Shown here: positions 1-64,000 of the stretch, in pieces | How positions within the stretch are numbered: the first letter of the stretch is position 1 | Layout of the letters: every line of letters starts with the position of its first letter | Assembly: GCA_021779375.1 (NCBI GenBank) | Contig: JAJYAT010000003.1 | Coordinates: 1-64,000 of the forward strand | Direction: 5' to 3' | Source: a bacterium | Lineage (GTDB): Bacteria; Patescibacteriota; Gracilibacteria; JAHISY01 | Length of the DNA stretch: 64,000 bases | Made by a program: the position numbers and the translations under genes | Notes under the pieces: generated by a model | The model's input: the letters and a program-made list of their open reading frames with translations, nothing else | What the model was told of the DNA's origin: nothing | The model's database searches: none

Positions 1-86
1 ATCACAATGAAGCTGAGGTAAAGAAATATGTACAGAACCAACTTAAAACCCTCGATCGTGCTGAAGCACAGCTTCAGTTAATCTAA
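1..86 (+). CDS. C-terminal fragment of a CDS truncated by the window edge (...NEAEVKKYVQNQLKTLDRAEAQLQLI*)
   Basis: Frame 3 open from the window start to TAA at 84-86. Confidence 0.5.
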   Translation, partial: HNEAEVKKYVQNQLKTLDRAEAQLQLI

Positions 87-95
87 CTTGAAAAT

Positions 96-115
96 CTCGG
101 GGGCTTGCCCCCGAG
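96..115. terminator. Hairpin CTCGGGGGC-TT-GCCCCCGAG, repeat family or terminator
   Basis: Perfect inverted repeat between CDSs; core shared with the palindrome at 20973-21002. Confidence 0.5.
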
Positions 116-133
116 TGATTTAACCCATTTAAA

Positions 134-1168
134 ATGCCTTCTCCTCATCCTTTTCAAAACTTCGATTGGTCGCTCAAATCAATCGCCAAAGTTTTTGCGG
201 CGTTTTTACTTGGCGTCGTCGCGCTTGCGCTGGTCGCCGGAATTATCTCGTTTGCCTTCAGGACGATTGTCTCGCCATTTACTGGCAGCTCCAACGGCGG
301 GTGGGCTGAGACGGCGATGATGGATGCGAGCTATTCCAAGGGTTTGGGTTTGAGCTCGTCGAGGAATATTATGCCACCGATTCCTAGTCCGGAGGGTGGA
401 GTCGTCGATGCGACTGCCGAAGATTACGAAGTCAAAACTTATTCGGCGAATTATCAGCCGAATGATAAAACCAAGATTTGTGCCACGATTCTCGGTCTGA
501 AATCTGATCCGGAAATTGTCTTCTCGAATTCGAACGAAGACGATCAAAGTTGTTCTTTCACCTTCGAGATTCCGAATGCGCGCGCCGAGGAGATTGTCAC
601 TTTGCTAAAAAATCTCAATCCGGAAAATCTGAGTGCGAATATTTACACGATTCAAAAAGCGGTCGAAGGCACGAGCGATCAGCTTGCGATTCTCACGCAA
701 AAATTGGAGCAAACTGAGGCGACGCTCACGGAAGCGCAGGCATCGTATGCGGATCTGATGAAGCTTGCGACAAGCTCACGCGACATCACTAATTTGACGC
801 AATTAATCACGCTCAAGATTTCGGCGATTGAGCAACTCGCGCAAACCAAAATTTCTATCAACCAAGAAATTGAGCAAGTGCAGCGTAGTCGCGCTGACTT
901 ACTGCGCCAAATCGCTAACACGACTTTCAACGTCTCAGTCTACGAGCAAAAATTCATCGACTGGAAACAGATTGGCGATAGCTGGAAACAGGCAATTCGC
1001 GATTTCGTTTCGAATGTGACTGACCTGACTCAATTCGTCTCAATCCGACTCGTGAGCTTCACTTTGTATGCTGCGGCGGCGATTGCCTATCTCGCGATTG
1101 TATTCGCCTTCCTCAAAGTGCTTTGGTTAATAGGTAAAAAAGTCTGGAAGTTCGAGCGCAAAAAATAA
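134..1168 (+). CDS. DUF4349-like membrane protein with coiled coil and C-terminal TM
   Basis: 344 aa ORF; N-terminal TM, central coiled coil, C-terminal TM. Confidence 0.6.
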   Translation: MPSPHPFQNFDWSLKSIAKVFAAFLLGVVALALVAGIISFAFRTIVSPFTGSSNGGWAETAMMDASYSKGLGLSSSRNIMPPIPSPEGGVVDATAEDYEVKTYSANYQPNDKTKICATILGLKSDPEIVFSNSNEDDQSCSFTFEIPNARAEEIVTLLKNLNPENLSANIYTIQKAVEGTSDQLAILTQKLEQTEATLTEAQASYADLMKLATSSRDITNLTQLITLKISAIEQLAQTKISINQEIEQVQRSRADLLRQIANTTFNVSVYEQKFIDWKQIGDSWKQAIRDFVSNVTDLTQFVSIRLVSFTLYAAAAIAYLAIVFAFLKVLWLIGKKVWKFERKK

Positions 1169-1189
1169 TTCAACTTGAAAATTGGCATT

Positions 1190-1223
1190 GTAGAGACGCG
1201 ATTAATCGCGTCTCTACTTTTTT
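1190..1223. terminator. Perfect palindrome GTAGAGACGCGATTAATCGCGTCTCTAC followed by T-run
   Basis: 28-nt perfect inverted repeat plus T6 between two CDSs. Confidence 0.7.
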
Positions 1224-1238
1224 GTTAAAATCTCGCAA

Positions 1239-2744
1239 ATGAAGAATTTTTACATCACGACTTCGCTGCCTTATGTGAATGCTGCGCCGCATGTCGGTTT
1301 CGCGATGGAGGCGATCGAAGCGGATGCACTCGCGCGTTTTCAGAAACAGCGTGGTTTTTCTGTTCGTCTCCAGACTGGGACAGATGAGCACGGTCTCAAG
1401 ATTCAAAAAACAGCAATCGAAAATTCGACTACGCCGGAAAAATTGACTGCCGAGAATTCCGCAAAGTTTCGCGGACTCAAGAGCGCGCTCGATTTTGATT
1501 TCGATGATTTCATTCGTACCTCGGACTCTCCGCAGCACACCGCTGCAGCGCAAAAACTTTGGCAGAAAATTGCGGCGGCTGGCAAATTGGAAAAGCGCAA
1601 ATACGCCGCGAAGTATTGTGCAGGTTGCGAGGAATTTAAAAATGAAAAAGATTTAGTCGAAGGTTGTTGTCCGAATCACCCGAATTCTAAACTTGAGGAG
1701 ATTGAGGAAGAAAATTATTTTTTTCGGCTCTCGGATTTCTCCGCGCAGATTCTGGAAATTTTGGAAAGCAAAAAAGTTGAAATTCTGCCGCACTTCCGCG
1801 CCAAAGAATTTCTCAATGTCGTCAAAGAAGGTTTGCATGATGTTTCGTTTTCGCGCTCTTCTGAAAAATTAAAATGGGGAATCCCGGTGCCGGGCGACGC
1901 TTCGCAGACGATGTACGTTTGGTGTGATGCGCTCACGAATTATATCTCTGCGATTGATTTCGCGAATGAAGGTGCGGACTTCCAAAAGTGGTGGCTCGAC
2001 GCCGAAAAAATTCATATCATTGGCAAAGACATTGTCCGCTTTCACGCTGGGATTTGGCTTGGGATGTTGCTCGCGGCAAATGTGCCACTGCCGGACAAAA
2101 TTTACATTCACGGTTTCATCACGTCTGAAGGCGAGAAGATGTCGAAGTCGCGCGGCAATGTCATCGATCCATTCGAGATTTCCAAAGAGTGGGGCAGTGA
2201 CGCGCTGCGCTTTTATCTACTCTCCGAAATTCCGAATGGACAGGACGGTGATTTTTCGCAAACGCGTTTTGAGGAAATCTATAATTCTGGGCTCGCGAAC
2301 GGTTTGGGTAATCTTGTCTCACGCGTGATTGCGATGGCGAAACATGAAACATGGAACATGGAATATGGAACAGAAAGTAGCGATGCGTCGCGACGTGCCG
2401 AAAGAATGTGGCAGCAAATCGAAAGTTCAATGAGCGGCGAATTCGATTTTCGCGAAAGCTCCCGGGCGATTTTCGAGCTGGTTGAGTTTGCGAATAAATT
2501 CGTAACCGAGAAAAAAGTTTGGGAATTAAAAGATTCTGAAAAAGTCGAAGCGCTTTCGATTTTGCTCGAAATTTTGCGGCAACTCGCACTCGCGCTTAAA
2601 CCTTTTCTTCCCAAGGTTTCCCAAAAAATTGCGCAAAGTTTAGGGGTGAGCTTGGAAGGTGATTTTGAAAAATTAAAAAAATGGGCTGCGGTTTCAGAAT
2701 TCAAATTGACCAAGCCAGAAATTTTGTTTCCGAAAAAAACTTAA
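1239..2744 (+). CDS. metG: Methionyl-tRNA synthetase
   Basis: FYITTSLPYVNAAPHVGFAMEAIEADALAR, zinc-knuckle cysteines, KMSKSRGNVIDP. Confidence 0.95.
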   Translation: MKNFYITTSLPYVNAAPHVGFAMEAIEADALARFQKQRGFSVRLQTGTDEHGLKIQKTAIENSTTPEKLTAENSAKFRGLKSALDFDFDDFIRTSDSPQHTAAAQKLWQKIAAAGKLEKRKYAAKYCAGCEEFKNEKDLVEGCCPNHPNSKLEEIEEENYFFRLSDFSAQILEILESKKVEILPHFRAKEFLNVVKEGLHDVSFSRSSEKLKWGIPVPGDASQTMYVWCDALTNYISAIDFANEGADFQKWWLDAEKIHIIGKDIVRFHAGIWLGMLLAANVPLPDKIYIHGFITSEGEKMSKSRGNVIDPFEISKEWGSDALRFYLLSEIPNGQDGDFSQTRFEEIYNSGLANGLGNLVSRVIAMAKHETWNMEYGTESSDASRRAERMWQQIESSMSGEFDFRESSRAIFELVEFANKFVTEKKVWELKDSEKVEALSILLEILRQLALALKPFLPKVSQKIAQSLGVSLEGDFEKLKKWAAVSEFKLTKPEILFPKKT

Positions 2745-2748
2745 TTCC

Positions 2749-2795
2749 GGATTCCCGCTTTCGCGGGAATGACAAAAGGAGGCGGGAATGACAAA
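2749..2795. repeat. Dispersed repeat GGATTCCCGCTTTCGCGGGAATGACAAA plus partial second copy
   Basis: ATTCCCGC/GCGGGAAT inverted repeat; related elements at 4388-4460 and 23490-23510. Confidence 0.7.
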
Positions 2796-2812
2796 GAAGG
2801 ACGAAGAATAAG

Positions 2813-2879
2813 TTCTACCAACTACTAGCTACTGATTGCTAACCGTTATCACTAACCACTAACACTAACACTAGCTACC
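2813..2879. repeat. Low-complexity CTAACCACTAAC-type repeat
   Basis: ctaccaactactagctactg...actaaccactaacactaacactagctacc directly before the start codon at 2880. Confidence 0.6.
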
Positions 2880-3584
2880 ATGAAGGGAATTGTACTCGCC
2901 GGCGGGAAAGGAACGCGCTTGCTACCGCTGACGAAATTTACGAATAAGCATTTGTTACCGATTTATGATCGGCCGATGATTTTTTTTCCACTCGCGACAC
3001 TACGCGAATCAGGCGTTCGCGAAGTCTTGATTGTCACTGACGGCAAATATTTGGCTGACTTCAAAAAAATTCTCAAAAATTTTCCTGGTCTCAAAATTTC
3101 CTTCGCGCTGCAAAAAAAACCGGATGGGATCGCGGGCGCTTTACGTTTGGCTGAAAAATTTGCCGCTGGCGAAAATATCGCGGTGATTCTTGGCGACAAT
3201 ATTTTCGAAGCCAATTTCAAAAAAGATGTTTGCGAATTCCAATCTGGCGCGCAAGTTTTTCTCAAAAAAGTCGCTGATCCGGAAAGATTCGGCGTCGCTG
3301 AAATTCGCGGGACGCGAGTCAGTAAAATTATCGAGAAACCAAAAAATCCCAAAAGTGACCTCGCAGTCGTAGGACTCTATTTTTTCGATAAAAACGTGTT
3401 TGACATCATTCGCAAAATGAATCCGAGTAAAAGAGGTGAGCTCGAAATCACTGACGTGAATAATTTTTATCTTCAACAAAAATCACTTATTTGCTCGAAG
3501 ATTAAAGGTTTTTGGACCGACGCGGGGACTTTCGAGAGTCTCGCCGCGGCGACAAAATTAGTTCGGGAAAAAGGTCAAAAATAA
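2880..3584 (+). CDS. Sugar nucleotidyltransferase (glucose-1-phosphate thymidylyltransferase-like)
   Basis: MKGIVLAGGKGTRLLPLTKFTNKHLLPIYDRPMI signature. Confidence 0.9.
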   Translation: MKGIVLAGGKGTRLLPLTKFTNKHLLPIYDRPMIFFPLATLRESGVREVLIVTDGKYLADFKKILKNFPGLKISFALQKKPDGIAGALRLAEKFAAGENIAVILGDNIFEANFKKDVCEFQSGAQVFLKKVADPERFGVAEIRGTRVSKIIEKPKNPKSDLAVVGLYFFDKNVFDIIRKMNPSKRGELEITDVNNFYLQQKSLICSKIKGFWTDAGTFESLAAATKLVREKGQK

Positions 3585-3643
3585 ATTTGTTTTGGTTTTT
3601 GAAAAATTCTAAAATTTTCACAACAAATTAACCCCCCTCAAAA

Positions 3644-4153
3644 ATGAAACTCTCACAAAAACTGCGGAACCCTAAGGGTTTCACGCTCGTTGAACTTATC
3701 GTGGTCATCATGATTATTGGTATTTTGGCTGCCACGCTCTTGCCAAAAGTCATGGGTGCTCCAGCGAAAGCGCGTGACGCTGGTCGCCAAGCGGATCTCA
3801 ATTCTGCTGCGACAGCGCTCGAAATGTATCTTGCTGACAATGATGCGTACCCGGCGGCTGTGGCTGGATTGGGTGCAACCGATTTAGTAGCTGGAGGTTA
3901 CCTGAAAAACAACTTAGTGGATAAAGTTAATGCTAATGGTTACATTTACACTTACTGCTCCGCTGATCGCAATGGAGTCCCGAACATGGCCTATGCTGTC
4001 TACGCTCGTTTGGAGTCTGCTACTGGTGCGAGTCGTTATGTAGTAGTAGGTGACGCGCCTATTATCGATGTGTCAGCAGCAAGCGATACAGTTTTACCTG
4101 TCGCTGCGGCTGATTCTGGCGATTACACCAATAGTGTTTGTGTAGCATTATAA
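3644..4153 (+). CDS. Type IV pilin-like protein
   Basis: Prepilin cleavage/methylation motif G^FTLVELIVVIMIIGILAA. Confidence 0.9.
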   Translation: MKLSQKLRNPKGFTLVELIVVIMIIGILAATLLPKVMGAPAKARDAGRQADLNSAATALEMYLADNDAYPAAVAGLGATDLVAGGYLKNNLVDKVNANGYIYTYCSADRNGVPNMAYAVYARLESATGASRYVVVGDAPIIDVSAASDTVLPVAAADSGDYTNSVCVAL

Positions 4154-4179
4154 AGTTTGTGGAGCTTTACAATCTAGCT

Positions 4180-4210
4180 AAAAAAGAGGGCTGAGTGCCC
4201 TCTTTTTTTT
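4180..4210 (+). terminator. Rho-independent terminator after pilin
   Basis: AAAAAAGAGGGCtgagtGCCCTCTTTTTTTT. Confidence 0.9.
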
Positions 4211-4283
4211 GTCAAATTTTTCACAGCAAAAGAAGAATCCAAGGTTCTTTTAGTTCTTGATTGAGGGTTAATCCGATTTTGTC

Positions 4284-4376
4284 TCAGCGCAAATCGTCGT
4301 AGCTCTTCAAGGCCTCATTCAGTACGAAGAAAGTCAGGAGGAGTGCGCCGAAATTTAGGAAAATATGAGAGAGCAT
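4284..4376 (-). CDS. 30-aa hydrophobic micro-ORF (MLSHIFLNFGALLLTFFVLNEALKSYDDLR)
   Basis: Manual translation; one TM-like segment; below the ORF-track cutoff. Confidence 0.35.
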   Translation of the reverse strand: MLSHIFLNFGALLLTFFVLNEALKSYDDLR

Positions 4377-4387
4377 TTTTTAATTCT

Positions 4388-4460
4388 GGATTCCCGCTCC
4401 CCGATTTCTCGAGGACAAGTTTCGCCCCAAGGGGGTCACTTTGTGGCGGGAATGACAAAG
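4388..4460. repeat. Palindromic repeat with nested insert: GGATTCCCGC...GCGGGAATGACAAAG
   Basis: Same ends as 2749-2776 with internal CTCGAG and GCCCCAAGGGG sequence. Confidence 0.6.
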
Positions 4461-4464
4461 GGCA

Positions 4465-4638
4465 TTAAGCGAATAGAAAGCCATTACCGCAGCCATCAAC
4501 AAAAATCTTTTCGCCGGGACGCGGAGCGCAGAGAATTCGTCCATCACTCGCCTCGATGCGCGTGTGGCCTTTGCGCTTGTAGACGACGCGTTGTTCGTCC
4601 ATCCAAGTGCGTGGCGCGATTTTGAAGATTTTTAACAT
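4465..4638 (-). CDS. 57-aa conserved-looking small protein (MLKIFKIAPRTWMDEQRVVYKRKGHTRIEASDGRILCAPRPGEKIFVDGCGNGFLFA)
   Basis: Manual translation; bounded by repeats; below the ORF-track cutoff. Confidence 0.45.
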   Translation of the reverse strand: MLKIFKIAPRTWMDEQRVVYKRKGHTRIEASDGRILCAPRPGEKIFVDGCGNGFLFA

Positions 4639-4639
4639 T

Positions 4640-4731
4640 GTATTTACATTGTCGCCACGAGCGGAGCGAAGTGGTCTCCTGGCTAGTGTCGGGATTGCTT
4701 CGTCTGCCGTGGCGGACTCGCAATGACAAGA
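4640..4731. repeat. Dispersed repeat (cgccacgagcggagcgaagtggtctcc...TCTGCCGTGGCGGA...caatgacaag)
   Basis: Contains a near-palindrome of the TCCGCCNNGGCGGA family; reads as HERSEVVSWLVSGLLRLPWRTRNDK, typical of translated intergenic repeats. Confidence 0.65.
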
Positions 4732-4887
4732 TTAATCAAAAAGCGGCGCGAGAGTTTTCACGAGCCAGCTTTTTTTACGGGTTTTTACGTTCAAAATTTC
4801 GTTTTGTTCATTCAAAACTTGGCAGTACGGACAGCGATCTTGTTTGGTAGAAATCGCTTTTCCGCATTCTAGGCAGCTTGTAATCAT
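4732..4887 (-). CDS. 51-aa zinc-ribbon protein (CLECGK...CPYC)
   Basis: Two CxxC pairs; ATG overlaps the stop of the upstream HTH gene (ATGA). Confidence 0.6.
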   Translation of the reverse strand: MITSCLECGKAISTKQDRCPYCQVLNEQNEILNVKTRKKSWLVKTLAPLFD

Positions 4888-5063
4888 GGAGTGGTGAGCA
4901 TTTGACTGTCGAGAAATTTCTCGATGTCGCTCTCCCGGATCCGATAAACCCGACCAATTTTCGCACCGCGCAGTTTCCCGTCTTTGATGTAGTTCAGGAT
5001 GGTAAAAGGGTGCAATTGCAGCATTTCGCCGACCTGATCGGGAGTTAGGATGCGATCTTGCAT
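4884..5063 (-). CDS. 59-aa excisionase/helix-turn-helix family protein (MQDRILTPDQVGEMLQLHPFTILNYIKDGKLRGAKIGRVYRIRESDIEKFLDSQMLTTP)
   Basis: Manual translation; typical MerR/excisionase-type HTH pattern; missing from the ORF track. Confidence 0.8.
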   Translation of the reverse strand: MQDRILTPDQVGEMLQLHPFTILNYIKDGKLRGAKIGRVYRIRESDIEKFLDSQMLTTP

Positions 5064-5211
5064 AATTCGTCGTTTGAAGGGATCGAATTTTATTCAATCC
5101 GAGACGATTTAGCAAGATTTGAGTCAAGGTAATTCAACCGGGAGCAACTAAATGTAGTATAGGCAGTCTAGGCTCGATTATCAACATTTTAGTCAAGTTA
5201 ATTTAAAAAGA

Positions 5212-5252
5212 CCCAATTTAATTAAATCTTATTAAATTTAATTAAAGTTGGG
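5212..5252. repeat. AT-rich inverted repeat CCCAATTTAATTAAAT-cttatt-AAATTTAATTAAAGTTGGG
   Basis: Near-perfect arms with one bulge, in the divergent intergenic region. Confidence 0.65.
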
Positions 5253-5494
5253 ATGCTTTGGTCTCGCCCGAGACAACGGAATCAAAATTTGTTCAAGCCC
5301 AAGATATTGTAGCACAAAACAGCTTGAAAGAAATAGTTTTATCGTTTTTGGCGAAACTTAAAACCATTCGCGAGAATTCCAAGTAACTTCGGACAAGTTA
5401 GAAAAATTCAAGACGATTGGAAAGTGGTTTAAAAGAAGTGCTTAAAGCTTAGCGAGACATTGAACACATTTTTTATGGTAAAATAACACTCGAG

Positions 5495-6553
5495 ATGGCA
5501 GGCAACACTTTCGGAAACGTCCTCAAAATTACGACTTTCGGCGAGTCGCACGGTGCTGCGCTCGGTTGCGTGATTGACGGAGTGCCTGCGGGAATTTCGA
5601 TTTCTACCCGGGAAATTCAGCTCGAACTCGATCGGAGACGACCGGGTCAGTCGAAAGTGACAACTGCGCGTAAAGAAAAAGATCAGGTTGAAATTCTTTC
5701 GGGGGTTTTCGAAGGCAAGACGCTCGGCACACCGATCGCTTTGCTGATTCGCAATCAGGACCAAAAATCGGCTGATTACGCCAAGCTCAAGAACATTTTT
5801 CGACCAGGACACGCGGATTTCACTTGGCAGCAAAAATTTGGCCTGCGCGATTTCCGCGGTGGCGGTCGCTCATCGGGTCGCGAGACGGTTGCGCGGGTCG
5901 CGGCAGCCGCGATTGCACGCAAAATTCTTGACTCAAAGAAAATTAAAATCATCGCCTTCGCGCAAGAAATCGCTGGCATCGTGTCCCAAAAGTTCGATGC
6001 GAAAGTGATTGAAAAAAATTTAGTCCGAGCAGCGGATTCAGCCGCGGCGCAGAAAATGGAGGCGGCGATCCTCGCGGCGCAAAAAATTGGCGATTCGGTC
6101 GGCGGTGTGATTGAGATTCGCATTCAAAATGTGCCGGCGGGACTGGGTAATCCAGTTTTTGACAAAATCTCGGCGCGACTTGGCGCAGCCTTACTTTCGA
6201 TCGGCGGAGTTAAGGGAATTGAATTCGGCGTCGGTTTCGCTGCCGCCAAACTGCGCGGTTCGGAAATGAATGATGAGTTCATTTCCCTGAAAAAAAAGAA
6301 AACGAATCGTGGCGGAGGAATCGCTGGCGGAATCACGGACGGTTCGGAAATCGTGATGCGCATCGCCGTGCGACCGACAGCCTCAATTTCATCGCCTCAA
6401 AAGACAATTGACTCCAAAGGCAAAGCTCAAAAAATTGAAGTTGCCGGTCGGCATGATCCCTGTCTTGTGCCGCGCATCATTCCGGTCGCGGAGGCGATGG
6501 TCGCACTCACGCTGGCGGATTATTTGCTCGCAAGTCGGCTCGATCGGATTTAG
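5495..6553 (+). CDS. aroC: Chorismate synthase
   Basis: GNTFGNVLKITTFGESHGAALGCVIDGVPAG, GGRSSGRETVARVAAAAIA, GRHDPCLVPR. Confidence 0.97.
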   Translation: MAGNTFGNVLKITTFGESHGAALGCVIDGVPAGISISTREIQLELDRRRPGQSKVTTARKEKDQVEILSGVFEGKTLGTPIALLIRNQDQKSADYAKLKNIFRPGHADFTWQQKFGLRDFRGGGRSSGRETVARVAAAAIARKILDSKKIKIIAFAQEIAGIVSQKFDAKVIEKNLVRAADSAAAQKMEAAILAAQKIGDSVGGVIEIRIQNVPAGLGNPVFDKISARLGAALLSIGGVKGIEFGVGFAAAKLRGSEMNDEFISLKKKKTNRGGGIAGGITDGSEIVMRIAVRPTASISSPQKTIDSKGKAQKIEVAGRHDPCLVPRIIPVAEAMVALTLADYLLASRLDRI

Positions 6554-6614
6554 AAAATTCTAAATTTTGGAGGTCTGGCAGCTGTAGTTTTTTACCAGTG
6601 CTAAAATTCTCGCG

Positions 6615-7316
6615 ATGATTAAGAGTGTCACGCTTTCGATTAATTCCGTGATTTCGTGGTTGCTCAAGATTTTCATGTTTGCCGTCACGATTTATTTTTT
6701 TGCAGAAGGAAATTATCTTTTGTCTGGCTTCGCATTTTTAACTTTGGCGATTTCGCTGATTCCACCAATCGTCAATCGTAGCTACAATGTGAACTTACCT
6801 TGGAATCTTGATTTTCTGCTGACGATTTGGCTCGCATTTTCTTTGCTCGGTGAATTGGGTTTTTACGCTGAGATTTGGTGGTGGGATGATTTCTTGCATT
6901 TCGCAGGAACGGCGGTACTCGTCTATCTCGCTTTCGTGCTGGTCTACGCGCTCAATTTCACTAAAAAAATTCGTCTCTCGATTCCACTCATCGGTTTTTT
7001 TACTTTTCTCTTCGGCGTGGCTTTTGGTGCGTTGTGGGAAATCGCTGAATTTTACGCTTGGAAAATTACCGGAACGGACGCGCTTGCGATGGGTACGCCG
7101 CCGGATTTTCGAGTTGGGCTGCTTGATACTTTTTCTGATTTGCAATTCGACGCCGCCGCTTCGATTTTGGTCGCGTTGCTCGGAATGAAATACGTCGCGC
7201 GTCAACGCCACGTGAAATTACGCGAGTGGATGCGGCCATTCATTGAGATTTTCGGAGAAAAAATTCAAGTCGTGCGCAGTAAGGCGCGTCGCCGAGTCAA
7301 ACCATCGCGAAAATAG
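6615..7316 (+). CDS. Multi-TM membrane protein, DUF2238/YjdF-like
   Basis: WDDFLHFAGT and GALWEIAEF motifs with several TM segments. Confidence 0.55.
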   Translation: MIKSVTLSINSVISWLLKIFMFAVTIYFFAEGNYLLSGFAFLTLAISLIPPIVNRSYNVNLPWNLDFLLTIWLAFSLLGELGFYAEIWWWDDFLHFAGTAVLVYLAFVLVYALNFTKKIRLSIPLIGFFTFLFGVAFGALWEIAEFYAWKITGTDALAMGTPPDFRVGLLDTFSDLQFDAAASILVALLGMKYVARQRHVKLREWMRPFIEIFGEKIQVVRSKARRRVKPSRK

Positions 7317-7523
7317 ATTCGCGCACTCGCAAGTTCCAGTGCGGAAAATTGGAGTCTTAAAGTTATTGCGTAAATTACGAGGCTTGAAAATTCGAAAAGT
7401 TTCTAATTTAAAAACCGAAAGCTATTTCTGATTCGGGCTAATCAATAGTAGTTCGTTTCGAACAGTCCGGACATTTAATTTTCGCGGCTGCGGTTTTATC
7501 TCCAATCAAGTAGAATTTCCGCA

Positions 7524-9050
7524 ATGCCCGCCAAAATTTTTTCGGCGACGACGGTTGGATTGAATTGCGAGATTATTGAAGTGGAGGTTGATTTACTTTC
7601 AGGCCTTTCGAAATTTCTCGTCGTCGGACTCGGCGACACGGCTGTCCAGGAGTCGCGCGAGCGTGTCCGTTCAGCCGTCAAAAACTCCGGCTTCTTTTTT
7701 CACACGCAGCGCATCACCGTTAATCTCGCGCCGGCGGATTTGCCGAAGTCTGGTCCGAGCTTCGACTTTCCACTGGCGGCGGGGATTCTGCTGGCGAGTC
7801 GTCAGATTCACATTCCGGAAATCGAAACCACAATCCTGATTGGCGAGCTCGCACTCGATGGCGCGACGCGCGGCGTGGCGGGGATTCTCCCGATTGTCGC
7901 GGAGGCGAAGAAAAAAGGCTTCCGTAATTTTTTCGTGCCAGCAGAGAATGCGCGCGAGGCGGCAATTATTGATGGCGTCAAAATTTTCCCAGTGACAAAC
8001 TTACTCGAATTTGCGCGACACGCTTCGGGTACCCAAAAAATTCAGCCGCTGCCGAAATTAGATATCTCCGAATTAATCGTCGAAGAAAACGATAGCATTG
8101 ATCTCGCGCATGTTCGCGGACAAGAACACGCGAAACGCGCGCTCACCGTCGCGGCTGCCGGCAGTCACAATCTGCTTTTTTCCGGTCCGCCTGGGAGCGG
8201 CAAGACGATGCTCGCGCGAGCCTTTCGTACGATTCTGCCCAAAATGTCGGTTGCTGAAATTCTCGAAGTCTCCAAGATTTATTCGGTCGCCGGTTTGATT
8301 CCCGCCAAAAGTCCGCTGATCGCGAAACGACCATTTCGCGCGGTGCACCACACAGCGAGCGGTGTTTCAATCGTCGGTGGCGGGCGCAAAGTCGGACCGG
8401 GCGAAATTTCACTCGCGCACAAAGGCGTACTTTTTCTCGACGAGATTGCGGAATTTCCAACTCAAGTGCTCGAAGTTTTGCGGCAGCCGCTCGAAGACGG
8501 CGTGATTGCAATTTCGCGGGCCGCGGGGACCGTGAATTTTCCAGCGCGCTTCACGCTAATCGCGGCGATGAATCCCTGCCCCTGCGGTTTCGCGACCGAT
8601 ACCGAGCGAACTTGTAAATGTTCGCCGCGCGAGATTGAGCGTTACCAAAAAAAATTATCCGGACCACTGCTTGATCGCATCGATCTGCATGTCGATGTGC
8701 CGCGCGTCAAATTCGAAAAACTCGACGCGCCAATTTCCGCCGAGTCTAGCGAATCGGTTCGGCGCAAAGTTCAGGCGGCGCGCGACATCCAACTCGACCG
8801 CTTCGCGAAATTAAAAATTCACGCGAACTCCGAGATGTCGAGCGAACAGACCAAGAAGTTCTGCGCGCTTGATGAGCCGACCAAAAAATTGCTCGAACAG
8901 GCTGTGACGCATTTTCAGTTGTCGGCGCGTGCGTATTATCGGATTCTCAAATTAGCACGCACGATTGCCGATCTCGAGAATTCGGAAAAGATTAAAACCA
9001 ATTTCGTCGCTGAGGCTCTGCAGTATCGTCCGAAAAATAGCGAATTCTGA
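7524..9050 (+). CDS. YifB-like Mg-chelatase/ComM-family AAA+ ATPase
   Basis: SGPPGSGKTMLARAFRTILP Walker A, LFLDEIAEF Walker B, AAMNPCPCGF. Confidence 0.95.
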   Translation: MPAKIFSATTVGLNCEIIEVEVDLLSGLSKFLVVGLGDTAVQESRERVRSAVKNSGFFFHTQRITVNLAPADLPKSGPSFDFPLAAGILLASRQIHIPEIETTILIGELALDGATRGVAGILPIVAEAKKKGFRNFFVPAENAREAAIIDGVKIFPVTNLLEFARHASGTQKIQPLPKLDISELIVEENDSIDLAHVRGQEHAKRALTVAAAGSHNLLFSGPPGSGKTMLARAFRTILPKMSVAEILEVSKIYSVAGLIPAKSPLIAKRPFRAVHHTASGVSIVGGGRKVGPGEISLAHKGVLFLDEIAEFPTQVLEVLRQPLEDGVIAISRAAGTVNFPARFTLIAAMNPCPCGFATDTERTCKCSPREIERYQKKLSGPLLDRIDLHVDVPRVKFEKLDAPISAESSESVRRKVQAARDIQLDRFAKLKIHANSEMSSEQTKKFCALDEPTKKLLEQAVTHFQLSARAYYRILKLARTIADLENSEKIKTNFVAEALQYRPKNSEF

Positions 9051-9102
9051 AATTAGGCTTTGATTAATTTCGCTAGGCTTAAGTCATGCCGTTGTTGCAG
9101 CG

Positions 9103-9870
9103 TTAAACTTTCGGTTCGAATTCTCGCAATTTCTCCTTCACGGCTTCGTTGTACGGCGACAATTCTAAAATACGCTCACAGGTTTTGACGGCGGCTTTGA
9201 AATTGCCCGCTAATTCGTAAGCTTCGGCGAGCGCGAAAAGATATTCCAGATTGCGGTGGTCGCGCTTCACGGCATTTTTGAAAGCTTGTTCGGCTGCGGG
9301 AAAATCCTTCAGCTTCAAATAAATTTGGCCGAGTGAAAGCCAGCGCTCAGCCTTGGTTGCGTCGATGCGAATCGCATTTTCGTAAGCTTCGCGTGCGAGG
9401 GGATATTTTTTTTGGCGGTAAAACGCGAGACCGAGATTGCCGAAATGGCGCGCGTCTTTCGGTTCAAGCTCAATCAGTTTTTGAAAAATCAGTTCAGCTT
9501 TTTTCCACTCTTCACGGTGCAGGTAAGTCAGGCCCAGGAAAAGATTGGCTTTCGGATTGTGTTCGTCGAGCGCGATGATTTGAATCAAGGTTTTCTCCGC
9601 TTCGCGCCATTCGGCGCGTGCGAAATGCGTCTCAGCTTTACGCAAGAGCACGGCGATTTGACCGAGACTCTCTTGGATTTTGTGCGATTTTTCTTCAAGC
9701 GAAAGGCGCGTGCGTAGCAAATTTTCCGAGCGAGACTCAGTGTTGAGCTTCTGCTGTTCGCGCTCAAATTTGCGCTGCATTTGCTTCGCGGAGACATTCA
9801 TTTTTTTGCGACGCAAGAGTACGCCGGCTATTCCGCTGCCACTGACGAGAATGAGATAGGGTTGAATCAT
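9103..9870 (-). CDS. TPR-repeat protein, membrane-anchored
   Basis: Multiple TPR motifs; N-terminal TM-like segment. Confidence 0.85.
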   Translation of the reverse strand: MIQPYLILVSGSGIAGVLLRRKKMNVSAKQMQRKFEREQQKLNTESRSENLLRTRLSLEEKSHKIQESLGQIAVLLRKAETHFARAEWREAEKTLIQIIALDEHNPKANLFLGLTYLHREEWKKAELIFQKLIELEPKDARHFGNLGLAFYRQKKYPLAREAYENAIRIDATKAERWLSLGQIYLKLKDFPAAEQAFKNAVKRDHRNLEYLFALAEAYELAGNFKAAVKTCERILELSPYNEAVKEKLREFEPKV

Positions 9871-10682
9871 TTGCTAGATTTTACAATTTTCACGTCCGCG
9901 GCGGGGAAAATTTGCGCACCGCCCTTTTCGAGATAAACCTTGACGCTTTGATTTAGGATATCGAGCGAGATGACTTTGCCTTCGCCTTTTTCTGTCAGGA
10001 CGCGAGCGCCCCAGTGCGGCATTTTTTTGCGCAGCTCGGTGTATTCTTCGAGCTCATAATTCAGACAGCAGAGCAGCTTACCGCAGGGTCCGGAAAGTTT
10101 GTCCGAGCCTTTCATCGCGAGCTCCTGCGTTTTGACCATTTCCATTGTGATGCTGGAGAAACGCGAGATTACTCCGCTCGAGCAGCACAGAGCCCGTCCG
10201 CAAATTCCGAATCCACCGCAGGCTTTGGCGCGATCGCGCTGACCGAGCTGACTCAGATGAATTCTTTTTTGCAGCATACCGGCGAGCCGCGGTACGACTT
10301 CTTTGAAATCGATGCGTTCATTGGCAGTGAAAAATAAATTCACTTCGCCGCCTTCGAAATTGACGCGCGCTTCGACGATTTGCATCGGTACATTAATTTC
10401 CGCGATTTTAGCGCGAGTTTTTTCGAGCGCGTCCGCGGCAATCTGTGCGTTCGCTTCGATTTTCTCCAAATCTTTCGCGGTTGCTTGGCGCAAAATTTTG
10501 CCGTCGAGCAAGATTTCGTCCGCCGCTAATTTCTGGCGATCGACAAAAATAATTTCACCGAAATTTTGCCCGTGCTCCTTTTGCTCGAAGATAATTTTGT
10601 CGCCGACTTTCAAATCGAATTCGTTATCAGCACTCGAAACGAAAATTGTGTCGTCGTAAAAACTTTTGAGACCGAGATTCAT
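9867..10682 (-). CDS. PSP1/RicT-domain protein
   Basis: RDRAKACGGFGICGRALCCSSG...GPCGKLLCCLNYE. Confidence 0.9.
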   Translation of the reverse strand: MNLGLKSFYDDTIFVSSADNEFDLKVGDKIIFEQKEHGQNFGEIIFVDRQKLAADEILLDGKILRQATAKDLEKIEANAQIAADALEKTRAKIAEINVPMQIVEARVNFEGGEVNLFFTANERIDFKEVVPRLAGMLQKRIHLSQLGQRDRAKACGGFGICGRALCCSSGVISRFSSITMEMVKTQELAMKGSDKLSGPCGKLLCCLNYELEEYTELRKKMPHWGARVLTEKGEGKVISLDILNQSVKVYLEKGGAQIFPAADVKIVKSSK

Positions 10683-11698
10683 CAGATTTGAAGTAAAAGA
10701 TTTTCGACCGCCAAACGCGAGTTCACATTGTGTCCGATCAGTTCGCGGGTTGAGTCGAGTTCGCGGATTAATTCTACAAGTTTTTTAGTCGAATAGCGCG
10801 AATTGACGACGGGATTTTTCGCGCGAGTGAGCAGGAAGCCGCGCAAAAAATACGCGAAGGCTTCCAAAAATTTCTGCGTCTCAGCGTTGTTCGAGCTCAC
10901 TCTTTCAGCGAACGCCAATTTTTCGCTGACGCTGGGTTTTTCTACTAGATTTTTCAGCTGCTCGAAATATTCCTTGAATTCTCGGAAGACGGTTGGATCC
11001 GCCGCTAATTTTTCGGCGCGAATCGGTTTGCCCATCGCGAAATTCACGACGCGACTGCGTTCGGCTTCGCTCAGACCGGGGAATTTTGTGCGAATCTGAG
11101 CGTCAATCGTAGTCGGGCTCACATTCCCAAAATTCAAAACACGGCAGCGTGAAACGATGGTCGGGAGCAACAGCGGCAGATTATTCGTCGTCAAAATAAA
11201 AACGGTGCGCGGCGGCGGCTCCTCCAAAGTTTTCAGAAAAAAATTCGTTGCTTCGCGATTCATCCGTTCGATTTCATGAATCACAAAAACATTCCAGCTG
11301 GCAGTCGCGTGATTCACGCGGCTCAAAATTTCTCTCAAGTCGTCGATGCGAATCGTATTCGTTTTGGCTTTCGGATTTTTCATCCGCTGTGTTTGATTAA
11401 AATTCGATTTGCGTGCGAGCAAGTCGAGATCTTCATTCGCGCCCTCGATCCACAAATCGCCGACGAGCGTGAGATTTGGATGGACATTTGCGCGGATCAA
11501 TTTACAATCGGAGCATTCGCCGCAGGCGTGATTTTCACAAATTAAAAGTTGCGCGAAAAATTTAGCAGCGGTGAATTTCCCGACTTCGGCTGGTCCGGCA
11601 AAAAGATAGGCGTGTGAAATTTTTCCGCTCGCGAGATCGTTTTCTAGCTCGGCGAGCCGATTTTCATTGCCCGTCGTCGGCCAGGAGAATTGCAGCAT
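10682..11698 (-). CDS. holB: DNA polymerase III delta' subunit-like ATPase
   Basis: HAYLFAGPAEVGKFTAAKFFAQLL, zinc cysteines, TNNLPLLLPTIVSRCR. Confidence 0.85.
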   Translation of the reverse strand: MLQFSWPTTGNENRLAELENDLASGKISHAYLFAGPAEVGKFTAAKFFAQLLICENHACGECSDCKLIRANVHPNLTLVGDLWIEGANEDLDLLARKSNFNQTQRMKNPKAKTNTIRIDDLREILSRVNHATASWNVFVIHEIERMNREATNFFLKTLEEPPPRTVFILTTNNLPLLLPTIVSRCRVLNFGNVSPTTIDAQIRTKFPGLSEAERSRVVNFAMGKPIRAEKLAADPTVFREFKEYFEQLKNLVEKPSVSEKLAFAERVSSNNAETQKFLEAFAYFLRGFLLTRAKNPVVNSRYSTKKLVELIRELDSTRELIGHNVNSRLAVENLLLQI

Positions 11699-11707
11699 TC
11701 CAAAAAA

Positions 11708-12190
11708 TTATTTGCCAACGCGGACTTTGGCGGCGCGCAAAATTTTGCCATTCAGCTCAAATCCATCTTCGACCAAATCCAAAATTTTCCCCGACTCGCC
11801 TGTGCCAGTTGCGATGACTTCGTGACGGTGTGCGTCAAATTCGTCGCCGACTTTCGCTTCGACTTTGCGCAGACCGAGACTCGCGAGTGTCGCCTCGAAT
11901 TGTTTTTCGATGGCAGCGATGCCATTCGCCCATTCATTCGCTTTCAAATTTTCAGGCAGGTGCGCGCTAGCGCGTTTGAAATTTTCAAACACGGGCAGTA
12001 GCGCGACGAGGCAGCTTTCATTCGCAAATTTCGCGCGCTCGATTTTGTCACGCTCAACCTGCTTACGAAAATTCTCGAGGTCAGCGTAGGCGCGCAAATA
12101 TTTTTCCTCGAAATCATTTCGAACTTGAGGCTCGTCGGTCGGGGGAGTTGCGCCATCGTCGGCGGGCGGATTTTGATTTTCGTCTTTCAC
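11708..12190 (-). CDS. grpE: GrpE nucleotide exchange factor
   Basis: YLRAYADLENFRKQVERDK...V...HEVIATG; GTG start. Confidence 0.85.
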   Translation of the reverse strand: MKDENQNPPADDGATPPTDEPQVRNDFEEKYLRAYADLENFRKQVERDKIERAKFANESCLVALLPVFENFKRASAHLPENLKANEWANGIAAIEKQFEATLASLGLRKVEAKVGDEFDAHRHEVIATGTGESGKILDLVEDGFELNGKILRAAKVRVGK

Positions 12191-12236
12191 GAAAAAATGG
12201 GTTAAATTACCAGGCGATTTTAGCTAAAATTTCACC

Positions 12237-12632
12237 ATGAAGCCAAAAATTAAACCGAAGCCCTGGGGGCGGGAAATCTGGTTTGCTGCGACAGCGCATT
12301 ATGCCGGCAAGATTCTCGAAGTCAAAAAAGGCGCGCGACTTTCGCTACAATTTCACGAGCAGAAAGAAGAGACGCAGTTCCTTTTTTCCGGCAAAGTCCG
12401 CCTCACTTTCGGACTGAATCCGAAAAAATTGCGCACCAAGATTTTGAATCCCGGTGACGTCTTCCATATTCCGCCCAAGACGATTCATCGCATCGAAGGT
12501 GTTGCGCCACTTTCCAAAATTTTCGAAGTCTCGACGCCGCAGCTCGACGATGTCGTCAAACTAGCCGACGATTACGGTCGTTCGGGTGCAGGCAACGACG
12601 AAAAACTTGATCGTAAATTGGCACGGAAATAA
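12237..12632 (+). CDS. Mannose-6-phosphate isomerase type II-like cupin
   Basis: KPWGREIWFA...LSLQFHEQKEETQFLFSGKVRL...GDVFHIPPKTIHRIEG. Confidence 0.85.
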   Translation: MKPKIKPKPWGREIWFAATAHYAGKILEVKKGARLSLQFHEQKEETQFLFSGKVRLTFGLNPKKLRTKILNPGDVFHIPPKTIHRIEGVAPLSKIFEVSTPQLDDVVKLADDYGRSGAGNDEKLDRKLARK

Positions 12633-12791
12633 TCCGTTGAGTCGTTGAGTTATTGGTTTGGGGTTATTTGGTTCGGCGGGTCATTGGTTATCTACCAGAA
12701 TCTCGTAAATTTCCAAATTCTAAAAAACCAAAACTGATAAAAGAAATACAATTTCAAACAAAAAATCGGCTTTGAGATTCGCGTTGCTGTG

Positions 12792-13172
12792 CTATTTTCC
12801 TCTACTCATCAATTCGGCGACTTTCTCGACCGTCTCGAAAGGCGTGTGCTCGGACTTCTTCAAATACATGTCAGCGCCCATATCGAGCGCTTTTTTGGCA
12901 TCTTGTTCTTGTTCGAGATTCGAGCTGATGACGACCTTGGTCGGGAGTGAAGTGTTGTTTTTGAGTGCGCTCAAAACTTCGTAGCCGTTCATTTGCGGCA
13001 TCATGATGTCGAGCAAAATCACATCCGGACGCCACTGCGCGGCGCGTGTGATGCCGTCCATGCCATTCGGGCTGATTTCGGCTTCGTAACCTTTTGCATC
13101 GAAGGCTGTCTTGAACATCTCGCTCAAATCAGCATTGTCTTCAATGATTAAAACCTTAATTTTGCTGTCCAT
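12792..13172 (-). CDS. Stand-alone response regulator receiver
   Basis: REC fold: KVLIIEDNADLSEMF...DVILLDIMMPQMNGYEVL. Confidence 0.93.
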   Translation of the reverse strand: MDSKIKVLIIEDNADLSEMFKTAFDAKGYEAEISPNGMDGITRAAQWRPDVILLDIMMPQMNGYEVLSALKNNTSLPTKVVISSNLEQEQDAKKALDMGADMYLKKSEHTPFETVEKVAELMSRGK

Positions 13173-15195
13173 TTTGTCGGGGGATTAAAAGTTTAAATGT
13201 AGAACCGCGCTTAAGTGCGCTTTTTACAGTGATTTCTCCGCTTAAATTCTCTACGAGTTTTTTAACGATTGCAAGCCCGAGACCACTGCTCTCATCACCC
13301 TTTTCGAGGATATTAACTGATTGTGAAAATTTATCCCAAATTTGGTCGATTTTCTCCGGGGCGATGCCGATGCCTGTGTCCGTGATTTCAACTTCCAAAA
13401 ACTCGCCGCGATCGTGTGCGCTTAGTTTGACACTGCCCGTGTCCGTAAATTTGTGGGCGTTGCCGAGCAGACGTTCGATCACCTCGGTCAATTTTTCCGC
13501 GTCGGTGTCGAGTTTAGTTTCCGCGTCAGGTGCGAAATCGAATTCGAAAGTTAGACCTTTCTGCTCGCAGGTTTTTTGCCATTTCTCCGCCAATTTTGTC
13601 AGCAGGTCACGCGCATTAATTGGTGCAAATTTAAATTTGATTTGACCGCTTTCGATTTTCGTAATTTCCAGAATGTCGGTCAGGATTCGAAGTAACCAGT
13701 CGGTGTTTCTAGCGATGCGCTGCGTGAAGTCTTTTTGTTGTGCGCTCAGTTCGCCGAAGTTCGGCGCGATCAACATCTCGGCGTAGCCGCGGATTGCGGT
13801 GGCGGGAGTACGCAATTCGTGCGAAACATTGGCGATGAAAGCATCTTTGGCATCGTCGAGTGTTTTTAATTTTTCATAATCATCCTGTAGCTTCTTGGCC
13901 TGTTGTCGCAATTTTTCAGTGTATAAAATCGCGACGAGTGAGAGTGCGATGTAATGCACGCCGCCTTCAAGGAATTTCAATTCCTCTGCGATGTAGATAT
14001 CGTCGTCGGCGTGGCGAATCACGAAAAACCCGATTAACTCATTCGTATTCTGGAAAAGCGGGAAGCAAACGTCTCCCAAACCTTGCAGCTCTGCGAGATA
14101 TGAGCAAATGACGTGCTTGTTGTGGGCTAGATATTCTTCTTCACTGGTTACGAGGTAGTGCGTTGTTTTTGCGAAATATTTTTCAAGCTCAGGGTATTGC
14201 GATTTGCCACCTTCTAAATCCAGGACGACTACACGTGCCTCTTTGACGCCAATTCGTTCGGAAAAATTTTGGCGAATATTTCTTTCGAGATCTTGAACCG
14301 AGCCGTAAAAAATGTTTTGATTTTTGAAATCTTCAACGACGCGCTGAAAGTTATTCAGGCTCAGCGTCGTGAACCAATTTTGTTTTTCAAAAAGCTTAAT
14401 CGCAAGGGTGTAAATCAAAATTGCCGAAATAACCGTGGCGATGTGGGTGGTGGTCGCGCTGTGACCTATGTCAAAAATGGTCGTGCCGATTGAAATGGTT
14501 AGCGTGGCGATTAGCGTGATTAGGAGCGCAATCGCACGTTTCAAAATTTTCGGTGCGATGATTTTCAGCTTCAAAAATTTCCACTGAACAAAAAAATAGA
14601 AAACAACAAAGAGGTGCAGACCGATCAAGACATGCGGCGAGAACGCGATATTTTCAGTGAGCGAATCTGTGGGATTCCAAAAGTAGGCTAGGCCGCTGGC
14701 TGCAATTACGAGTGCAGCTATGAACTCAAGCAAAGCGAACTTAAGCTGGTATTTTTTCGCGCCTGTGAAGAGGCTCGTCAATTTCGCTAGTAGAAAAATT
14801 GGGAGCGCGAGTGTTGTCAAAAATCCTGCAAACCAAATTTCGTTGATAGCGGGAATTGGGGAAAAGCCAAGCTCGTTAGTCGCAAGGAGTGACAATAAAA
14901 TTAAATTTGCCACGTAAGTTACTACTAAAATTATTTTGTGGCTGCGCCCGCCAATCAAATTAAGCGTGAAGTGCAAGTTGGTTGCGGCAAACAGTGTAGC
15001 AGCGCTGAGCGCCGCGAGCTCAACTAATTCTCTTGTGAGTGGTAAGAATTGTGTTCCCGTCCAAAGTGCTAATGCGAATGCCGCGAAGGTAAACGTGCGG
15101 TTGACGCGATTGAACGGAAATTTCCAAATCGAAAAACTTCCAAGCGCGGCGGCGAGTGCTCCATTGGCAACGTTAAGAATTTCAAATGCGTGCAT
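13156..15195 (-). CDS. Sensor histidine kinase, N-terminal multi-TM + GAF-like + HisKA/HATPase
   Basis: VSHELRTPATAIRGYAEM H-box, HATPase motifs, multi-TM N-terminus. Confidence 0.93.
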   Translation of the reverse strand: MHAFEILNVANGALAAALGSFSIWKFPFNRVNRTFTFAAFALALWTGTQFLPLTRELVELAALSAATLFAATNLHFTLNLIGGRSHKIILVVTYVANLILLSLLATNELGFSPIPAINEIWFAGFLTTLALPIFLLAKLTSLFTGAKKYQLKFALLEFIAALVIAASGLAYFWNPTDSLTENIAFSPHVLIGLHLFVVFYFFVQWKFLKLKIIAPKILKRAIALLITLIATLTISIGTTIFDIGHSATTTHIATVISAILIYTLAIKLFEKQNWFTTLSLNNFQRVVEDFKNQNIFYGSVQDLERNIRQNFSERIGVKEARVVVLDLEGGKSQYPELEKYFAKTTHYLVTSEEEYLAHNKHVICSYLAELQGLGDVCFPLFQNTNELIGFFVIRHADDDIYIAEELKFLEGGVHYIALSLVAILYTEKLRQQAKKLQDDYEKLKTLDDAKDAFIANVSHELRTPATAIRGYAEMLIAPNFGELSAQQKDFTQRIARNTDWLLRILTDILEITKIESGQIKFKFAPINARDLLTKLAEKWQKTCEQKGLTFEFDFAPDAETKLDTDAEKLTEVIERLLGNAHKFTDTGSVKLSAHDRGEFLEVEITDTGIGIAPEKIDQIWDKFSQSVNILEKGDESSGLGLAIVKKLVENLSGEITVKSALKRGSTFKLLIPRQNGQQN

Positions 15196-17268
15196 TTATT
15201 TTTTTGATTCGAAAGGTAGAGTGAAGGTGAATTGTGAGCCGTGTTCGAGTTCGCTCTCGACCCAAATTTTTCCGCCGAGCTGCTCAACAATTTTCTTTAC
15301 GATTGGCAGGCCGAGACCGGTTCCGCCTTTTTGCTTTGGATTGCGAGATTGTCTGAACTCTTGAAAAATCATGCCAAAATCTCGCTTGGCTATGCCGATG
15401 CCAGTGTCTGAGACCACGAAGCGCAAAAATTCCGGCGTTTTGTCGAGGCTGACAGTGAGCGTAATGTGCCCCTTTTCATCTGTAAATTTAAATGCGTTCA
15501 TTAGTAAATTCATAAAAACGCGTTTTAGCTTTTCGCCATCGGTGATTATTTTTTGTGGTAGATTTTTGGCGCAGACCAATTTAATCTCGATTGATTTTTC
15601 AGCGCATTTTATTTCGAAATCTTCTACGGTTTCGCGGGCAATCTTCTGCCAGTCAGTTGGCTCAAGTTTAAACTCCATTAGGCCAGCCTCGAGTTTGCTG
15701 AAATCAAGAATCGAATTTACCAGCTCCAGCATGTTGCCAGTTGCGCTGTCGATTCTTCCTAAAAATTCTTTCTGTTTATCGTTTAATTTTCCGAATGATT
15801 CGGAGAGTAAAAAATCGTCATAACCTTTGATGATGGTGAGCGGGGTACGCAGATCGTGTGAAGTCATCGAAAAAAAGCGGTCTTTTTCAATATCAGCTTT
15901 TTGCAGTCTTTGATAGGAGCCTTGTAGTTGCTCAGTTTTCTCTTCGACTTTCGTGCGGAGGTCGGAATTGTAATTCAAAATTTTGAGTGAAAGCGAAATA
16001 TAGGTTGCGGCAGCGCGTAGAATTCGCAATTCGCCCTGAGTGTATTGGCTGTGGCGTGGTTTTTCGCCCAGAAAGAAAAAGCCGACGACCTGACCTTGCT
16101 CGCCATGAAGCGGTAAACAAAGCGTGCCCATTGCTAGGATTTTGTCGAAGTCGCCTTCTTTTTCTGGAAAAAATTCAGCGAGTAAAAGTTGTTCAGCCTT
16201 GGTCTCTTGGAAGTATTCGGTGAGCGGTGCGAGTACCGACTTGTTATTTTTTTCTAAAAGCACAATTGTGGCTGATTCCATTTTTAATCTTTTGATAAAA
16301 ATTTTGCGCACTGAATTTTTGAGCTCAGCGAGATTGGAATAAAAAAGCTTGCGCTCATAAAAATTATTTACGGCTCTATTAAAGTCATTGATGTGGGGGA
16401 TACCGATTAAGTGGTAAAAAGTTTGCGAGCTAAAAAATTTCGAAAGAGCAAGATAAGTTGTTAGTGAAATAATTGGAAAGAGCGCCAGAACGGGCAATTC
16501 CTCTTTGCGGAAAAAAACGACATAAGAAATTCCAAAACCAAGACTGGTTGAGACGACGAGAGCGAAGACCTTTTGGGCGATACCAAAGATACTTAATTGC
16601 AAATCAAGATGACGAAAACGCAAAATCGTATAGGCAAAGGCGCCAATCTGACCGGCAATCAAAACATTAAAATAAATCGGTACGGCGAGACCGTAGGCTG
16701 GCAAAAAATTCATTACGAGCGCGGCGAAGATTACGACTTCACCAAGGTAGATATATTTGATTTGTTGTTTTTTTAGGCCTGTGCTCTTTTTGTAAAAAAT
16801 ATTTAGCAGGAGAAAAGCACCCGCAAAATAGGCGAGCCAAATTGCAATCCAAACGTGATACAAAAATCCTGGTACGAGCCAAAGCGCGAAATCTGTATTT
16901 TTTGCGACCCCGGAGATAAAAAACTCCGTGCCGATGAGCGGAAGTAATAGGATCGAAATGGCATAACCCGCGCGAATCCAAAGCTTTTCCTTTTCAGTAA
17001 TACCGAGAATAGCGTTTACAAAATGGAAATTGGCAATCGCGAGGAAGAAAGCGCCGACGTGCAAGATTCGGAAAGAGAGTAGGGTAAGTTCGGAATTGTT
17101 TTCGACGATTGGCCAAAAGCTGCCAAATGCCCAAAAGGCGAGCGCAGAGCAAAAAACCGCAAAAGTTTGGTGAATTAAATCCTGTCTCTTGCGCCAGTAG
17201 ACTGCTGTGCCCGCGATTAGCGCGGTGCTGCCAATCAGGAGCGCCGAAACAAAGAGAAAGATATTCAT
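15196..17268 (-). CDS. Sensor histidine kinase, paralogous architecture
   Basis: MTSHDLRTPLTIIKGYDDF H-box, GGTGLGLPIVKKIVEQLGG. Confidence 0.93.
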   Translation of the reverse strand: MNIFLFVSALLIGSTALIAGTAVYWRKRQDLIHQTFAVFCSALAFWAFGSFWPIVENNSELTLLSFRILHVGAFFLAIANFHFVNAILGITEKEKLWIRAGYAISILLLPLIGTEFFISGVAKNTDFALWLVPGFLYHVWIAIWLAYFAGAFLLLNIFYKKSTGLKKQQIKYIYLGEVVIFAALVMNFLPAYGLAVPIYFNVLIAGQIGAFAYTILRFRHLDLQLSIFGIAQKVFALVVSTSLGFGISYVVFFRKEELPVLALFPIISLTTYLALSKFFSSQTFYHLIGIPHINDFNRAVNNFYERKLFYSNLAELKNSVRKIFIKRLKMESATIVLLEKNNKSVLAPLTEYFQETKAEQLLLAEFFPEKEGDFDKILAMGTLCLPLHGEQGQVVGFFFLGEKPRHSQYTQGELRILRAAATYISLSLKILNYNSDLRTKVEEKTEQLQGSYQRLQKADIEKDRFFSMTSHDLRTPLTIIKGYDDFLLSESFGKLNDKQKEFLGRIDSATGNMLELVNSILDFSKLEAGLMEFKLEPTDWQKIARETVEDFEIKCAEKSIEIKLVCAKNLPQKIITDGEKLKRVFMNLLMNAFKFTDEKGHITLTVSLDKTPEFLRFVVSDTGIGIAKRDFGMIFQEFRQSRNPKQKGGTGLGLPIVKKIVEQLGGKIWVESELEHGSQFTFTLPFESKK

Positions 17269-17413
17269 TTTATTTTTGTTTTATTATCTGTTGATTTTAC
17301 CAGAAGATGGCTTCTTTTTCAAGTAAAGCCGCGAGCGTGAGTAAGTATTGGCGTCTAGGCTTCACAAAAATCGCAGGTCTCGCTAAACTCCTCTAAATTT
17401 AAAATCTTTCGCA

Positions 17414-19780
17414 ATGTTTAAAAACAATTGGCTGAGAATGATTCTGATTCTCACCGTGGTTGGGCTGCTCGCATTGATCGATTTGCCGCCGGCGCAAAAA
17501 ACCTTTTTCACCAAAGTGCCGTTTGTCGGTGCGGAGCTCGCTGATTCGAAAGTCAATCTCGGACTCGATCTCCAGGGCGGTGCGCACTTGGATTACCGCG
17601 TCGTCACGACGGGTATTCCGATTGCCGATGTGCCGAAAATTGTCGCGGGCGTGAAGTCGGTGATTGAGCGTCGCGTGAACGGACTCGGAGTTTCCGAACC
17701 CAATATCTTCACTTCGCGCGTGGGTGATGAGGAGCACATCGTCGTCGAGCTCGCTGGTATCCGCGACATCGAGGCGGCGAAAGCCATTGTCGGCAAGACC
17801 ATTCAGCTAGAATTCAAAGAGCAAAACACCACTGTCGATCCGAACGTTGCGACTGAGATGAAAACCAAGGCTGAGGATTTCCTCGCGCGTGCGCTCGCTG
17901 ATCCAGCTAATTTCGACAAAATTTTCGACGATTTCAAAAACAACTCGACAATCACTCTTACCAAAGACGAACCCACAAAGGCTGCTGATGGAACTACTAC
18001 CGAGGGTTGGGAATGGGCGAAAGATTTGACGGATTCATTCAAGCCGGTTGCGGCGCTGACGCCCGGGGCAGTTTATCCCCAGCTAATTGAGCCGAATGGT
18101 GAGTATTACATGGATGCCGATGGTTCACTGAAACAAAGCCAGGGTTTTTATGTCGCTCAGCTACTCGCCAAAGAAGACAATGTGGAGCGCGTCGAGAAGA
18201 CAGCGGAAGAGCGTTCGGCAAGTCACGTCTTGATTTCATACGTGGGCGCGCAATCCGCAGCACAAACGACTACGCGCACAAAAGCTGAGGCTGAGGAGCT
18301 CGCGCAGCAAGTGCTCGCTCAGGCGACAGCGAAAGACGCTGATTTCGCAGCGTTGGCGAAAAAATATTCCGACGATCCGTCCGCTGCCAAGAATTCCGGC
18401 GAGTTGGGATTTTTCACTCCGGACAAAATGGTACCGGAATTTGCCAAGCCAGTTTTTGCCGCGACGCAATTTGGCGTGTTGCCGCAAGTGGTCGAATCAC
18501 CATTCGGTTTCCACATCATCAAATATGAGGACAAGAAAGATGCGACTTCGACGACGACGCAGGAAACGCGTGTGAAATTAGCACGTGCTTTTTTCTCGAC
18601 GAAACCAGATAGTTGGAAGCCGACCGGACTCACAGGTCAGCATTTCCGTCGCGCGGATGTCGGCAGCGATCCGACGAGTTTCCGCCCAATCGTAAACATT
18701 TACTTCACTCAATCCGCAGTCGCCTCGAAGAGCGTGAACTGGTGGGTACTCGTGTGGTATCTGCTCGCGATTGTTGGCGGCATCACACTTTTCTCTTCAC
18801 TCATCGGAATTTTCATGTCGGCGGGACGTACTCAAAATTTACGGCGCGATAAAATTATCGGCGTCGCGGCAGCACTTTTACTCGCGGCGGCGATTTACGG
18901 CATCGTCCAAAATTCCGCGACCAAAGAGGTCGCTGCTCCGGCAGACAAAGATGCGGCTGTCTCCGAAACTGATTCGGCGGGTGTCGATCTTTTCGCGGCG
19001 ATCACGAAACGTAACCTCGGCAAGCCGATTGCGATTTTCCTCGACGGTCTGCCAATCATCGACACCAATGGCGATGGCGTGATTAACTCCGCAGATCCGG
19101 CGTACGCGCCGACCGTCCAGTCCGAAATTTTAAATGGTCAGGCGGTGATTTCAGGACTTACGAGCTATGAAGAAGCGAATCAGCTCGCGCAAAATCTCAA
19201 CACCGGTGCAATTCCAGCTCCTGTGAAGTTGTCCGGTGAATATACCGTCGGCGCCTCGCTGGGTATCGAGGCGTTGCAAAAGTCGCTCATGGCGGGTGTG
19301 ATTGGGCTTATCGCTGTTTCGCTTTTCGTCATTCTTTTTTACCGCTTGCCCGGTGTCGTCGCTTCGCTTGCGCTCGTGATTTATGCTGTCATCCTCATTT
19401 TCGTTTTTCAAATGCTCGGTATTGTACTCACACTGGCCGGTGTAGCGGGCGTGATTCTCTCAATCGGTATGGCAGTCGACGCCAACATCCTCATCTTCGA
19501 ACGTATGAAGGAGGAAATGGCGCTCGGTAAAAGTCTCGCGCGGGCGCTCGAGGATGGTTTCGATCGTGCGTGGACTTCGATTCGCGACTCGAATGTCTCG
19601 AGTCTCATTACTTGCGTGATTCTGTGGGGCTTCGGTGATTCTGTGATCAAAGGCTTCGGACTCACGCTCGGTATCGGCATTCTTATTTCGATGTTCTCCG
19701 CGATTACCGTTTCGCGTAATTTCCTGCGCGTACTCGTCAGCTTCATCAAAAATCCAAGGATTTACGGCGCTAAAAAATAA
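17414..19780 (+). CDS. secD: SecD with inserted parvulin (PpiC) domain and additional TM pair
   Basis: SecD cores (KVNLGLDLQGGAHLDYRV, AITKRNLGKPIAIFLDG, GMAVDANILIFERMKEE) with insert SASHVLISY...FAALAKKYSDDPSAAKNSGELGFF...ESPFGFHIIKYEDKK. Confidence 0.95.
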   Translation: MFKNNWLRMILILTVVGLLALIDLPPAQKTFFTKVPFVGAELADSKVNLGLDLQGGAHLDYRVVTTGIPIADVPKIVAGVKSVIERRVNGLGVSEPNIFTSRVGDEEHIVVELAGIRDIEAAKAIVGKTIQLEFKEQNTTVDPNVATEMKTKAEDFLARALADPANFDKIFDDFKNNSTITLTKDEPTKAADGTTTEGWEWAKDLTDSFKPVAALTPGAVYPQLIEPNGEYYMDADGSLKQSQGFYVAQLLAKEDNVERVEKTAEERSASHVLISYVGAQSAAQTTTRTKAEAEELAQQVLAQATAKDADFAALAKKYSDDPSAAKNSGELGFFTPDKMVPEFAKPVFAATQFGVLPQVVESPFGFHIIKYEDKKDATSTTTQETRVKLARAFFSTKPDSWKPTGLTGQHFRRADVGSDPTSFRPIVNIYFTQSAVASKSVNWWVLVWYLLAIVGGITLFSSLIGIFMSAGRTQNLRRDKIIGVAAALLLAAAIYGIVQNSATKEVAAPADKDAAVSETDSAGVDLFAAITKRNLGKPIAIFLDGLPIIDTNGDGVINSADPAYAPTVQSEILNGQAVISGLTSYEEANQLAQNLNTGAIPAPVKLSGEYTVGASLGIEALQKSLMAGVIGLIAVSLFVILFYRLPGVVASLALVIYAVILIFVFQMLGIVLTLAGVAGVILSIGMAVDANILIFERMKEEMALGKSLARALEDGFDRAWTSIRDSNVSSLITCVILWGFGDSVIKGFGLTLGIGILISMFSAITVSRNFLRVLVSFIKNPRIYGAKK

Positions 19781-19795
19781 TTTAATTTCACTAAA

Positions 19796-20842
19796 ATGAT
19801 TGCTTTCATTCGTCGTTCCAAAATTTGGTTTACGATCTCCGGCGTTGCGTTCGTGCTTTCAATCGTCGCGTTTATCATTTTTGGTTTCAACTTCGGCATC
19901 GATTTCACGGGCGGCAGCTCGCTCGAATTAAAATTCGAACAAACCGTCGACGTTCAGCAAGTCACCGCAGCGCTAAATGCTTCGCAACTCAAGCTCGGCG
20001 AATCAGTGGTCACACCAGCCGATTCCGGTTCCTTTCTAGTGCGCGTGCGTTACCTCGAGGAAAATGAGCGCACTCAGTTGGAAAGCGAGCTCGGCAAAAG
20101 CTTGGGTAGTTTCGAGACACTGAGCTTCACGACGACGGGTGCGACCCTCGGTCAGAGCATGCGCGAACGGGCGGTGCGCGCGATTGTCTACGCTTCGATT
20201 GCGATTGTGCTTTATCTCGCAGCTGTTTTCCGCAATACGCGCCGGGATTCACTTACGAAATACATTACAGTCGGCTCGACGATTGCGCTTGCGACGATTG
20301 TCGCCGAGACGATGGTCGAGGATGATTTGACGCGCTGGATTGTCTTTCTCGGGATTCTAGCGATTTTCGCCATTTTTCTAGTTTTGGAAATTCGCAAGAA
20401 ATCTCTGAGTTTGAAATACGGCGTGTGCGCAGTCATCGCGCTCATTCACGATATCGTGATTACGCTCGGCGTACTCTCGGTGCTCGGCCATTTCATGGGC
20501 GTCGAAATCAATTCACTCATCATCACGGCGCTGCTCACGATCCTCGGCTTCTCTGTCCATGACACGATCGTGGTTTTCGATCGCTTGCGCGAAAATCGCA
20601 AATTTCAAACGGCGCACGAAACACTTGCCACTGTCGCTGACAAATCCCTAAATCAAACGCTCGCGCGCTCGATCAATACTTCGCTCTCGACGCTCATCGT
20701 ACTTACGATTCTTTTCTTCATGGGCGCGGACTCGATCAAGTGGTTTGTCTTCACGCTAATCTGTGGCATCTTCGTCGGGACTTACTCTTCGATTTTCAAC
20801 GCGACACCGTTGCTCGTCTATTGGGAAAGCCGGAAGAATTAG
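19796..20842 (+). CDS. secF: SecF with apparent extra TM segments between TM2 and TM3
   Basis: FGIDFTGGSSLELKF, ALIHDIVITLGVLSVLG, GFSVHDTIVVFDRLREN. Confidence 0.95.
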   Translation: MIAFIRRSKIWFTISGVAFVLSIVAFIIFGFNFGIDFTGGSSLELKFEQTVDVQQVTAALNASQLKLGESVVTPADSGSFLVRVRYLEENERTQLESELGKSLGSFETLSFTTTGATLGQSMRERAVRAIVYASIAIVLYLAAVFRNTRRDSLTKYITVGSTIALATIVAETMVEDDLTRWIVFLGILAIFAIFLVLEIRKKSLSLKYGVCAVIALIHDIVITLGVLSVLGHFMGVEINSLIITALLTILGFSVHDTIVVFDRLRENRKFQTAHETLATVADKSLNQTLARSINTSLSTLIVLTILFFMGADSIKWFVFTLICGIFVGTYSSIFNATPLLVYWESRKN

Positions 20843-20871
20843 TTTTCAATTGTTGAATAGTTCAATGGGGA

Positions 20872-20907
20872 AATAATCCAATGATTAAATTTCTTTGGAT
20901 TATTTTT
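20872..20907. terminator. Hairpin AATAATCCAA...TTGGATTATT + TTT
   Basis: Inverted repeat plus T-run after secF. Confidence 0.65.
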
Positions 20908-20972
20908 CGGGCTTGGAATTCGCTTCGTCGGTGAAGTTACAGTGCCGCTGTTGTAGAAGAATAAAACACAGC

Positions 20973-21002
20973 GTTAACCCCCGAGATATCTCGGGGGTTA
21001 AC
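20973..21002. repeat. Perfect 30-nt palindrome GTTAACCCCCGAGATATCTCGGGGGTTAAC
   Basis: Direct reading, in the convergent intergenic region. Confidence 0.9.
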
Positions 21003-21072
21003 TCAGAAGGATGATCTTGCCAATTTTGACAGCTAATCTTTCGTTCGGCGAAAAACGCGCCGATAATTTTCG

Positions 21073-21167
21073 TGGTGGCCGGGGGCGGACCTGCCTGCCG
21101 GCAGGCAGGTTTGAACCACCGACGCAAGGATTTTCAATCCTTCGTCCGCCTCGGCGGACTACCCGAA
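21073..21167 (-). pseudogene. Degenerate tRNA-Phe copy with two palindromic insertions/replacements
   Basis: Same 3' half and anticodon arm as the intact tRNA at 21180-21254; CCTGCCTGCCGGCAGGCAGG at 21090-21109 in the T-loop; TCCGCCTCGGCGGA at 21145-21158 in place of the D-arm. Confidence 0.85.
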
Positions 21168-21179
21168 CATATTTTCTAG

Positions 21180-21254
21180 TGGTGGCCGGGGGCGGATTTG
21201 AACCACCGACGCAAGGATTTTCAATCCTTCGCTCTACCCCTGAGCTACCCGGCC
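21180..21254 (-). tRNA. tRNA-Phe (GAA), CCA encoded
   Basis: GGCCGGGTAGCTCAGGGGTAGAGCGAAGGATTGAAAATCCTTGCGTCGGTGGTTCAAATCCGCCCCCGGCCACCA; all four stems pair. Confidence 0.93.
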
Positions 21255-21298
21255 ACAAAAGCGAGGCGGATTTTAACCCGCCCCGCGTATTTTGAAAA

Positions 21299-23470
21299 TT
21301 AAAATCTACGAGGTGGTCGTCCACCATTCCCGGTTGGTCGCGGCGGTCGTGGTGCGCGTTGCATTTCGACGCCGTCAATAATTCTCGTCAGATTGATGCG
21401 ACCCATCGCATCGACCTCGACGACTTTCACACGAATAGCATCGCCGACTTTGACCGCGTCTTCGACTTTGTCGATACGATTCGGCGCGAGGGCGGAGATG
21501 TGCACCATGCCGTCTTTGCCTGGGAGGAATTCGACGAAGGCGCCGAAGTCCATGATGCGGACGACTTTGCCATCGAATTCGTCACCAACTTTCGGTTCGT
21601 AAACAATTTGCTCAATCCATTTTTTCGCCTTCTCGCCAGCCTCACCATTTGGCGCGGTGATCGTGACGATGCCGTCATCGTCGACGTCGATTTCGACGCC
21701 GCACTCTTTCGTAATTTTTTGAATCGTTTCGCCGCCTTTGCCGATGACTGTGCGAATTTTTTCCGGATCAATTTTGATTGACTCGATGAGCGGCGCGTAT
21801 TTATTCAGCTCTTTCCTCGGTTCGGCGATAGCGGCGACGATTGCGGCGCGAATCGTGTCGCAAGCGACAGTCGAGCGCGTCAACGCTTCTTTCAAAATTT
21901 CAGTCGAGACACCTTTCACTTTGATATCCATTTGCAAAGCCGTGATGCCTTTCTCCGTGCGTGCGACTTTGAAATCCATGTCTCCAGCGAAATCTTCGTA
22001 ACCCTGAATGTCGGTCAAAATTTTGTGCGTCGTGAATTTACCCTCGGCATTTTTGTCCGTCACCATGCCCATCGCGATGGCGGCGACTGGTCTTGTGATT
22101 GGCACACCGGCATCCATGAGCGCGAGTGTCGAGCCACAGACCGAGCCCATCGAGCTCGAGCCATTGCAGCTCAGAGTCTCGGAAACGACGCGGAGTGTGT
22201 AAGGGAAAACTTCGCGGGCGGGGAGCACTGGCAGGAGCGCGCGTTCGGCGAGATCACCGTGACCAATTTCGCGGCGACCCGGACCGAAACGACGACTCGT
22301 CTCGCCGACGGAGAACGACGGGAAATTGTATTCGTGCATGTAAAAACGATGGTAGTCCTTGTCCATCGTGTCGACGATCATCGCCTTGCCTGGTCCACCG
22401 AGTGTCGCGATGGTGAGGATTTGCGTTTCACCGCGATTGAAAAGTCCGGTGCCGTGAGTGCGTGGCAGTACGCCGACCTCCGCGCTGAGCGGTCGCACCT
22501 CGTCCAATTTGCGTGAGTCGATGCGCAGATCTTTTTCGAGAATATTTTTGCGCATATTTTTCTCGAAGTGCGAATTCAAAATTTCCTTCAGTTCGCTTTC
22601 CGAGAATTTCGCCTCGGTGATTTCTGCGGCGTACTTCGTGAGTAATTTGTCTTCGAGCGCGTGAATCGCGCTTTTGATTTCCGCTTTTTTCGTGCCGGCG
22701 ATCGTGTCGAGGTCGGCGGCAGTAATCGTTTCCGCGACGGCTTTTTCTGCCTCCGTATTTTTCGCTGCGACGGACAATTCAATCAGCGCCGGATTCACTT
22801 TCTTTTTCAGTTCGATTTGCAGCTCACAGATTTTTTTGATTTCGCTGTGGGCAAGTTCGAGCGCCGCAAGCATTTTTTCATCCGAGATTTCTTTCGAGCC
22901 GGCTTCGACCATCGTGATCGCGTCGAGCGTGCCAGCGACGGTCAGGATGAGGTCGCCAGTTTCTTCTTCCGCATAAGTCGGATTCACGATCAATTTGTCA
23001 TCTTTCAAACCGATGCGGACTGCGCCGATTGGTCCGGCGAATGGTGCGCCTGAGACCATCAGGGCTGCACTCGCGGCATTCATCGCGGTGACGGCTGGGT
23101 CGACTTCGAGATCGATCGAGAGTACGGTCGCGATGATTTGAACTTCATTTGTCGTGCCTTTCGGAAAAAGCGGACGAATCGGGCGATCAATCATGCGGCT
23201 GCGCAAAACAGCGGCGTCGCTTGGACGACCTTCGCGCTTGATGAAACGCGAGCCTTTGATTTTGCCCGAGGCGTAATACTTTTCTTCGTAGTCACAGGAC
23301 AACGGAAAAAAATCTGCGCCGGGGCGACCGGCGGCGACGACGACTGTCGCGAGGACGACTGTGTCACCGAGCGAAACGACTGCCGAACCGGTGGCTTGTT
23401 TCGCGAGTTTGCCCGTCTCGATGACGAGCGGGCGGGAAGCGACTGCTCCCGCGACTTTCTGGGGTTCCAT
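21299..23470 (-). CDS. pnp: Polyribonucleotide nucleotidyltransferase
   Basis: RPIRPLFPKG, FNRGETQ, GxGGETIQKI KH domain, C-terminal S1 domain; start placed at MEPQKVAGAV. Confidence 0.96.
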   Translation of the reverse strand: MEPQKVAGAVASRPLVIETGKLAKQATGSAVVSLGDTVVLATVVVAAGRPGADFFPLSCDYEEKYYASGKIKGSRFIKREGRPSDAAVLRSRMIDRPIRPLFPKGTTNEVQIIATVLSIDLEVDPAVTAMNAASAALMVSGAPFAGPIGAVRIGLKDDKLIVNPTYAEEETGDLILTVAGTLDAITMVEAGSKEISDEKMLAALELAHSEIKKICELQIELKKKVNPALIELSVAAKNTEAEKAVAETITAADLDTIAGTKKAEIKSAIHALEDKLLTKYAAEITEAKFSESELKEILNSHFEKNMRKNILEKDLRIDSRKLDEVRPLSAEVGVLPRTHGTGLFNRGETQILTIATLGGPGKAMIVDTMDKDYHRFYMHEYNFPSFSVGETSRRFGPGRREIGHGDLAERALLPVLPAREVFPYTLRVVSETLSCNGSSSMGSVCGSTLALMDAGVPITRPVAAIAMGMVTDKNAEGKFTTHKILTDIQGYEDFAGDMDFKVARTEKGITALQMDIKVKGVSTEILKEALTRSTVACDTIRAAIVAAIAEPRKELNKYAPLIESIKIDPEKIRTVIGKGGETIQKITKECGVEIDVDDDGIVTITAPNGEAGEKAKKWIEQIVYEPKVGDEFDGKVVRIMDFGAFVEFLPGKDGMVHISALAPNRIDKVEDAVKVGDAIRVKVVEVDAMGRINLTRIIDGVEMQRAPRPPRPTGNGGRPPRRF

Positions 23471-23489
23471 TGTGGAGGGGGTTAAGCTT

Positions 23490-23510
23490 GTCCCCGCGAA
23501 AGCGGGGATC
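23490..23510. repeat. Palindromic repeat GTCCCCGCGAAAGCGGGGATC in the pnp 5' region
   Basis: CCCCGC-GAAA-GCGGGG hairpin. Confidence 0.75.
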
Positions 23511-23612
23511 TCCTCCGGAACCGAAAGCGAGTGGCGAATGAATCGCGGCTCGAATTTCGACTTCGGAGTCGCGAGCATTTTACCGAAAAAATAGTAAAAT
23601 GAAAACCAAAAT

Positions 23613-24218
23613 ATGGCTGAAAATACCTCTGTTTTCGATCTTATTGTGACGAACAAAGAAGCGATAGAAATCGCGATTAGTTTTGCGACCTTTTTAGTTT
23701 TACTTATAACTTTGATTTGGGTCGTAAAATATACAAAAGAAACTGAGGGAATGAAAAAAGAAATGGTTTTTCAACGATATTTGAGCCTACAACCATTTTT
23801 TTTATTTTTTCATGAATTCGATAGAGGTGTTCATAGGTTATTTTTAAAAAATATAGGGAACGGAGTAGCCTTACATTCAGTAGTCGGGTTCGAGAACGGA
23901 TTGAGAAGAAGTGACAAAAAAGAAATATTTATAAGTGAGTCAAAATTTGACTTGATTAACAAGGATGAATCCAAGTTGGTCGAATTTGATTTTTGGAAAA
24001 CAAGCGATGGTAGCGGCGGCAATGGTTTAAGTAATAACAATGTTTTATTTCCCCCTCCACCACTTGAAGTTTTAGCGGATAAAAATATTGCGTTAACTGC
24101 TGTTGATATAGATTTAGTTGTTGAATATGAAAATATTTTAGGAGATAAGAAATCACAAAAATTTGCAATAAAAAATGGAAAGATAAAAATGGAGAAGAAT
24201 TCCTTTTTTAAAATCTAA
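23613..24218 (+). CDS. AT-rich membrane-anchored hypothetical protein
   Basis: 201 aa ORF with one N-terminal TM; no family recognised. Confidence 0.7.
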   Translation: MAENTSVFDLIVTNKEAIEIAISFATFLVLLITLIWVVKYTKETEGMKKEMVFQRYLSLQPFFLFFHEFDRGVHRLFLKNIGNGVALHSVVGFENGLRRSDKKEIFISESKFDLINKDESKLVEFDFWKTSDGSGGNGLSNNNVLFPPPPLEVLADKNIALTAVDIDLVVEYENILGDKKSQKFAIKNGKIKMEKNSFFKI

Positions 24219-24226
24219 TTTTAAAT

Positions 24227-25000
24227 TTGAGTATTTCAATTAAAAGTCCGGCCGAGATCGAAGTGATGCGCCGCGCGTGCCACATTCAATCCGAAATTTT
24301 GAACCAAGTTTGTGCGGCGGCGAAGGCGGGGATTTCGACGGCTGAGCTGAATGCGCTCGCCGAGAATCTTTGCCGCGAGCGCAAAGTTATTCCCGCGTTC
24401 AAGAACTACCACGGCTTTCCGGCGGCGATTTGCGCCAGCGTGAATGATCACGTCGTGCATGGGATCCCGAGCGCGGAGGAAATTCTCCAAGACGGTGACA
24501 TCATCGCCATCGACTTCGGCGTGATTCTCGAAAAGTTTTACGCCGACGCTTGTCGGACGATCCCGATTGGGCAGGTCTCCGGCGAAGCGGAAAAATTAAT
24601 CGAACGCACACGTGAAAGTTTGTACCGCGGGATTGCCGCGGCGCGCGCCGGCAACACGACCGGACACATCGGTTATGCGGTCGAGGGCTACGTGCGCCAA
24701 TTCGGTTACTCACCGGTACGCGAGACGGTCGGACACGGTATCGGTCACCACTTGCATGAAGATCCCGAAGTGCCGAATTGGGGACGACCGGGGACAGGTA
24801 TCGCGCTGCGTCCGGGGATGACGATTTGTATTGAGCCGATTATCAATCGCGGGACATCTGAAATTTTGACGGAGAAAGATGGTTGGACGACGCGCACGAA
24901 GGACGGCAAATTGTCCGCGCACTTCGAGCATCAAATTTTGATTACCGCAGGCGAGCCGGAAGTGCTGACGAATTGGGACAGTGTAAGTCATAAGTATTAA
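24227..25000 (+). CDS. map: Methionine aminopeptidase type I
   Basis: NDHVVHGIP, IAIDFGVILEKFYADACRT, GHGIGHHLHEDPEVPN; TTG start. Confidence 0.95.
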   Translation: MSISIKSPAEIEVMRRACHIQSEILNQVCAAAKAGISTAELNALAENLCRERKVIPAFKNYHGFPAAICASVNDHVVHGIPSAEEILQDGDIIAIDFGVILEKFYADACRTIPIGQVSGEAEKLIERTRESLYRGIAAARAGNTTGHIGYAVEGYVRQFGYSPVRETVGHGIGHHLHEDPEVPNWGRPGTGIALRPGMTICIEPIINRGTSEILTEKDGWTTRTKDGKLSAHFEHQILITAGEPEVLTNWDSVSHKY

Positions 25001-25082
25001 ATCATAAGTCATAAAATTTTTAATACTTAATACTTACGCCCGGGTTCTTTATTCTTTTGCCCTAATCCTTTATTCTCTTCGG

Positions 25083-25868
25083 GTGAATTTAATCGAAACG
25101 CAAAAGTTCGCGGAAAAGTTGGCAGTGGCAGCTGGCGAAATTTTGCTGCAGAAATTTGGCAAAACCAAAATCGCTGTGCAAAAAGGCGCGCACGATTTCG
25201 CGACGGATGCGGACATCGCGAGCGAAAAAATGATTATCGCTGCGATTCGGAAAAAATTTCCTGAGCATGACATTCTTGCCGAGGAAAGTTCTAAAAACTA
25301 CCAACCATCAACTAAAAACTGTTGGGTCATCGATCCACTCGACGGCACGAAAAATTTTCACTTCGGTTTGCCGAATTGGTGCGTCTCGATCGCGCTGCAG
25401 GAAAAAGGCAAGTCAGTAATCGGCGTCGTCTATGCGCCGATTACGCGGCAACTTTTTTCCGCACGTCTGGGTGGTGGCGCGAAAGTGAATGGTCAAAAAA
25501 TTACTGTCTCTGCGACGCAGAAAATTTCCGATGCGCTGATCGTCGTCGAGATTCCGCGTCGGCACACTTCCGGCAAACGCTTCAAACAAGATGTAGCCGC
25601 ATTTACAAAATCACTCGAAAAAATTCGGCGCGTGCGCGCCTTCGCTTCGGCGGCCTACGATCTCTGTCTCGTCGCGCGCGGTGCAGCGGACGGCTACCTC
25701 GACTTTTCGCGCAATACCAAGATCTGGGATGTCGCAGCCGGGGAATTAATCGTGCGCGAAGCCGGTGGCAAAATTTCCGATATGACGTTGGCGTATTTGA
25801 AATTTCCCGACATTTCCGTCTTGGCGACGAATGCAAATCTTCACGCACAATTAAAAGCCTTTTTATAG
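25083..25868 (+). CDS. Inositol monophosphatase family protein
   Basis: DILAEES, WVIDPLDGTKNFHFGLP, WDVAAGELIVREAGG; GTG start. Confidence 0.93.
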   Translation: MNLIETQKFAEKLAVAAGEILLQKFGKTKIAVQKGAHDFATDADIASEKMIIAAIRKKFPEHDILAEESSKNYQPSTKNCWVIDPLDGTKNFHFGLPNWCVSIALQEKGKSVIGVVYAPITRQLFSARLGGGAKVNGQKITVSATQKISDALIVVEIPRRHTSGKRFKQDVAAFTKSLEKIRRVRAFASAAYDLCLVARGAADGYLDFSRNTKIWDVAAGELIVREAGGKISDMTLAYLKFPDISVLATNANLHAQLKAFL

Positions 25869-25910
25869 TTAGCGAAACTCCGCTAAAATCTTCGTAATTA
25901 ATTTTTTCCA

Positions 25911-26084
25911 ATGCTCAAAAAAATCTTGGTAATCGCGGCGACAACTTTCCTGCTCGTCGGCTGCGCGGCGAATCAAACCGCCGGTGGTCGGGGCGCGCAA
26001 AATGGTGGTGCAGCAGCTTCGTGTGATGGGACCGGATCTTCGGGTTCGTGTCCGGCGCAGGCTGGTGATTTGCCCTTAAATTAA
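25911..26084 (+). CDS. 57-aa lipoprotein (MLKKILVIAATTFLLVGCAANQ...)
   Basis: Lipobox LLVGC; absent from the ORF track; leader resembles the next gene. Confidence 0.65.
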   Translation: MLKKILVIAATTFLLVGCAANQTAGGRGAQNGGAAASCDGTGSSGSCPAQAGDLPLN

Positions 26085-26130
26085 TTTGTCTGTAAAAATA
26101 GGACAGAGTTTTTTAATTAATCCCACCCAA

Positions 26131-26601
26131 ATGACCAAAAAAATTTTTGCCATCGCGGCGCTCGCGTTTTTGCTCGTCGGTTGTGGAGCTCGTGAAGAAA
26201 CTCCAATTGCTGGTACGATAAAAACTCCAGAAATAACGGGCGAGGCGAATTCAAATTCGGAGAATATTCCAAATGAGACAAATGCCAGTGCGGCGAAAGA
26301 TATTAAAGTCATCGGTTCATGTAATTCAATGAAAACACACAGCGCTTGCATTGATTACATCGGCTCGGTTTGGACTTGGCAGACGATTGAGCTTAGCTGC
26401 AAGGATGAGGGGATGGTCGCCTCCAAAGAAGCTTGCCCGACGGGCAGCGTCGGCGGCTGCCGTGTCGGTGCGGGTGCAGCGACGGAAATGATTACTCGGT
26501 TCTACAATTCTGGTCCTGAAGCACTTGAACCCGAGAGTGTGCAGTATGCCGCGGCAGCCTGCAGCGCTGCGCTCGGTTCAAGCTGGGTTTCAGGCAATTA
26601 G
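26131..26601 (+). CDS. Lipoprotein of unknown function, Cys-containing
   Basis: MTKKIFAIAALAFLLVGCGAR lipobox; start moved downstream of the track ORF. Confidence 0.75.
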   Translation: MTKKIFAIAALAFLLVGCGAREETPIAGTIKTPEITGEANSNSENIPNETNASAAKDIKVIGSCNSMKTHSACIDYIGSVWTWQTIELSCKDEGMVASKEACPTGSVGGCRVGAGAATEMITRFYNSGPEALEPESVQYAAAACSAALGSSWVSGN

Positions 26602-26680
26602 AGAATTTGCTCGAAAGGCGATTCGCTCGTAAAATTGCGCGGCTCATTTGAGAAGCGTTTCTCAAAATAATTGTTTATAT

Positions 26681-26711
26681 TCGGGGGTAGTCCGCCACGG
26701 CGGACGTTCGG
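26681..26711 (+). pseudogene. tRNA-Asn 5' remnant with D-arm replaced by palindrome TCCGCCACGGCGGA
   Basis: TCGGGGGTAG-[TCCGCCACGGCGGA]-CGTTCGG compared with tRNA-Asn TCGGGAGTAG-[CTCAGTGGTAGAG]-CGTTCGG. Confidence 0.7.
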
Positions 26712-26737
26712 TTCTCAAATTCAATTCACATTTTTAT

Positions 26738-26785
26738 TCGGGAGTAGCTCAGTGGTAGTCCCGACAAGTCGGGACGGCTGTTAAC
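26738..26785 (+). pseudogene. tRNA-Asn 5' half remnant with palindrome TCCCGACAAGTCGGGA
   Basis: TCGGGAGTAGCTCAGTGGTAG-[TCCCGACAAGTCGGGA]-CGGCTGTTAAC, ending just after the anticodon region. Confidence 0.85.
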
Positions 26786-26792
26786 GAGATTT

Positions 26793-27065
26793 ATGCCTGT
26801 ATATTATGTTTATCTACTTGAAAACAAAGAAGGAAAAATCTACATTGGTAGCACTCGAGACTTGCCCCAACGTCTAGAAAAACATAACTCTAATAATTAT
26901 CAAAATTGGACAAAAAATAAAGGTCCCTGGATTATTATCTACAGTGAAAAATATGATGACAAAAGAGTTGCTCTGGTAAGAGAGAAATACTTAAAAAGTT
27001 TAAAAGCTGGTCAAAGAATCAAGAAAATTCTTAACATCTCACATTCGGGAGTAGCTCAGTGGTAG
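26793..27065 (+). CDS. GIY-YIG domain nuclease
   Basis: YYVYLLENKEGKIYIGSTRDLPQRLEKHN; stop codon lies within tRNA-Asn. Confidence 0.9.
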   Translation: MPVYYVYLLENKEGKIYIGSTRDLPQRLEKHNSNNYQNWTKNKGPWIIIYSEKYDDKRVALVREKYLKSLKAGQRIKKILNISHSGVAQW

Positions 27066-27119
27066 AGCGTTCGGCTGTTAACCGAAATGTCGCGGGTTCG
27101 ATCCCCGCCTCCCGAGCCA
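27045..27119 (+). tRNA. tRNA-Asn (GTT), CCA encoded
   Basis: TCGGGAGTAGCTCAGTGGTAGAGCGTTCGGCTGTTAACCGAAATGTCGCGGGTTCGATCCCCGCCTCCCGAGCCA. Confidence 0.95.
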
Positions 27120-27373
27120 ATCATCCTCTTTGGATTTCCCCACGGAAGAATAGGGGAGTTTTTTCCGGTGTCTAAAACTCTAAATCAGTGATTTTTGTCG
27201 TAAAAAACTTGCCAAATCTGAATAAATTATGCATAGAAAGTAATAGAATAAAGATTAAGTCAAGATAATTCTCTTAATTTTTTTAAAAAATTGGGATAAG
27301 ATTGTCTCGTTTTTTAAAAATTCGCGTAAATCCATTCCTTTAATTAGAATTTTATTCTTTAATAAAAATTACT

Positions 27374-28669
27374 ATGAAACTCTTTTGGAAAACTGCCTTC
27401 GGTTTGGTCTTCCTGGTTGCCTTGCTGGGAGTTTTTTACATACCCGCGCCGCAGAGCGTGATCGGCGGAGCGAGCAATCCTGCCGATGTCGCGTGGATGC
27501 TCACTGCCACGGCTTTGGTTCTACTCATGACGCCGGGACTTTCTTATTTCTACGGCGGCATGGTCAGCAAGAAGAATGTGATTTCGACGATGCTGCAGAG
27601 CTTCATCGCGATGGGTGTCATCAGTGTCCTGTGGGTGGTCGTCGGATTTTCGCTGGCTTTCGGCGACAGTATCGGCGGAATCATTGGCAATCCGCTGACT
27701 TTCTTCATGTTCAATGGCGTGGGCTTGGAGACGCATCCCGCGCTTGCGCCGACGATTCCGCTAATGCTGTTTGCTTTTTTTCAGCTCAAATTTGCCATCA
27801 TCACACCGGCACTTATCACCGGTGCTTTTGCTGAACGCATGAGATTTTCCTCGTACATTCTCTTCATGGTTTTGTTCACCTTATTCGTCTACACGCCGCT
27901 CGCACACATGACCTGGCATCCCGACGGCTTGCTGCGCCAGCTGGGAGTGCTCGATTTCGCGGGTGGGACAGTGGTGCACATGTCGGCGGGTTTCGCAGCG
28001 CTCGCGGGTGCGATGGTGCTCGGCAGACGCAAATCACATTTGCGCCGAGAAAAAGCCGGACCGGCTTACATTCCTTATGTCTTGCTCGGTACGGGACTGC
28101 TTTGGTTCGGTTGGTTCGGCTTCAATGCTGGCTCGGCGCTCGGTGCCTCAGCCACGGCCGTCCTGGCTTTCGCGACGACGAATACAGCTTCCGCAGCGGC
28201 GGCAATCACTTGGGTTTTTTGGGATGCGGCACTCGGGCGCAAACCCTCGGCACTCGGTGCCTGTATCGGTGCCGTCGTCGGTCTCGTGGCAATCACGCCA
28301 GCGGCGGGATTCGTCACCGTCGGTCAAAGTATTTTCATTGGCTTTATCGCGAGCATGGTTAGCAATTTCGCTGTGGCTTGGCGCTCGAAAACCAATTTGG
28401 ACGACACACTCGATGTCTTTCCTTGTCATGGTCTCGGTGGTGTCGTCGGCATGATCGCGACGGGAATTTTCGCCAAAGACGTGGGTTTGATTTACGGCAA
28501 GACCGCGACTTTCGAAATTCACATCATTGCGTTGATTGGCGTTGCCGCTTTTGCTTTCGTCGCTTCTTACTTGCTTTTCAAAATTACGAATCTGATCAAG
28601 CCGCTTCGTGTCAGCGAGGAACAGGAAGAGCTCGGTCTCGACCTCAGTCAGCACGGGGAAGCGGTGTAG
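27374..28669 (+). CDS. amt: Ammonium transporter
   Basis: ADVAWMLTATALVLLMTPGLSYFYGGMVSKKNV, DFAGGTVVHMSAG, GLLWFGWFGFNAGSA. Confidence 0.97.
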   Translation: MKLFWKTAFGLVFLVALLGVFYIPAPQSVIGGASNPADVAWMLTATALVLLMTPGLSYFYGGMVSKKNVISTMLQSFIAMGVISVLWVVVGFSLAFGDSIGGIIGNPLTFFMFNGVGLETHPALAPTIPLMLFAFFQLKFAIITPALITGAFAERMRFSSYILFMVLFTLFVYTPLAHMTWHPDGLLRQLGVLDFAGGTVVHMSAGFAALAGAMVLGRRKSHLRREKAGPAYIPYVLLGTGLLWFGWFGFNAGSALGASATAVLAFATTNTASAAAAITWVFWDAALGRKPSALGACIGAVVGLVAITPAAGFVTVGQSIFIGFIASMVSNFAVAWRSKTNLDDTLDVFPCHGLGGVVGMIATGIFAKDVGLIYGKTATFEIHIIALIGVAAFAFVASYLLFKITNLIKPLRVSEEQEELGLDLSQHGEAV

Positions 28670-28845
28670 AGTCATTGAATCATTGGTTCGGAGGGTCAGC
28701 GGGTCATTGGTTCGGAGGGTCGTTGGGTCATTAGGTCAGTGGTTCGGTTGGTGATAGGTTGTCAATGAAACGTGTCTCGGTTGACAATGAAAGACACGCG
28801 AAAGAAGCTTTTGCTTCGAGATAATTTTCAAGCAGGATTGTAGGA
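28670..28845. repeat. Intergenic repeat: GGGTCATTGGTTCGG units plus conserved TTGACAATGAAAGACAC...ATAATTTTC tail
   Basis: Related copy at 36106-36232. Confidence 0.7.
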
Positions 28846-29302
28846 CAAAAACGCTTGGCGACTCTTTTTATACGCATGTACGTTTTTTGACTCAAAATTT
28901 TTCAATTTCCCCTAAGAATAATATTTGTATTCAAAAAAAGCGATTCTAACGAATTTTGCGCTTAAATCTGACCTTTATGCCACGGCGTAAAACATGGAGA
29001 GTACTTTTTTTGTACACTTTAAACATTGACAGTGATTTTCGCGAACTCCATAATCGTGGTCTATTTTTAGATTGCAATTAAAGTATTGTAATCAAACATT
29101 AATAATCATCCAGTTATCTTGGTACGCGGCGGCTAAATCTTCCTTCCTTTTTCCACCCCTTAACCCCTCTACCATGAGACATCACCAGTCCTCATTATCC
29201 GCAGCGGTGTCGCGAGGAAGGGTGCTGAAGAAGCCACTCAGGCTCAAGTCTGGAGTTTTCCGAAATGGAATTAATTACTTTCTAAATTTAACCCTCCCTA
29301 AA

Positions 29303-32300
29303 ATGTCCCACCTCCTAACCTTCGCCCGCAAGTCCACAGCCCTGGCGCTTGCGTGCTTGCTGCTTTCGCAGCTTTTCGTGGGGCTGACTCCGACTGCGTT
29401 GGCGGTAGTGGTTTCTCCAAGCGTAGTGTCGGCAAATGAAACTGTTTCAGAGCACGATATGACGAATCCTGACAGGGGTTGGGTTTCCAATAACTCGTAT
29501 GCTGTTTTTAACAATGACAATGATTCAGTAGTATATGGTTTTCCAAGCATGGGCATTCCAGCAGGAGCCACTGTTGTAGGTATTGAGGTTTTGCTTGAGG
29601 GGAACACATCAGGCGGAAATAGAGCCTTAGATGTTTCTCTTTGGAGCGAATCAAATGGTACTCATGGTCAATATACGTCTCCTGCTAAAACAGCTAGTTT
29701 TTTGGCAGCTGATAGCGTTCAAACGCTTGGCAGTCCAACTGATCTATGGGGTAAGTTATGGACATTGGATGATTTCTCAGACACTAATTTCAAAATAAAA
29801 ATTGATGCGAATAATACTGGTGACGCGACTGCGTCTCTGGATGCGACACAGGTTAAGGTTTATTACACAGTTGCGGATACGATTAAGCCGACTATCACGT
29901 CGGTCGATTCAGACGGAGATATTTACAATAAAGCAACGACTTCACCACACACGATCAAAGTCACTTTCAGCGAGGATATCGCCAATACACCATCAATCGA
30001 CGTACATTCAGTCGCTGTCAATCCTCAAGTCGTAAATAATTGCGGCGATGCAGATGCGAAAACTTTCTGCTTTGACTACACGATTGTCACTCCGGAGGAA
30101 GTGACGCACACGATTTATATTTCTGGCGCGCAAGATGCGGCTAGCAATACGATGGTTTTAGACAACAGTCATACTTTCGTCGTCGATACCATCGCGCCGA
30201 CCATCGGAACAATCACAGTCACGCCATCATTGAGTGACGGAGGCAATCTCTACATCAGCAATCTTTCTAATATTTCCGCGCCAGTTTCGGACGCAGGATC
30301 AGGCATCTTCATAACTTCTTGCGCCTATTCGAAAGATGGCGGAACTAATTTTTACAGTGATCTGTCGGCTTACAACAGCATCTCAGGTCAGTGTGAGTTC
30401 ACAGGTGTGAACACTACCGGGGCTACTGACATCAAGGTGCGCGTGAGTGACAATGCTAACAATACTACGGATAGCTCATCGTTGCCTGTCGTCGTCGATC
30501 AGAGCAGATTTACCGATACGGATGGCGATCACGTTGCGGATTCCAGTGACAACTGTGTGAATGTTTCCAACTCAAACCAAGCGGACGCAGATGGTGATCA
30601 TGTAGGCGATGCTTGCGACAATTGCAAGAACAATGCCAACGCAGGTCAAACAGATACTGACGCTGATGGTATCGGAGATGCTTGTGACAACTGTGCGGCG
30701 GTTGCCAATGCAAATCAGATAGATACTGACGCCGATGGTATCGGCGATGCTTGTGATGCACAGACTTGCGGCAACGAAATTACAGAAACTGGCGAGCAAT
30801 GCGATGATGGCAACATCACGAATGGTGATGGTTGCAGCTCGATTTGCCAGACAGAAGTGTCTCCGACTTGTGTTGTGTCAACGTACCTTTATCAGGAACA
30901 GTCGGATTTTTCTGATTCCAAAGTGAATATAAATTTCAGTGACGACAAATACCTAATTAGTGTTTCAGCGGGAACTGGTTATCAGGTCACTAAGGTCTGG
31001 CTTAATATTGATGACGATGGATATGGCGGTTATCATTTGTATTCTACTGGTCCGCTGACGAACTTCGATCCCCCAGGTCATAGTATTTATTTCGCCAGAG
31101 TCGAGGTTAAAAATGTCTGCCCTGTATGCGGTGATGGCAATGTCGATGCTGGTGAGCAATGCGATGATGGCAACATCCAGAGTGGTGATGGTTGCAGCTC
31201 AACTTGTCAGACAGAACTGCCGGTTTGTGGTGATGGGGCAAAGAATGGCGACGAAGAGTGTGATGGAACGGATGGCGTCACAAGTGGAGAAAATTTTTGT
31301 TCGCAATCATGCCAGCTAGTCCCAATCTATCAGGGCGGAAATTCTTGCAGCGAGGGGAAAGTCTTGGGTGAGAAGGTATATTCGGGACAAGTTGATTCCA
31401 ATGACGCAGAGGGACAAATTATTGGTTTGGACTCAGGCAAAGAATATCTTTTCGAAGTGAGTGGAACCTTCAGTCCGACCGCAGCTCCTGGCTATGTTTC
31501 TGATGCCGGATACACTTGGCTCAATGGCGATCTTGCTGCCCAGTATGGAATTGCCGGAACTGGCTCAGATTTGGGAGCGCACGCGCTTCTAGGAAATTTG
31601 GGTGATGGTGTCGGCATAATCAACTGGGGTCCAGTTTCCACTGAGCATACTTATAATTTTGATTACACAACCTCGACAGATCCGGTCCAATTTGTGGTCG
31701 GAGACCGCTATAGTGATTGGTTTAATACTCCTTACCAAAATCAGGCTGGCGTAGATGACAATACTGGCAGTTTGAATCTAGATATTTATGAGTGCGTGAC
31801 ACCGTCGGTGGTGATTGACGCGAAAAAAATTGTTTGTGCCAATGAATCGGATTTACCGAACTGGGGTGGTGGTGGACATGTAATCGGTGCGAGTACAGCG
31901 CAGGATTATGTATCTTCACATCCGAATTGTCGTTTAGAAAATCAATGGGATTTTCAGTGGGCACCCGCTGGAGGTGGAAGTTTCGGATCCTTTCAAACAG
32001 CTACTGATTCGCTTGGCAGTCCGTGGACTACCTTCACTGCGGCTAGCCCGGTAGCGATAAGTGACATATCTGGCTTGGGCGGAAGAATTGAAGTGCGGGA
32101 AGTCGTTCCAGCTGATTCCGGACAGTGGCTTGGCTTCAGCAATGATAATAATAACGATGTTAGCTCCGAGATTTATTGCACTGGAGATGCGGCTAATTAT
32201 GACAACTGGGAATGGATAAATAACCCACAATTAGGACAGACTTATCATTGTGTGGCTTGGAATGTCCAACTTGGTGACAATGTTGATACTGATCACGATG

Positions 32301-34828
32301 AGATTACTGACTCAAGCGACAACTGTGTTTTTGTCGCCAATCCAGAGCAAACGGACGCGGATGGTGATGGTGTAGGCGATGCTTGCGACAACTGTATTCA
32401 GGTCGCTAACAGCAATCAACAAGACGATGACAAGGATGGTCTTGGCAATGCTTGCGACAATTACAATTGCATAGCGACTGGTGCGGAAGTTTGCAGCGAC
32501 CAAATCGACAATGACTGTGATGGTCAAACTGACGAGAATTGCAGCAGTGACGATACGACTGCGCCGACTCTGACCGCTGCGCTGACTCAGGATCTCGACG
32601 GCAATGGCAAAATCGATGCGATCCAGCTGACTTTCAGTGAAGCAATCAATGACTCGATGCTCAACATCGGATTCGCTGACGGGTGGGATGTCGTCGGTTA
32701 TAGCGGAGAATCCATCACGACTGGCAGTGGAAGCCACGACAATATTTTGGTTCTGACTTTCAATGAGGGTCCGGTTTATGATTCGGGCAATACGCCAGAA
32801 GTCACTTACACCAAGCAGATATTTAGTCCGACTAGTACGCACGACGAAGCCGGCAATCAGCTCGAATCGGTGTCATTGGTGCCTGATGATGGCGCGAAGC
32901 CGATACTCCCAGTAGTCTCGATCGCTTCAGATGAGCTCGATCACACTGTCGCTTATCCGGGCTCGACAATCACTGTGAATTTCACAGCTTCTGAAGCCCT
33001 GAATGGCTCGGCGACGGTCGCGACGATCCTCGGTCAGACGGCGACGATTGCGGATCTCGGCAGCAACAATTACTCTGCCACTTACGTAGCTCAGGCTTCC
33101 GATCCGCTTGGTGTGGTTACATTCACGATTGATTTCGCTGACCCAGCTGGCAATACTGGCGCACAGGTGACTGGGACGACCGATGAGAGCACGGTCACGC
33201 TTTATTCCACAGCGCCGATTCCGAGCTCTGTCTCGATCGCTTCTGACAATACTGACACCACAAAGGCCAAGGTTGGGGATACGGTCACCGTGACTTTTGC
33301 TTTTGCTGAGACTGTCCAAAATGTCACAGCTACGATCGATGGTGGCGCTGCTACAGTCACAAATACGCTTGCTGATCAAATGCATTTCACCGCGACGCGC
33401 GTGATGCAGGCTGGTGATCCGGCTGGATTGGTTCCATTCACAATCGACTTCGATAGCACGGCTGGCAGTCCTGGGCTCACAGTCAGCGCGACGACTGATG
33501 CTAGCTCAGTCACTTTCGACAAAACCGCTCCGACACTCTCACCTGTCTCAATCTCATCCAGTGAGCTCGACCACGCCATCGCTTATCTAGGTTCGACGAT
33601 TACGCTTGGTTTCTCTAGCTCAGAAAATCTGAGCACGCTGCCAGTCGCGACGATTCTCGGTCAGACGGCGACAGTCGCGCATCTCACTGGCAACAACTAC
33701 ACCGCAACTTATGTCGTACAGCCAGCGGATATAGCTGGAACACCGAAGCTGGTTCCATTCACGATTGATTTCGCTGACCCGGCTGGCAATGCTGGCACTC
33801 AGGTGACTACTACGACCGACGAAAGCTCTGTGACGCTTTATGCTGAGAATCCAGACCATACAGCTCCGACTCTGACAGCGGTCTCGATCGCTTCCAATGA
33901 AGCGGATCCGACGATTGCTTATCCGGGCTCTGACATCACGCTGCACTTCACAGCTTCCGAAGTGCTGCACGGATTGCCGACTGTGGTCATCCTCGGTCGA
34001 GCGGCGACTGCGGTCACGGATCTCGGTAGCAATAATTTCTCGGCACATTACCTGACGACGACTGCGGACGCAGTCGGATCGCCCGCGCTGGTAACTTTCA
34101 CAATCAATTTCGCTGACTTCGCCGGAAATCCCGGCACGCAAGTGACCGCGACGACTGACGGTAGCTTCGTGACCTACACTCCGCGCAATACCGGTGGTGG
34201 CGGAGGACATGGTGGTGGCGGAGGACATGGTGGTGGCGGCGGAGGAGGTGGAGACACGTTCGCGCTACAATCAGCCAATGTCGCGGATCCATTCACTGAT
34301 ACGAGTGGACACTGGGCGGAGAGCTACATCGACACTTTGCGCTTGCAAGGAATCGTGAGTGGCGACAACGGTCTCTTCAATCCGAATGGTCCTCTGACTC
34401 GCGCTGAATTGACCAAGATTGCCGATTTGCTTTTCGCGATACCTGTGCCGGCGACGGTCACGACCAAACCTTTCCCGGATGTGAAATTAGACGCTTGGTA
34501 CGCTCCTTACATTTCCGCTGGTAAAATTGCCGGAATTCTCGACGGCTACGGCGATGGCAATTTCCGACCGAACCGTCCGGTCACTCGCGCCGAGGCGCTG
34601 AAGATTATCTTGCTGGCGAGTGGTGTCGACATCACGGGCGGGACGCTGAATTTCCCTGACACTGCCGCGAGCGATTGGTTTGCGAAATACGTAGCCTTCG
34701 CGGTGAAGATTGGTCTGGTTGGCGGTTACCCGGATGGCAAGTTCCGTCCGAATACGCCGATTACGCGCGCGGAATTCGCCAAGATTGCGGTCTTGCTTCA
34801 AGAGTATTTGACAGGAGCAGGAGCTTAG
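29303..34828 (+). CDS. Giant secreted surface protein: TSP3-type Ca repeats, DUF4215/Myxo Cys-rich repeats, Ig-like repeats, Gly/His linker, three C-terminal SLH domains
   Basis: Signal peptide from MSHLLTFARKSTALALACLLLSQLFVG; DADGDHVGDACDNC repeats; CGDGNVDAGEQCDDGNIQSGDGCSSTCQTE; three SLH motifs. Confidence 0.9.
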   Translation: MSHLLTFARKSTALALACLLLSQLFVGLTPTALAVVVSPSVVSANETVSEHDMTNPDRGWVSNNSYAVFNNDNDSVVYGFPSMGIPAGATVVGIEVLLEGNTSGGNRALDVSLWSESNGTHGQYTSPAKTASFLAADSVQTLGSPTDLWGKLWTLDDFSDTNFKIKIDANNTGDATASLDATQVKVYYTVADTIKPTITSVDSDGDIYNKATTSPHTIKVTFSEDIANTPSIDVHSVAVNPQVVNNCGDADAKTFCFDYTIVTPEEVTHTIYISGAQDAASNTMVLDNSHTFVVDTIAPTIGTITVTPSLSDGGNLYISNLSNISAPVSDAGSGIFITSCAYSKDGGTNFYSDLSAYNSISGQCEFTGVNTTGATDIKVRVSDNANNTTDSSSLPVVVDQSRFTDTDGDHVADSSDNCVNVSNSNQADADGDHVGDACDNCKNNANAGQTDTDADGIGDACDNCAAVANANQIDTDADGIGDACDAQTCGNEITETGEQCDDGNITNGDGCSSICQTEVSPTCVVSTYLYQEQSDFSDSKVNINFSDDKYLISVSAGTGYQVTKVWLNIDDDGYGGYHLYSTGPLTNFDPPGHSIYFARVEVKNVCPVCGDGNVDAGEQCDDGNIQSGDGCSSTCQTELPVCGDGAKNGDEECDGTDGVTSGENFCSQSCQLVPIYQGGNSCSEGKVLGEKVYSGQVDSNDAEGQIIGLDSGKEYLFEVSGTFSPTAAPGYVSDAGYTWLNGDLAAQYGIAGTGSDLGAHALLGNLGDGVGIINWGPVSTEHTYNFDYTTSTDPVQFVVGDRYSDWFNTPYQNQAGVDDNTGSLNLDIYECVTPSVVIDAKKIVCANESDLPNWGGGGHVIGASTAQDYVSSHPNCRLENQWDFQWAPAGGGSFGSFQTATDSLGSPWTTFTAASPVAISDISGLGGRIEVREVVPADSGQWLGFSNDNNNDVSSEIYCTGDAANYDNWEWINNPQLGQTYHCVAWNVQLGDNVDTDHDEITDSSDNCVFVANPEQTDADGDGVGDACDNCIQVANSNQQDDDKDGLGNACDNYNCIATGAEVCSDQIDNDCDGQTDENCSSDDTTAPTLTAALTQDLDGNGKIDAIQLTFSEAINDSMLNIGFADGWDVVGYSGESITTGSGSHDNILVLTFNEGPVYDSGNTPEVTYTKQIFSPTSTHDEAGNQLESVSLVPDDGAKPILPVVSIASDELDHTVAYPGSTITVNFTASEALNGSATVATILGQTATIADLGSNNYSATYVAQASDPLGVVTFTIDFADPAGNTGAQVTGTTDESTVTLYSTAPIPSSVSIASDNTDTTKAKVGDTVTVTFAFAETVQNVTATIDGGAATVTNTLADQMHFTATRVMQAGDPAGLVPFTIDFDSTAGSPGLTVSATTDASSVTFDKTAPTLSPVSISSSELDHAIAYLGSTITLGFSSSENLSTLPVATILGQTATVAHLTGNNYTATYVVQPADIAGTPKLVPFTIDFADPAGNAGTQVTTTTDESSVTLYAENPDHTAPTLTAVSIASNEADPTIAYPGSDITLHFTASEVLHGLPTVVILGRAATAVTDLGSNNFSAHYLTTTADAVGSPALVTFTINFADFAGNPGTQVTATTDGSFVTYTPRNTGGGGGHGGGGGHGGGGGGGGDTFALQSANVADPFTDTSGHWAESYIDTLRLQGIVSGDNGLFNPNGPLTRAELTKIADLLFAIPVPATVTTKPFPDVKLDAWYAPYISAGKIAGILDGYGDGNFRPNRPVTRAEALKIILLASGVDITGGTLNFPDTAASDWFAKYVAFAVKIGLVGGYPDGKFRPNTPITRAEFAKIAVLLQEYLTGAGA
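34193..34252 (+). repeat. In-frame GGTGGTGGCGGAGGACAT repeat encoding a Gly/His-rich linker
   Basis: Translates to TGGGGGHGGGGGHGGGGGGGGD. Confidence 0.85.
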
Positions 34829-34886
34829 TTGCTCATTGTATTACTTGTGAAAAAGTGTTAAAATGGGGGGATTTAAAAACAAAAAA

Positions 34887-36122
34887 ATGTTTAAAAAAAT
34901 CTCCCCCAAAACAAAAATTCTGTTGCTTGGAATTTTCATCCTTGCGGTAGCAGCTGGCATCACTGTCAGCTGCTTTACCGCGCGGAGTTCCGTCGACCAG
35001 CTCGCGGAGCTGAATTTCAAATACGGCTTGGTCGCGGCTCAGCCGCTCGACCATTTGGCTGATGCGCAGGAGGTGAGTCTATTTAAGCCGGCTTTTTTAC
35101 AAGCGGACTTAGTCGGCTCGGTGAAGCCGCAGCAGGATTTGATCGTGAGTCTGAAGGCGGACAATTCCGACGATCTTTTGCAGCACATCTTGCTGCTGAA
35201 ATTACGTACAGGAGAGGACATCAAACAAGTGGCTGAGGCGTACCAAAATTCTCCGATCGTGCAGACTGCCGAGCCAAATTTTGATTTGAAAATTGATCCG
35301 GCAGCGGAGCCGACTGCTGAGGTCTCGACCGAGCTCGAAGCGCCTGCGAGTGTTCCCGCTGAGACTGCTGTCCAGGAGCCGCAGCCCGTGCTCGTCGCCG
35401 TCGTCGACTCAGGTGTGGATATCACGCATCCTGATCTAGTCGGTCGCACTGAGCCAGGTTGGAATTTCCTCAATCAGAGCAGTGATGTCACTGACAGTGA
35501 TGGACACGGTACGCATACGGCTGGCATCATTCTGAGAAATTCCTTGGCTGCGAAAATCCTGCCGCTCAAAATCTCCGACGGAGCGACTGGCAAAATGAGT
35601 GAGCTGGTCGCGGCAATCAAATTCGCTGCCGACCACGATGTCCAAGTAATCAATCTCAGTCTGGGCTTGCCGCATGAATCCGCAATTTTGCACGAAGCGA
35701 TTGACTATGCGCGCGCCAAAAATGTCCTGATTGTCGCGGCGGCTGGTAATTACAATACCGGCGCGGAATTTTTCCCGGCAGCTTGGCCGGAAGTTTTCGG
35801 CGTGGCTGCACTCGGCAAAAACGGCAGCAAACTTTTTCTCAGTAATTTCGGTGAGTGGGTGGATTGCTCCGTCATGGCGCAGGACGTCTACGCGCCAGCA
35901 CCGGGCGGGAAGTACGCTTATCGCACTGGGACTTCCGAAGCCGCCCCGGTCGTCTCTGCCAAGATTGCCGACTTGCTAAGCACAGCTACCGGGCCGATGA
36001 GTTTTGTGGATGTGAATAATTTTTTACTCCAAAACTCCGAGCCGATTGTGAGCAGATATTCACTTGGTCGCAGAATCTTAGCGGTGGGTGAGCAAGCCCC
36101 CGTTGAGTCATTGAGTCGCTAA
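34887..36122 (+). CDS. Subtilisin-like serine protease (S8)
   Basis: VAVVDSGVDITHPDL, DGHGTHTAGII, GTSEAAPVVSA. Confidence 0.93.
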   Translation: MFKKISPKTKILLLGIFILAVAAGITVSCFTARSSVDQLAELNFKYGLVAAQPLDHLADAQEVSLFKPAFLQADLVGSVKPQQDLIVSLKADNSDDLLQHILLLKLRTGEDIKQVAEAYQNSPIVQTAEPNFDLKIDPAAEPTAEVSTELEAPASVPAETAVQEPQPVLVAVVDSGVDITHPDLVGRTEPGWNFLNQSSDVTDSDGHGTHTAGIILRNSLAAKILPLKISDGATGKMSELVAAIKFAADHDVQVINLSLGLPHESAILHEAIDYARAKNVLIVAAAGNYNTGAEFFPAAWPEVFGVAALGKNGSKLFLSNFGEWVDCSVMAQDVYAPAPGGKYAYRTGTSEAAPVVSAKIADLLSTATGPMSFVDVNNFLLQNSEPIVSRYSLGRRILAVGEQAPVESLSR

Positions 36123-36232
36123 GTCATGGGCTCGGGGGTCAATTGGTCAGTGGGTAGTTGGGTCATTGGTTGTCAATGAAAGACACATGCAGTCGAAACT
36201 GCGGAATAATTTTCGCGCAAGATTGCGATAGT
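36106..36232. repeat. Second copy of the intergenic repeat/hairpin element
   Basis: GGGTCATTGGTTGTCAATGAAAGACAC-ATGCAGTCGAAACTGCGG-AATAATTTTCGCGCAAGATTG. Confidence 0.65.
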
Positions 36233-36319
36233 ACTGTCGCTCTAGATATTTTTCGACGTGATTGAAAATTCTACGAAAAGTAATAGAATATCGACTTAAG
36301 GTAGTTTAGTCTTGTCATC

Positions 36320-37498
36320 ATGAAACGAGTCGAATATAAAATTCGCGCGCTAAGGTTTGTTTGTGATGGTGTGATTGATTTGGATTTGGTTCCGCGTGAC
36401 GCGGCGAAAGCCCTTGAATTTCGTCCGGGACAGTACGGTCAGATTTCTTTTTTGCGCGGTCACGTGCTCTCTCAAGAGAGACCATTTTCTTTCTCGAGTT
36501 CGCCCACGCAGCAGGCGAGCAAATTGGGTTTTGGTTTCAAAATTTTCGGGCGTTTCACGGACGAATTGTCTCGGCTGAAAGTTGGTGACAGTGTTTTCGT
36601 TCGTGGACCTTACGGATCTTTCACTTTCGATGAGCGCAAATATCCGGACGCGGTCTTCCTCGCCGGCGGGATTGGTATCACGCCCTTCATGAGTATTTTT
36701 TACTACGCCGCCGACAAACACCTTGCTAATAAATTGACCTTAATTTTCAGCAACAAGACGCTTGAGCAAACTCCGTTTCTCGCAGAGCTTGAAAATTTGC
36801 AAACGCTTAATCCGAATTTCAAAGCGGTTCTCGCACTTACGAAAACGCTTGAACCGCCCGCACCTTTCGTCACCGGTCAGATTGATCAAGCTTTGATTCA
36901 GCAATCTATCGGCGGTGATTTTCGCGTCAAGACTTTTTTCATTTGCGGTCCGCAACCTTTCAGCGAGGCGATGATTCGCATTTTGAAAAGCTCCGGTGCG
37001 AAAACCAAAAACATTAAAATCGAAGGTTTTTCACTGGCGCCTTCCTCTTTCTTCGAGGCGGGGACATGGGCTTTTCCCGGTGTCGTCGGTGCTTCGGCGC
37101 TGGCGATGTTCGTCACGCTTTACTCGGTCTACCAATTTGAAGTGGCAAAAACAGCACTCAAGAATGCCAACACTCAGGTGGATTTCTCCGCCAAAATGAC
37201 GCAGCTGCAAGTGCTTAATCAAAAGATTACGGATTTTGAGAATAATTTATTAGTCGTGCAAAAAGCGAATACGGTCACCGAGCAAACTGTCGTGCCGCAG
37301 GTGATTGAAAAAACCGTTCAAGTTCCAGGTACGCAGCCAAGTACGCCGACCAGCACTTCGCCAAAAACGACGACTACGACTAAGCCAACGATGACAAGCA
37401 CCACGACCACAACTCCGAAACCAACCACTACGCCAGTCGTCACGCCAACTCCAACACCAGTCGTCACACCAACTCCGCCGAGCACCAAAGTCTCTTAA
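36320..37498 (+). CDS. FNR-type flavin/NAD(P)H reductase with C-terminal TM, coiled coil and Thr/Pro-rich tail
   Basis: FRPGQYGQISF, RPFSFSSSP, VFLAGGIGITPFMSI, FFICGPQPFSEAM, then WAFPGVVGASALAMFVTLYSVYQF. Confidence 0.88.
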   Translation: MKRVEYKIRALRFVCDGVIDLDLVPRDAAKALEFRPGQYGQISFLRGHVLSQERPFSFSSSPTQQASKLGFGFKIFGRFTDELSRLKVGDSVFVRGPYGSFTFDERKYPDAVFLAGGIGITPFMSIFYYAADKHLANKLTLIFSNKTLEQTPFLAELENLQTLNPNFKAVLALTKTLEPPAPFVTGQIDQALIQQSIGGDFRVKTFFICGPQPFSEAMIRILKSSGAKTKNIKIEGFSLAPSSFFEAGTWAFPGVVGASALAMFVTLYSVYQFEVAKTALKNANTQVDFSAKMTQLQVLNQKITDFENNLLVVQKANTVTEQTVVPQVIEKTVQVPGTQPSTPTSTSPKTTTTTKPTMTSTTTTTPKPTTTPVVTPTPTPVVTPTPPSTKVS

Positions 37499-37507
37499 TT
37501 CATCAAT

Positions 37508-37897
37508 ATGCGCAAAAATTTCCTGAGCTACCTGCTGATTCCAATCGCCGCATTTTTTTTGGTTTTGGCGCCCGTGCTGGTTCACGCGGAAGATGACGAA
37601 GATTCGCGCGACACGAAATCTGAAGACAGCTATGACGACGACCATTACCAAGTTCCCGAGCCAGTCGTGACGCCAGTAGAGATTCCAGTCGAGCAGTCGG
37701 TGACTCAGCCTATCGAGCAGGCTCAGGTGGAGGAAGTCCCCGTGACCCCCGCTCCGATTCTTGAAGTCCCGACGACAGTCGAGCAAGTTCAAATCGTCAA
37801 TAAGCTCGTCACGAAAACAGTCGTGCCGCCGATCATCGTCCGAGACGATAACCAAAATGGTATCGTCGATAGTATCGAGCGGCTTTATACCAAGTAG
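37508..37897 (+). CDS. Small secreted acidic/Pro-Val-rich protein ending in a Ca-loop-like motif
   Basis: Signal peptide; ...IIVRDDNQNGIVDSIERLYTK. Confidence 0.65.
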   Translation: MRKNFLSYLLIPIAAFFLVLAPVLVHAEDDEDSRDTKSEDSYDDDHYQVPEPVVTPVEIPVEQSVTQPIEQAQVEEVPVTPAPILEVPTTVEQVQIVNKLVTKTVVPPIIVRDDNQNGIVDSIERLYTK

Positions 37898-37898
37898 C

Positions 37899-38831
37899 AT
37901 GTTTACGAGTCACCAATCCAAGGTATTCGACACGGACGTAACTATCGGGATTTTGGATGCCCGGAGTAGTGGTCAAAAAATTTTTCGACAGATTGAGAAT
38001 GATGCAAAAAGATTCGAGCAAAAATTTAGTAGATTTGTTCCGACCAGCGAACTCAATCAAATCAACCAAAAGAAAAATTTACGGATGAAAGTCGGCCCGG
38101 AGACGCTGGCGCTTCTCCGCAGTGCCAAAAAATTCTTCCGCCAAACGGAGGGCTTGTTTGACCCGACAATCGTAGTCGCGCTCACTGAGCTTGGTTACAA
38201 TAAAACTTTTCGCGAACTCCAAAACCAGCCAGCTTCTCGTGCTCGAATCAAAGCTAATTTCAAAAAAAGAATCCCGTTCACCGCGCTCAAAATTAATGCG
38301 ACTGATTGCACTGTCACGGCGCCACTCGGTTTAGAACTTGATCTCGGCGGAATCGCCAAAGGTTATTGGGTTGATCAAGCTGCTCAATTCTTAAATCAAG
38401 TTTCCCGGAATTTCTGGATTTCAGCCGGTGGGGATATGTATCTCCGAGGACATGGAGAGGGCGGTGTTAATTTCGAAGTCGGCATTGAGAATCCTCTAAA
38501 GCCCGGAGTCAATATCCTCAAATTAAATTTACCAACGCGGGGACTAGGTATCGCGACTTCGGGAATCGTCAAAAGGCGTGGCGTCAGTGGAGAAATTTTT
38601 TGGCATCACATCATCGATCCGCGCAGCGGTCTGTCTGTCGAGAATTCCATCCTGACTGTGACGGTCATAGCCTCATCTACCGTAGCGGCAGACATCATGG
38701 CGAAGACAATTCTGATTCTCGGTATTCGTAGAGGGCTTGCGAAGATTAACAGCATGAGAAACTGTGCATGCGTAATTATTGATCGGAAATTGCGGATGCA
38801 TATTTCCAAAGGTCTAAAAAAATTCTTATGA
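37899..38831 (+). CDS. apbE: FAD:protein FMN transferase (ApbE family)
   Basis: FDTDVTIGIL, FSRFVPTSELNQIN, LDLGGIAKGYWVDQA, ISAGGDMYLRG, HHIIDPRSG. Confidence 0.92.
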   Translation: MFTSHQSKVFDTDVTIGILDARSSGQKIFRQIENDAKRFEQKFSRFVPTSELNQINQKKNLRMKVGPETLALLRSAKKFFRQTEGLFDPTIVVALTELGYNKTFRELQNQPASRARIKANFKKRIPFTALKINATDCTVTAPLGLELDLGGIAKGYWVDQAAQFLNQVSRNFWISAGGDMYLRGHGEGGVNFEVGIENPLKPGVNILKLNLPTRGLGIATSGIVKRRGVSGEIFWHHIIDPRSGLSVENSILTVTVIASSTVAADIMAKTILILGIRRGLAKINSMRNCACVIIDRKLRMHISKGLKKFL

Positions 38832-39685
38832 AATTCTCCCAACTTATTACCATCGGTTTGCTTTGCTTGCTGGTCGTCGCACCGACGCGTGCGGCTGATC
38901 TCTACCGTGATGGTGCGCCGAGAGATAGCGATATGGACGGACTGACGGATCAGGGCGAAACTCAGATCTTTCTCACTGACCCCAATAATCGCGATTCGGA
39001 TCGGGATAGTTTTCTCGACGGGACTGAAGTCTTGGTCAGTACGAATCCTCGTGACGCCAAAGATCCTCAGATTACCGCGCCGACTGTTTTGACAAGCAGC
39101 ACGCCCTGGCCGTGGTATTTCGCGCGGGCGTCCGGGATTATCGGTTACCTCTTACTTTTTCTTCTGACCCTGAGCGGCGTCGGTATCACGACGGGCTATC
39201 TTTTTAATTTATTCGGACCGATTATCGGCTGGCGTATTCATCGCACTATCGGGATTACGCTGATTGTTTCCATCGTGATTCACTTGCTTGCGCTCTACTT
39301 GGATAAATTCATCAATTTTTCGTTCGCTGATTTACTGATTCCATTTCACTCTGGCTACAAAACCATTTATCTCAGTCTGGGCATAATCGGTCTCTACTTA
39401 TTTATAGTGATTACGCTAACCTCACTTATTTTGATTGTGTCCAAGTATAAATTTTGGCGTCTGCTGCATTACCTGACTTTTCCGACTTTCGTCGCTCTCT
39501 TCATCCACGGAGTTTTCATCGGGACGGACAGCAGCACGCTCGTGATGCAAATCGTTTACTGGAGTACTGGCATTAGCGTAGCGCTCGCTTTCATTTACCG
39601 TTTGCTGAAGATTCCGGCTTTGCGGTCGCGTCCTCTTCCCAAGATTGTCGATCAAATTTCTGACACGACGATTTCCCAAAATTAG
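38828..39685 (+). CDS. Ferric reductase-like transmembrane protein with N-terminal Ca-binding segment
   Basis: HRTIGITLIVSIVIH and HYLTFPTFVALFIHG paired His helices; DSDMDGLTDQGE...DSDRDSFLDGTE. Confidence 0.82.
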   Translation: MKFSQLITIGLLCLLVVAPTRAADLYRDGAPRDSDMDGLTDQGETQIFLTDPNNRDSDRDSFLDGTEVLVSTNPRDAKDPQITAPTVLTSSTPWPWYFARASGIIGYLLLFLLTLSGVGITTGYLFNLFGPIIGWRIHRTIGITLIVSIVIHLLALYLDKFINFSFADLLIPFHSGYKTIYLSLGIIGLYLFIVITLTSLILIVSKYKFWRLLHYLTFPTFVALFIHGVFIGTDSSTLVMQIVYWSTGISVALAFIYRLLKIPALRSRPLPKIVDQISDTTISQN

Positions 39686-39753
39686 CAAAACTGAAAAATT
39701 GAAAATTCTCCCGCTTCCTTTAAACTCAGGACAGTAGTGTTTGATTCGTTCCA

Positions 39754-39963
39754 ATGACCCCGAAGCAAGTTGTCGCCACCGTCATCATCCTGAATCTGAT
39801 TTTTCTGGGATTTTTTTATGTGGTCACCCAGACTACATTTTTGGATTACTGGCACGACCTCAAAAGCACACCGGATCTCTGCACGCAGCAAGCCGCTGAC
39901 GGCGGGACAGTGTTTAGTTTTTGCGACACGCCGAAACCGGAACCGGTATCGCTAAGCAAATAA
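39754..39963 (+). CDS. 69-aa membrane-anchored small protein with two Cys
   Basis: N-terminal TM; end overlaps the convergent ddl. Confidence 0.5.
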   Translation: MTPKQVVATVIILNLIFLGFFYVVTQTTFLDYWHDLKSTPDLCTQQAADGGTVFSFCDTPKPEPVSLSK

Positions 39964-40852
39964 GCCGTTCGATGAGCTCGGCGAATTCGATGCCCGCCGC
40001 CGCCGCTTCTTTTGGGAAAAGCGAATTCGGCGTGAAGCCGGGGAGCGTGTTCGTCTCGAGGATGTAAATCTGCGCGCCGACAATTATAAAATCCGAACGC
40101 GAGAGGTGGCGCAATTTCAAAAGTTGGTGTGCTTTTTTCGCGAGCAGTTGCGCTCTCTTTTCGAGGGTTCGCGAGATGCGGGCGGGTACGATTTCCTCGG
40201 AGAATTTGGAATCGTATTTCGCCTTGAAATCGAAGAAGCTATTTTTCGAACAAATCTCAATCGGAGGCAGTGCGGTCAATTTGCCGTTTGGATTTTCCAG
40301 TACGCCGACCGAAATCTCAGTTCCATCCAAAAATTCCTCGACGAGTGCCGCGCCGAATGTCCAAGCTTTTTTGAGTGCTGCCGCGAATTGTCTATCTTCG
40401 CGCACGAGTGATGCGCCGAAGCTGCTGCCTTCACGCGCGGGTTTCACGAAAACCGGAAATTTTAATTTCAAGCGCACCTGCGAATTGGGTGCGAAGACTT
40501 GCTGGCGGGCTATGGGTAATTTTCCGGCGCGGTAAATTTTCTTGGCGCGGACTTTGTCGAAAGAATTTTGCATGCCGCGTACGCCTGATCCGACGAAAGG
40601 TATTTTTAATTTTGTGAGCAATTTCTGAATCTCGCCGTCTTCGCCGCCGCGTCCGTGCAGCGCCGGAAAGACGACGTCGATTTCATTTCGCGCCGCGATA
40701 AATTTCGGCAGTTGATTTTTCGGGTCGAAAGTAAGAACCCGGAAACCCTTTTTCTGCAGAGCTTGCGCGACGGCGGCACCCGAGATGCGTGACACGCCGC
40801 GCTCGGCCGAAGTACCGCCAGCGAGCACCGCGACTGTCAGATTTTTTTTCAT
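39914..40852 (-). CDS. ddl: D-alanine--D-alanine ligase
   Basis: VAVLAGGTSAERGVSRISG, FPALHGRGGEDG, VKPAREGSSFGASLV, ETNTLPGFTPNSLFPK. Confidence 0.95.
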   Translation of the reverse strand: MKKNLTVAVLAGGTSAERGVSRISGAAVAQALQKKGFRVLTFDPKNQLPKFIAARNEIDVVFPALHGRGGEDGEIQKLLTKLKIPFVGSGVRGMQNSFDKVRAKKIYRAGKLPIARQQVFAPNSQVRLKLKFPVFVKPAREGSSFGASLVREDRQFAAALKKAWTFGAALVEEFLDGTEISVGVLENPNGKLTALPPIEICSKNSFFDFKAKYDSKFSEEIVPARISRTLEKRAQLLAKKAHQLLKLRHLSRSDFIIVGAQIYILETNTLPGFTPNSLFPKEAAAAGIEFAELIERLICLAIPVPVSACRKN

Positions 40853-40857
40853 GCAAA

Positions 40858-42015
40858 TTATTTTAGCTCAATCCCGCGCAAAAGCTCGATCAAGATCTCG
40901 GCGAATTCGGTGACTTCGGTGCTGCGGACTTTTTCATTCGCGTGGTGGCATTCCTCTAGCTTGCCAGGGCCGAAGGCGACGGTCGGAATTTCGCGCGCAC
41001 GCAAAATTCCGCCAAAGGTGAAGCCCGCCATGCCGATGGCTTGCGGTTTGCGCCGCGTAATTTTTTGCACTGCTGCCGCGGTTGATTTCATGATTTCGCA
41101 ATTTTCCGTAGTCGCCGAGCTTGGCAAGTCGGAGAGAATCTCAAAACGAAATTTCGGCACGCGCCAGCGGCGCGCTTCCTTCGTCGCGAGAGTTTTGATT
41201 TTGGCGAGCACTTTCTTTTTCGAATCGCTCGGTGGCAGGCGAATGTCGAGCGTCGCGCTGGCTTCGCCGGGAATCACATTCGTCGCGGCTCCGGCGTGGA
41301 AGCTCGTCACAGCGATGGTCGTCGGCGTGAGCAGTTTGGTTCGGCGTGCGAATTTGAGCCGCCGCACTTGGCGCAAGAAATCTTTCAAAATAAAAATCGC
41401 GTTCTTCGATTTCTCGGGCAGCGAACCGTGACCCTGCTCGCCGAAGGCGGTCACCTTGATTTGCAGCACGCCCTTCTCCGCGATTTCGATGGCGCGATTT
41501 TGACCGCAAGAATCAGGCACGATTGCGGCGGCGAGCTTCGGGAAAACTTTTTGCGCGAGCAGAAAATCCATCCCAAATTTATTGCCGCGCTCTTCGTCAG
41601 CGACTGCCGCGAAGATGATTTTGTTTTTCAACTCGCTCTCAAATTTTTGCAGAATTTTGGTCGCGACTAGCATACCAGCGAGCGGCGATTTATTATCCAC
41701 GACACCGCGCCCCAGGAGCACTCCCTTTTTTTGTGACATTTCAAATGGATTGCTCTTCCAATTTTCTCCGGCGGGGACGGTGTCGGTGTGAGCCGCGACG
41801 AGGATCGCTGGTCCGCGACCGAGACTCCAGATCAAATTCGGTCGAGTTTTCGTCAGCGCGAATTTTTCGGCAGCTACTCCGATTGTGCCTAAAAATTTTT
41901 CGCAGAAATTCACGACTTTCGTTTCAGTACGCGAAGAATCAATGGCGACTAATTTCCCGAGAGTGGTAATTAGTAATTTTTGTTCGTTGGCGGAAAGTCG
42001 GTGGACTGGGTGCAC
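40858..42015 (-). CDS. M20 family metallopeptidase/deacylase
   Basis: ILVAAHTDTVPAG, GRGVVDNKSPLAGML, DEERGNKFG; GTG start. Confidence 0.92.
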   Translation of the reverse strand: MHPVHRLSANEQKLLITTLGKLVAIDSSRTETKVVNFCEKFLGTIGVAAEKFALTKTRPNLIWSLGRGPAILVAAHTDTVPAGENWKSNPFEMSQKKGVLLGRGVVDNKSPLAGMLVATKILQKFESELKNKIIFAAVADEERGNKFGMDFLLAQKVFPKLAAAIVPDSCGQNRAIEIAEKGVLQIKVTAFGEQGHGSLPEKSKNAIFILKDFLRQVRRLKFARRTKLLTPTTIAVTSFHAGAATNVIPGEASATLDIRLPPSDSKKKVLAKIKTLATKEARRWRVPKFRFEILSDLPSSATTENCEIMKSTAAAVQKITRRKPQAIGMAGFTFGGILRAREIPTVAFGPGKLEECHHANEKVRSTEVTEFAEILIELLRGIELK

Positions 42016-42040
42016 GCGCTCATTTTAGAGGAATTCAAAA

Positions 42041-42132
42041 CCATGGAACATGGAGCATAGAACATGGAGCTTGAGACAAGCTATTTTTGTTGTGTGTTCC
42101 ATGTTGTGTGTTCCATGCTATGTGCTGTGTGG
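42041..42132. repeat. Inverted copies of the ACATGGAACATGGA dispersed repeat
   Basis: ccatggaacatggagcatagaacatgg facing ttccatgttgtgtgttccatgctatgtg. Confidence 0.75.
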
Positions 42133-42191
42133 CTCTCGATTGAAAAAATCACCCGAAATTGCTTAAATGGTTGCAACCTAAATCCACAAAA

Positions 42192-44051
42192 ATGCAGCTC
42201 CGTAAAATTTTCCTTGCGATTGTTTTCCTCGTCTTGGCTAGCGCGCCGGTTTTTGCTCAGACTGTCGTCGACATCGATATTTACGCCGACACGACTTGGA
42301 CGAAAGCGATGAGTCCGATTTTGATCCAGTCGAACGAACGCGGTGACACCATTCGCCGTTTGATTAATGGTGCGACGCTCACGATTGAGCCGGGCGTAGT
42401 CGTCCAAGTTGAGAAGGGTATGAGCTTCCAAATCATGAGCTCGTGTTTGCGTGGTTTTAATTCAGACACTTGCTACCGTGACGGGGAAGGCAAAATCAAA
42501 ATGCCGAAGCTAGTCGCACATGGGACTGCGACCGAGCCGATTATTTTCACCTCGAAAGAACCGAATCCGCAGGCGGGTGATTGGGGTGCGCTGATTGCTG
42601 ATGCGCCGAATTCTGAGCTGGAGTGGGTCGAAGTGCGTTACGCCGGTGCGAAAGGCAAACGTGCGGCGGTCGAAATCAACAATTCACTTTTCCAAAATAA
42701 TTTAATTACGAACTCCGGTCTCGCACAATACGCGGTTTACGCCAGCAGTCAGACGATTGAAGGCAGTGTGATTCGTGATGGCGCAGCTGCTGGTATTTTT
42801 TGCGACCACAGCTGCCAGCTGCTCAGCAATGTCATCGAAGGCAATGCCGGAGATGCGGTCGCGGTCGACCTCAAAGTGCCGACCAAAATCAGCGGCAATC
42901 TAATTTTCAAAAATGGCGGCTATGCGATTCGAAGTGACAGTATTTATTCCCAGCCGGTGACGATTGAAAATAATTTTTTTCGGGAGAACTCCGGCGGCGT
43001 CTATTTCCAGCGTTCGTGCGACGGACTCAAGATTAACTCAAACAATTTCTTGAAGAATACAAATTTTGCGATTAAATCTGACATCAATAATTACGTTGGG
43101 CAGATTTATCCGGCGACAGGTAACTGGTTCGGCATCGACACCGGATCGCAAAAGACTGCCGGACAATTTTTCGTCTCGAGTGATTACGACGCATCCAAAT
43201 TTTCTGCTACGGATCTCGCTTTCGCGATTGACGGCTCATCCGAGGCGGCGCGAATTTATCGTGACTATCTTTCTGAAAACAATCTGACCGACAACTTTTT
43301 CACGGCGAAGGTTTCGCGGACAGCGACTAGCGGCAAAGAAAATTTACCTGGTGCGCTTTTGCAATATTCCCTCACGCTCGAAAACAAAACGACGAGCGCG
43401 CGGGATGCGCAGATTGCGATTTCCGTCCCGTCCGATCAAGGTCTGTTGCTCTGCAGCGCACAGCCCGCGAGTGCTGATTTTGGTTATACGCTCGCGACAG
43501 CCTGCTCGACGACACTGGCGAGTTCGCTTACTTTCAAAAATAATCAGCTCGTGTGGTCGCCGACCGGCATTCCGGCGCTCGGCGAGAAGACTTTGTTTTT
43601 TGTGATGATGACGAATCCGACGACGACGAATCCCGCCCTGCCGCGAATCGATTTATCCGGCAAACCATTTCCCTACACGCTTGGTACGAAAGTTACCTTG
43701 AGTGTGTCTGGTGGCAATGCTGCCGCGCCCACGAGCTCACCAGTCACCACTCCGGTAGCGGTGCAAAAAGCGGCGACGCCAACCGTACAAAATTCTGCGC
43801 CTGCGCCGGTCGCCGGTGCGATTGCGACCGGTACAGTCACGCGCCAAATGCTGAATGGCGTTTTGACTTACTTACTTAAAACTTCCGATGGTAAATATTA
43901 CGTTCTTTTCAATAAGGACAAATGGCGTGACATCGACAACTTCACGAAGTCAGCCGACAAAGCGAAAAAGATCGCAGTCTTCGGAGAATTCACTTACAAA
44001 AACGGTCGACCAAGTGCAATCAAGTTCTCGCGCTTCGAGATTCTCAATTAG
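42192..44051 (+). CDS. Secreted right-handed beta-helix (NosD/pectate-lyase-like) protein
   Basis: Signal peptide MQLRKIFLAIVFLVLASAPVFAQ; LTIEPGVVVQVEKG; repeated N-x-I/F solenoid pattern. Confidence 0.8.
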   Translation: MQLRKIFLAIVFLVLASAPVFAQTVVDIDIYADTTWTKAMSPILIQSNERGDTIRRLINGATLTIEPGVVVQVEKGMSFQIMSSCLRGFNSDTCYRDGEGKIKMPKLVAHGTATEPIIFTSKEPNPQAGDWGALIADAPNSELEWVEVRYAGAKGKRAAVEINNSLFQNNLITNSGLAQYAVYASSQTIEGSVIRDGAAAGIFCDHSCQLLSNVIEGNAGDAVAVDLKVPTKISGNLIFKNGGYAIRSDSIYSQPVTIENNFFRENSGGVYFQRSCDGLKINSNNFLKNTNFAIKSDINNYVGQIYPATGNWFGIDTGSQKTAGQFFVSSDYDASKFSATDLAFAIDGSSEAARIYRDYLSENNLTDNFFTAKVSRTATSGKENLPGALLQYSLTLENKTTSARDAQIAISVPSDQGLLLCSAQPASADFGYTLATACSTTLASSLTFKNNQLVWSPTGIPALGEKTLFFVMMTNPTTTNPALPRIDLSGKPFPYTLGTKVTLSVSGGNAAAPTSSPVTTPVAVQKAATPTVQNSAPAPVAGAIATGTVTRQMLNGVLTYLLKTSDGKYYVLFNKDKWRDIDNFTKSADKAKKIAVFGEFTYKNGRPSAIKFSRFEILN

Positions 44052-44845
44052 TTCGAGAGATTCTTTTTCGCCTCGACCAGCTCATCGCAAGAAAGTGGTG
44101 TGCCGTGAAACGCGAAATTATTTTCTGCCACCGGTGCGCCTTTGCCTTTCGTCGTGTGCGCAATAATTGCAGTCGGTTTTTTGGCAGTTTTCGCTTGTGC
44201 CAGCGCGTGCAAAATTTCCGCGAAATTGTGACCGTCGATTTCGACGACTTCCCAACCGAAGCTCGCGAACTTCGCGCCGATTGGATCGACGCGCATCACT
44301 TCGTCCGTCGAACCGTCGATTTGCAGGCGATTGTGGTCGACGATTGCGGTTAGATTTTTCAATTTAAAATGCGCCGCTGACATTATGGCTTCCCAATTTT
44401 GACCTTCCTGCAATTCGCCGTCACCGAGCAAAGTGAAAACATGCTGCGTTGGCTTCGCGAGCGCGAGTCCGACCGAGAAGCTCAGGCCTTGGCCGAGGCT
44501 GCCGCTTGCGACTTCGACGCCAGGTGTGTGCGGAGTTGGATGTCCTTGTAAGTTCGAATTAATCTGGCGAAATTTTGCGAGCTCGGCTTTGTCAAAGAAT
44601 CCGCGTTCGGCGAGCACAGCGTACAGCGCGGCCGAGGCGTGACCTTTCGACAGCACGAAAAAATCGCGCTCAGGATCGTTCGGATTTCGCGGATCGTGTT
44701 TCAAAATCTCGCCGAAATACAGCGCGACCAAGAGATCCATCGCGGAGAGACTTCCGCCGGGGTGTCCGGACTTCGCACCACAAATCATTTCGAGCGCGGT
44801 GATGCGCAGCTGGTTGGCGAGAGTTTGCAGTTCCGAGTTTTTCAT
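44048..44845 (-). CDS. Transketolase N-terminal subunit
   Basis: SGHPGGSLSAMDLLVALYF, GHASAALYAVL, GSLGQGLSFSVGLAL, GDGELQEGQNWEA. Confidence 0.94.
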   Translation of the reverse strand: MKNSELQTLANQLRITALEMICGAKSGHPGGSLSAMDLLVALYFGEILKHDPRNPNDPERDFFVLSKGHASAALYAVLAERGFFDKAELAKFRQINSNLQGHPTPHTPGVEVASGSLGQGLSFSVGLALAKPTQHVFTLLGDGELQEGQNWEAIMSAAHFKLKNLTAIVDHNRLQIDGSTDEVMRVDPIGAKFASFGWEVVEIDGHNFAEILHALAQAKTAKKPTAIIAHTTKGKGAPVAENNFAFHGTPLSCDELVEAKKNLSN

Positions 44846-44869
44846 CGCGCCGATTTTACCGCAAAATTT

Positions 44870-46036
44870 TTACTGTCGTTGAAATTTCAATTTCCACTTT
44901 TGCAGCAGTAGCGAGAATGTCACTGGAATCATGAATTGTGAGGCGATCATCGCGCCGATTAAGATTGAGAACATTTCACTATCGATAAAATGTCGATTGA
45001 AGAGCATCGTCAAAATTACGATGCTCGTGCTGAATTTCGCGGAGAGACCGACGCCGAGCAGGATGGCTTGCTTGCCGCCCAATTCTTTTCGTGCGCCGAA
45101 ATAGCAAATGCCAATCTTGGTCAGAATCGTAATCGTGAAAACAGCCAGGATTAGAAGTGGAGCAGAAACGAGGTATTCCAAATTCACTTCGCTGCCGACT
45201 TGTAAAAAGAAAATCGGCACAAACAGACCATAGGCGACGGTGCGCACGATTGATTCGAAGCGCTCGAGTCGTTCCGTAGAAAGTAAATTCTTGAGCGCGA
45301 CGCCCGCGAAAATTGCGCCGAGTGCGGCGGATTCGACGAAGCTGCCGACTCCGACGAAAGCGAACAGCGAAATCAGTCCGAAGAGAAATAGCGGTGGAAT
45401 TTGTTTGAATTGTAAATGCTTGACCTGAGTTCTGAAAAGCTCCAAGAAAAGCGGCGCGATGAAGAGCCCGCCGAGGATGAGGGCATTGGTCAAAATCGAA
45501 AAATCGGAGTGACCGGTCGCGGTGCCCAAAAAAACCGCAGCGGCGATGATGGTCGTCAGCTCGACGATGTCGTCGAGCGTGCCGATGCCGAGCATCATTT
45601 GACCGAACTTGGTTTTAACAATTTTGAATTCATCCAAAATCGGCACCAAAATCGCTTCGCCGACGGTCGCGAAACTAGCGGCTGCCAAGATGGCGACACC
45701 CCAAGAAATATCGAAAAAGGCGTGAGTGAAAAGTGTGCCAAAAAAACTTTCGGCGAGAGCGAGCCCGGCGGCGAGACCGAAGATCAGCCGACCTTGTCGA
45801 AACATCGCGCGGATGTCGAGCTCGAGCCCGATCATGAAAAGCAAAAAATACATGCCGAGCTCTGACAGAAAATTGAAAGTTTCCGAGGTCGTGATCGCAG
45901 CGAAAGGATTCCAAATCGAAAGCAGCAGACCAAGAAAAAGCGAAGCAAAAACCCAGGGCACGCGCAGGCGTTCAATTAGCTTGCCAAAGATAAGTGTAAA
46001 CGTGAGTGCGCCAGCGAGGAATAAAAATAAATTCAC
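44870..46036 (-). CDS. CPA2-type cation:proton antiporter
   Basis: Multi-TM KefB-like sequence; GTG start overlaps the pdxT stop. Confidence 0.85.
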   Translation of the reverse strand: MNLFLFLAGALTFTLIFGKLIERLRVPWVFASLFLGLLLSIWNPFAAITTSETFNFLSELGMYFLLFMIGLELDIRAMFRQGRLIFGLAAGLALAESFFGTLFTHAFFDISWGVAILAAASFATVGEAILVPILDEFKIVKTKFGQMMLGIGTLDDIVELTTIIAAAVFLGTATGHSDFSILTNALILGGLFIAPLFLELFRTQVKHLQFKQIPPLFLFGLISLFAFVGVGSFVESAALGAIFAGVALKNLLSTERLERFESIVRTVAYGLFVPIFFLQVGSEVNLEYLVSAPLLILAVFTITILTKIGICYFGARKELGGKQAILLGVGLSAKFSTSIVILTMLFNRHFIDSEMFSILIGAMIASQFMIPVTFSLLLQKWKLKFQRQ

Positions 46037-46632
46037 GCTGTGATTTTACGCGTAAAAATAAATTCGTGAATCTTGGTCTCGCCGAGAGTCTCGGGGTGGA
46101 AACTCGCTGCAAAGATATTTTTCTCACGGACGAAAATCGGGACACCTTCAAATTTTGCCAGCACCTCGACTGACTTGCCGACGGACAAAATTTTCGGCGC
46201 GCGAATGAAAGCCACCGAAATTTCTTTCGACGAGACTGTCGGTATTTTTAACTGCGTCTCGAAGGAATCGAGTTGACGACCGTAGGCGTTGCGCTCGATT
46301 TTTGCATCGAGCAGTCCGAATTTCGCGAGCAGGATGAGTCCGGCGCAGGTTCCGAAGATAGTCGGCAGTTGGTAATTCCCAGTTATCGGATTTTTCCGCG
46401 GAGTGGTGGCGAAGCGAATCAGTTCGTTTTTCAGTCCGTAAATTTCCATCAATTTTCCGATAGTCGTCGATTCGCCGCCTGGCAAAATCAGTCCGTCCAG
46501 ATTTTCAAAATCTTGTGCGGTGCGTACTTCGACTGGTTCGAATTTTAATTTCCGCAAAATCGCGGCGTGCTCCGCGACATCGCCGTGGATAGCCAAAATT
46601 CCGATGCGCAGTTTGGTATTTTTAGTTGGCAA
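46033..46632 (-). CDS. pdxT: PdxT glutaminase subunit of PLP synthase
   Basis: IGILAIHGDVAEHA, LILPGGESTTIGKLM, FGTCAGLILLA; TTG start. Confidence 0.94.
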   Translation of the reverse strand: MPTKNTKLRIGILAIHGDVAEHAAILRKLKFEPVEVRTAQDFENLDGLILPGGESTTIGKLMEIYGLKNELIRFATTPRKNPITGNYQLPTIFGTCAGLILLAKFGLLDAKIERNAYGRQLDSFETQLKIPTVSSKEISVAFIRAPKILSVGKSVEVLAKFEGVPIFVREKNIFAASFHPETLGETKIHEFIFTRKITA

Positions 46633-46649
46633 AAATCTAATTTAAAAAC

Positions 46650-47531
46650 TCACCAGCCGCGTCCCGCCAGCTTCGTGGTCAGCGTTGAGATTTCCAAACC
46701 TTTCATCGCCTCGCCGAGTCCCTCGGAAACTTGCGCCAGGATTTTCGCATCGCGGAAATTCATTGTCGCGAGGACGATGGCGCGCGCCATTTTGGCGGGA
46801 TTTTTCGACTTGAAAATTCCACTGCCGACGAAGACACCGTCGCAGCCAAGCTGCATCAGAAGTGCGGCGTCCGCGGGTGTCGCGACTCCGCCTGCGGCGA
46901 AATTCACGACGGGCAGGCGACCGAGTTTTCGGATCTCCTCGACGAGCGCGAGCGGAGTGCGAATTTCGGTTGCGTATTTTTTCACAGCTGCCGGCGACAT
47001 TTTTTGCAGCGCCGCGATTTCCGCATTGATTGTCCTGATGTGGCGCACGGCCTCGACGACGTTGCCTGTGCCGGCTTCGCCTTTCGTCCGAATCATCGCT
47101 GCGCCTTCTGCGATTCTCCTAGCGGCTTCACCAAGGTTTGTTGCGCCGCAGACGAAGGGAACTTGGAACTTCGATTTATCGACATGAAATTGCTCATCGG
47201 CTGGCGTGAGTACTTCTGACTCATCGATATAGTCGACCGCGAGCGCTTCCAAAATCTGTGCCTCGACAAAATGCCCGATGCGGACTTTTGCCATGACGGG
47301 GATCGTCACTGCCTTTTGAATGCCGCGAATCATCTTCGGGTCGGACATTCTCGCCACGCCACCGTCTTTGCGAATATCGCTGGGCACGCGCTCGAGCGCC
47401 ATCACTGCGACCGCACCGGCTTTCTCCGCAATCACAGCTTGCGCCGGATTCACGACATCCATGATGACGCCGCCCTTGAGCATTTCTGCGAGGCCTTTTT
47501 TCAGGCGTGGGGTAGCAGTTTTCTTTTCCAT
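46650..47531 (-). CDS. pdxS: PLP synthase subunit PdxS
   Basis: [55 protein letters not shown]. Confidence 0.98.
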
Positions 47532-47582
47532 TTCAAAAAATTAAAGCTGCGGAATTTTAACAGCTTTTCGAAGTTTGGAGAA

Positions 47583-48548
47583 TTAGTTTTGTCGAGCTTT
47601 AGGCTCGTGTATTTCACAAGATTTTTGGTCAAGCGGATCAGGCTCGCCGACCTCGCAGTAGGTTTTGTGATCTTCTTTCTTGTCGAGTAAATAGGTGAGC
47701 CAAAAGAATCCGCCGACGAGGAATGGGATTGCGAGTAGTAACCAAATGCGTGCGATTACCGAGCTGCCAGCGTCTGTGAAGTACTGGCTCATACCCATCA
47801 AAAAGTCGAACACGGCGTGGATTGAGGCGGCGATGATCAAGCCTTCGAAAATTTTCTCGTCACGAAAAACTGTTTCACTCTTGAGATGCAAAATCTGGTG
47901 AATCCGTTTTGTGAAAATGAAACGTTTGCCCTGTGAAAGTTTGTCGATCAAGACTGGCTTGGCGAAGCAGGCGATTCCGAAGTAGTACCCGAAAATTCCG
48001 CTCGCGATGATGTGGAGGAGCATCGAGCCGAGCGAGCGAAAAGTCACATAGAACCAGCGCATGGATTCCTCGATGCCGGCGTTGTTCCAGATGGAATAAA
48101 AATACAAAACATTCTCGACGAAAGAAAAACCGAGTGCGACCGTGATTGAGAGAATGATCGCGTCGTCGATATCCTGGAAAAAACTCCTGCCGGTCAATTT
48201 GACGATCCACATTTTGGCAGTCTCTTCGTAAAATCCGACCCACAGACCCGTGAGCGCGGTCGTGAGTACGAGATTTTCCAGCAAGCCTTTGAGGCTTTCT
48301 TCGATGCGGGCGATTTCGTATTGAAAAACAAAAATCGGAATGACAGCGAGCATACCTGCCAAGAAAATCGCGAAGGTCAAAAAGCGATTCTCACGCTTAT
48401 GGCTCAAAAATAGCCACAACCAAATCGCAACCGGTACGGCTGCGAGAGCTAAGAAAGGAAGATGTTCACCATTAAATACGCTCGCGACGCGGTGTAGCGC
48501 ATCGCCCGTTCGGTCGATCAGGTCGGGTGTTAAATTGACTTCGCTCAT
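47583..48548 (-). CDS. PrsW-family intramembrane metalloprotease
   Basis: GFYEETAKMWIV EExxK motif, GFSFVENVLYF, HIIASGIFGYYFG. Confidence 0.85.
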   Translation of the reverse strand: MSEVNLTPDLIDRTGDALHRVASVFNGEHLPFLALAAVPVAIWLWLFLSHKRENRFLTFAIFLAGMLAVIPIFVFQYEIARIEESLKGLLENLVLTTALTGLWVGFYEETAKMWIVKLTGRSFFQDIDDAIILSITVALGFSFVENVLYFYSIWNNAGIEESMRWFYVTFRSLGSMLLHIIASGIFGYYFGIACFAKPVLIDKLSQGKRFIFTKRIHQILHLKSETVFRDEKIFEGLIIAASIHAVFDFLMGMSQYFTDAGSSVIARIWLLLAIPFLVGGFFWLTYLLDKKEDHKTYCEVGEPDPLDQKSCEIHEPKARQN

Positions 48549-49660
48549 TGGATGATGTTTTTGCCACGGGGGTTATTTTTAATTTGTGCCGATTTTTTTG
48601 TGTGTATTCCTAGGTCGAAATTTGGTCTCTGATCAAGCTGCTGGAATCTTCGACTCGTCGCGGCGAGCAAGCGGCGCTCGTTGCGGAGCAGCCAAGTCAC
48701 GAAGATCACGATTCCGATTAGAAGTGCAGTCGCGAAAATCGCGAGACTTGTTTCGGAAAACATGCTCCATTTCGCGTGTGGTGCAGAGTTGCGAGGAGTA
48801 TCATTTTCTGCGGCAGCGGCGAGTACATCGGCAGTTAGATTACCGGCATCGAGATCGGCTGACTTTGCGGTCGTGTTTGCCGTGCGAGATATTGCGCGCG
48901 GGAATTGAAACAGCACGGCACCATCGGCTTGCGCGATAATGTTCGAAGAAGTCGCAGGCACGACTTTGGCGTCCGGCTCTGCGTCCGCCAATTTACCCAC
49001 TGTGTCTTTGATAGAAATTTCCGCGAGCTTGCTGCGCGCAGCTTTCAGTTCCGCGATTTTTTTCGTAATTTCTGCGTGCGCCGATTCGTCTTCATTGAGA
49101 GCCTTTTTGGCTGCGAGAATCGCTTCCAATTTAGCGATTTCGGCATCGGCGGTTTTTAAGATCGAATTAACTTCGGTACCGTCTTGTGTCGTTGTTTCTG
49201 ATGCCGTGACTGTATCTTTTTCGTCGGATTGGTCGATCGGGAAGCCGACAAAATCTTCGAGGCTCGTCACTTTGACAGTCGTCTCGTCTGGCGCGGGTAC
49301 GGTGGTCGTCGCTTCCGGCGTGCTGAGTGTTGTCGGCATGGCGGTAGTGGTGCTGCCGCGGAGTGCCGCGAGCTGGGCCTGCAGATTTTTCATTTCGGAT
49401 TCGACCCATTTCGCTTGCAAATCCTGCATGCCGTTACGCATGCTGCTCAGCTGAATTTGCAAATCAGCGAGCGTTTTTTTGAGCTCGGTGACCTCAGCTT
49501 CATTTGAAGAAGAATTGTCTGCTACGAAAGTGGCAGCAGGCAGATTGTTCAGATTATCTGTCGTATTTGCCTCAGAATCTACAGCAAGAACTGCGGTTTG
49601 ACTGAGTGCCGCAAAAAGGAAAACCGACGCGATAAACGGGAAAATTTTGTTTGGACGCAT
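48545..49660 (-). CDS. Secreted/membrane coiled-coil protein, unknown function
   Basis: Signal peptide, coiled-coil segments, C-terminal TM. Confidence 0.65.
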   Translation of the reverse strand: MRPNKIFPFIASVFLFAALSQTAVLAVDSEANTTDNLNNLPAATFVADNSSSNEAEVTELKKTLADLQIQLSSMRNGMQDLQAKWVESEMKNLQAQLAALRGSTTTAMPTTLSTPEATTTVPAPDETTVKVTSLEDFVGFPIDQSDEKDTVTASETTTQDGTEVNSILKTADAEIAKLEAILAAKKALNEDESAHAEITKKIAELKAARSKLAEISIKDTVGKLADAEPDAKVVPATSSNIIAQADGAVLFQFPRAISRTANTTAKSADLDAGNLTADVLAAAAENDTPRNSAPHAKWSMFSETSLAIFATALLIGIVIFVTWLLRNERRLLAATSRRFQQLDQRPNFDLGIHTKKSAQIKNNPRGKNIIQ

Positions 49661-49757
49661 TTTTTTAGTTTTGATTTCTGGTCATTTTATCACAAGTGCG
49701 CTTTCTTTTCAAGCTTTAGGTGGTAAAATCCCTAAAGCTCGTATTAATCTTTTTTTA

Positions 49758-51143
49758 ATGTCCAAAGAGAAAAAGGTCTCCAAACCGGAAAAGTTTCAGG
49801 CGCCGCGCGGCGTGCACGACATTTTGCCCGAGGAGCATGCGTACTTCACCGTAATCAAGAAAGTCGTGCGACATCGCGCGCGTCAGGCGGGCTTTCGCCG
49901 TATTTCCACGCCAGTTTTTGAATTAAAAAATCTTTTTACGCGCGGTGTTGGCGAGCAGACCGACATCGTCGAGAAAGAGCTTTACACATTCGCGACCAAA
50001 AAAGACGGCGATGAGTATGCGTTGCGACCAGAGGGGACGGCGGGAATTGTCCGCGCTTATATCCAACACGGCATGAATCAATTGCCGCAGCCAGTCGAAC
50101 TTTATTACATTGAGCCGTTTTTTCGTCACGATCGCCCCCAAAAAGGTCGCTACCGCCAATTTCACCAATTCGGTTTCGAAGTCATCGGTGAGCCGGATCC
50201 GGGTATCGACGCCCAAATCATCCAGCTCGCTGCGACGATTCACGAAGATCTGGGCATCGCGGATAAATTGAAGCTTCAGATCAATACGATCGGCTGCCCG
50301 AAGTGCCGCGAAAAATTCTCCAATCAGCTGCGCGACTATTTCATTGGCAAAGAGCGCAGTCTTTGCGCGAATTGTGTGCGCCGCTTGGCGGAAAATCCGT
50401 TGCGTATTTTGGACTGCAAAAACGAAGATTGTCGCATTCTCGCTGAAAATGCGCCGAAATTTGAAAATGTGATTTGTGAAGACTGCAAAGATCATCACCA
50501 AAAAGTGCTGGAATTACTCGATGCGGTTGATATTAAATACACGGAAAATCCACAGCTGGTGCGTGGACTCGATTACTATGCACGCACGGTTTTCGAATTT
50601 TGGAACGAATCGGACGGCGCGCAAAATTCCGTCGGTGGTGGCGGACGTTACGACGGACTAGTCGAGCAGCTTGGCGGTACTGCCACTGCGGCGTGTGGCT
50701 ACGCTGGCGGAGTGGAGCGAATCATTGAATTGATGCAAGATTCCCGAATGTTGGCGCCTGACAAAGATCAGATTGATATTTTCGTGGCGCAGCTCGGTTT
50801 CGGCGCGAAAAAAGTTGCGCTCCAAATTTTGACCGAATTGCGTGGACGCGGAGTGCATGCGCTCGGCGCGCTCGGCAAAGCTTCGATGAAAGATCAGCTC
50901 GGCAAAGCCGACAAATTTGGCGTGAAATACGCGCTGATTTTGGGTGAAGTCGAGGTGCGTGAGGGCAAAATTATTTTGCGCGATATGGCGTCCGGCGTGC
51001 AGGAGGTCATCCCAATCGGTAAAGCGGTTGAAAAAGTCATTAAGAAAATCGGCGAAAAAAATCTCGACCGTTACGATCCGTCTGGCGAATTGAAAAAAGA
51101 CACGACCGTGCGACCAGAGGAAGAGCTTTTGATTCGGGACTGA
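49758..51143 (+). CDS. hisS: Histidyl-tRNA synthetase
   Basis: PRGVHDILPEE, ALRPEGTAGIVRAYIQHGM, PQKGRYRQFHQFGFEVIGE; TGA stop. Confidence 0.97.
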   Translation: MSKEKKVSKPEKFQAPRGVHDILPEEHAYFTVIKKVVRHRARQAGFRRISTPVFELKNLFTRGVGEQTDIVEKELYTFATKKDGDEYALRPEGTAGIVRAYIQHGMNQLPQPVELYYIEPFFRHDRPQKGRYRQFHQFGFEVIGEPDPGIDAQIIQLAATIHEDLGIADKLKLQINTIGCPKCREKFSNQLRDYFIGKERSLCANCVRRLAENPLRILDCKNEDCRILAENAPKFENVICEDCKDHHQKVLELLDAVDIKYTENPQLVRGLDYYARTVFEFWNESDGAQNSVGGGGRYDGLVEQLGGTATAACGYAGGVERIIELMQDSRMLAPDKDQIDIFVAQLGFGAKKVALQILTELRGRGVHALGALGKASMKDQLGKADKFGVKYALILGEVEVREGKIILRDMASGVQEVIPIGKAVEKVIKKIGEKNLDRYDPSGELKKDTTVRPEEELLIRD

Positions 51144-51166
51144 AATTTTTGGAGTAAAATTCACGA

Positions 51167-51685
51167 GTGAAAAAGTCGCTCGAGAATTTCGCTTTCATTG
51201 ACTGTCAGAATGTTTATCGAGAGCTGCAGCGTGTCGGTTTTGTGATTGATTGGAAAAAATTCCAAACATTTTTAAGCGACAAGTATTTCGTCAAAGAGGC
51301 TTTTATTTTTGTTGGCTTCATTGAAGAGAATAAAAACTTTTATGATTTTTTGGAGCGTATCGGCTACCGACTTATTTTCAAGCCGACAGTCAGTTTCGGC
51401 ACGAAAGAGGTGAAAGGTAATTGCGATGCTGAGCTCGTGCTGCACGCGATGATTGAATTTCCGAATTACAAGCAGGCGGTGATTGTGAGTGGCGATGGTG
51501 ATTTCGCTTGTTTGGTGGAATATTTGCAGCAAAAAGATAAACTTAGGAAGTTGCTTGTACCGAATTACGCGAACTTTTCTTCACTGTTCAGGAAAGTTAT
51601 TCCAATCGAGAAAATTGCGACACTGCACGACAAAAAATCTAAAATCGGTATGACAAAAAAAGAGACGGATCTTCCTGCAAACTGA
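51167..51685 (+). CDS. NYN domain (LabA/DUF88-like) protein
   Basis: FAFIDCQNVY...GNCDAELVLHAMIEF...AVIVSGDGDFACLVEYL; GTG start. Confidence 0.88.
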   Translation: MKKSLENFAFIDCQNVYRELQRVGFVIDWKKFQTFLSDKYFVKEAFIFVGFIEENKNFYDFLERIGYRLIFKPTVSFGTKEVKGNCDAELVLHAMIEFPNYKQAVIVSGDGDFACLVEYLQQKDKLRKLLVPNYANFSSLFRKVIPIEKIATLHDKKSKIGMTKKETDLPAN

Positions 51686-51767
51686 CTTGCAGACTAGTCC
51701 GCCTCGTGGAGAAACGCCGCTATTTTAGTCTCAAGCTATTTCAAAAGTCAAATTTAATCCTTAAATT

Positions 51768-53438
51768 ATGCGCTCTGATTATCTCAAAACCGCCGTCGAG
51801 ACGGCGGGCAATCGTTCCCTTTTGCGCCGTTGCGGCGTCGACAAGGCTGATTTGAAGAAGCCTTTCATCGGCATCGCCAATTCATTCACCGAGACGGTGC
51901 CGGGGCACGTCCACCTCCAAAAGGTCGGGCGCATAGTCAAAGACTCAATCGAAAAAGCCGGCGGCGTTGCTTTCGAATTCAATACGATTGCGGTCTGCGA
52001 CGGCATCGCGATGGGTCACCGCGGCATGCATTTCTCGCTGCCGTCGCGTGAGTTGATTGCTGATTCGGTTGAGACCATGGCGGAAGCACACTTGCTCGAT
52101 GGTTTGGTTCTGATTGGTAATTGCGACAAGACTGTCCCGGGAATGCTGATGGCGGCGATGCGGCTCAATATTCCGGCGGTCTATGTTTCCGGCGGTCCGA
52201 TGGCGGCTGGTCGCTGTGGTGGTAAAAGCTGCGACCTGATTTCGGTTTTCGAGGGCGTCGGGGCCTTCGAGCAAAAAAAGATTTCGCAAAAAGATTTAGA
52301 CGAATTGGAGGACAAAGCTTGTCCGACTGAGGGGAGCTGCGCGGGAATGTTCACCGCGAACACGATGAATTGTCTCGCCGAAGTACTCGGACTGGCTTTT
52401 CCAGGCAATGGCACGATTCTCGCTGTCGATCCGCGCCGCGAAAAATTGTATCGCGCGACCGGTCCGAAGATTGTCGAGCTGGTGAAAAAAAATATTTGCC
52501 CGCGTGATTTGGTGACGAAAAAATCTTTCGACAACGCCTTCGCTGTCGATGTCGCGCTCGGCGGTTCGACGAACACGACGCTGCATTTACCGGCGATTGC
52601 TGCCGAGGGTGGGATCGATTATCCCTTGAAAAGAATTAACGAGATTGCGAAAAAGACGCCTTACCTCGCGAAAATTTCGCCGAGCGATCCGACCGTGCAC
52701 ATCGAAGATCTTGATCGCGCTGGTGGCGTGTCGGCCGTTATCGCCGAGCTTGCCAAGAAATCTGGAGTAGTCGATCTGACCGCCAAGACCATTTCCGGCA
52801 GTCTGAAATCGCAAATCGCGGGCGCCAAAATTCGTGACCCGAAAATTATTCATCCACTCACGAGTCCGATTTCACCCGAAGGTGCGCTCAAAGTTCTCTT
52901 CGGTAATCTCGCGCCAAAGGGTTCAGTCGTGAAGTCGGGCGGCGTCGATCCGAAAATGTTGAAATTCAAAGGTAAAGCAAAAGTTTTCGATTCACAAGAA
53001 GCTTCGCTCGCCGCAATTTTGGCTGGCAAAATCAAGGCGGGTGATGTCGTTGTGATCCGCTTCGAAGGTCCGCGTGGTGGTCCGGGTATGGTCGAGATGC
53101 TTTCGCCGACGGCGGCGATTGTCGGGATGGGGCTCGGCGACAAAGTCGCGCTTTTGACCGACGGTCGTTTCTCGGGTGGGACGCGCGGCGCGTGCATCGG
53201 GCACATTTCGCCAGAGGCGGCGTCGGGTGGCGTGATTGCGGTCGTCAAAAATGGTGATGAAATTGCAATCGACATTCCAGCCGGCAAGCTCGAGCTTCGA
53301 GTTCCGGCGGTGGAAATTTCCGCGCGCCTCAAGAAACTTAAACCATTCATCCCGAAAATTAAAACAGGCTGGCTGGCGCGTTACCAAAAATTCGCGAGTT
53401 CGGCGGATCGCGGTGCGGTTTTGGATTTGGAATGCTAA
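51768..53438 (+). CDS. ilvD: Dihydroxy-acid dehydratase
   Basis: IGNCDKTVPGMLMA, GSCAGMFTANTMNCLAE, TDGRFSGGTRGACIGHISPEAA. Confidence 0.97.
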   Translation: MRSDYLKTAVETAGNRSLLRRCGVDKADLKKPFIGIANSFTETVPGHVHLQKVGRIVKDSIEKAGGVAFEFNTIAVCDGIAMGHRGMHFSLPSRELIADSVETMAEAHLLDGLVLIGNCDKTVPGMLMAAMRLNIPAVYVSGGPMAAGRCGGKSCDLISVFEGVGAFEQKKISQKDLDELEDKACPTEGSCAGMFTANTMNCLAEVLGLAFPGNGTILAVDPRREKLYRATGPKIVELVKKNICPRDLVTKKSFDNAFAVDVALGGSTNTTLHLPAIAAEGGIDYPLKRINEIAKKTPYLAKISPSDPTVHIEDLDRAGGVSAVIAELAKKSGVVDLTAKTISGSLKSQIAGAKIRDPKIIHPLTSPISPEGALKVLFGNLAPKGSVVKSGGVDPKMLKFKGKAKVFDSQEASLAAILAGKIKAGDVVVIRFEGPRGGPGMVEMLSPTAAIVGMGLGDKVALLTDGRFSGGTRGACIGHISPEAASGGVIAVVKNGDEIAIDIPAGKLELRVPAVEISARLKKLKPFIPKIKTGWLARYQKFASSADRGAVLDLEC

Positions 53439-53716
53439 AAATAACTTTCACCGAAAAAGTTCGTGCCGTTGTCGCGCGGATTCCGCGTGGTGAGGCGTGG
53501 ACTTATTCCGAAATCGCCAAGCTCGCTGGCAATGCCAGAGCGGCTCGAGCGGTTGGCAATATTTTGCACAAAAATTTCGACCCCGAAATTCCTTGCCATC
53601 GCGTTGTGCGGTCGGATGGCAAAATTGGCGGATTCAATCGCGGTCAGCTCCAAAAAATTCGGAAACTCAAAAGCGAGGGTCTCAAAATTTCGGGCGATGC
53701 AATTATTAAAATTTAG
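53432..53716 (+). CDS. MGMT/Ogt-family DNA alkyltransferase domain protein
   Basis: VRAVVARIPRGEAWTYSEIAKLAGNARAARAVGNIL...IPCHRVVRSDGKIGGFNRG. Confidence 0.92.
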   Translation: MLKITFTEKVRAVVARIPRGEAWTYSEIAKLAGNARAARAVGNILHKNFDPEIPCHRVVRSDGKIGGFNRGQLQKIRKLKSEGLKISGDAIIKI

Positions 53717-53812
53717 AGTCCAGAATTATTTCTGCCTAAAATCGTGGTGCGATTTTGGTTTGGAGTTGTGAGCGAATCTTCGCTAAAATCGGCGAGTTCG
53801 TGGTTCCGGTAT

Positions 53813-53890
53813 GGTGGCTGTAGCTCAGTTGGTTAGAGCGTCGGGTTGTGGTCCCGAAGGTCGTGGGTTCAAAACCCATCAGCCACCCCA
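53813..53890 (+). tRNA. tRNA-His (GTG), CCA encoded
   Basis: G-GTGGCTGTAGCTCAGTTGGTTAGAGCGTCGGGTTGTGGTCCCGAAGGTCGTGGGTTCAAAACCCATCAGCCACCCCA. Confidence 0.95.
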
Positions 53891-53899
53891 GATGGAAAA

Positions 53900-56080
53900 T
53901 CAAAGCTTAAACCTCTTGATTCGGAGGCTATTCGAAATGACCGAGACTGAGCTCAGTGACATGGCGAGACTCGCGAAGATTGGATTCAGTAAGCCCAGCG
54001 CGGCGATAGGAATGCCAATCACATTGTAAACAAAAGCCCAAAATAAATTTTGCTTGATGATGCGGAAAGTTTTTTGCGACAACATCAGTGCAGAAAAAAC
54101 TTTAGCAGGGGAACCTTGCATCAAGACAATATTCCCAGTCTCAATCGCGATATCCGAGCCAGTTCCCATCGCGATTCCGAGATCAGCCTGCGCCAGAGCC
54201 GGTGCGTCATTGATGCCGTCGCCGACGAAGGCGACTTTGTGTCCGGCTTCTTGCAATTTTTGCACTTCAGCAGATTTCGCTTGCGGCAAGATTTCTGCAA
54301 TGACTTTTTTGATTCCAAGCTGTGCAGCGATGGCTTCGGCTGTACGGCGATGGTCGCCAGTCAGCATCACGGTTTCGATGCCCGATTGATTTAGCTTCCG
54401 AATCGCCTCGGCGGAATCGGCTTTGATCGTGTCCATCAGACCGAGCACGCCGATTAGTTGATTGCCGTGAGCGACCAGCAGGGGAGTTTTGCCTTCAGTC
54501 GCAAGCTTGTGAATCACGGCTTCAGCCTGTGCCTCGATTTCGATTTTGCCAGTGCGCAGCATTTTTTCATTGCCCAGGCGCACGGTGGTTTGGTGTTCGC
54601 GGCACTCGGCGATGATTCCTTGTCCGCTGATTTCTTTGAAATTAATCAGTTCGGTCGGCTCAATTTTGCGTTCTTCGCTAAAACGCGCAATCGTCTGTGA
54701 AAGCGGATGGTGCGAAAGTTTCGCGAGACTGTAGGCGACCTTCAAAAGTTTTTCTTCCGGAAAATTAAATGGCACGATGTCTGTAATTTTCGGTTTGCCT
54801 TCAGTGAGTGTGCCAGTCTTGTCGAAAATCACGACATCGATTTGATTCGATTTTTCCAGCGTTTCACCGTTTTTGATTAAGATGCCATTCTTCGCGCCCG
54901 TGCCGGTGCCGACCATGATGGCAGTCGGCGTGGCGAGTCCGAGCGCGCAGGGACACGCAATCACGAGCACGGCGACAGCCGGGATGATGCTCATTTCGAG
55001 ATTACCAGTCAGGAAATACCAAACCAAAAAAGTCAGCAGCGCAATCACCATGACGACTGGTACGAAAATTCCGGCGATTTTATCGGCGAGCTTTTGAATC
55101 GGTGCTTTCGAGCCCTGCGCCTCTTCCACCATTTTGATAATTTGGGCGAGCACGGTGTCATTGCCGACTTTGAGCACGCGAATTTGGAGACTGCCATTTT
55201 GATTCAGCGTCGCGCCAAAAACTTCGTCGCCGATTTTTTTTGTCACCGGCATGCTTTCGCCCGTCAGCATACTTTCATCGAGTGCCGCTGCGCCGGCGAT
55301 GATCATGCCATCGAGCGGAATTTTTTCGCCCGCCTTCACGTGCAGGATGTCGCCGACTTGGATTTCTTCGATCGGTATTTCGAATTCTCTGCCAGCGCGA
55401 ATCACGCGCGCTTTTTTCACCCCGAGCTCGAGCAATTTTTGCAGTGCTTGACCGGCGCGACCCTTGCTGCGCGCTTCCAACCATTTGCCGAGATTTATGA
55501 GCGTGATGATTGCGGCGGCCGCTTCGAAGTAAACGGCTTGTCCGACGAACATCGCCCAAAGACTATAAATCAAGGCCGTCAAAGTTCCGAGCGAAACCAG
55601 ACTGTCCATGTTGAAGCTTAGTCTCAAGAGTTTCTTCCCGGCGCTATGGTGGAAGTGCCAGCCAAACACAAAGACAACGATGGCGGTCAGAATCGCATGA
55701 GTCCACATCAATAAATCTACGCCGAGAATTTCGCTGCCGAGTTTTAATTCACCGAAGAGCATCGTCGAAAAAACCGGTAGGGTGAGCAGCGCTGAGCCGA
55801 GGAAACGGTTACGTGCTTTTTTATCCGCTTGCGCATCTTCCATGGCGGCGTGATTATGATCGTGCTCATTCAGTTCGTGTGCGCCGTAACCAGCCTTTTC
55901 GATCGCCTCGATAATTTTCGCGAGACTCGTAATTTTCTCATCGAATTCAACGGTGGCTTTATTCGTGGCAATATTTACGTTCGCCGCACTCACGCCTGAA
56001 ACCGCCAGTAAGGCATTTTCATTTAATTTCGCGCAGCTGGCGCAAGTCATGCCCGTGATTTTGAGAATTACTTTTGGCAT
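53900..56080 (-). CDS. copA: Copper-translocating P1B-type ATPase
   Basis: GMTCASCAKLNE HMA domain, VIACPCALGLATPTAIMVGTG, DKTGTLTEGKPKI, GDGINDAPALAQAD. Confidence 0.95.
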   Translation of the reverse strand: MPKVILKITGMTCASCAKLNENALLAVSGVSAANVNIATNKATVEFDEKITSLAKIIEAIEKAGYGAHELNEHDHNHAAMEDAQADKKARNRFLGSALLTLPVFSTMLFGELKLGSEILGVDLLMWTHAILTAIVVFVFGWHFHHSAGKKLLRLSFNMDSLVSLGTLTALIYSLWAMFVGQAVYFEAAAAIITLINLGKWLEARSKGRAGQALQKLLELGVKKARVIRAGREFEIPIEEIQVGDILHVKAGEKIPLDGMIIAGAAALDESMLTGESMPVTKKIGDEVFGATLNQNGSLQIRVLKVGNDTVLAQIIKMVEEAQGSKAPIQKLADKIAGIFVPVVMVIALLTFLVWYFLTGNLEMSIIPAVAVLVIACPCALGLATPTAIMVGTGTGAKNGILIKNGETLEKSNQIDVVIFDKTGTLTEGKPKITDIVPFNFPEEKLLKVAYSLAKLSHHPLSQTIARFSEERKIEPTELINFKEISGQGIIAECREHQTTVRLGNEKMLRTGKIEIEAQAEAVIHKLATEGKTPLLVAHGNQLIGVLGLMDTIKADSAEAIRKLNQSGIETVMLTGDHRRTAEAIAAQLGIKKVIAEILPQAKSAEVQKLQEAGHKVAFVGDGINDAPALAQADLGIAMGTGSDIAIETGNIVLMQGSPAKVFSALMLSQKTFRIIKQNLFWAFVYNVIGIPIAALGLLNPIFASLAMSLSSVSVISNSLRIKRFKL

Positions 56081-56093
56081 TTTTAAAATTAAA

Positions 56094-57458
56094 TTAATCA
56101 GTCACGCTGAAGTGACCATTTAGCATTCCCATTCCACAGGAGAATGGCAGATTGCCCGACTCAGTTGGCGTGAATTCCAAGACGTTCAAACCTTCCTTTA
56201 ATTTTTTGCTGAGACCAAGCTTAGGAATCACGACTTCATTTGAGCAGCCGGTGATATTGATGCCCGTGATTTCCCAACGCACAGGCACGCCTTTTTTTAC
56301 TTGAAATTCCGTGGGACTGAAATCCCAATCCACGTCCATTTTGACTATTTGTAGTTCGCTGGTATTAGCGTTGTCGCCGGTAGTATTTGTAGATACTGTC
56401 GCCTCACCGCTATTTTTCCAAAAATCCAGAGTGAAGTTCGAGCCAGTCAAAACCAAACCGGAGTTGAGTGAATAGAGAGCGAAGAAAATTATAATGATGC
56501 CGATTACTCGATTGAGTAAATTAAATTTCTGTTTCTTGGCATAGCTGGAGCCGATGCCGACTGCCAGGAGAGCTGGCAAAGTTCCGAGCGCGAAAGCGCC
56601 CATGATTGCTGCGCCAGTAAGAAAATTGCCCGAAGCGACTGCTGCTAGCTGCATTGATTGTGTGAAGCCGCAGGGTAGAAAAAAAGTCAGTGCGCCGATG
56701 AGGATTGGCGCCAGGTGGTGATTACCGGCTTGGAGTTGACTGATTTTATGCGAGAATATTTTGGGTAGATGAAAACCGAGCTTAGTGATATTTGGCAGGA
56801 TTCCTAAAATTTGCAGACCTATATAGAGCATTACGAGCGCGATTAGGATTGTGAAGTAGCCAGTGAAGGCAACTGAGTAATCGAGCTTGCTGCCAACTAG
56901 TCCCAGAATACCGCCGAGCAAGATGAATCCGCCGATGCGCCCGACATGAAAATAAATATGAGGAAGCGTGCGACTCCAAAAAGGGTGCCGCGTGCTTTCA
57001 TGCACGGGATACATATTGCCGAAGCTCAGCACGATCCCGCCGACCAAAACTAGGCAGGTCGAAAGCGAAGCAACTACTCCGAGTAGCAGCGCAATCATGA
57101 CATTCACTTGGCTGCCGAGGTCAGGAAAAAATTTCGCAATCTCGATTTTCTTGATCAAGAACGCACCGATAGTTACACCGATGATTATTAAAATAATTTG
57201 GAGATAGTCGCGCCAAGTTTTTTTTGTCTGCGGCGCAGGATTTTTCTCTCCCGCCGTAACGACCTGATAGCCGCAACGTTCAATCACTTCGATGATCTTT
57301 TGTCGCGGAACTGCGTCGGAGCAGCGAACTTCGGCTGAGCCGTGACGGTGTGAAACTTCACACTTCTGGACATCATCCAATTTGCTCAATTCGTTTTCCA
57401 GCAAAACCTCGCAGCTTTTGCAGTGCATACCAGCGATGTGGAAAATTTCTTTAGGCAT
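56094..57458 (-). CDS. HMA + TauE/SafE-like membrane + cupredoxin-like fusion
   Basis: GMHCKSCEVLLENEL; multi-TM core; C-terminal FSPTEFQVKKGVPVRWEITG...LPFSCGMGMLNGHF. Confidence 0.85.
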   Translation of the reverse strand: MPKEIFHIAGMHCKSCEVLLENELSKLDDVQKCEVSHRHGSAEVRCSDAVPRQKIIEVIERCGYQVVTAGEKNPAPQTKKTWRDYLQIILIIIGVTIGAFLIKKIEIAKFFPDLGSQVNVMIALLLGVVASLSTCLVLVGGIVLSFGNMYPVHESTRHPFWSRTLPHIYFHVGRIGGFILLGGILGLVGSKLDYSVAFTGYFTILIALVMLYIGLQILGILPNITKLGFHLPKIFSHKISQLQAGNHHLAPILIGALTFFLPCGFTQSMQLAAVASGNFLTGAAIMGAFALGTLPALLAVGIGSSYAKKQKFNLLNRVIGIIIIFFALYSLNSGLVLTGSNFTLDFWKNSGEATVSTNTTGDNANTSELQIVKMDVDWDFSPTEFQVKKGVPVRWEITGINITGCSNEVVIPKLGLSKKLKEGLNVLEFTPTESGNLPFSCGMGMLNGHFSVTD

Positions 57459-57475
57459 TTTTTAAAATTAAAAAA

Positions 57476-57751
57476 TTATTTGCTTTGCGCAATCTTGATT
57501 ACTTTGAGCAGTTCGACCATCATTTCATCCGTCCGCTTAGTATTGTTTTTTTTGATGGCATCTTTGATGCAGCCATTCACATGGCCGTCAAGCAAGCTCT
57601 GGTTCGCGCTGCGAAGTAAACCGATAATCGCCAGATTTTGTTGAATGATGTCGATACAGTATTTGTCCTCCTCAATCATGCGGAAAACTTTGTCGAGTGA
57701 GGATTTGGCTTTTTTCAAAGCGATTGTTGTTTTGGCGGTGTTGTGAGCCAT
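57476..57751 (-). CDS. csoR: CsoR/FrmR-family metal-sensing repressor
   Basis: MIEEDKYCIDIIQQNLAIIGLLRSANQSLLDGHVNGCI, Cys/His/Cys pattern. Confidence 0.88.
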   Translation of the reverse strand: MAHNTAKTTIALKKAKSSLDKVFRMIEEDKYCIDIIQQNLAIIGLLRSANQSLLDGHVNGCIKDAIKKNNTKRTDEMMVELLKVIKIAQSK

Positions 57752-57780
57752 GATAATTTTAGTTAAATTTATTAATACCA

Positions 57781-57799
57781 GTACCTATGGTATAGGTAC
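57781..57799. promoter_or_regulatory. Putative CsoR operator GTACCTA-TGGTA-TAGGTAC
   Basis: Inverted repeat 30 bp upstream of csoR. Confidence 0.6.
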
Positions 57800-57892
57800 C
57801 AGATAGGAATTGCAAGTGGATCGCAAGTGAATTTTTAGCGTTTCCCAAATCAAAATCGGGAGGTTAAAATCAACTTCCTCTTAATTTCACAT

Positions 57893-58477
57893 ATGAACGA
57901 AACAATCCAAAATCTCGCGAAAGCTTTCATCGGCGAAAGCCAGGCACGCAACCGCTACACCTTTTACGCGAAGACAGCGCAAAAAGAAGGTTTCGAACAA
58001 ATCGCCGCAATTTTCGAAGAGACTGCGACGCAGGAGTCTGAGCACGCGAAGTGGCTCATGCGGATGATTCAGGATTTGAAAAAAACTATGACCGAAGATT
58101 TAGCTGAGCTCAAAGTCGAGGTGGGTGCGCCAACAATTTTTGCAACGACCGTAGAGAATTTGCGGGCGGCGATTGCGGGTGAAAATCACGAACACACTGC
58201 GATGTATCCTGAATTTGCGGCAACAGCCGAAAAAGAAGGTTTTCCAGAAATCGCGGCACGGCTGCGGGCGATTGCCAAGGCGGAGATGCACCACGAGGAG
58301 CGTTACAAGAAATTACTGACGGTGCTCGAAAATAATTCTATTTTCAAAAAGACTGAAGAAGTCGAGTGGGTTTGTCGCAAGTGCGGTCACACGCATCGTG
58401 GCTTGACGCCACCAGAGCACTGTCCGAGCTGCGGTCATCCGCCGGAGTATTTTCAGATCAAGTGCGAAAATTTTTGA
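57893..58477 (+). CDS. Rubrerythrin
   Basis: [22 protein letters not shown]...[15 protein letters not shown]-terminal CRKCGH...CPSCGHP rubredoxin-like domain. Confidence 0.95.
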
Positions 58478-58572
58478 TTTAATCGAGGCGACCAAGTTGG
58501 TCACGTTTAGTTTTGCGGAGGTCTTGCAATTCACAATAATTATGTCAAAATAGTTAGCCTTAATTCAATCCC

Positions 58573-60168
58573 ATGCGAAAAATTTTTGTGACACTCGCGG
58601 CAACGCTGTTTGCGTGCTCGAGCGTGCTCGCTTTTTCTGATGTCAGCTCAGATAATGGATATAAAACAGCGATTGATTATCTCGCGAAGCAGAGAGTCGT
58701 GAGCGGATTCTTCGACGGAGAATTCAAGCCGCAGCAGCGGATCACCCGTGCCGAGTTGGCAAAAATTGTCGTCGGTGCGCGTGGTGAGAGTCCGAGTGTG
58801 CGTGAATTTAGATCTTGTTTCGATGATGTTGCGAACGAGTGGTACGCACGTTTCGTTTGTTTCGCCAAAAATGCGAATTGGCTCAGCGGCTATGCTGACG
58901 GCAAATTTCGACCGGGCGCGGAAGTCAATCGTGCTGAAGCGGCAAAGATCATCGTGAATGCGCTCGGGCTCGCGCTCGATGATTCCGCGACCTTCTCTGA
59001 CGTTGATGTCAGGACTTGGTACGCGCCTTATGCGAACACGGTGCGCGCGCGGAATTTACTGGATGATACGACTTTCGCAGCCAGCACAAAAATCACACGC
59101 GGTGAAGTCGCTCAAATTATTTACCGCACACTTGTCGTCAAAAAATCTGGCGCAACCAAATTCACTTTTGGGTTAATCGCCGGATTCGACACGCAAACCA
59201 AACCGGCGGCGATTATCAGCTCAACGCTTGATTTTGCGAATGCGCAGAATAGTGGTGTTCGGATTACGAAATGGTTTTTTGCAAACTATAAGTGGACCAT
59301 TAAACCAGCGCTCGAATTCAACGGTGGCACTTATTATTTCGCGACGCCGCAAGATTATGTTGCGGCACTTAAGACAATCCAAAAACACTTTACGATTCTT
59401 GGTGTCCACACTCTTGACGCCAGTCTCGCGCAGCTCATCTCCGAATTTCAAAAAGTTTTGGGGCAGTCTTCTGCCGTGATTACGCCGACGATTATTCCAG
59501 CCAAACCGAATACTGCGGTTGGCATCGCGGCGAACTTCACTGGTGTCGATCTCGCGAATGAGTCGGCAGTGGCGGGTAGTGGTGGCGCATTCGCGACACT
59601 CAATAACAGCAAAATCTACATCGGCTACGAAGTGCTCGCTCCGCTCAATTACAATCCGGTCGTCGTGAGCTTCACCAATGGCAGGCAAAATTGGGTGCGC
59701 CGCGATTATGAAACCTCGTCTGACGAAAGTTTGGCTTACGGAATTTTGTGGACGGATGCGAACTCAGCTTTCATTGTCTTTACCTCGCGCGGCATCGAGG
59801 AAAATATTAATTCCGATTTCCGTCGTTTCGCCCGTCTGGGTTGGCTGCCGGATTATGGCCTTGGCAGTGGGCGTCAGATTGCGGTCGTCACGAAAATTAA
59901 TCCGGCTGACGGTAGCGTACAGGCCGCGACTTTTCTCTCGGCGCGTGAACCAAATGGCATGACCAATGCGCTGACGGTCACCGGGCTCAAGATGAATGGC
60001 AGCAATTTAGTCGTTTCAGCTGATACTTGGGTGGCGCCGCGGCGCGTGAACACTCAGCCGATGGACAAAAAATTGTCAGCGAGCAATGAGCCTTTCGCCT
60101 ACGAAATCGAATTCACGCCAAATCTACGGACGGCAGTGCGAGCGGTCGCGCCGAGCTACGGACAATAA
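58573..60168 (+). CDS. Secreted SLH-domain surface protein with unknown C-terminal domain
   Basis: Signal peptide; SLH motifs FSDVSSDNGYKTAIDYLAKQRVVSGFFDGEFKPQQRITRAELAKI etc. Confidence 0.85.
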   Translation: MRKIFVTLAATLFACSSVLAFSDVSSDNGYKTAIDYLAKQRVVSGFFDGEFKPQQRITRAELAKIVVGARGESPSVREFRSCFDDVANEWYARFVCFAKNANWLSGYADGKFRPGAEVNRAEAAKIIVNALGLALDDSATFSDVDVRTWYAPYANTVRARNLLDDTTFAASTKITRGEVAQIIYRTLVVKKSGATKFTFGLIAGFDTQTKPAAIISSTLDFANAQNSGVRITKWFFANYKWTIKPALEFNGGTYYFATPQDYVAALKTIQKHFTILGVHTLDASLAQLISEFQKVLGQSSAVITPTIIPAKPNTAVGIAANFTGVDLANESAVAGSGGAFATLNNSKIYIGYEVLAPLNYNPVVVSFTNGRQNWVRRDYETSSDESLAYGILWTDANSAFIVFTSRGIEENINSDFRRFARLGWLPDYGLGSGRQIAVVTKINPADGSVQAATFLSAREPNGMTNALTVTGLKMNGSNLVVSADTWVAPRRVNTQPMDKKLSASNEPFAYEIEFTPNLRTAVRAVAPSYGQ

Positions 60169-60169
60169 T

Positions 60170-61093
60170 TCAGCCGCGCGCGAAAAACTCCGCCCGGTCG
60201 AATTCGACGAGTGTCGCGTCCCACACGCGCTTGCCAGTTTCCGTCGCGCGCTTGCTTTCGAATTCGACTCCGGCGAAAACTTTTCTTTTGAGAAAATCAT
60301 ATTTGGCAGCGAGTGTCGGACTCTCGCTTTTGATGGCGCGAAAATCGGATCCGTGGAGCACATAGAAATTAAAGCTTTCCGAGAAATCTTCAAACGGATC
60401 AGTCATGGCATAGCCGCTGACGAAATCCTTGCGGTCGGCGAGATAATTTTTTTGGCTCTCGTTGCGCCAGCTCAGCTGATAAAATGCGACGCTCGGATCA
60501 TCGGCGGGTACAGGAATTTTGCCGTCGACGAATTCGCTCGGCGCGAGTGAGTCGCCTTTCAATTTTCCAAGGTCGACGATGTGACCGAGCTCGTGGACGA
60601 GCACGGCTACGATTTCATCGTCACTGAGCTCGCCGCAGCGCAATTCGATGAGGTGTGAATTCGCGAGTCCGCGCGGATTGTGTTTCGCGAAAAATAATTT
60701 CATCGAATCAAGCGAGCTTGTGAGATTTTGCGGCAGCGCTGTGAGGGTGCTCTCGACTAGCGATTTGCAAGTTTCGACTTCAGCAGCGGAGAGTTCAGGT
60801 GTGTTTGCGAGCAAGTCGATTTTCAGATTGCGCGCATCAAATTTGGCGGCGAGATTTTCGACATCGGTGAGCGGGCGTTCGACGGTCGGAACTTTCGGCA
60901 AATCCGGGATGAAGCGATTGGCGGCTTGCGGTGGTTCGCTGGCAAAAATTATCGGCAGCTCAAGTGTGGGCACATTTTCGACCGGGTACAGTTTTTCCTC
61001 CGCGAAAAATCCGAGCGCAGTATGCGTGCCGATGGCGACGGCTGCACAGACGAGCAGAACAAACGCGATTTTTGAAAATTTCAGAGTGGGCAT
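60170..61093 (-). CDS. Membrane-anchored putative zinc metallopeptidase
   Basis: VLVHELGHIVDLG (HExxH) plus N-terminal TM. Confidence 0.6.
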   Translation of the reverse strand: MPTLKFSKIAFVLLVCAAVAIGTHTALGFFAEEKLYPVENVPTLELPIIFASEPPQAANRFIPDLPKVPTVERPLTDVENLAAKFDARNLKIDLLANTPELSAAEVETCKSLVESTLTALPQNLTSSLDSMKLFFAKHNPRGLANSHLIELRCGELSDDEIVAVLVHELGHIVDLGKLKGDSLAPSEFVDGKIPVPADDPSVAFYQLSWRNESQKNYLADRKDFVSGYAMTDPFEDFSESFNFYVLHGSDFRAIKSESPTLAAKYDFLKRKVFAGVEFESKRATETGKRVWDATLVEFDRAEFFARG

Positions 61094-61121
61094 TTCAGCA
61101 CAAAAAGGGACTCAATTTACG

Positions 61122-61160
61122 AAAAAAAAGGCTTTCTGTCAAGTCAGAGAAAGCCTTTTA
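61122..61160. terminator. Hairpin AAAAGGCTTTCT...AGAAAGCCTTTT
   Basis: Inverted repeat with A/T flanks downstream of the S1 gene. Confidence 0.8.
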
Positions 61161-61192
61161 AATCGTATTGATTTCAGGATTTAGTTCACCGC

Positions 61193-62368
61193 TTATTCAT
61201 CTTTTGCGGACTTTTTCTTTTTCGGTTTTTCCTCACCAGCTTCTTCTGTGTCAGCTTTCTTCTCGGTCTTTTTTGCGGAAAGTTTTTTCGGTTTAGCGGC
61301 GTTGGCGAGATCTTTCACTGAAAGCGCGATACGGTGGTCGTCTGGATTGATTTCAATAATTTTCGCCGTCACTGCGTCGCCGACTGCGAATTCGATTTTT
61401 TCCTCGTTTTCCGAGGTGTGCAACAGTCCGCTCACGTCCTCGGTTAATTGTACGAGCGTGCCGAAAGGTGTGATTTTTTCGACTGTGCCATTGACAGTGT
61501 CGCCGACTGAAAACTGCTCAATATTTTTGAGCCACGGATCAGTCGTGAGCCGTTTCATCGAAAGCGAAATTTTGTCTGGGCTGATGCCGATGACCACCGC
61601 TTCCTTTTCTTCACCGACGCGTGCGTAATTCGCTGCGTCCGTCACTTTGCCCCACGCGACTTCGGAGAGATGGACGAGACCTTCGAGTCCGTCACCGAAC
61701 ATGATGAAAATGCCGAAGTTGACGATGCCGGTGACTTTGCCGGAAATTTTCTGACCAACCGAAAGCTTCGAAATGGCAGCGGTGCGTTTCTTCGCAAGTC
61801 CGGCTTTTTCCGACAGAATTAATTTGTTCTCATCCGGTTCGGCGGTGAGGACCTGGACGGTGAATTTTTCGCCGACGAATTTCGCCAGCTTCGACAAAAT
61901 CTCGCTCGCGTTGGCGCCATTCACGCGCGGGTAGTGCTCAGGTGCGAGCTGGCTCACAGGGATGAAAGCGCGGATGCCGTTGAACTCAGTCATGAGTCCG
62001 CCCTTGTTTGCTTCGCGAATCGTGACATCGATTGTTTCGTCCGTGTCGCGCATTTCCTGTAATTTGACCCAGGCTTTTTCACGGCTCGCTTTGCGCAGAC
62101 TTAGGACATAGTAGCCGTCAGCATTTTCCTCCTCGACGACATAAGCTGTGACGTCGTCACCCTCGACTAATTTTTTCGCTGTGTCGAATCCGTCGATTGC
62201 CTCGCGACCGGCGATGATACCGGTGTAAGTGCCGTTGATTTCGACCAAGATTCGGTTGTTCGAAATATTTACAACCTTGCCGGTGACCGGCTGTCCGGGT
62301 TGTGGTGGCGCGGGAATTTCATCCTCGGCCAAAAGCGCAGCCATCGCGCGATTATCTTTTTTACTCAT
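61193..62368 (-). CDS. rpsA: S1-domain RNA-binding protein (ribosomal protein S1-like)
   Basis: Four S1 repeats, e.g. GQKISGKVTGIVNFGIFIMFGDGLEGLVHLSEV. Confidence 0.9.
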   Translation of the reverse strand: MSKKDNRAMAALLAEDEIPAPPQPGQPVTGKVVNISNNRILVEINGTYTGIIAGREAIDGFDTAKKLVEGDDVTAYVVEEENADGYYVLSLRKASREKAWVKLQEMRDTDETIDVTIREANKGGLMTEFNGIRAFIPVSQLAPEHYPRVNGANASEILSKLAKFVGEKFTVQVLTAEPDENKLILSEKAGLAKKRTAAISKLSVGQKISGKVTGIVNFGIFIMFGDGLEGLVHLSEVAWGKVTDAANYARVGEEKEAVVIGISPDKISLSMKRLTTDPWLKNIEQFSVGDTVNGTVEKITPFGTLVQLTEDVSGLLHTSENEEKIEFAVGDAVTAKIIEINPDDHRIALSVKDLANAAKPKKLSAKKTEKKADTEEAGEEKPKKKKSAKDE

Positions 62369-62616
62369 TGTGCGGGGGGTTAAAAAATAAAAGCTTTCTC
62401 ACGATTTCCGCGAATCGGGAAAAAGCCGGTGGATTCTACGGCTAAAAATTTCATTCGTCAAAACTCAGAAACATGGAGCATGTAGCACATAACATGGAAC
62501 ATGGAAGAGGTTTGAAAAGACCCTCTTTTGTAAAGAGGTTGTCGGGAAGATTTAGCAGTTACGAGACTTGAAAATTCGAAAATTTTTTCCAGCTCAAGTC
62601 TAAATAAGTTTCGAGA

Positions 62617-63291
62617 TTAGAATTCACCGCCGCCGAGGCTCTTGGTCGCTTCGATTTGGTTTTTGATCTTGAGCAGCACCGATTTCAAAATGAAGTCCGC
62701 GAATTGCTCGATGCGCGTGAATTCCAGTTCAATTTTCCGTTCCACCAAAAAGTCGCGTGTCACGAAAGTGGTCAGTTTCACGAGGCTCGGGAAAAGCTCA
62801 CCTTCCGGTGAGACGGCAGTCGCGAGTAAGCGCGCCGGCTGAGTCAGCCCGAATTCGAGTAAGCCGAAGCTCCACACATCGAGTGCATTTTTTACTTCGG
62901 GCGGGAAATCGGTGTGGGCGACAAGCGTGCGTTCGCCGACTTTGGGTGCAATCAAAATTTGCGCGTTTTCGCCCAGCACGACCTCGAATTCTTTCTGCGC
63001 CTCAACCTCGACGAGCGCGAGAATTCCGAGAATCAGTCCGGCGGGGATGTTGTGATCGAGGCAGCGCGAAATCAAAATCATCGCGGCGGTATTCGAGCGC
63101 GTTTGTAGAAATTTGCCAATCACTTTCGCCAGGCGGTCGTCTTTGGCGCGGGCTTTGCCTTCCGCTTTTTTTAGCGCCTTTTGCGCTTTTTGGGCTTTGC
63201 GAATTTGCTCGCGAAAAACTTCGTCGGAAATTTCAGCGGCTTTGCCGCCGCCGCTTTCATCGTCAATCGGATTCAGGCTTTCGAGACTCAT
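62617..63291 (-). CDS. Hypothetical protein
   Basis: 224 aa ORF; overlaps the downstream stop/start arrangement of its neighbour. Confidence 0.6.
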   Translation of the reverse strand: MSLESLNPIDDESGGGKAAEISDEVFREQIRKAQKAQKALKKAEGKARAKDDRLAKVIGKFLQTRSNTAAMILISRCLDHNIPAGLILGILALVEVEAQKEFEVVLGENAQILIAPKVGERTLVAHTDFPPEVKNALDVWSFGLLEFGLTQPARLLATAVSPEGELFPSLVKLTTFVTRDFLVERKIELEFTRIEQFADFILKSVLLKIKNQIEATKSLGGGEF

Positions 63292-63488
63292 TCTTCGTTT
63301 TCTTCGAGCTCGTGAATTTTGTCCTCAATTTTGCCCCAAATTCGGCGCGCTTTTTTCTTCAAAAGCTTCTGCGTCTTTTTCGGTGTGAGGCTGAGTCCGA
63401 GCACTGACGCGATGGCGCCGCCAATCACAAGACCGGCGAGCAATTTGCCAGTGGATTTTTTTTCGGGATTTTCGTTCGAGTCAGTCAT
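63288..63488 (-). CDS. YtxH-like small membrane protein
   Basis: GKLLAGLVIGGAIASVLGLSLTPKKTQKLLKKK. Confidence 0.6.
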   Translation of the reverse strand: MTDSNENPEKKSTGKLLAGLVIGGAIASVLGLSLTPKKTQKLLKKKARRIWGKIEDKIHELEENEE

Positions 63489-64000
63489 TCAAAGGGTCTT
63501 GTCCCCAGGTTTGGTAAATCCAATGGTAAATCATTTCTAGGGCGGTTGTGAAGAGGCCGAAGAAAAACCACATTACTGGGAGAATTGACCATAGCACCGC
63601 GTCACTGCTATTTGTCGCGAGCTCGGCGGAAGTCGAGGCTGTCTGTCCCAACTGATAAATCAAAGCATTGATGACGATGGTCGCCAAAATCGTGAATACG
63701 ATTCCATAAATTGTGATGAGATTTTGGCGGCTCCCTTGAGAATTTGAAAGTTCGAGGATAAACATACTAGCGAAAGCTGAAACGACGAGCTGGAGTGTTG
63801 CGATTAGAGCCACTGGCTCTAAAACTTTATCTGAGCTCAAAATTGCGATTGTAAGAAAATTGACTGGTAAAAGAAAAATAAAAATCAGAACATTCGAGGA
63901 GATTACATTTTTCAAGATCTTGCGGGTATCAGCGTATTTTTCGCGATCAATCGTGGCAAAAATAAACGTGCCGAGGCAATTCGTGATGAGTGCCGTGATG
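63481..64000 (-). CDS. Multi-TM hypothetical protein, truncated by the window edge
   Basis: Frame remains open upstream of the track start (...TNCLGTFIFATIDREKYADTRKILKNVISSN). Confidence 0.6.
   Translation of the reverse strand, partial: ITALITNCLGTFIFATIDREKYADTRKILKNVISSNVLIFIFLLPVNFLTIAILSSDKVLEPVALIATLQLVVSAFASMFILELSNSQGSRQNLITIYGIVFTILATIVINALIYQLGQTASTSAELATNSSDAVLWSILPVMWFFFGLFTTALEMIYHWIYQTWGQDPLND

Follow-up and report, generated by a model that had tools for sequence, protein, structure and literature searches.

The P1 domain of SecD is a mobile arm outside the membrane, and its motion has been implicated in proton-driven translocation (PMC9508474). The site at which SurA binds the holo-translocon is near SecDF, and its parvulin domains are placed on the P1 head of SecDF by AlphaFold modelling (PMC9987972). 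A second parvulin protein, PpiD, has been found to contact the periplasmic domain of SecD; the importance of the PpiD parvulin domain has been questioned (PMC9643414). Both SurA and PpiD are separate proteins, and only transient association with SecDF has been seen for either. A fusion to SecD fixes the geometry with which the Sec channel passes exported proteins on to folding factors, and makes this hand-over testable within one polypeptide. No published description of a SecD with a parvulin was found in the open-access full texts searched.

The protein is encoded in the window (the whole stretch of DNA analysed, 64,000 nucleotides) by a single open frame of 788 amino acids (aa) beginning with ATG. 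The features of the locus are as follows.

17414..19780, + strand: SecD with embedded tandem parvulins, 788 aa (Pfam, TIGR01129)
17426..17482, + strand: N-terminal transmembrane (TM) helix, aa 5-23 (AlphaFold helix, Kyte-Doolittle maximum)
17543..17824, + strand: N-terminal half of the SecD P1 base, GLDLQGG to LEFKE, aa 44-137 (PF21760 SecD_1st at aa 80-138)
17807..18202, + strand: predicted parvulin-like domain 1, degenerate, aa 132-263 (profile comparison, PF00639 in relatives, full model)
18203..18541, + strand: parvulin domain 2, aa 264-376 (Pfam, Foldseek, catalytic residues intact)
18545..18598, + strand: extra strand after domain 2, aa 378-395 (model; site of the VxAxHILI strand in single-parvulin relatives)
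18611..18706, + strand: first part of the P1 head, WKPTGLTGQHF...RPIVNIYF, aa 400-431 (alignment of relatives)
18740..18913, + strand: extra TM hairpin within the P1 head, aa 443-500 (hydropathy, AlphaFold, relatives)
18965..19234, + strand: second part of the P1 head, aa 518-607 (PF22599 at aa 519-602)
19061..19096, + strand: DTNGDGVINSAD loop, aa 550-561, calcium-loop-like but unproven (kept in family members; profiles below cut-off)
19238..19744, + strand: C-terminal SecD membrane region, aa 609-777, with D689 in GMAVDANILIFER (PF02355 SecD_SecF_C at aa 609-774)
19796..20842, + strand: secF, the partner gene, 15 bases downstream of secD (TIGR00966, 264.7 bits, cut-off 160)

The curated profile TIGR01129 identifies the frame as SecD with 320.5 bits (cut-off 244.4), and the base (PF21760), P1 head (PF22599) and membrane domain (PF02355) follow in SecD order, each above its cut-off. 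The GLDLQGG sequence of the Sec_GG motif is present, with PF07549 scoring 18.3 bits against a cut-off of 20.3. Apart from this score, slightly short of its cut-off, each feature tested marks the protein as a SecD. The transmembrane aspartate D689 was invariant in all 44 SecD sequences compared, and because this conserved membrane residue is kept a motor function is plausible. When matched to sequences in the PDB, the flanks of the protein found SecDF and the middle found SurA and PrsA. A whole-protein AlphaFold model built with 44 sequences (mean pLDDT 81.8, pTM 0.56) had SecDF structures as its best structural match in Foldseek. A search with the window SecD revealed only one SecD locus in the 1.07 Mb genome (98.33% complete), and a genome-wide profile search matched PF00639 once, within that same frame; the sole detected SecD and the sole detected parvulin of this genome are thus one protein. 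The genome encodes one cyclophilin, on a different contig, and no FKBP was detected.

Several observations were made on the surroundings of the gene. The SecF of the window (19796-20842) has an insert of about 51 aa at aa 147-206, which contains a strongly hydrophobic segment and a weakly hydrophobic one, and the SecF of locus L033 is without this insert. Two adjacent histidine kinases with long membrane N-termini (13156-15195 and 15196-17268, both on the minus strand) are divergent from secD, the second of them matching HisKA_7TM. The tRNA-Phe gene (21180-21254) is partly copied, over 41 bases at 95% identity, at 21104-21144, a distance of 87 bases, and the copy looks like a remnant of duplication or integration.

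The earlier note had placed a parvulin (PpiC) block inside SecD at about 18215-18540, and this block lies in the same frame as the SecD profile match. PF13616 (Rotamase_3) matches aa 261-375 with an E-value of 1.9e-29 (103 bits, cut-off 22.5) and PF00639 matches aa 271-373 with 5.4e-24 (85.4 bits, cut-off 21.7); together with the PDB matches this is overwhelming evidence for a PpiC domain at the boundary between the P1 base and the P1 head. The predicted fold aligns in Foldseek with Pin1, the P2 domain of SurA and PrsA at a target-normalised TM score of 0.83-0.89 and an rmsd of about 2 Å over 112-117 columns, with the elements in normal order. The active-site set H271, D321, L331, M339, F343 and H367 is present, and we take these residues to be the counterparts of the Pin1/PrsA set. 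Profile, predicted fold and residues thus all identify domain 2 as a parvulin. Both histidines are retained in nearly all relatives compared, and the acidic residue and the M/F positions are largely retained across deep divergence. The first histidine is changed in L114 and both are changed in L115, L116, L146, L148 and L155, so isomerase activity would not be universally kept.

To describe the protein as SecD with an inserted parvulin, as the earlier note did, was correct as to the presence of a parvulin but too modest: the protein has two parvulin-like domains, and such fusions occur widely in the phylum. The degenerate domain upstream had been missed. When a profile of domain 1 made from 20 sequences, including the window and excluding the Falkowbacteria sequence L033, was compared with that of domain 2, the probability of relationship was 97% (E 8e-11 for the single comparison). 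A domain 1 profile from the family of the window alone gave only 65%, and the evidence therefore comes from the wider sequence set. In L033 the first domain matches a parvulin profile directly (E 1e-12), and PF00639 exceeds its cut-off on the first domain in G326, G038, G029, G351, G268 and other genomes of the class to which the window belongs. The unrelated insert that SAR202 SecDs carry at this junction served as the negative control for the comparison and gave a probability of 0.1%. In the whole-protein AlphaFold model the order of elements in domain 1 is parvulin-like (strand 132-137, helices 143-162 and 164-175, strand 180-184, helix 207-214, strands 239-241 and 244-263); folded in isolation with six sequences, the domain reached a pLDDT of 46 and no confident fold. 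The profile comparison, the matches in relatives and the full model all point to aa 132-263 as a second, degenerate parvulin. The active-site histidine is absent from domain 1 of the window, and almost all carriers lack the second histidine in their first domain, L180 being the exception. In SurA, the P1 parvulin domain is inactive and the P2 domain is active. An inactive and an active parvulin would so stand in tandem here too, in a SurA-like arrangement.

The order of parts seen in the window recurs in L003 (76% identity over aa 1-788) and L004 (65% over aa 2-786), and the fusion architecture is also found in L032 (Peribacteraceae). The class of the window was sampled with 77 genomes, each at least 95% complete, which were searched with PF00639. 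This profile was present in 46 genomes, in 45 of which a parvulin lies in a frame of 692-1114 aa; at every such locus read the long frame is a SecD, in some cases fused to SecF. Parvulins occur nowhere outside the long SecD-type frame in 42 of the 46, and separate parvulins were seen in G017, G048, G222 and G335 only. Because the remaining 31 of the 77 genomes, including every sampled member of the families f10, f14 and f165, gave no PF00639 match, the module is dispensable in some lineages. In f10 and f14 the SecD frame is uninterrupted only if TGA is translated as an amino acid.

A profile consisting of the parvulin and the GLTG strand that follows it (A1) was run on 380 Patescibacteria genomes. 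In other classes at least 20 genomes gave matches spanning A1, in frames of about 680-740 aa, most of which contained two parvulin domains when read, and at least about 12 had single-parvulin frames of about 560-660 aa; the fusion is thus found in at least 32 more genomes of further Patescibacteria classes. Several of these tandem carriers also have separate parvulin frames of PrsA size (about 330-380 aa), which shows that the fusion did not replace them everywhere. Among the matches listed for 251 Chloroflexota genomes none spans both the parvulin and the SecD strand. No A1 match spans both parts in 399 Pseudomonadota or 399 Bacillota genomes at an E-value of 1e-34, a limit that would miss single-parvulin fusions; two Pseudomonadota matches stop short of the SecD strand. 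In the SAR202/Chloroflexota SecDs L087, L091 and L093 the same base/head junction holds a long insert with no Pfam or parvulin match.

The single-parvulin SecDs (L170-L177 and L189) differ in their strand order. The core, from the helices to GYHII, comes directly after LEFKE, and the VxAxHILI strand, usually the first strand of a parvulin, is placed after the core. The pattern H[IVL][LI][IVFL] was found between LEF and the GLTG strand in nine of 11 single-parvulin SecDs and in none of 55 SecDs without an insert. These proteins carry an apparent circular permutation of the enzyme, a natural one in which both catalytic histidines are kept in most members despite the different strand order.

Taken together, the fold, the recurrence of the architecture and its placement make a translocon-fused foldase acting on emerging substrates, as the earlier note had proposed, the best reading. 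We infer a working SecD that has a tandem foldase in its proton-driven P1 arm, and give a probability of about 0.72 to this reading with its presumed activity, chain contact and coupling to motion. The tandem module would be built into the arm at the junction of the base and the mobile head. Domain 1, having lost its active-site histidine, is probably a spacer or a substrate-binding chaperone, and domain 2 probably isomerises prolyl bonds in chains leaving SecYEG. Movement of the P1 arm accompanies the flow of protons through SecD/SecF, so the motor would carry the foldase to and from the emerging chain, and exported proteins may meet a folding catalyst on the export machine itself. The foldase reading is strengthened by the position at the base/head junction in conjunction with the reported contacts of SurA with SecDF (PMC9987972) and of PpiD with SecD (PMC9643414).

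The main rival, which we consider unlikely though deserving of attention, is a non-catalytic role for the parvulin pair, as a holding chaperone or as a docking platform for emerging chains or partners, isomerase activity being incidental. The degeneration of domain 1 in nearly all carriers, the loss of both domain 2 histidines in some members and the doubt raised over the PpiD parvulin domain (PMC9643414) are all in agreement with this. However, the residues of the domain 2 active site have largely persisted over deep divergence, and the histidines are kept again in most single-parvulin SecDs where the strands are differently ordered; conservation across both divergence and strand order would be difficult to account for if the active site were not under selection. 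Much less probable is a purely structural role, in which the insert takes no direct part in folding and acts as a spacer to extend the P1 arm, a longer reach being favoured by the geometry of the envelope. The unrelated SAR202 insert shows that the junction tolerates extra mass, but a spacer would need no conserved catalytic residues and domain 2 has them. An assembly chimera or annotation artefact can be rejected as having next to no likelihood, given that the frame is single and open and that the same architecture recurs in independent genomes at 65-76% identity, in L032 and across several classes.

Besides the parvulin pair in its P1 arm, the SecD of the window carries extra parts in the head. 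The two further hydrophobic segments pointed out in the earlier note have best 19-residue Kyte-Doolittle means of 2.27 and 2.26, similar to those of native TM segments, and are modelled by AlphaFold as helices (aa 443-468 and 476-500) with low confidence (pLDDT of about 40-67). Detectable copies of this TM hairpin were limited to the family of the window. Both ends of P1 lie outside the membrane, so an added TM pair keeps the topology as had been suggested, and this fits with the turn and the residues next to it (SAGRTQNLRRDK), which are basic. The P1 head in this family would also be tied to the membrane through the hairpin. In the Peregrinibacteria-type SecDs L047, L052 and L117 a hydrophobic insert lies at a different site, ahead of the ITLTLAG segment of the C-terminal membrane region, and several SecDs of this type are fused to SecF.

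The calcium-loop-like motif, DTNGDGVINSAD, fits the pattern D-x-N-x-D-G-x-I-N-x-x-D and is retained in all four family members read (L001, L003, L004 and L005), and it was found only in the window's own family. The motif falls below the cut-offs of the relevant profiles, and this part of the earlier proposal is weak. Membership of the EF-hand family was rejected by score (EF-hand_5, 13.9 with a cut-off of 25.9), and the dockerin profile likewise scored too low (Dockerin_1, 13.4 with a cut-off of 22.9). The loop may bind a metal, possibly calcium.

The history of the fusion was approached with a SecD tree of 407 columns from which the insert was left out. The class of the window and the TGA group formed one group (SH-aLRT 100), and the other carriers were found mostly together, with many unfused Paceibacteria-type SecDs nearby. 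On the free quick tree the fused state required three changes; a topology that forces all carriers together with the TGA group into a single clade was not rejected (p-AU 0.65), which permits a single origin of the fusion without establishing it. A tree of the parvulin domains, having too few columns, was mostly unresolved. In tandem members a strand similar to VxAxHILI but without the histidine follows domain 2 (aa 378-395 in the window), and duplication of a permuted unit with re-pairing into normal order would be a simple account of this. Three lipobox proteins of about 470-490 aa with parvulin domains and without the SecD TM segments were also seen, in L186 (432-1868, +), L187 (862-2334, -) and L136 (1015-2433, -). 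The L186 protein also scores 35 bits on the profile of the SecD P1 head (cut-off 27), and the L136 genome gave no match to a SecD membrane region. These proteins look like SecD arms turned into free lipoproteins. A fuller history can be put forward only tentatively, as a possibility on which we would not wager evenly: in the SecD of Patescibacteria, a foldase moved by the proton-motive force would have arisen when a permuted parvulin, last strand and then first, was built into the P1 arm, duplication then giving an inactive core and an active core of normal order, and the arm would have escaped in two lineages (L186/L187 and L136) as a PrsA-like lipoprotein.

In comparison with known systems, the SecD of the window shares with SecDF (TIGR01129; T. 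thermophilus 3aqp, and 5xam, 5xan and 5yhf) the P1 base and head, the membrane region with its conserved aspartate and the adjacent secF. Unlike SecDF, it has about 265 aa, comprising two parvulin domains and a strand, at the base/head junction and, in its own family, a TM hairpin and a loop inserted in the head. The NCBIfam models for PrsA, SurA and related proteins gave 40-48 bits with cut-offs of 300-490, and the protein was not assigned to the PrsA, SurA or PpiD families. PrsA is similar in having a catalytic parvulin outside the membrane that acts on exported proteins but is a separate lipoprotein, and full-length PrsA profiles stay far below their cut-offs on the window SecD (48 bits against 360, and similar). 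PpiD resembles the window SecD as a membrane-bound parvulin protein at the translocon with a reported contact to SecD (PMC9643414), but it is not part of SecD and has a single TM anchor of its own. The single-parvulin SecDs of Patescibacteria carry their parvulin at the same place in SecD but have one core, with the HILI strand after instead of before it. SurA resembles the window SecD in its two parvulin domains; it is, however, a separate soluble periplasmic protein, and its N- and C-terminal chaperone parts are absent from the window SecD. By analogy, the fusion would amount to a SurA-SecDF-like complex fixed in one chain at the base/head junction, and the SecD of the window may work like SurA docked on SecDF.
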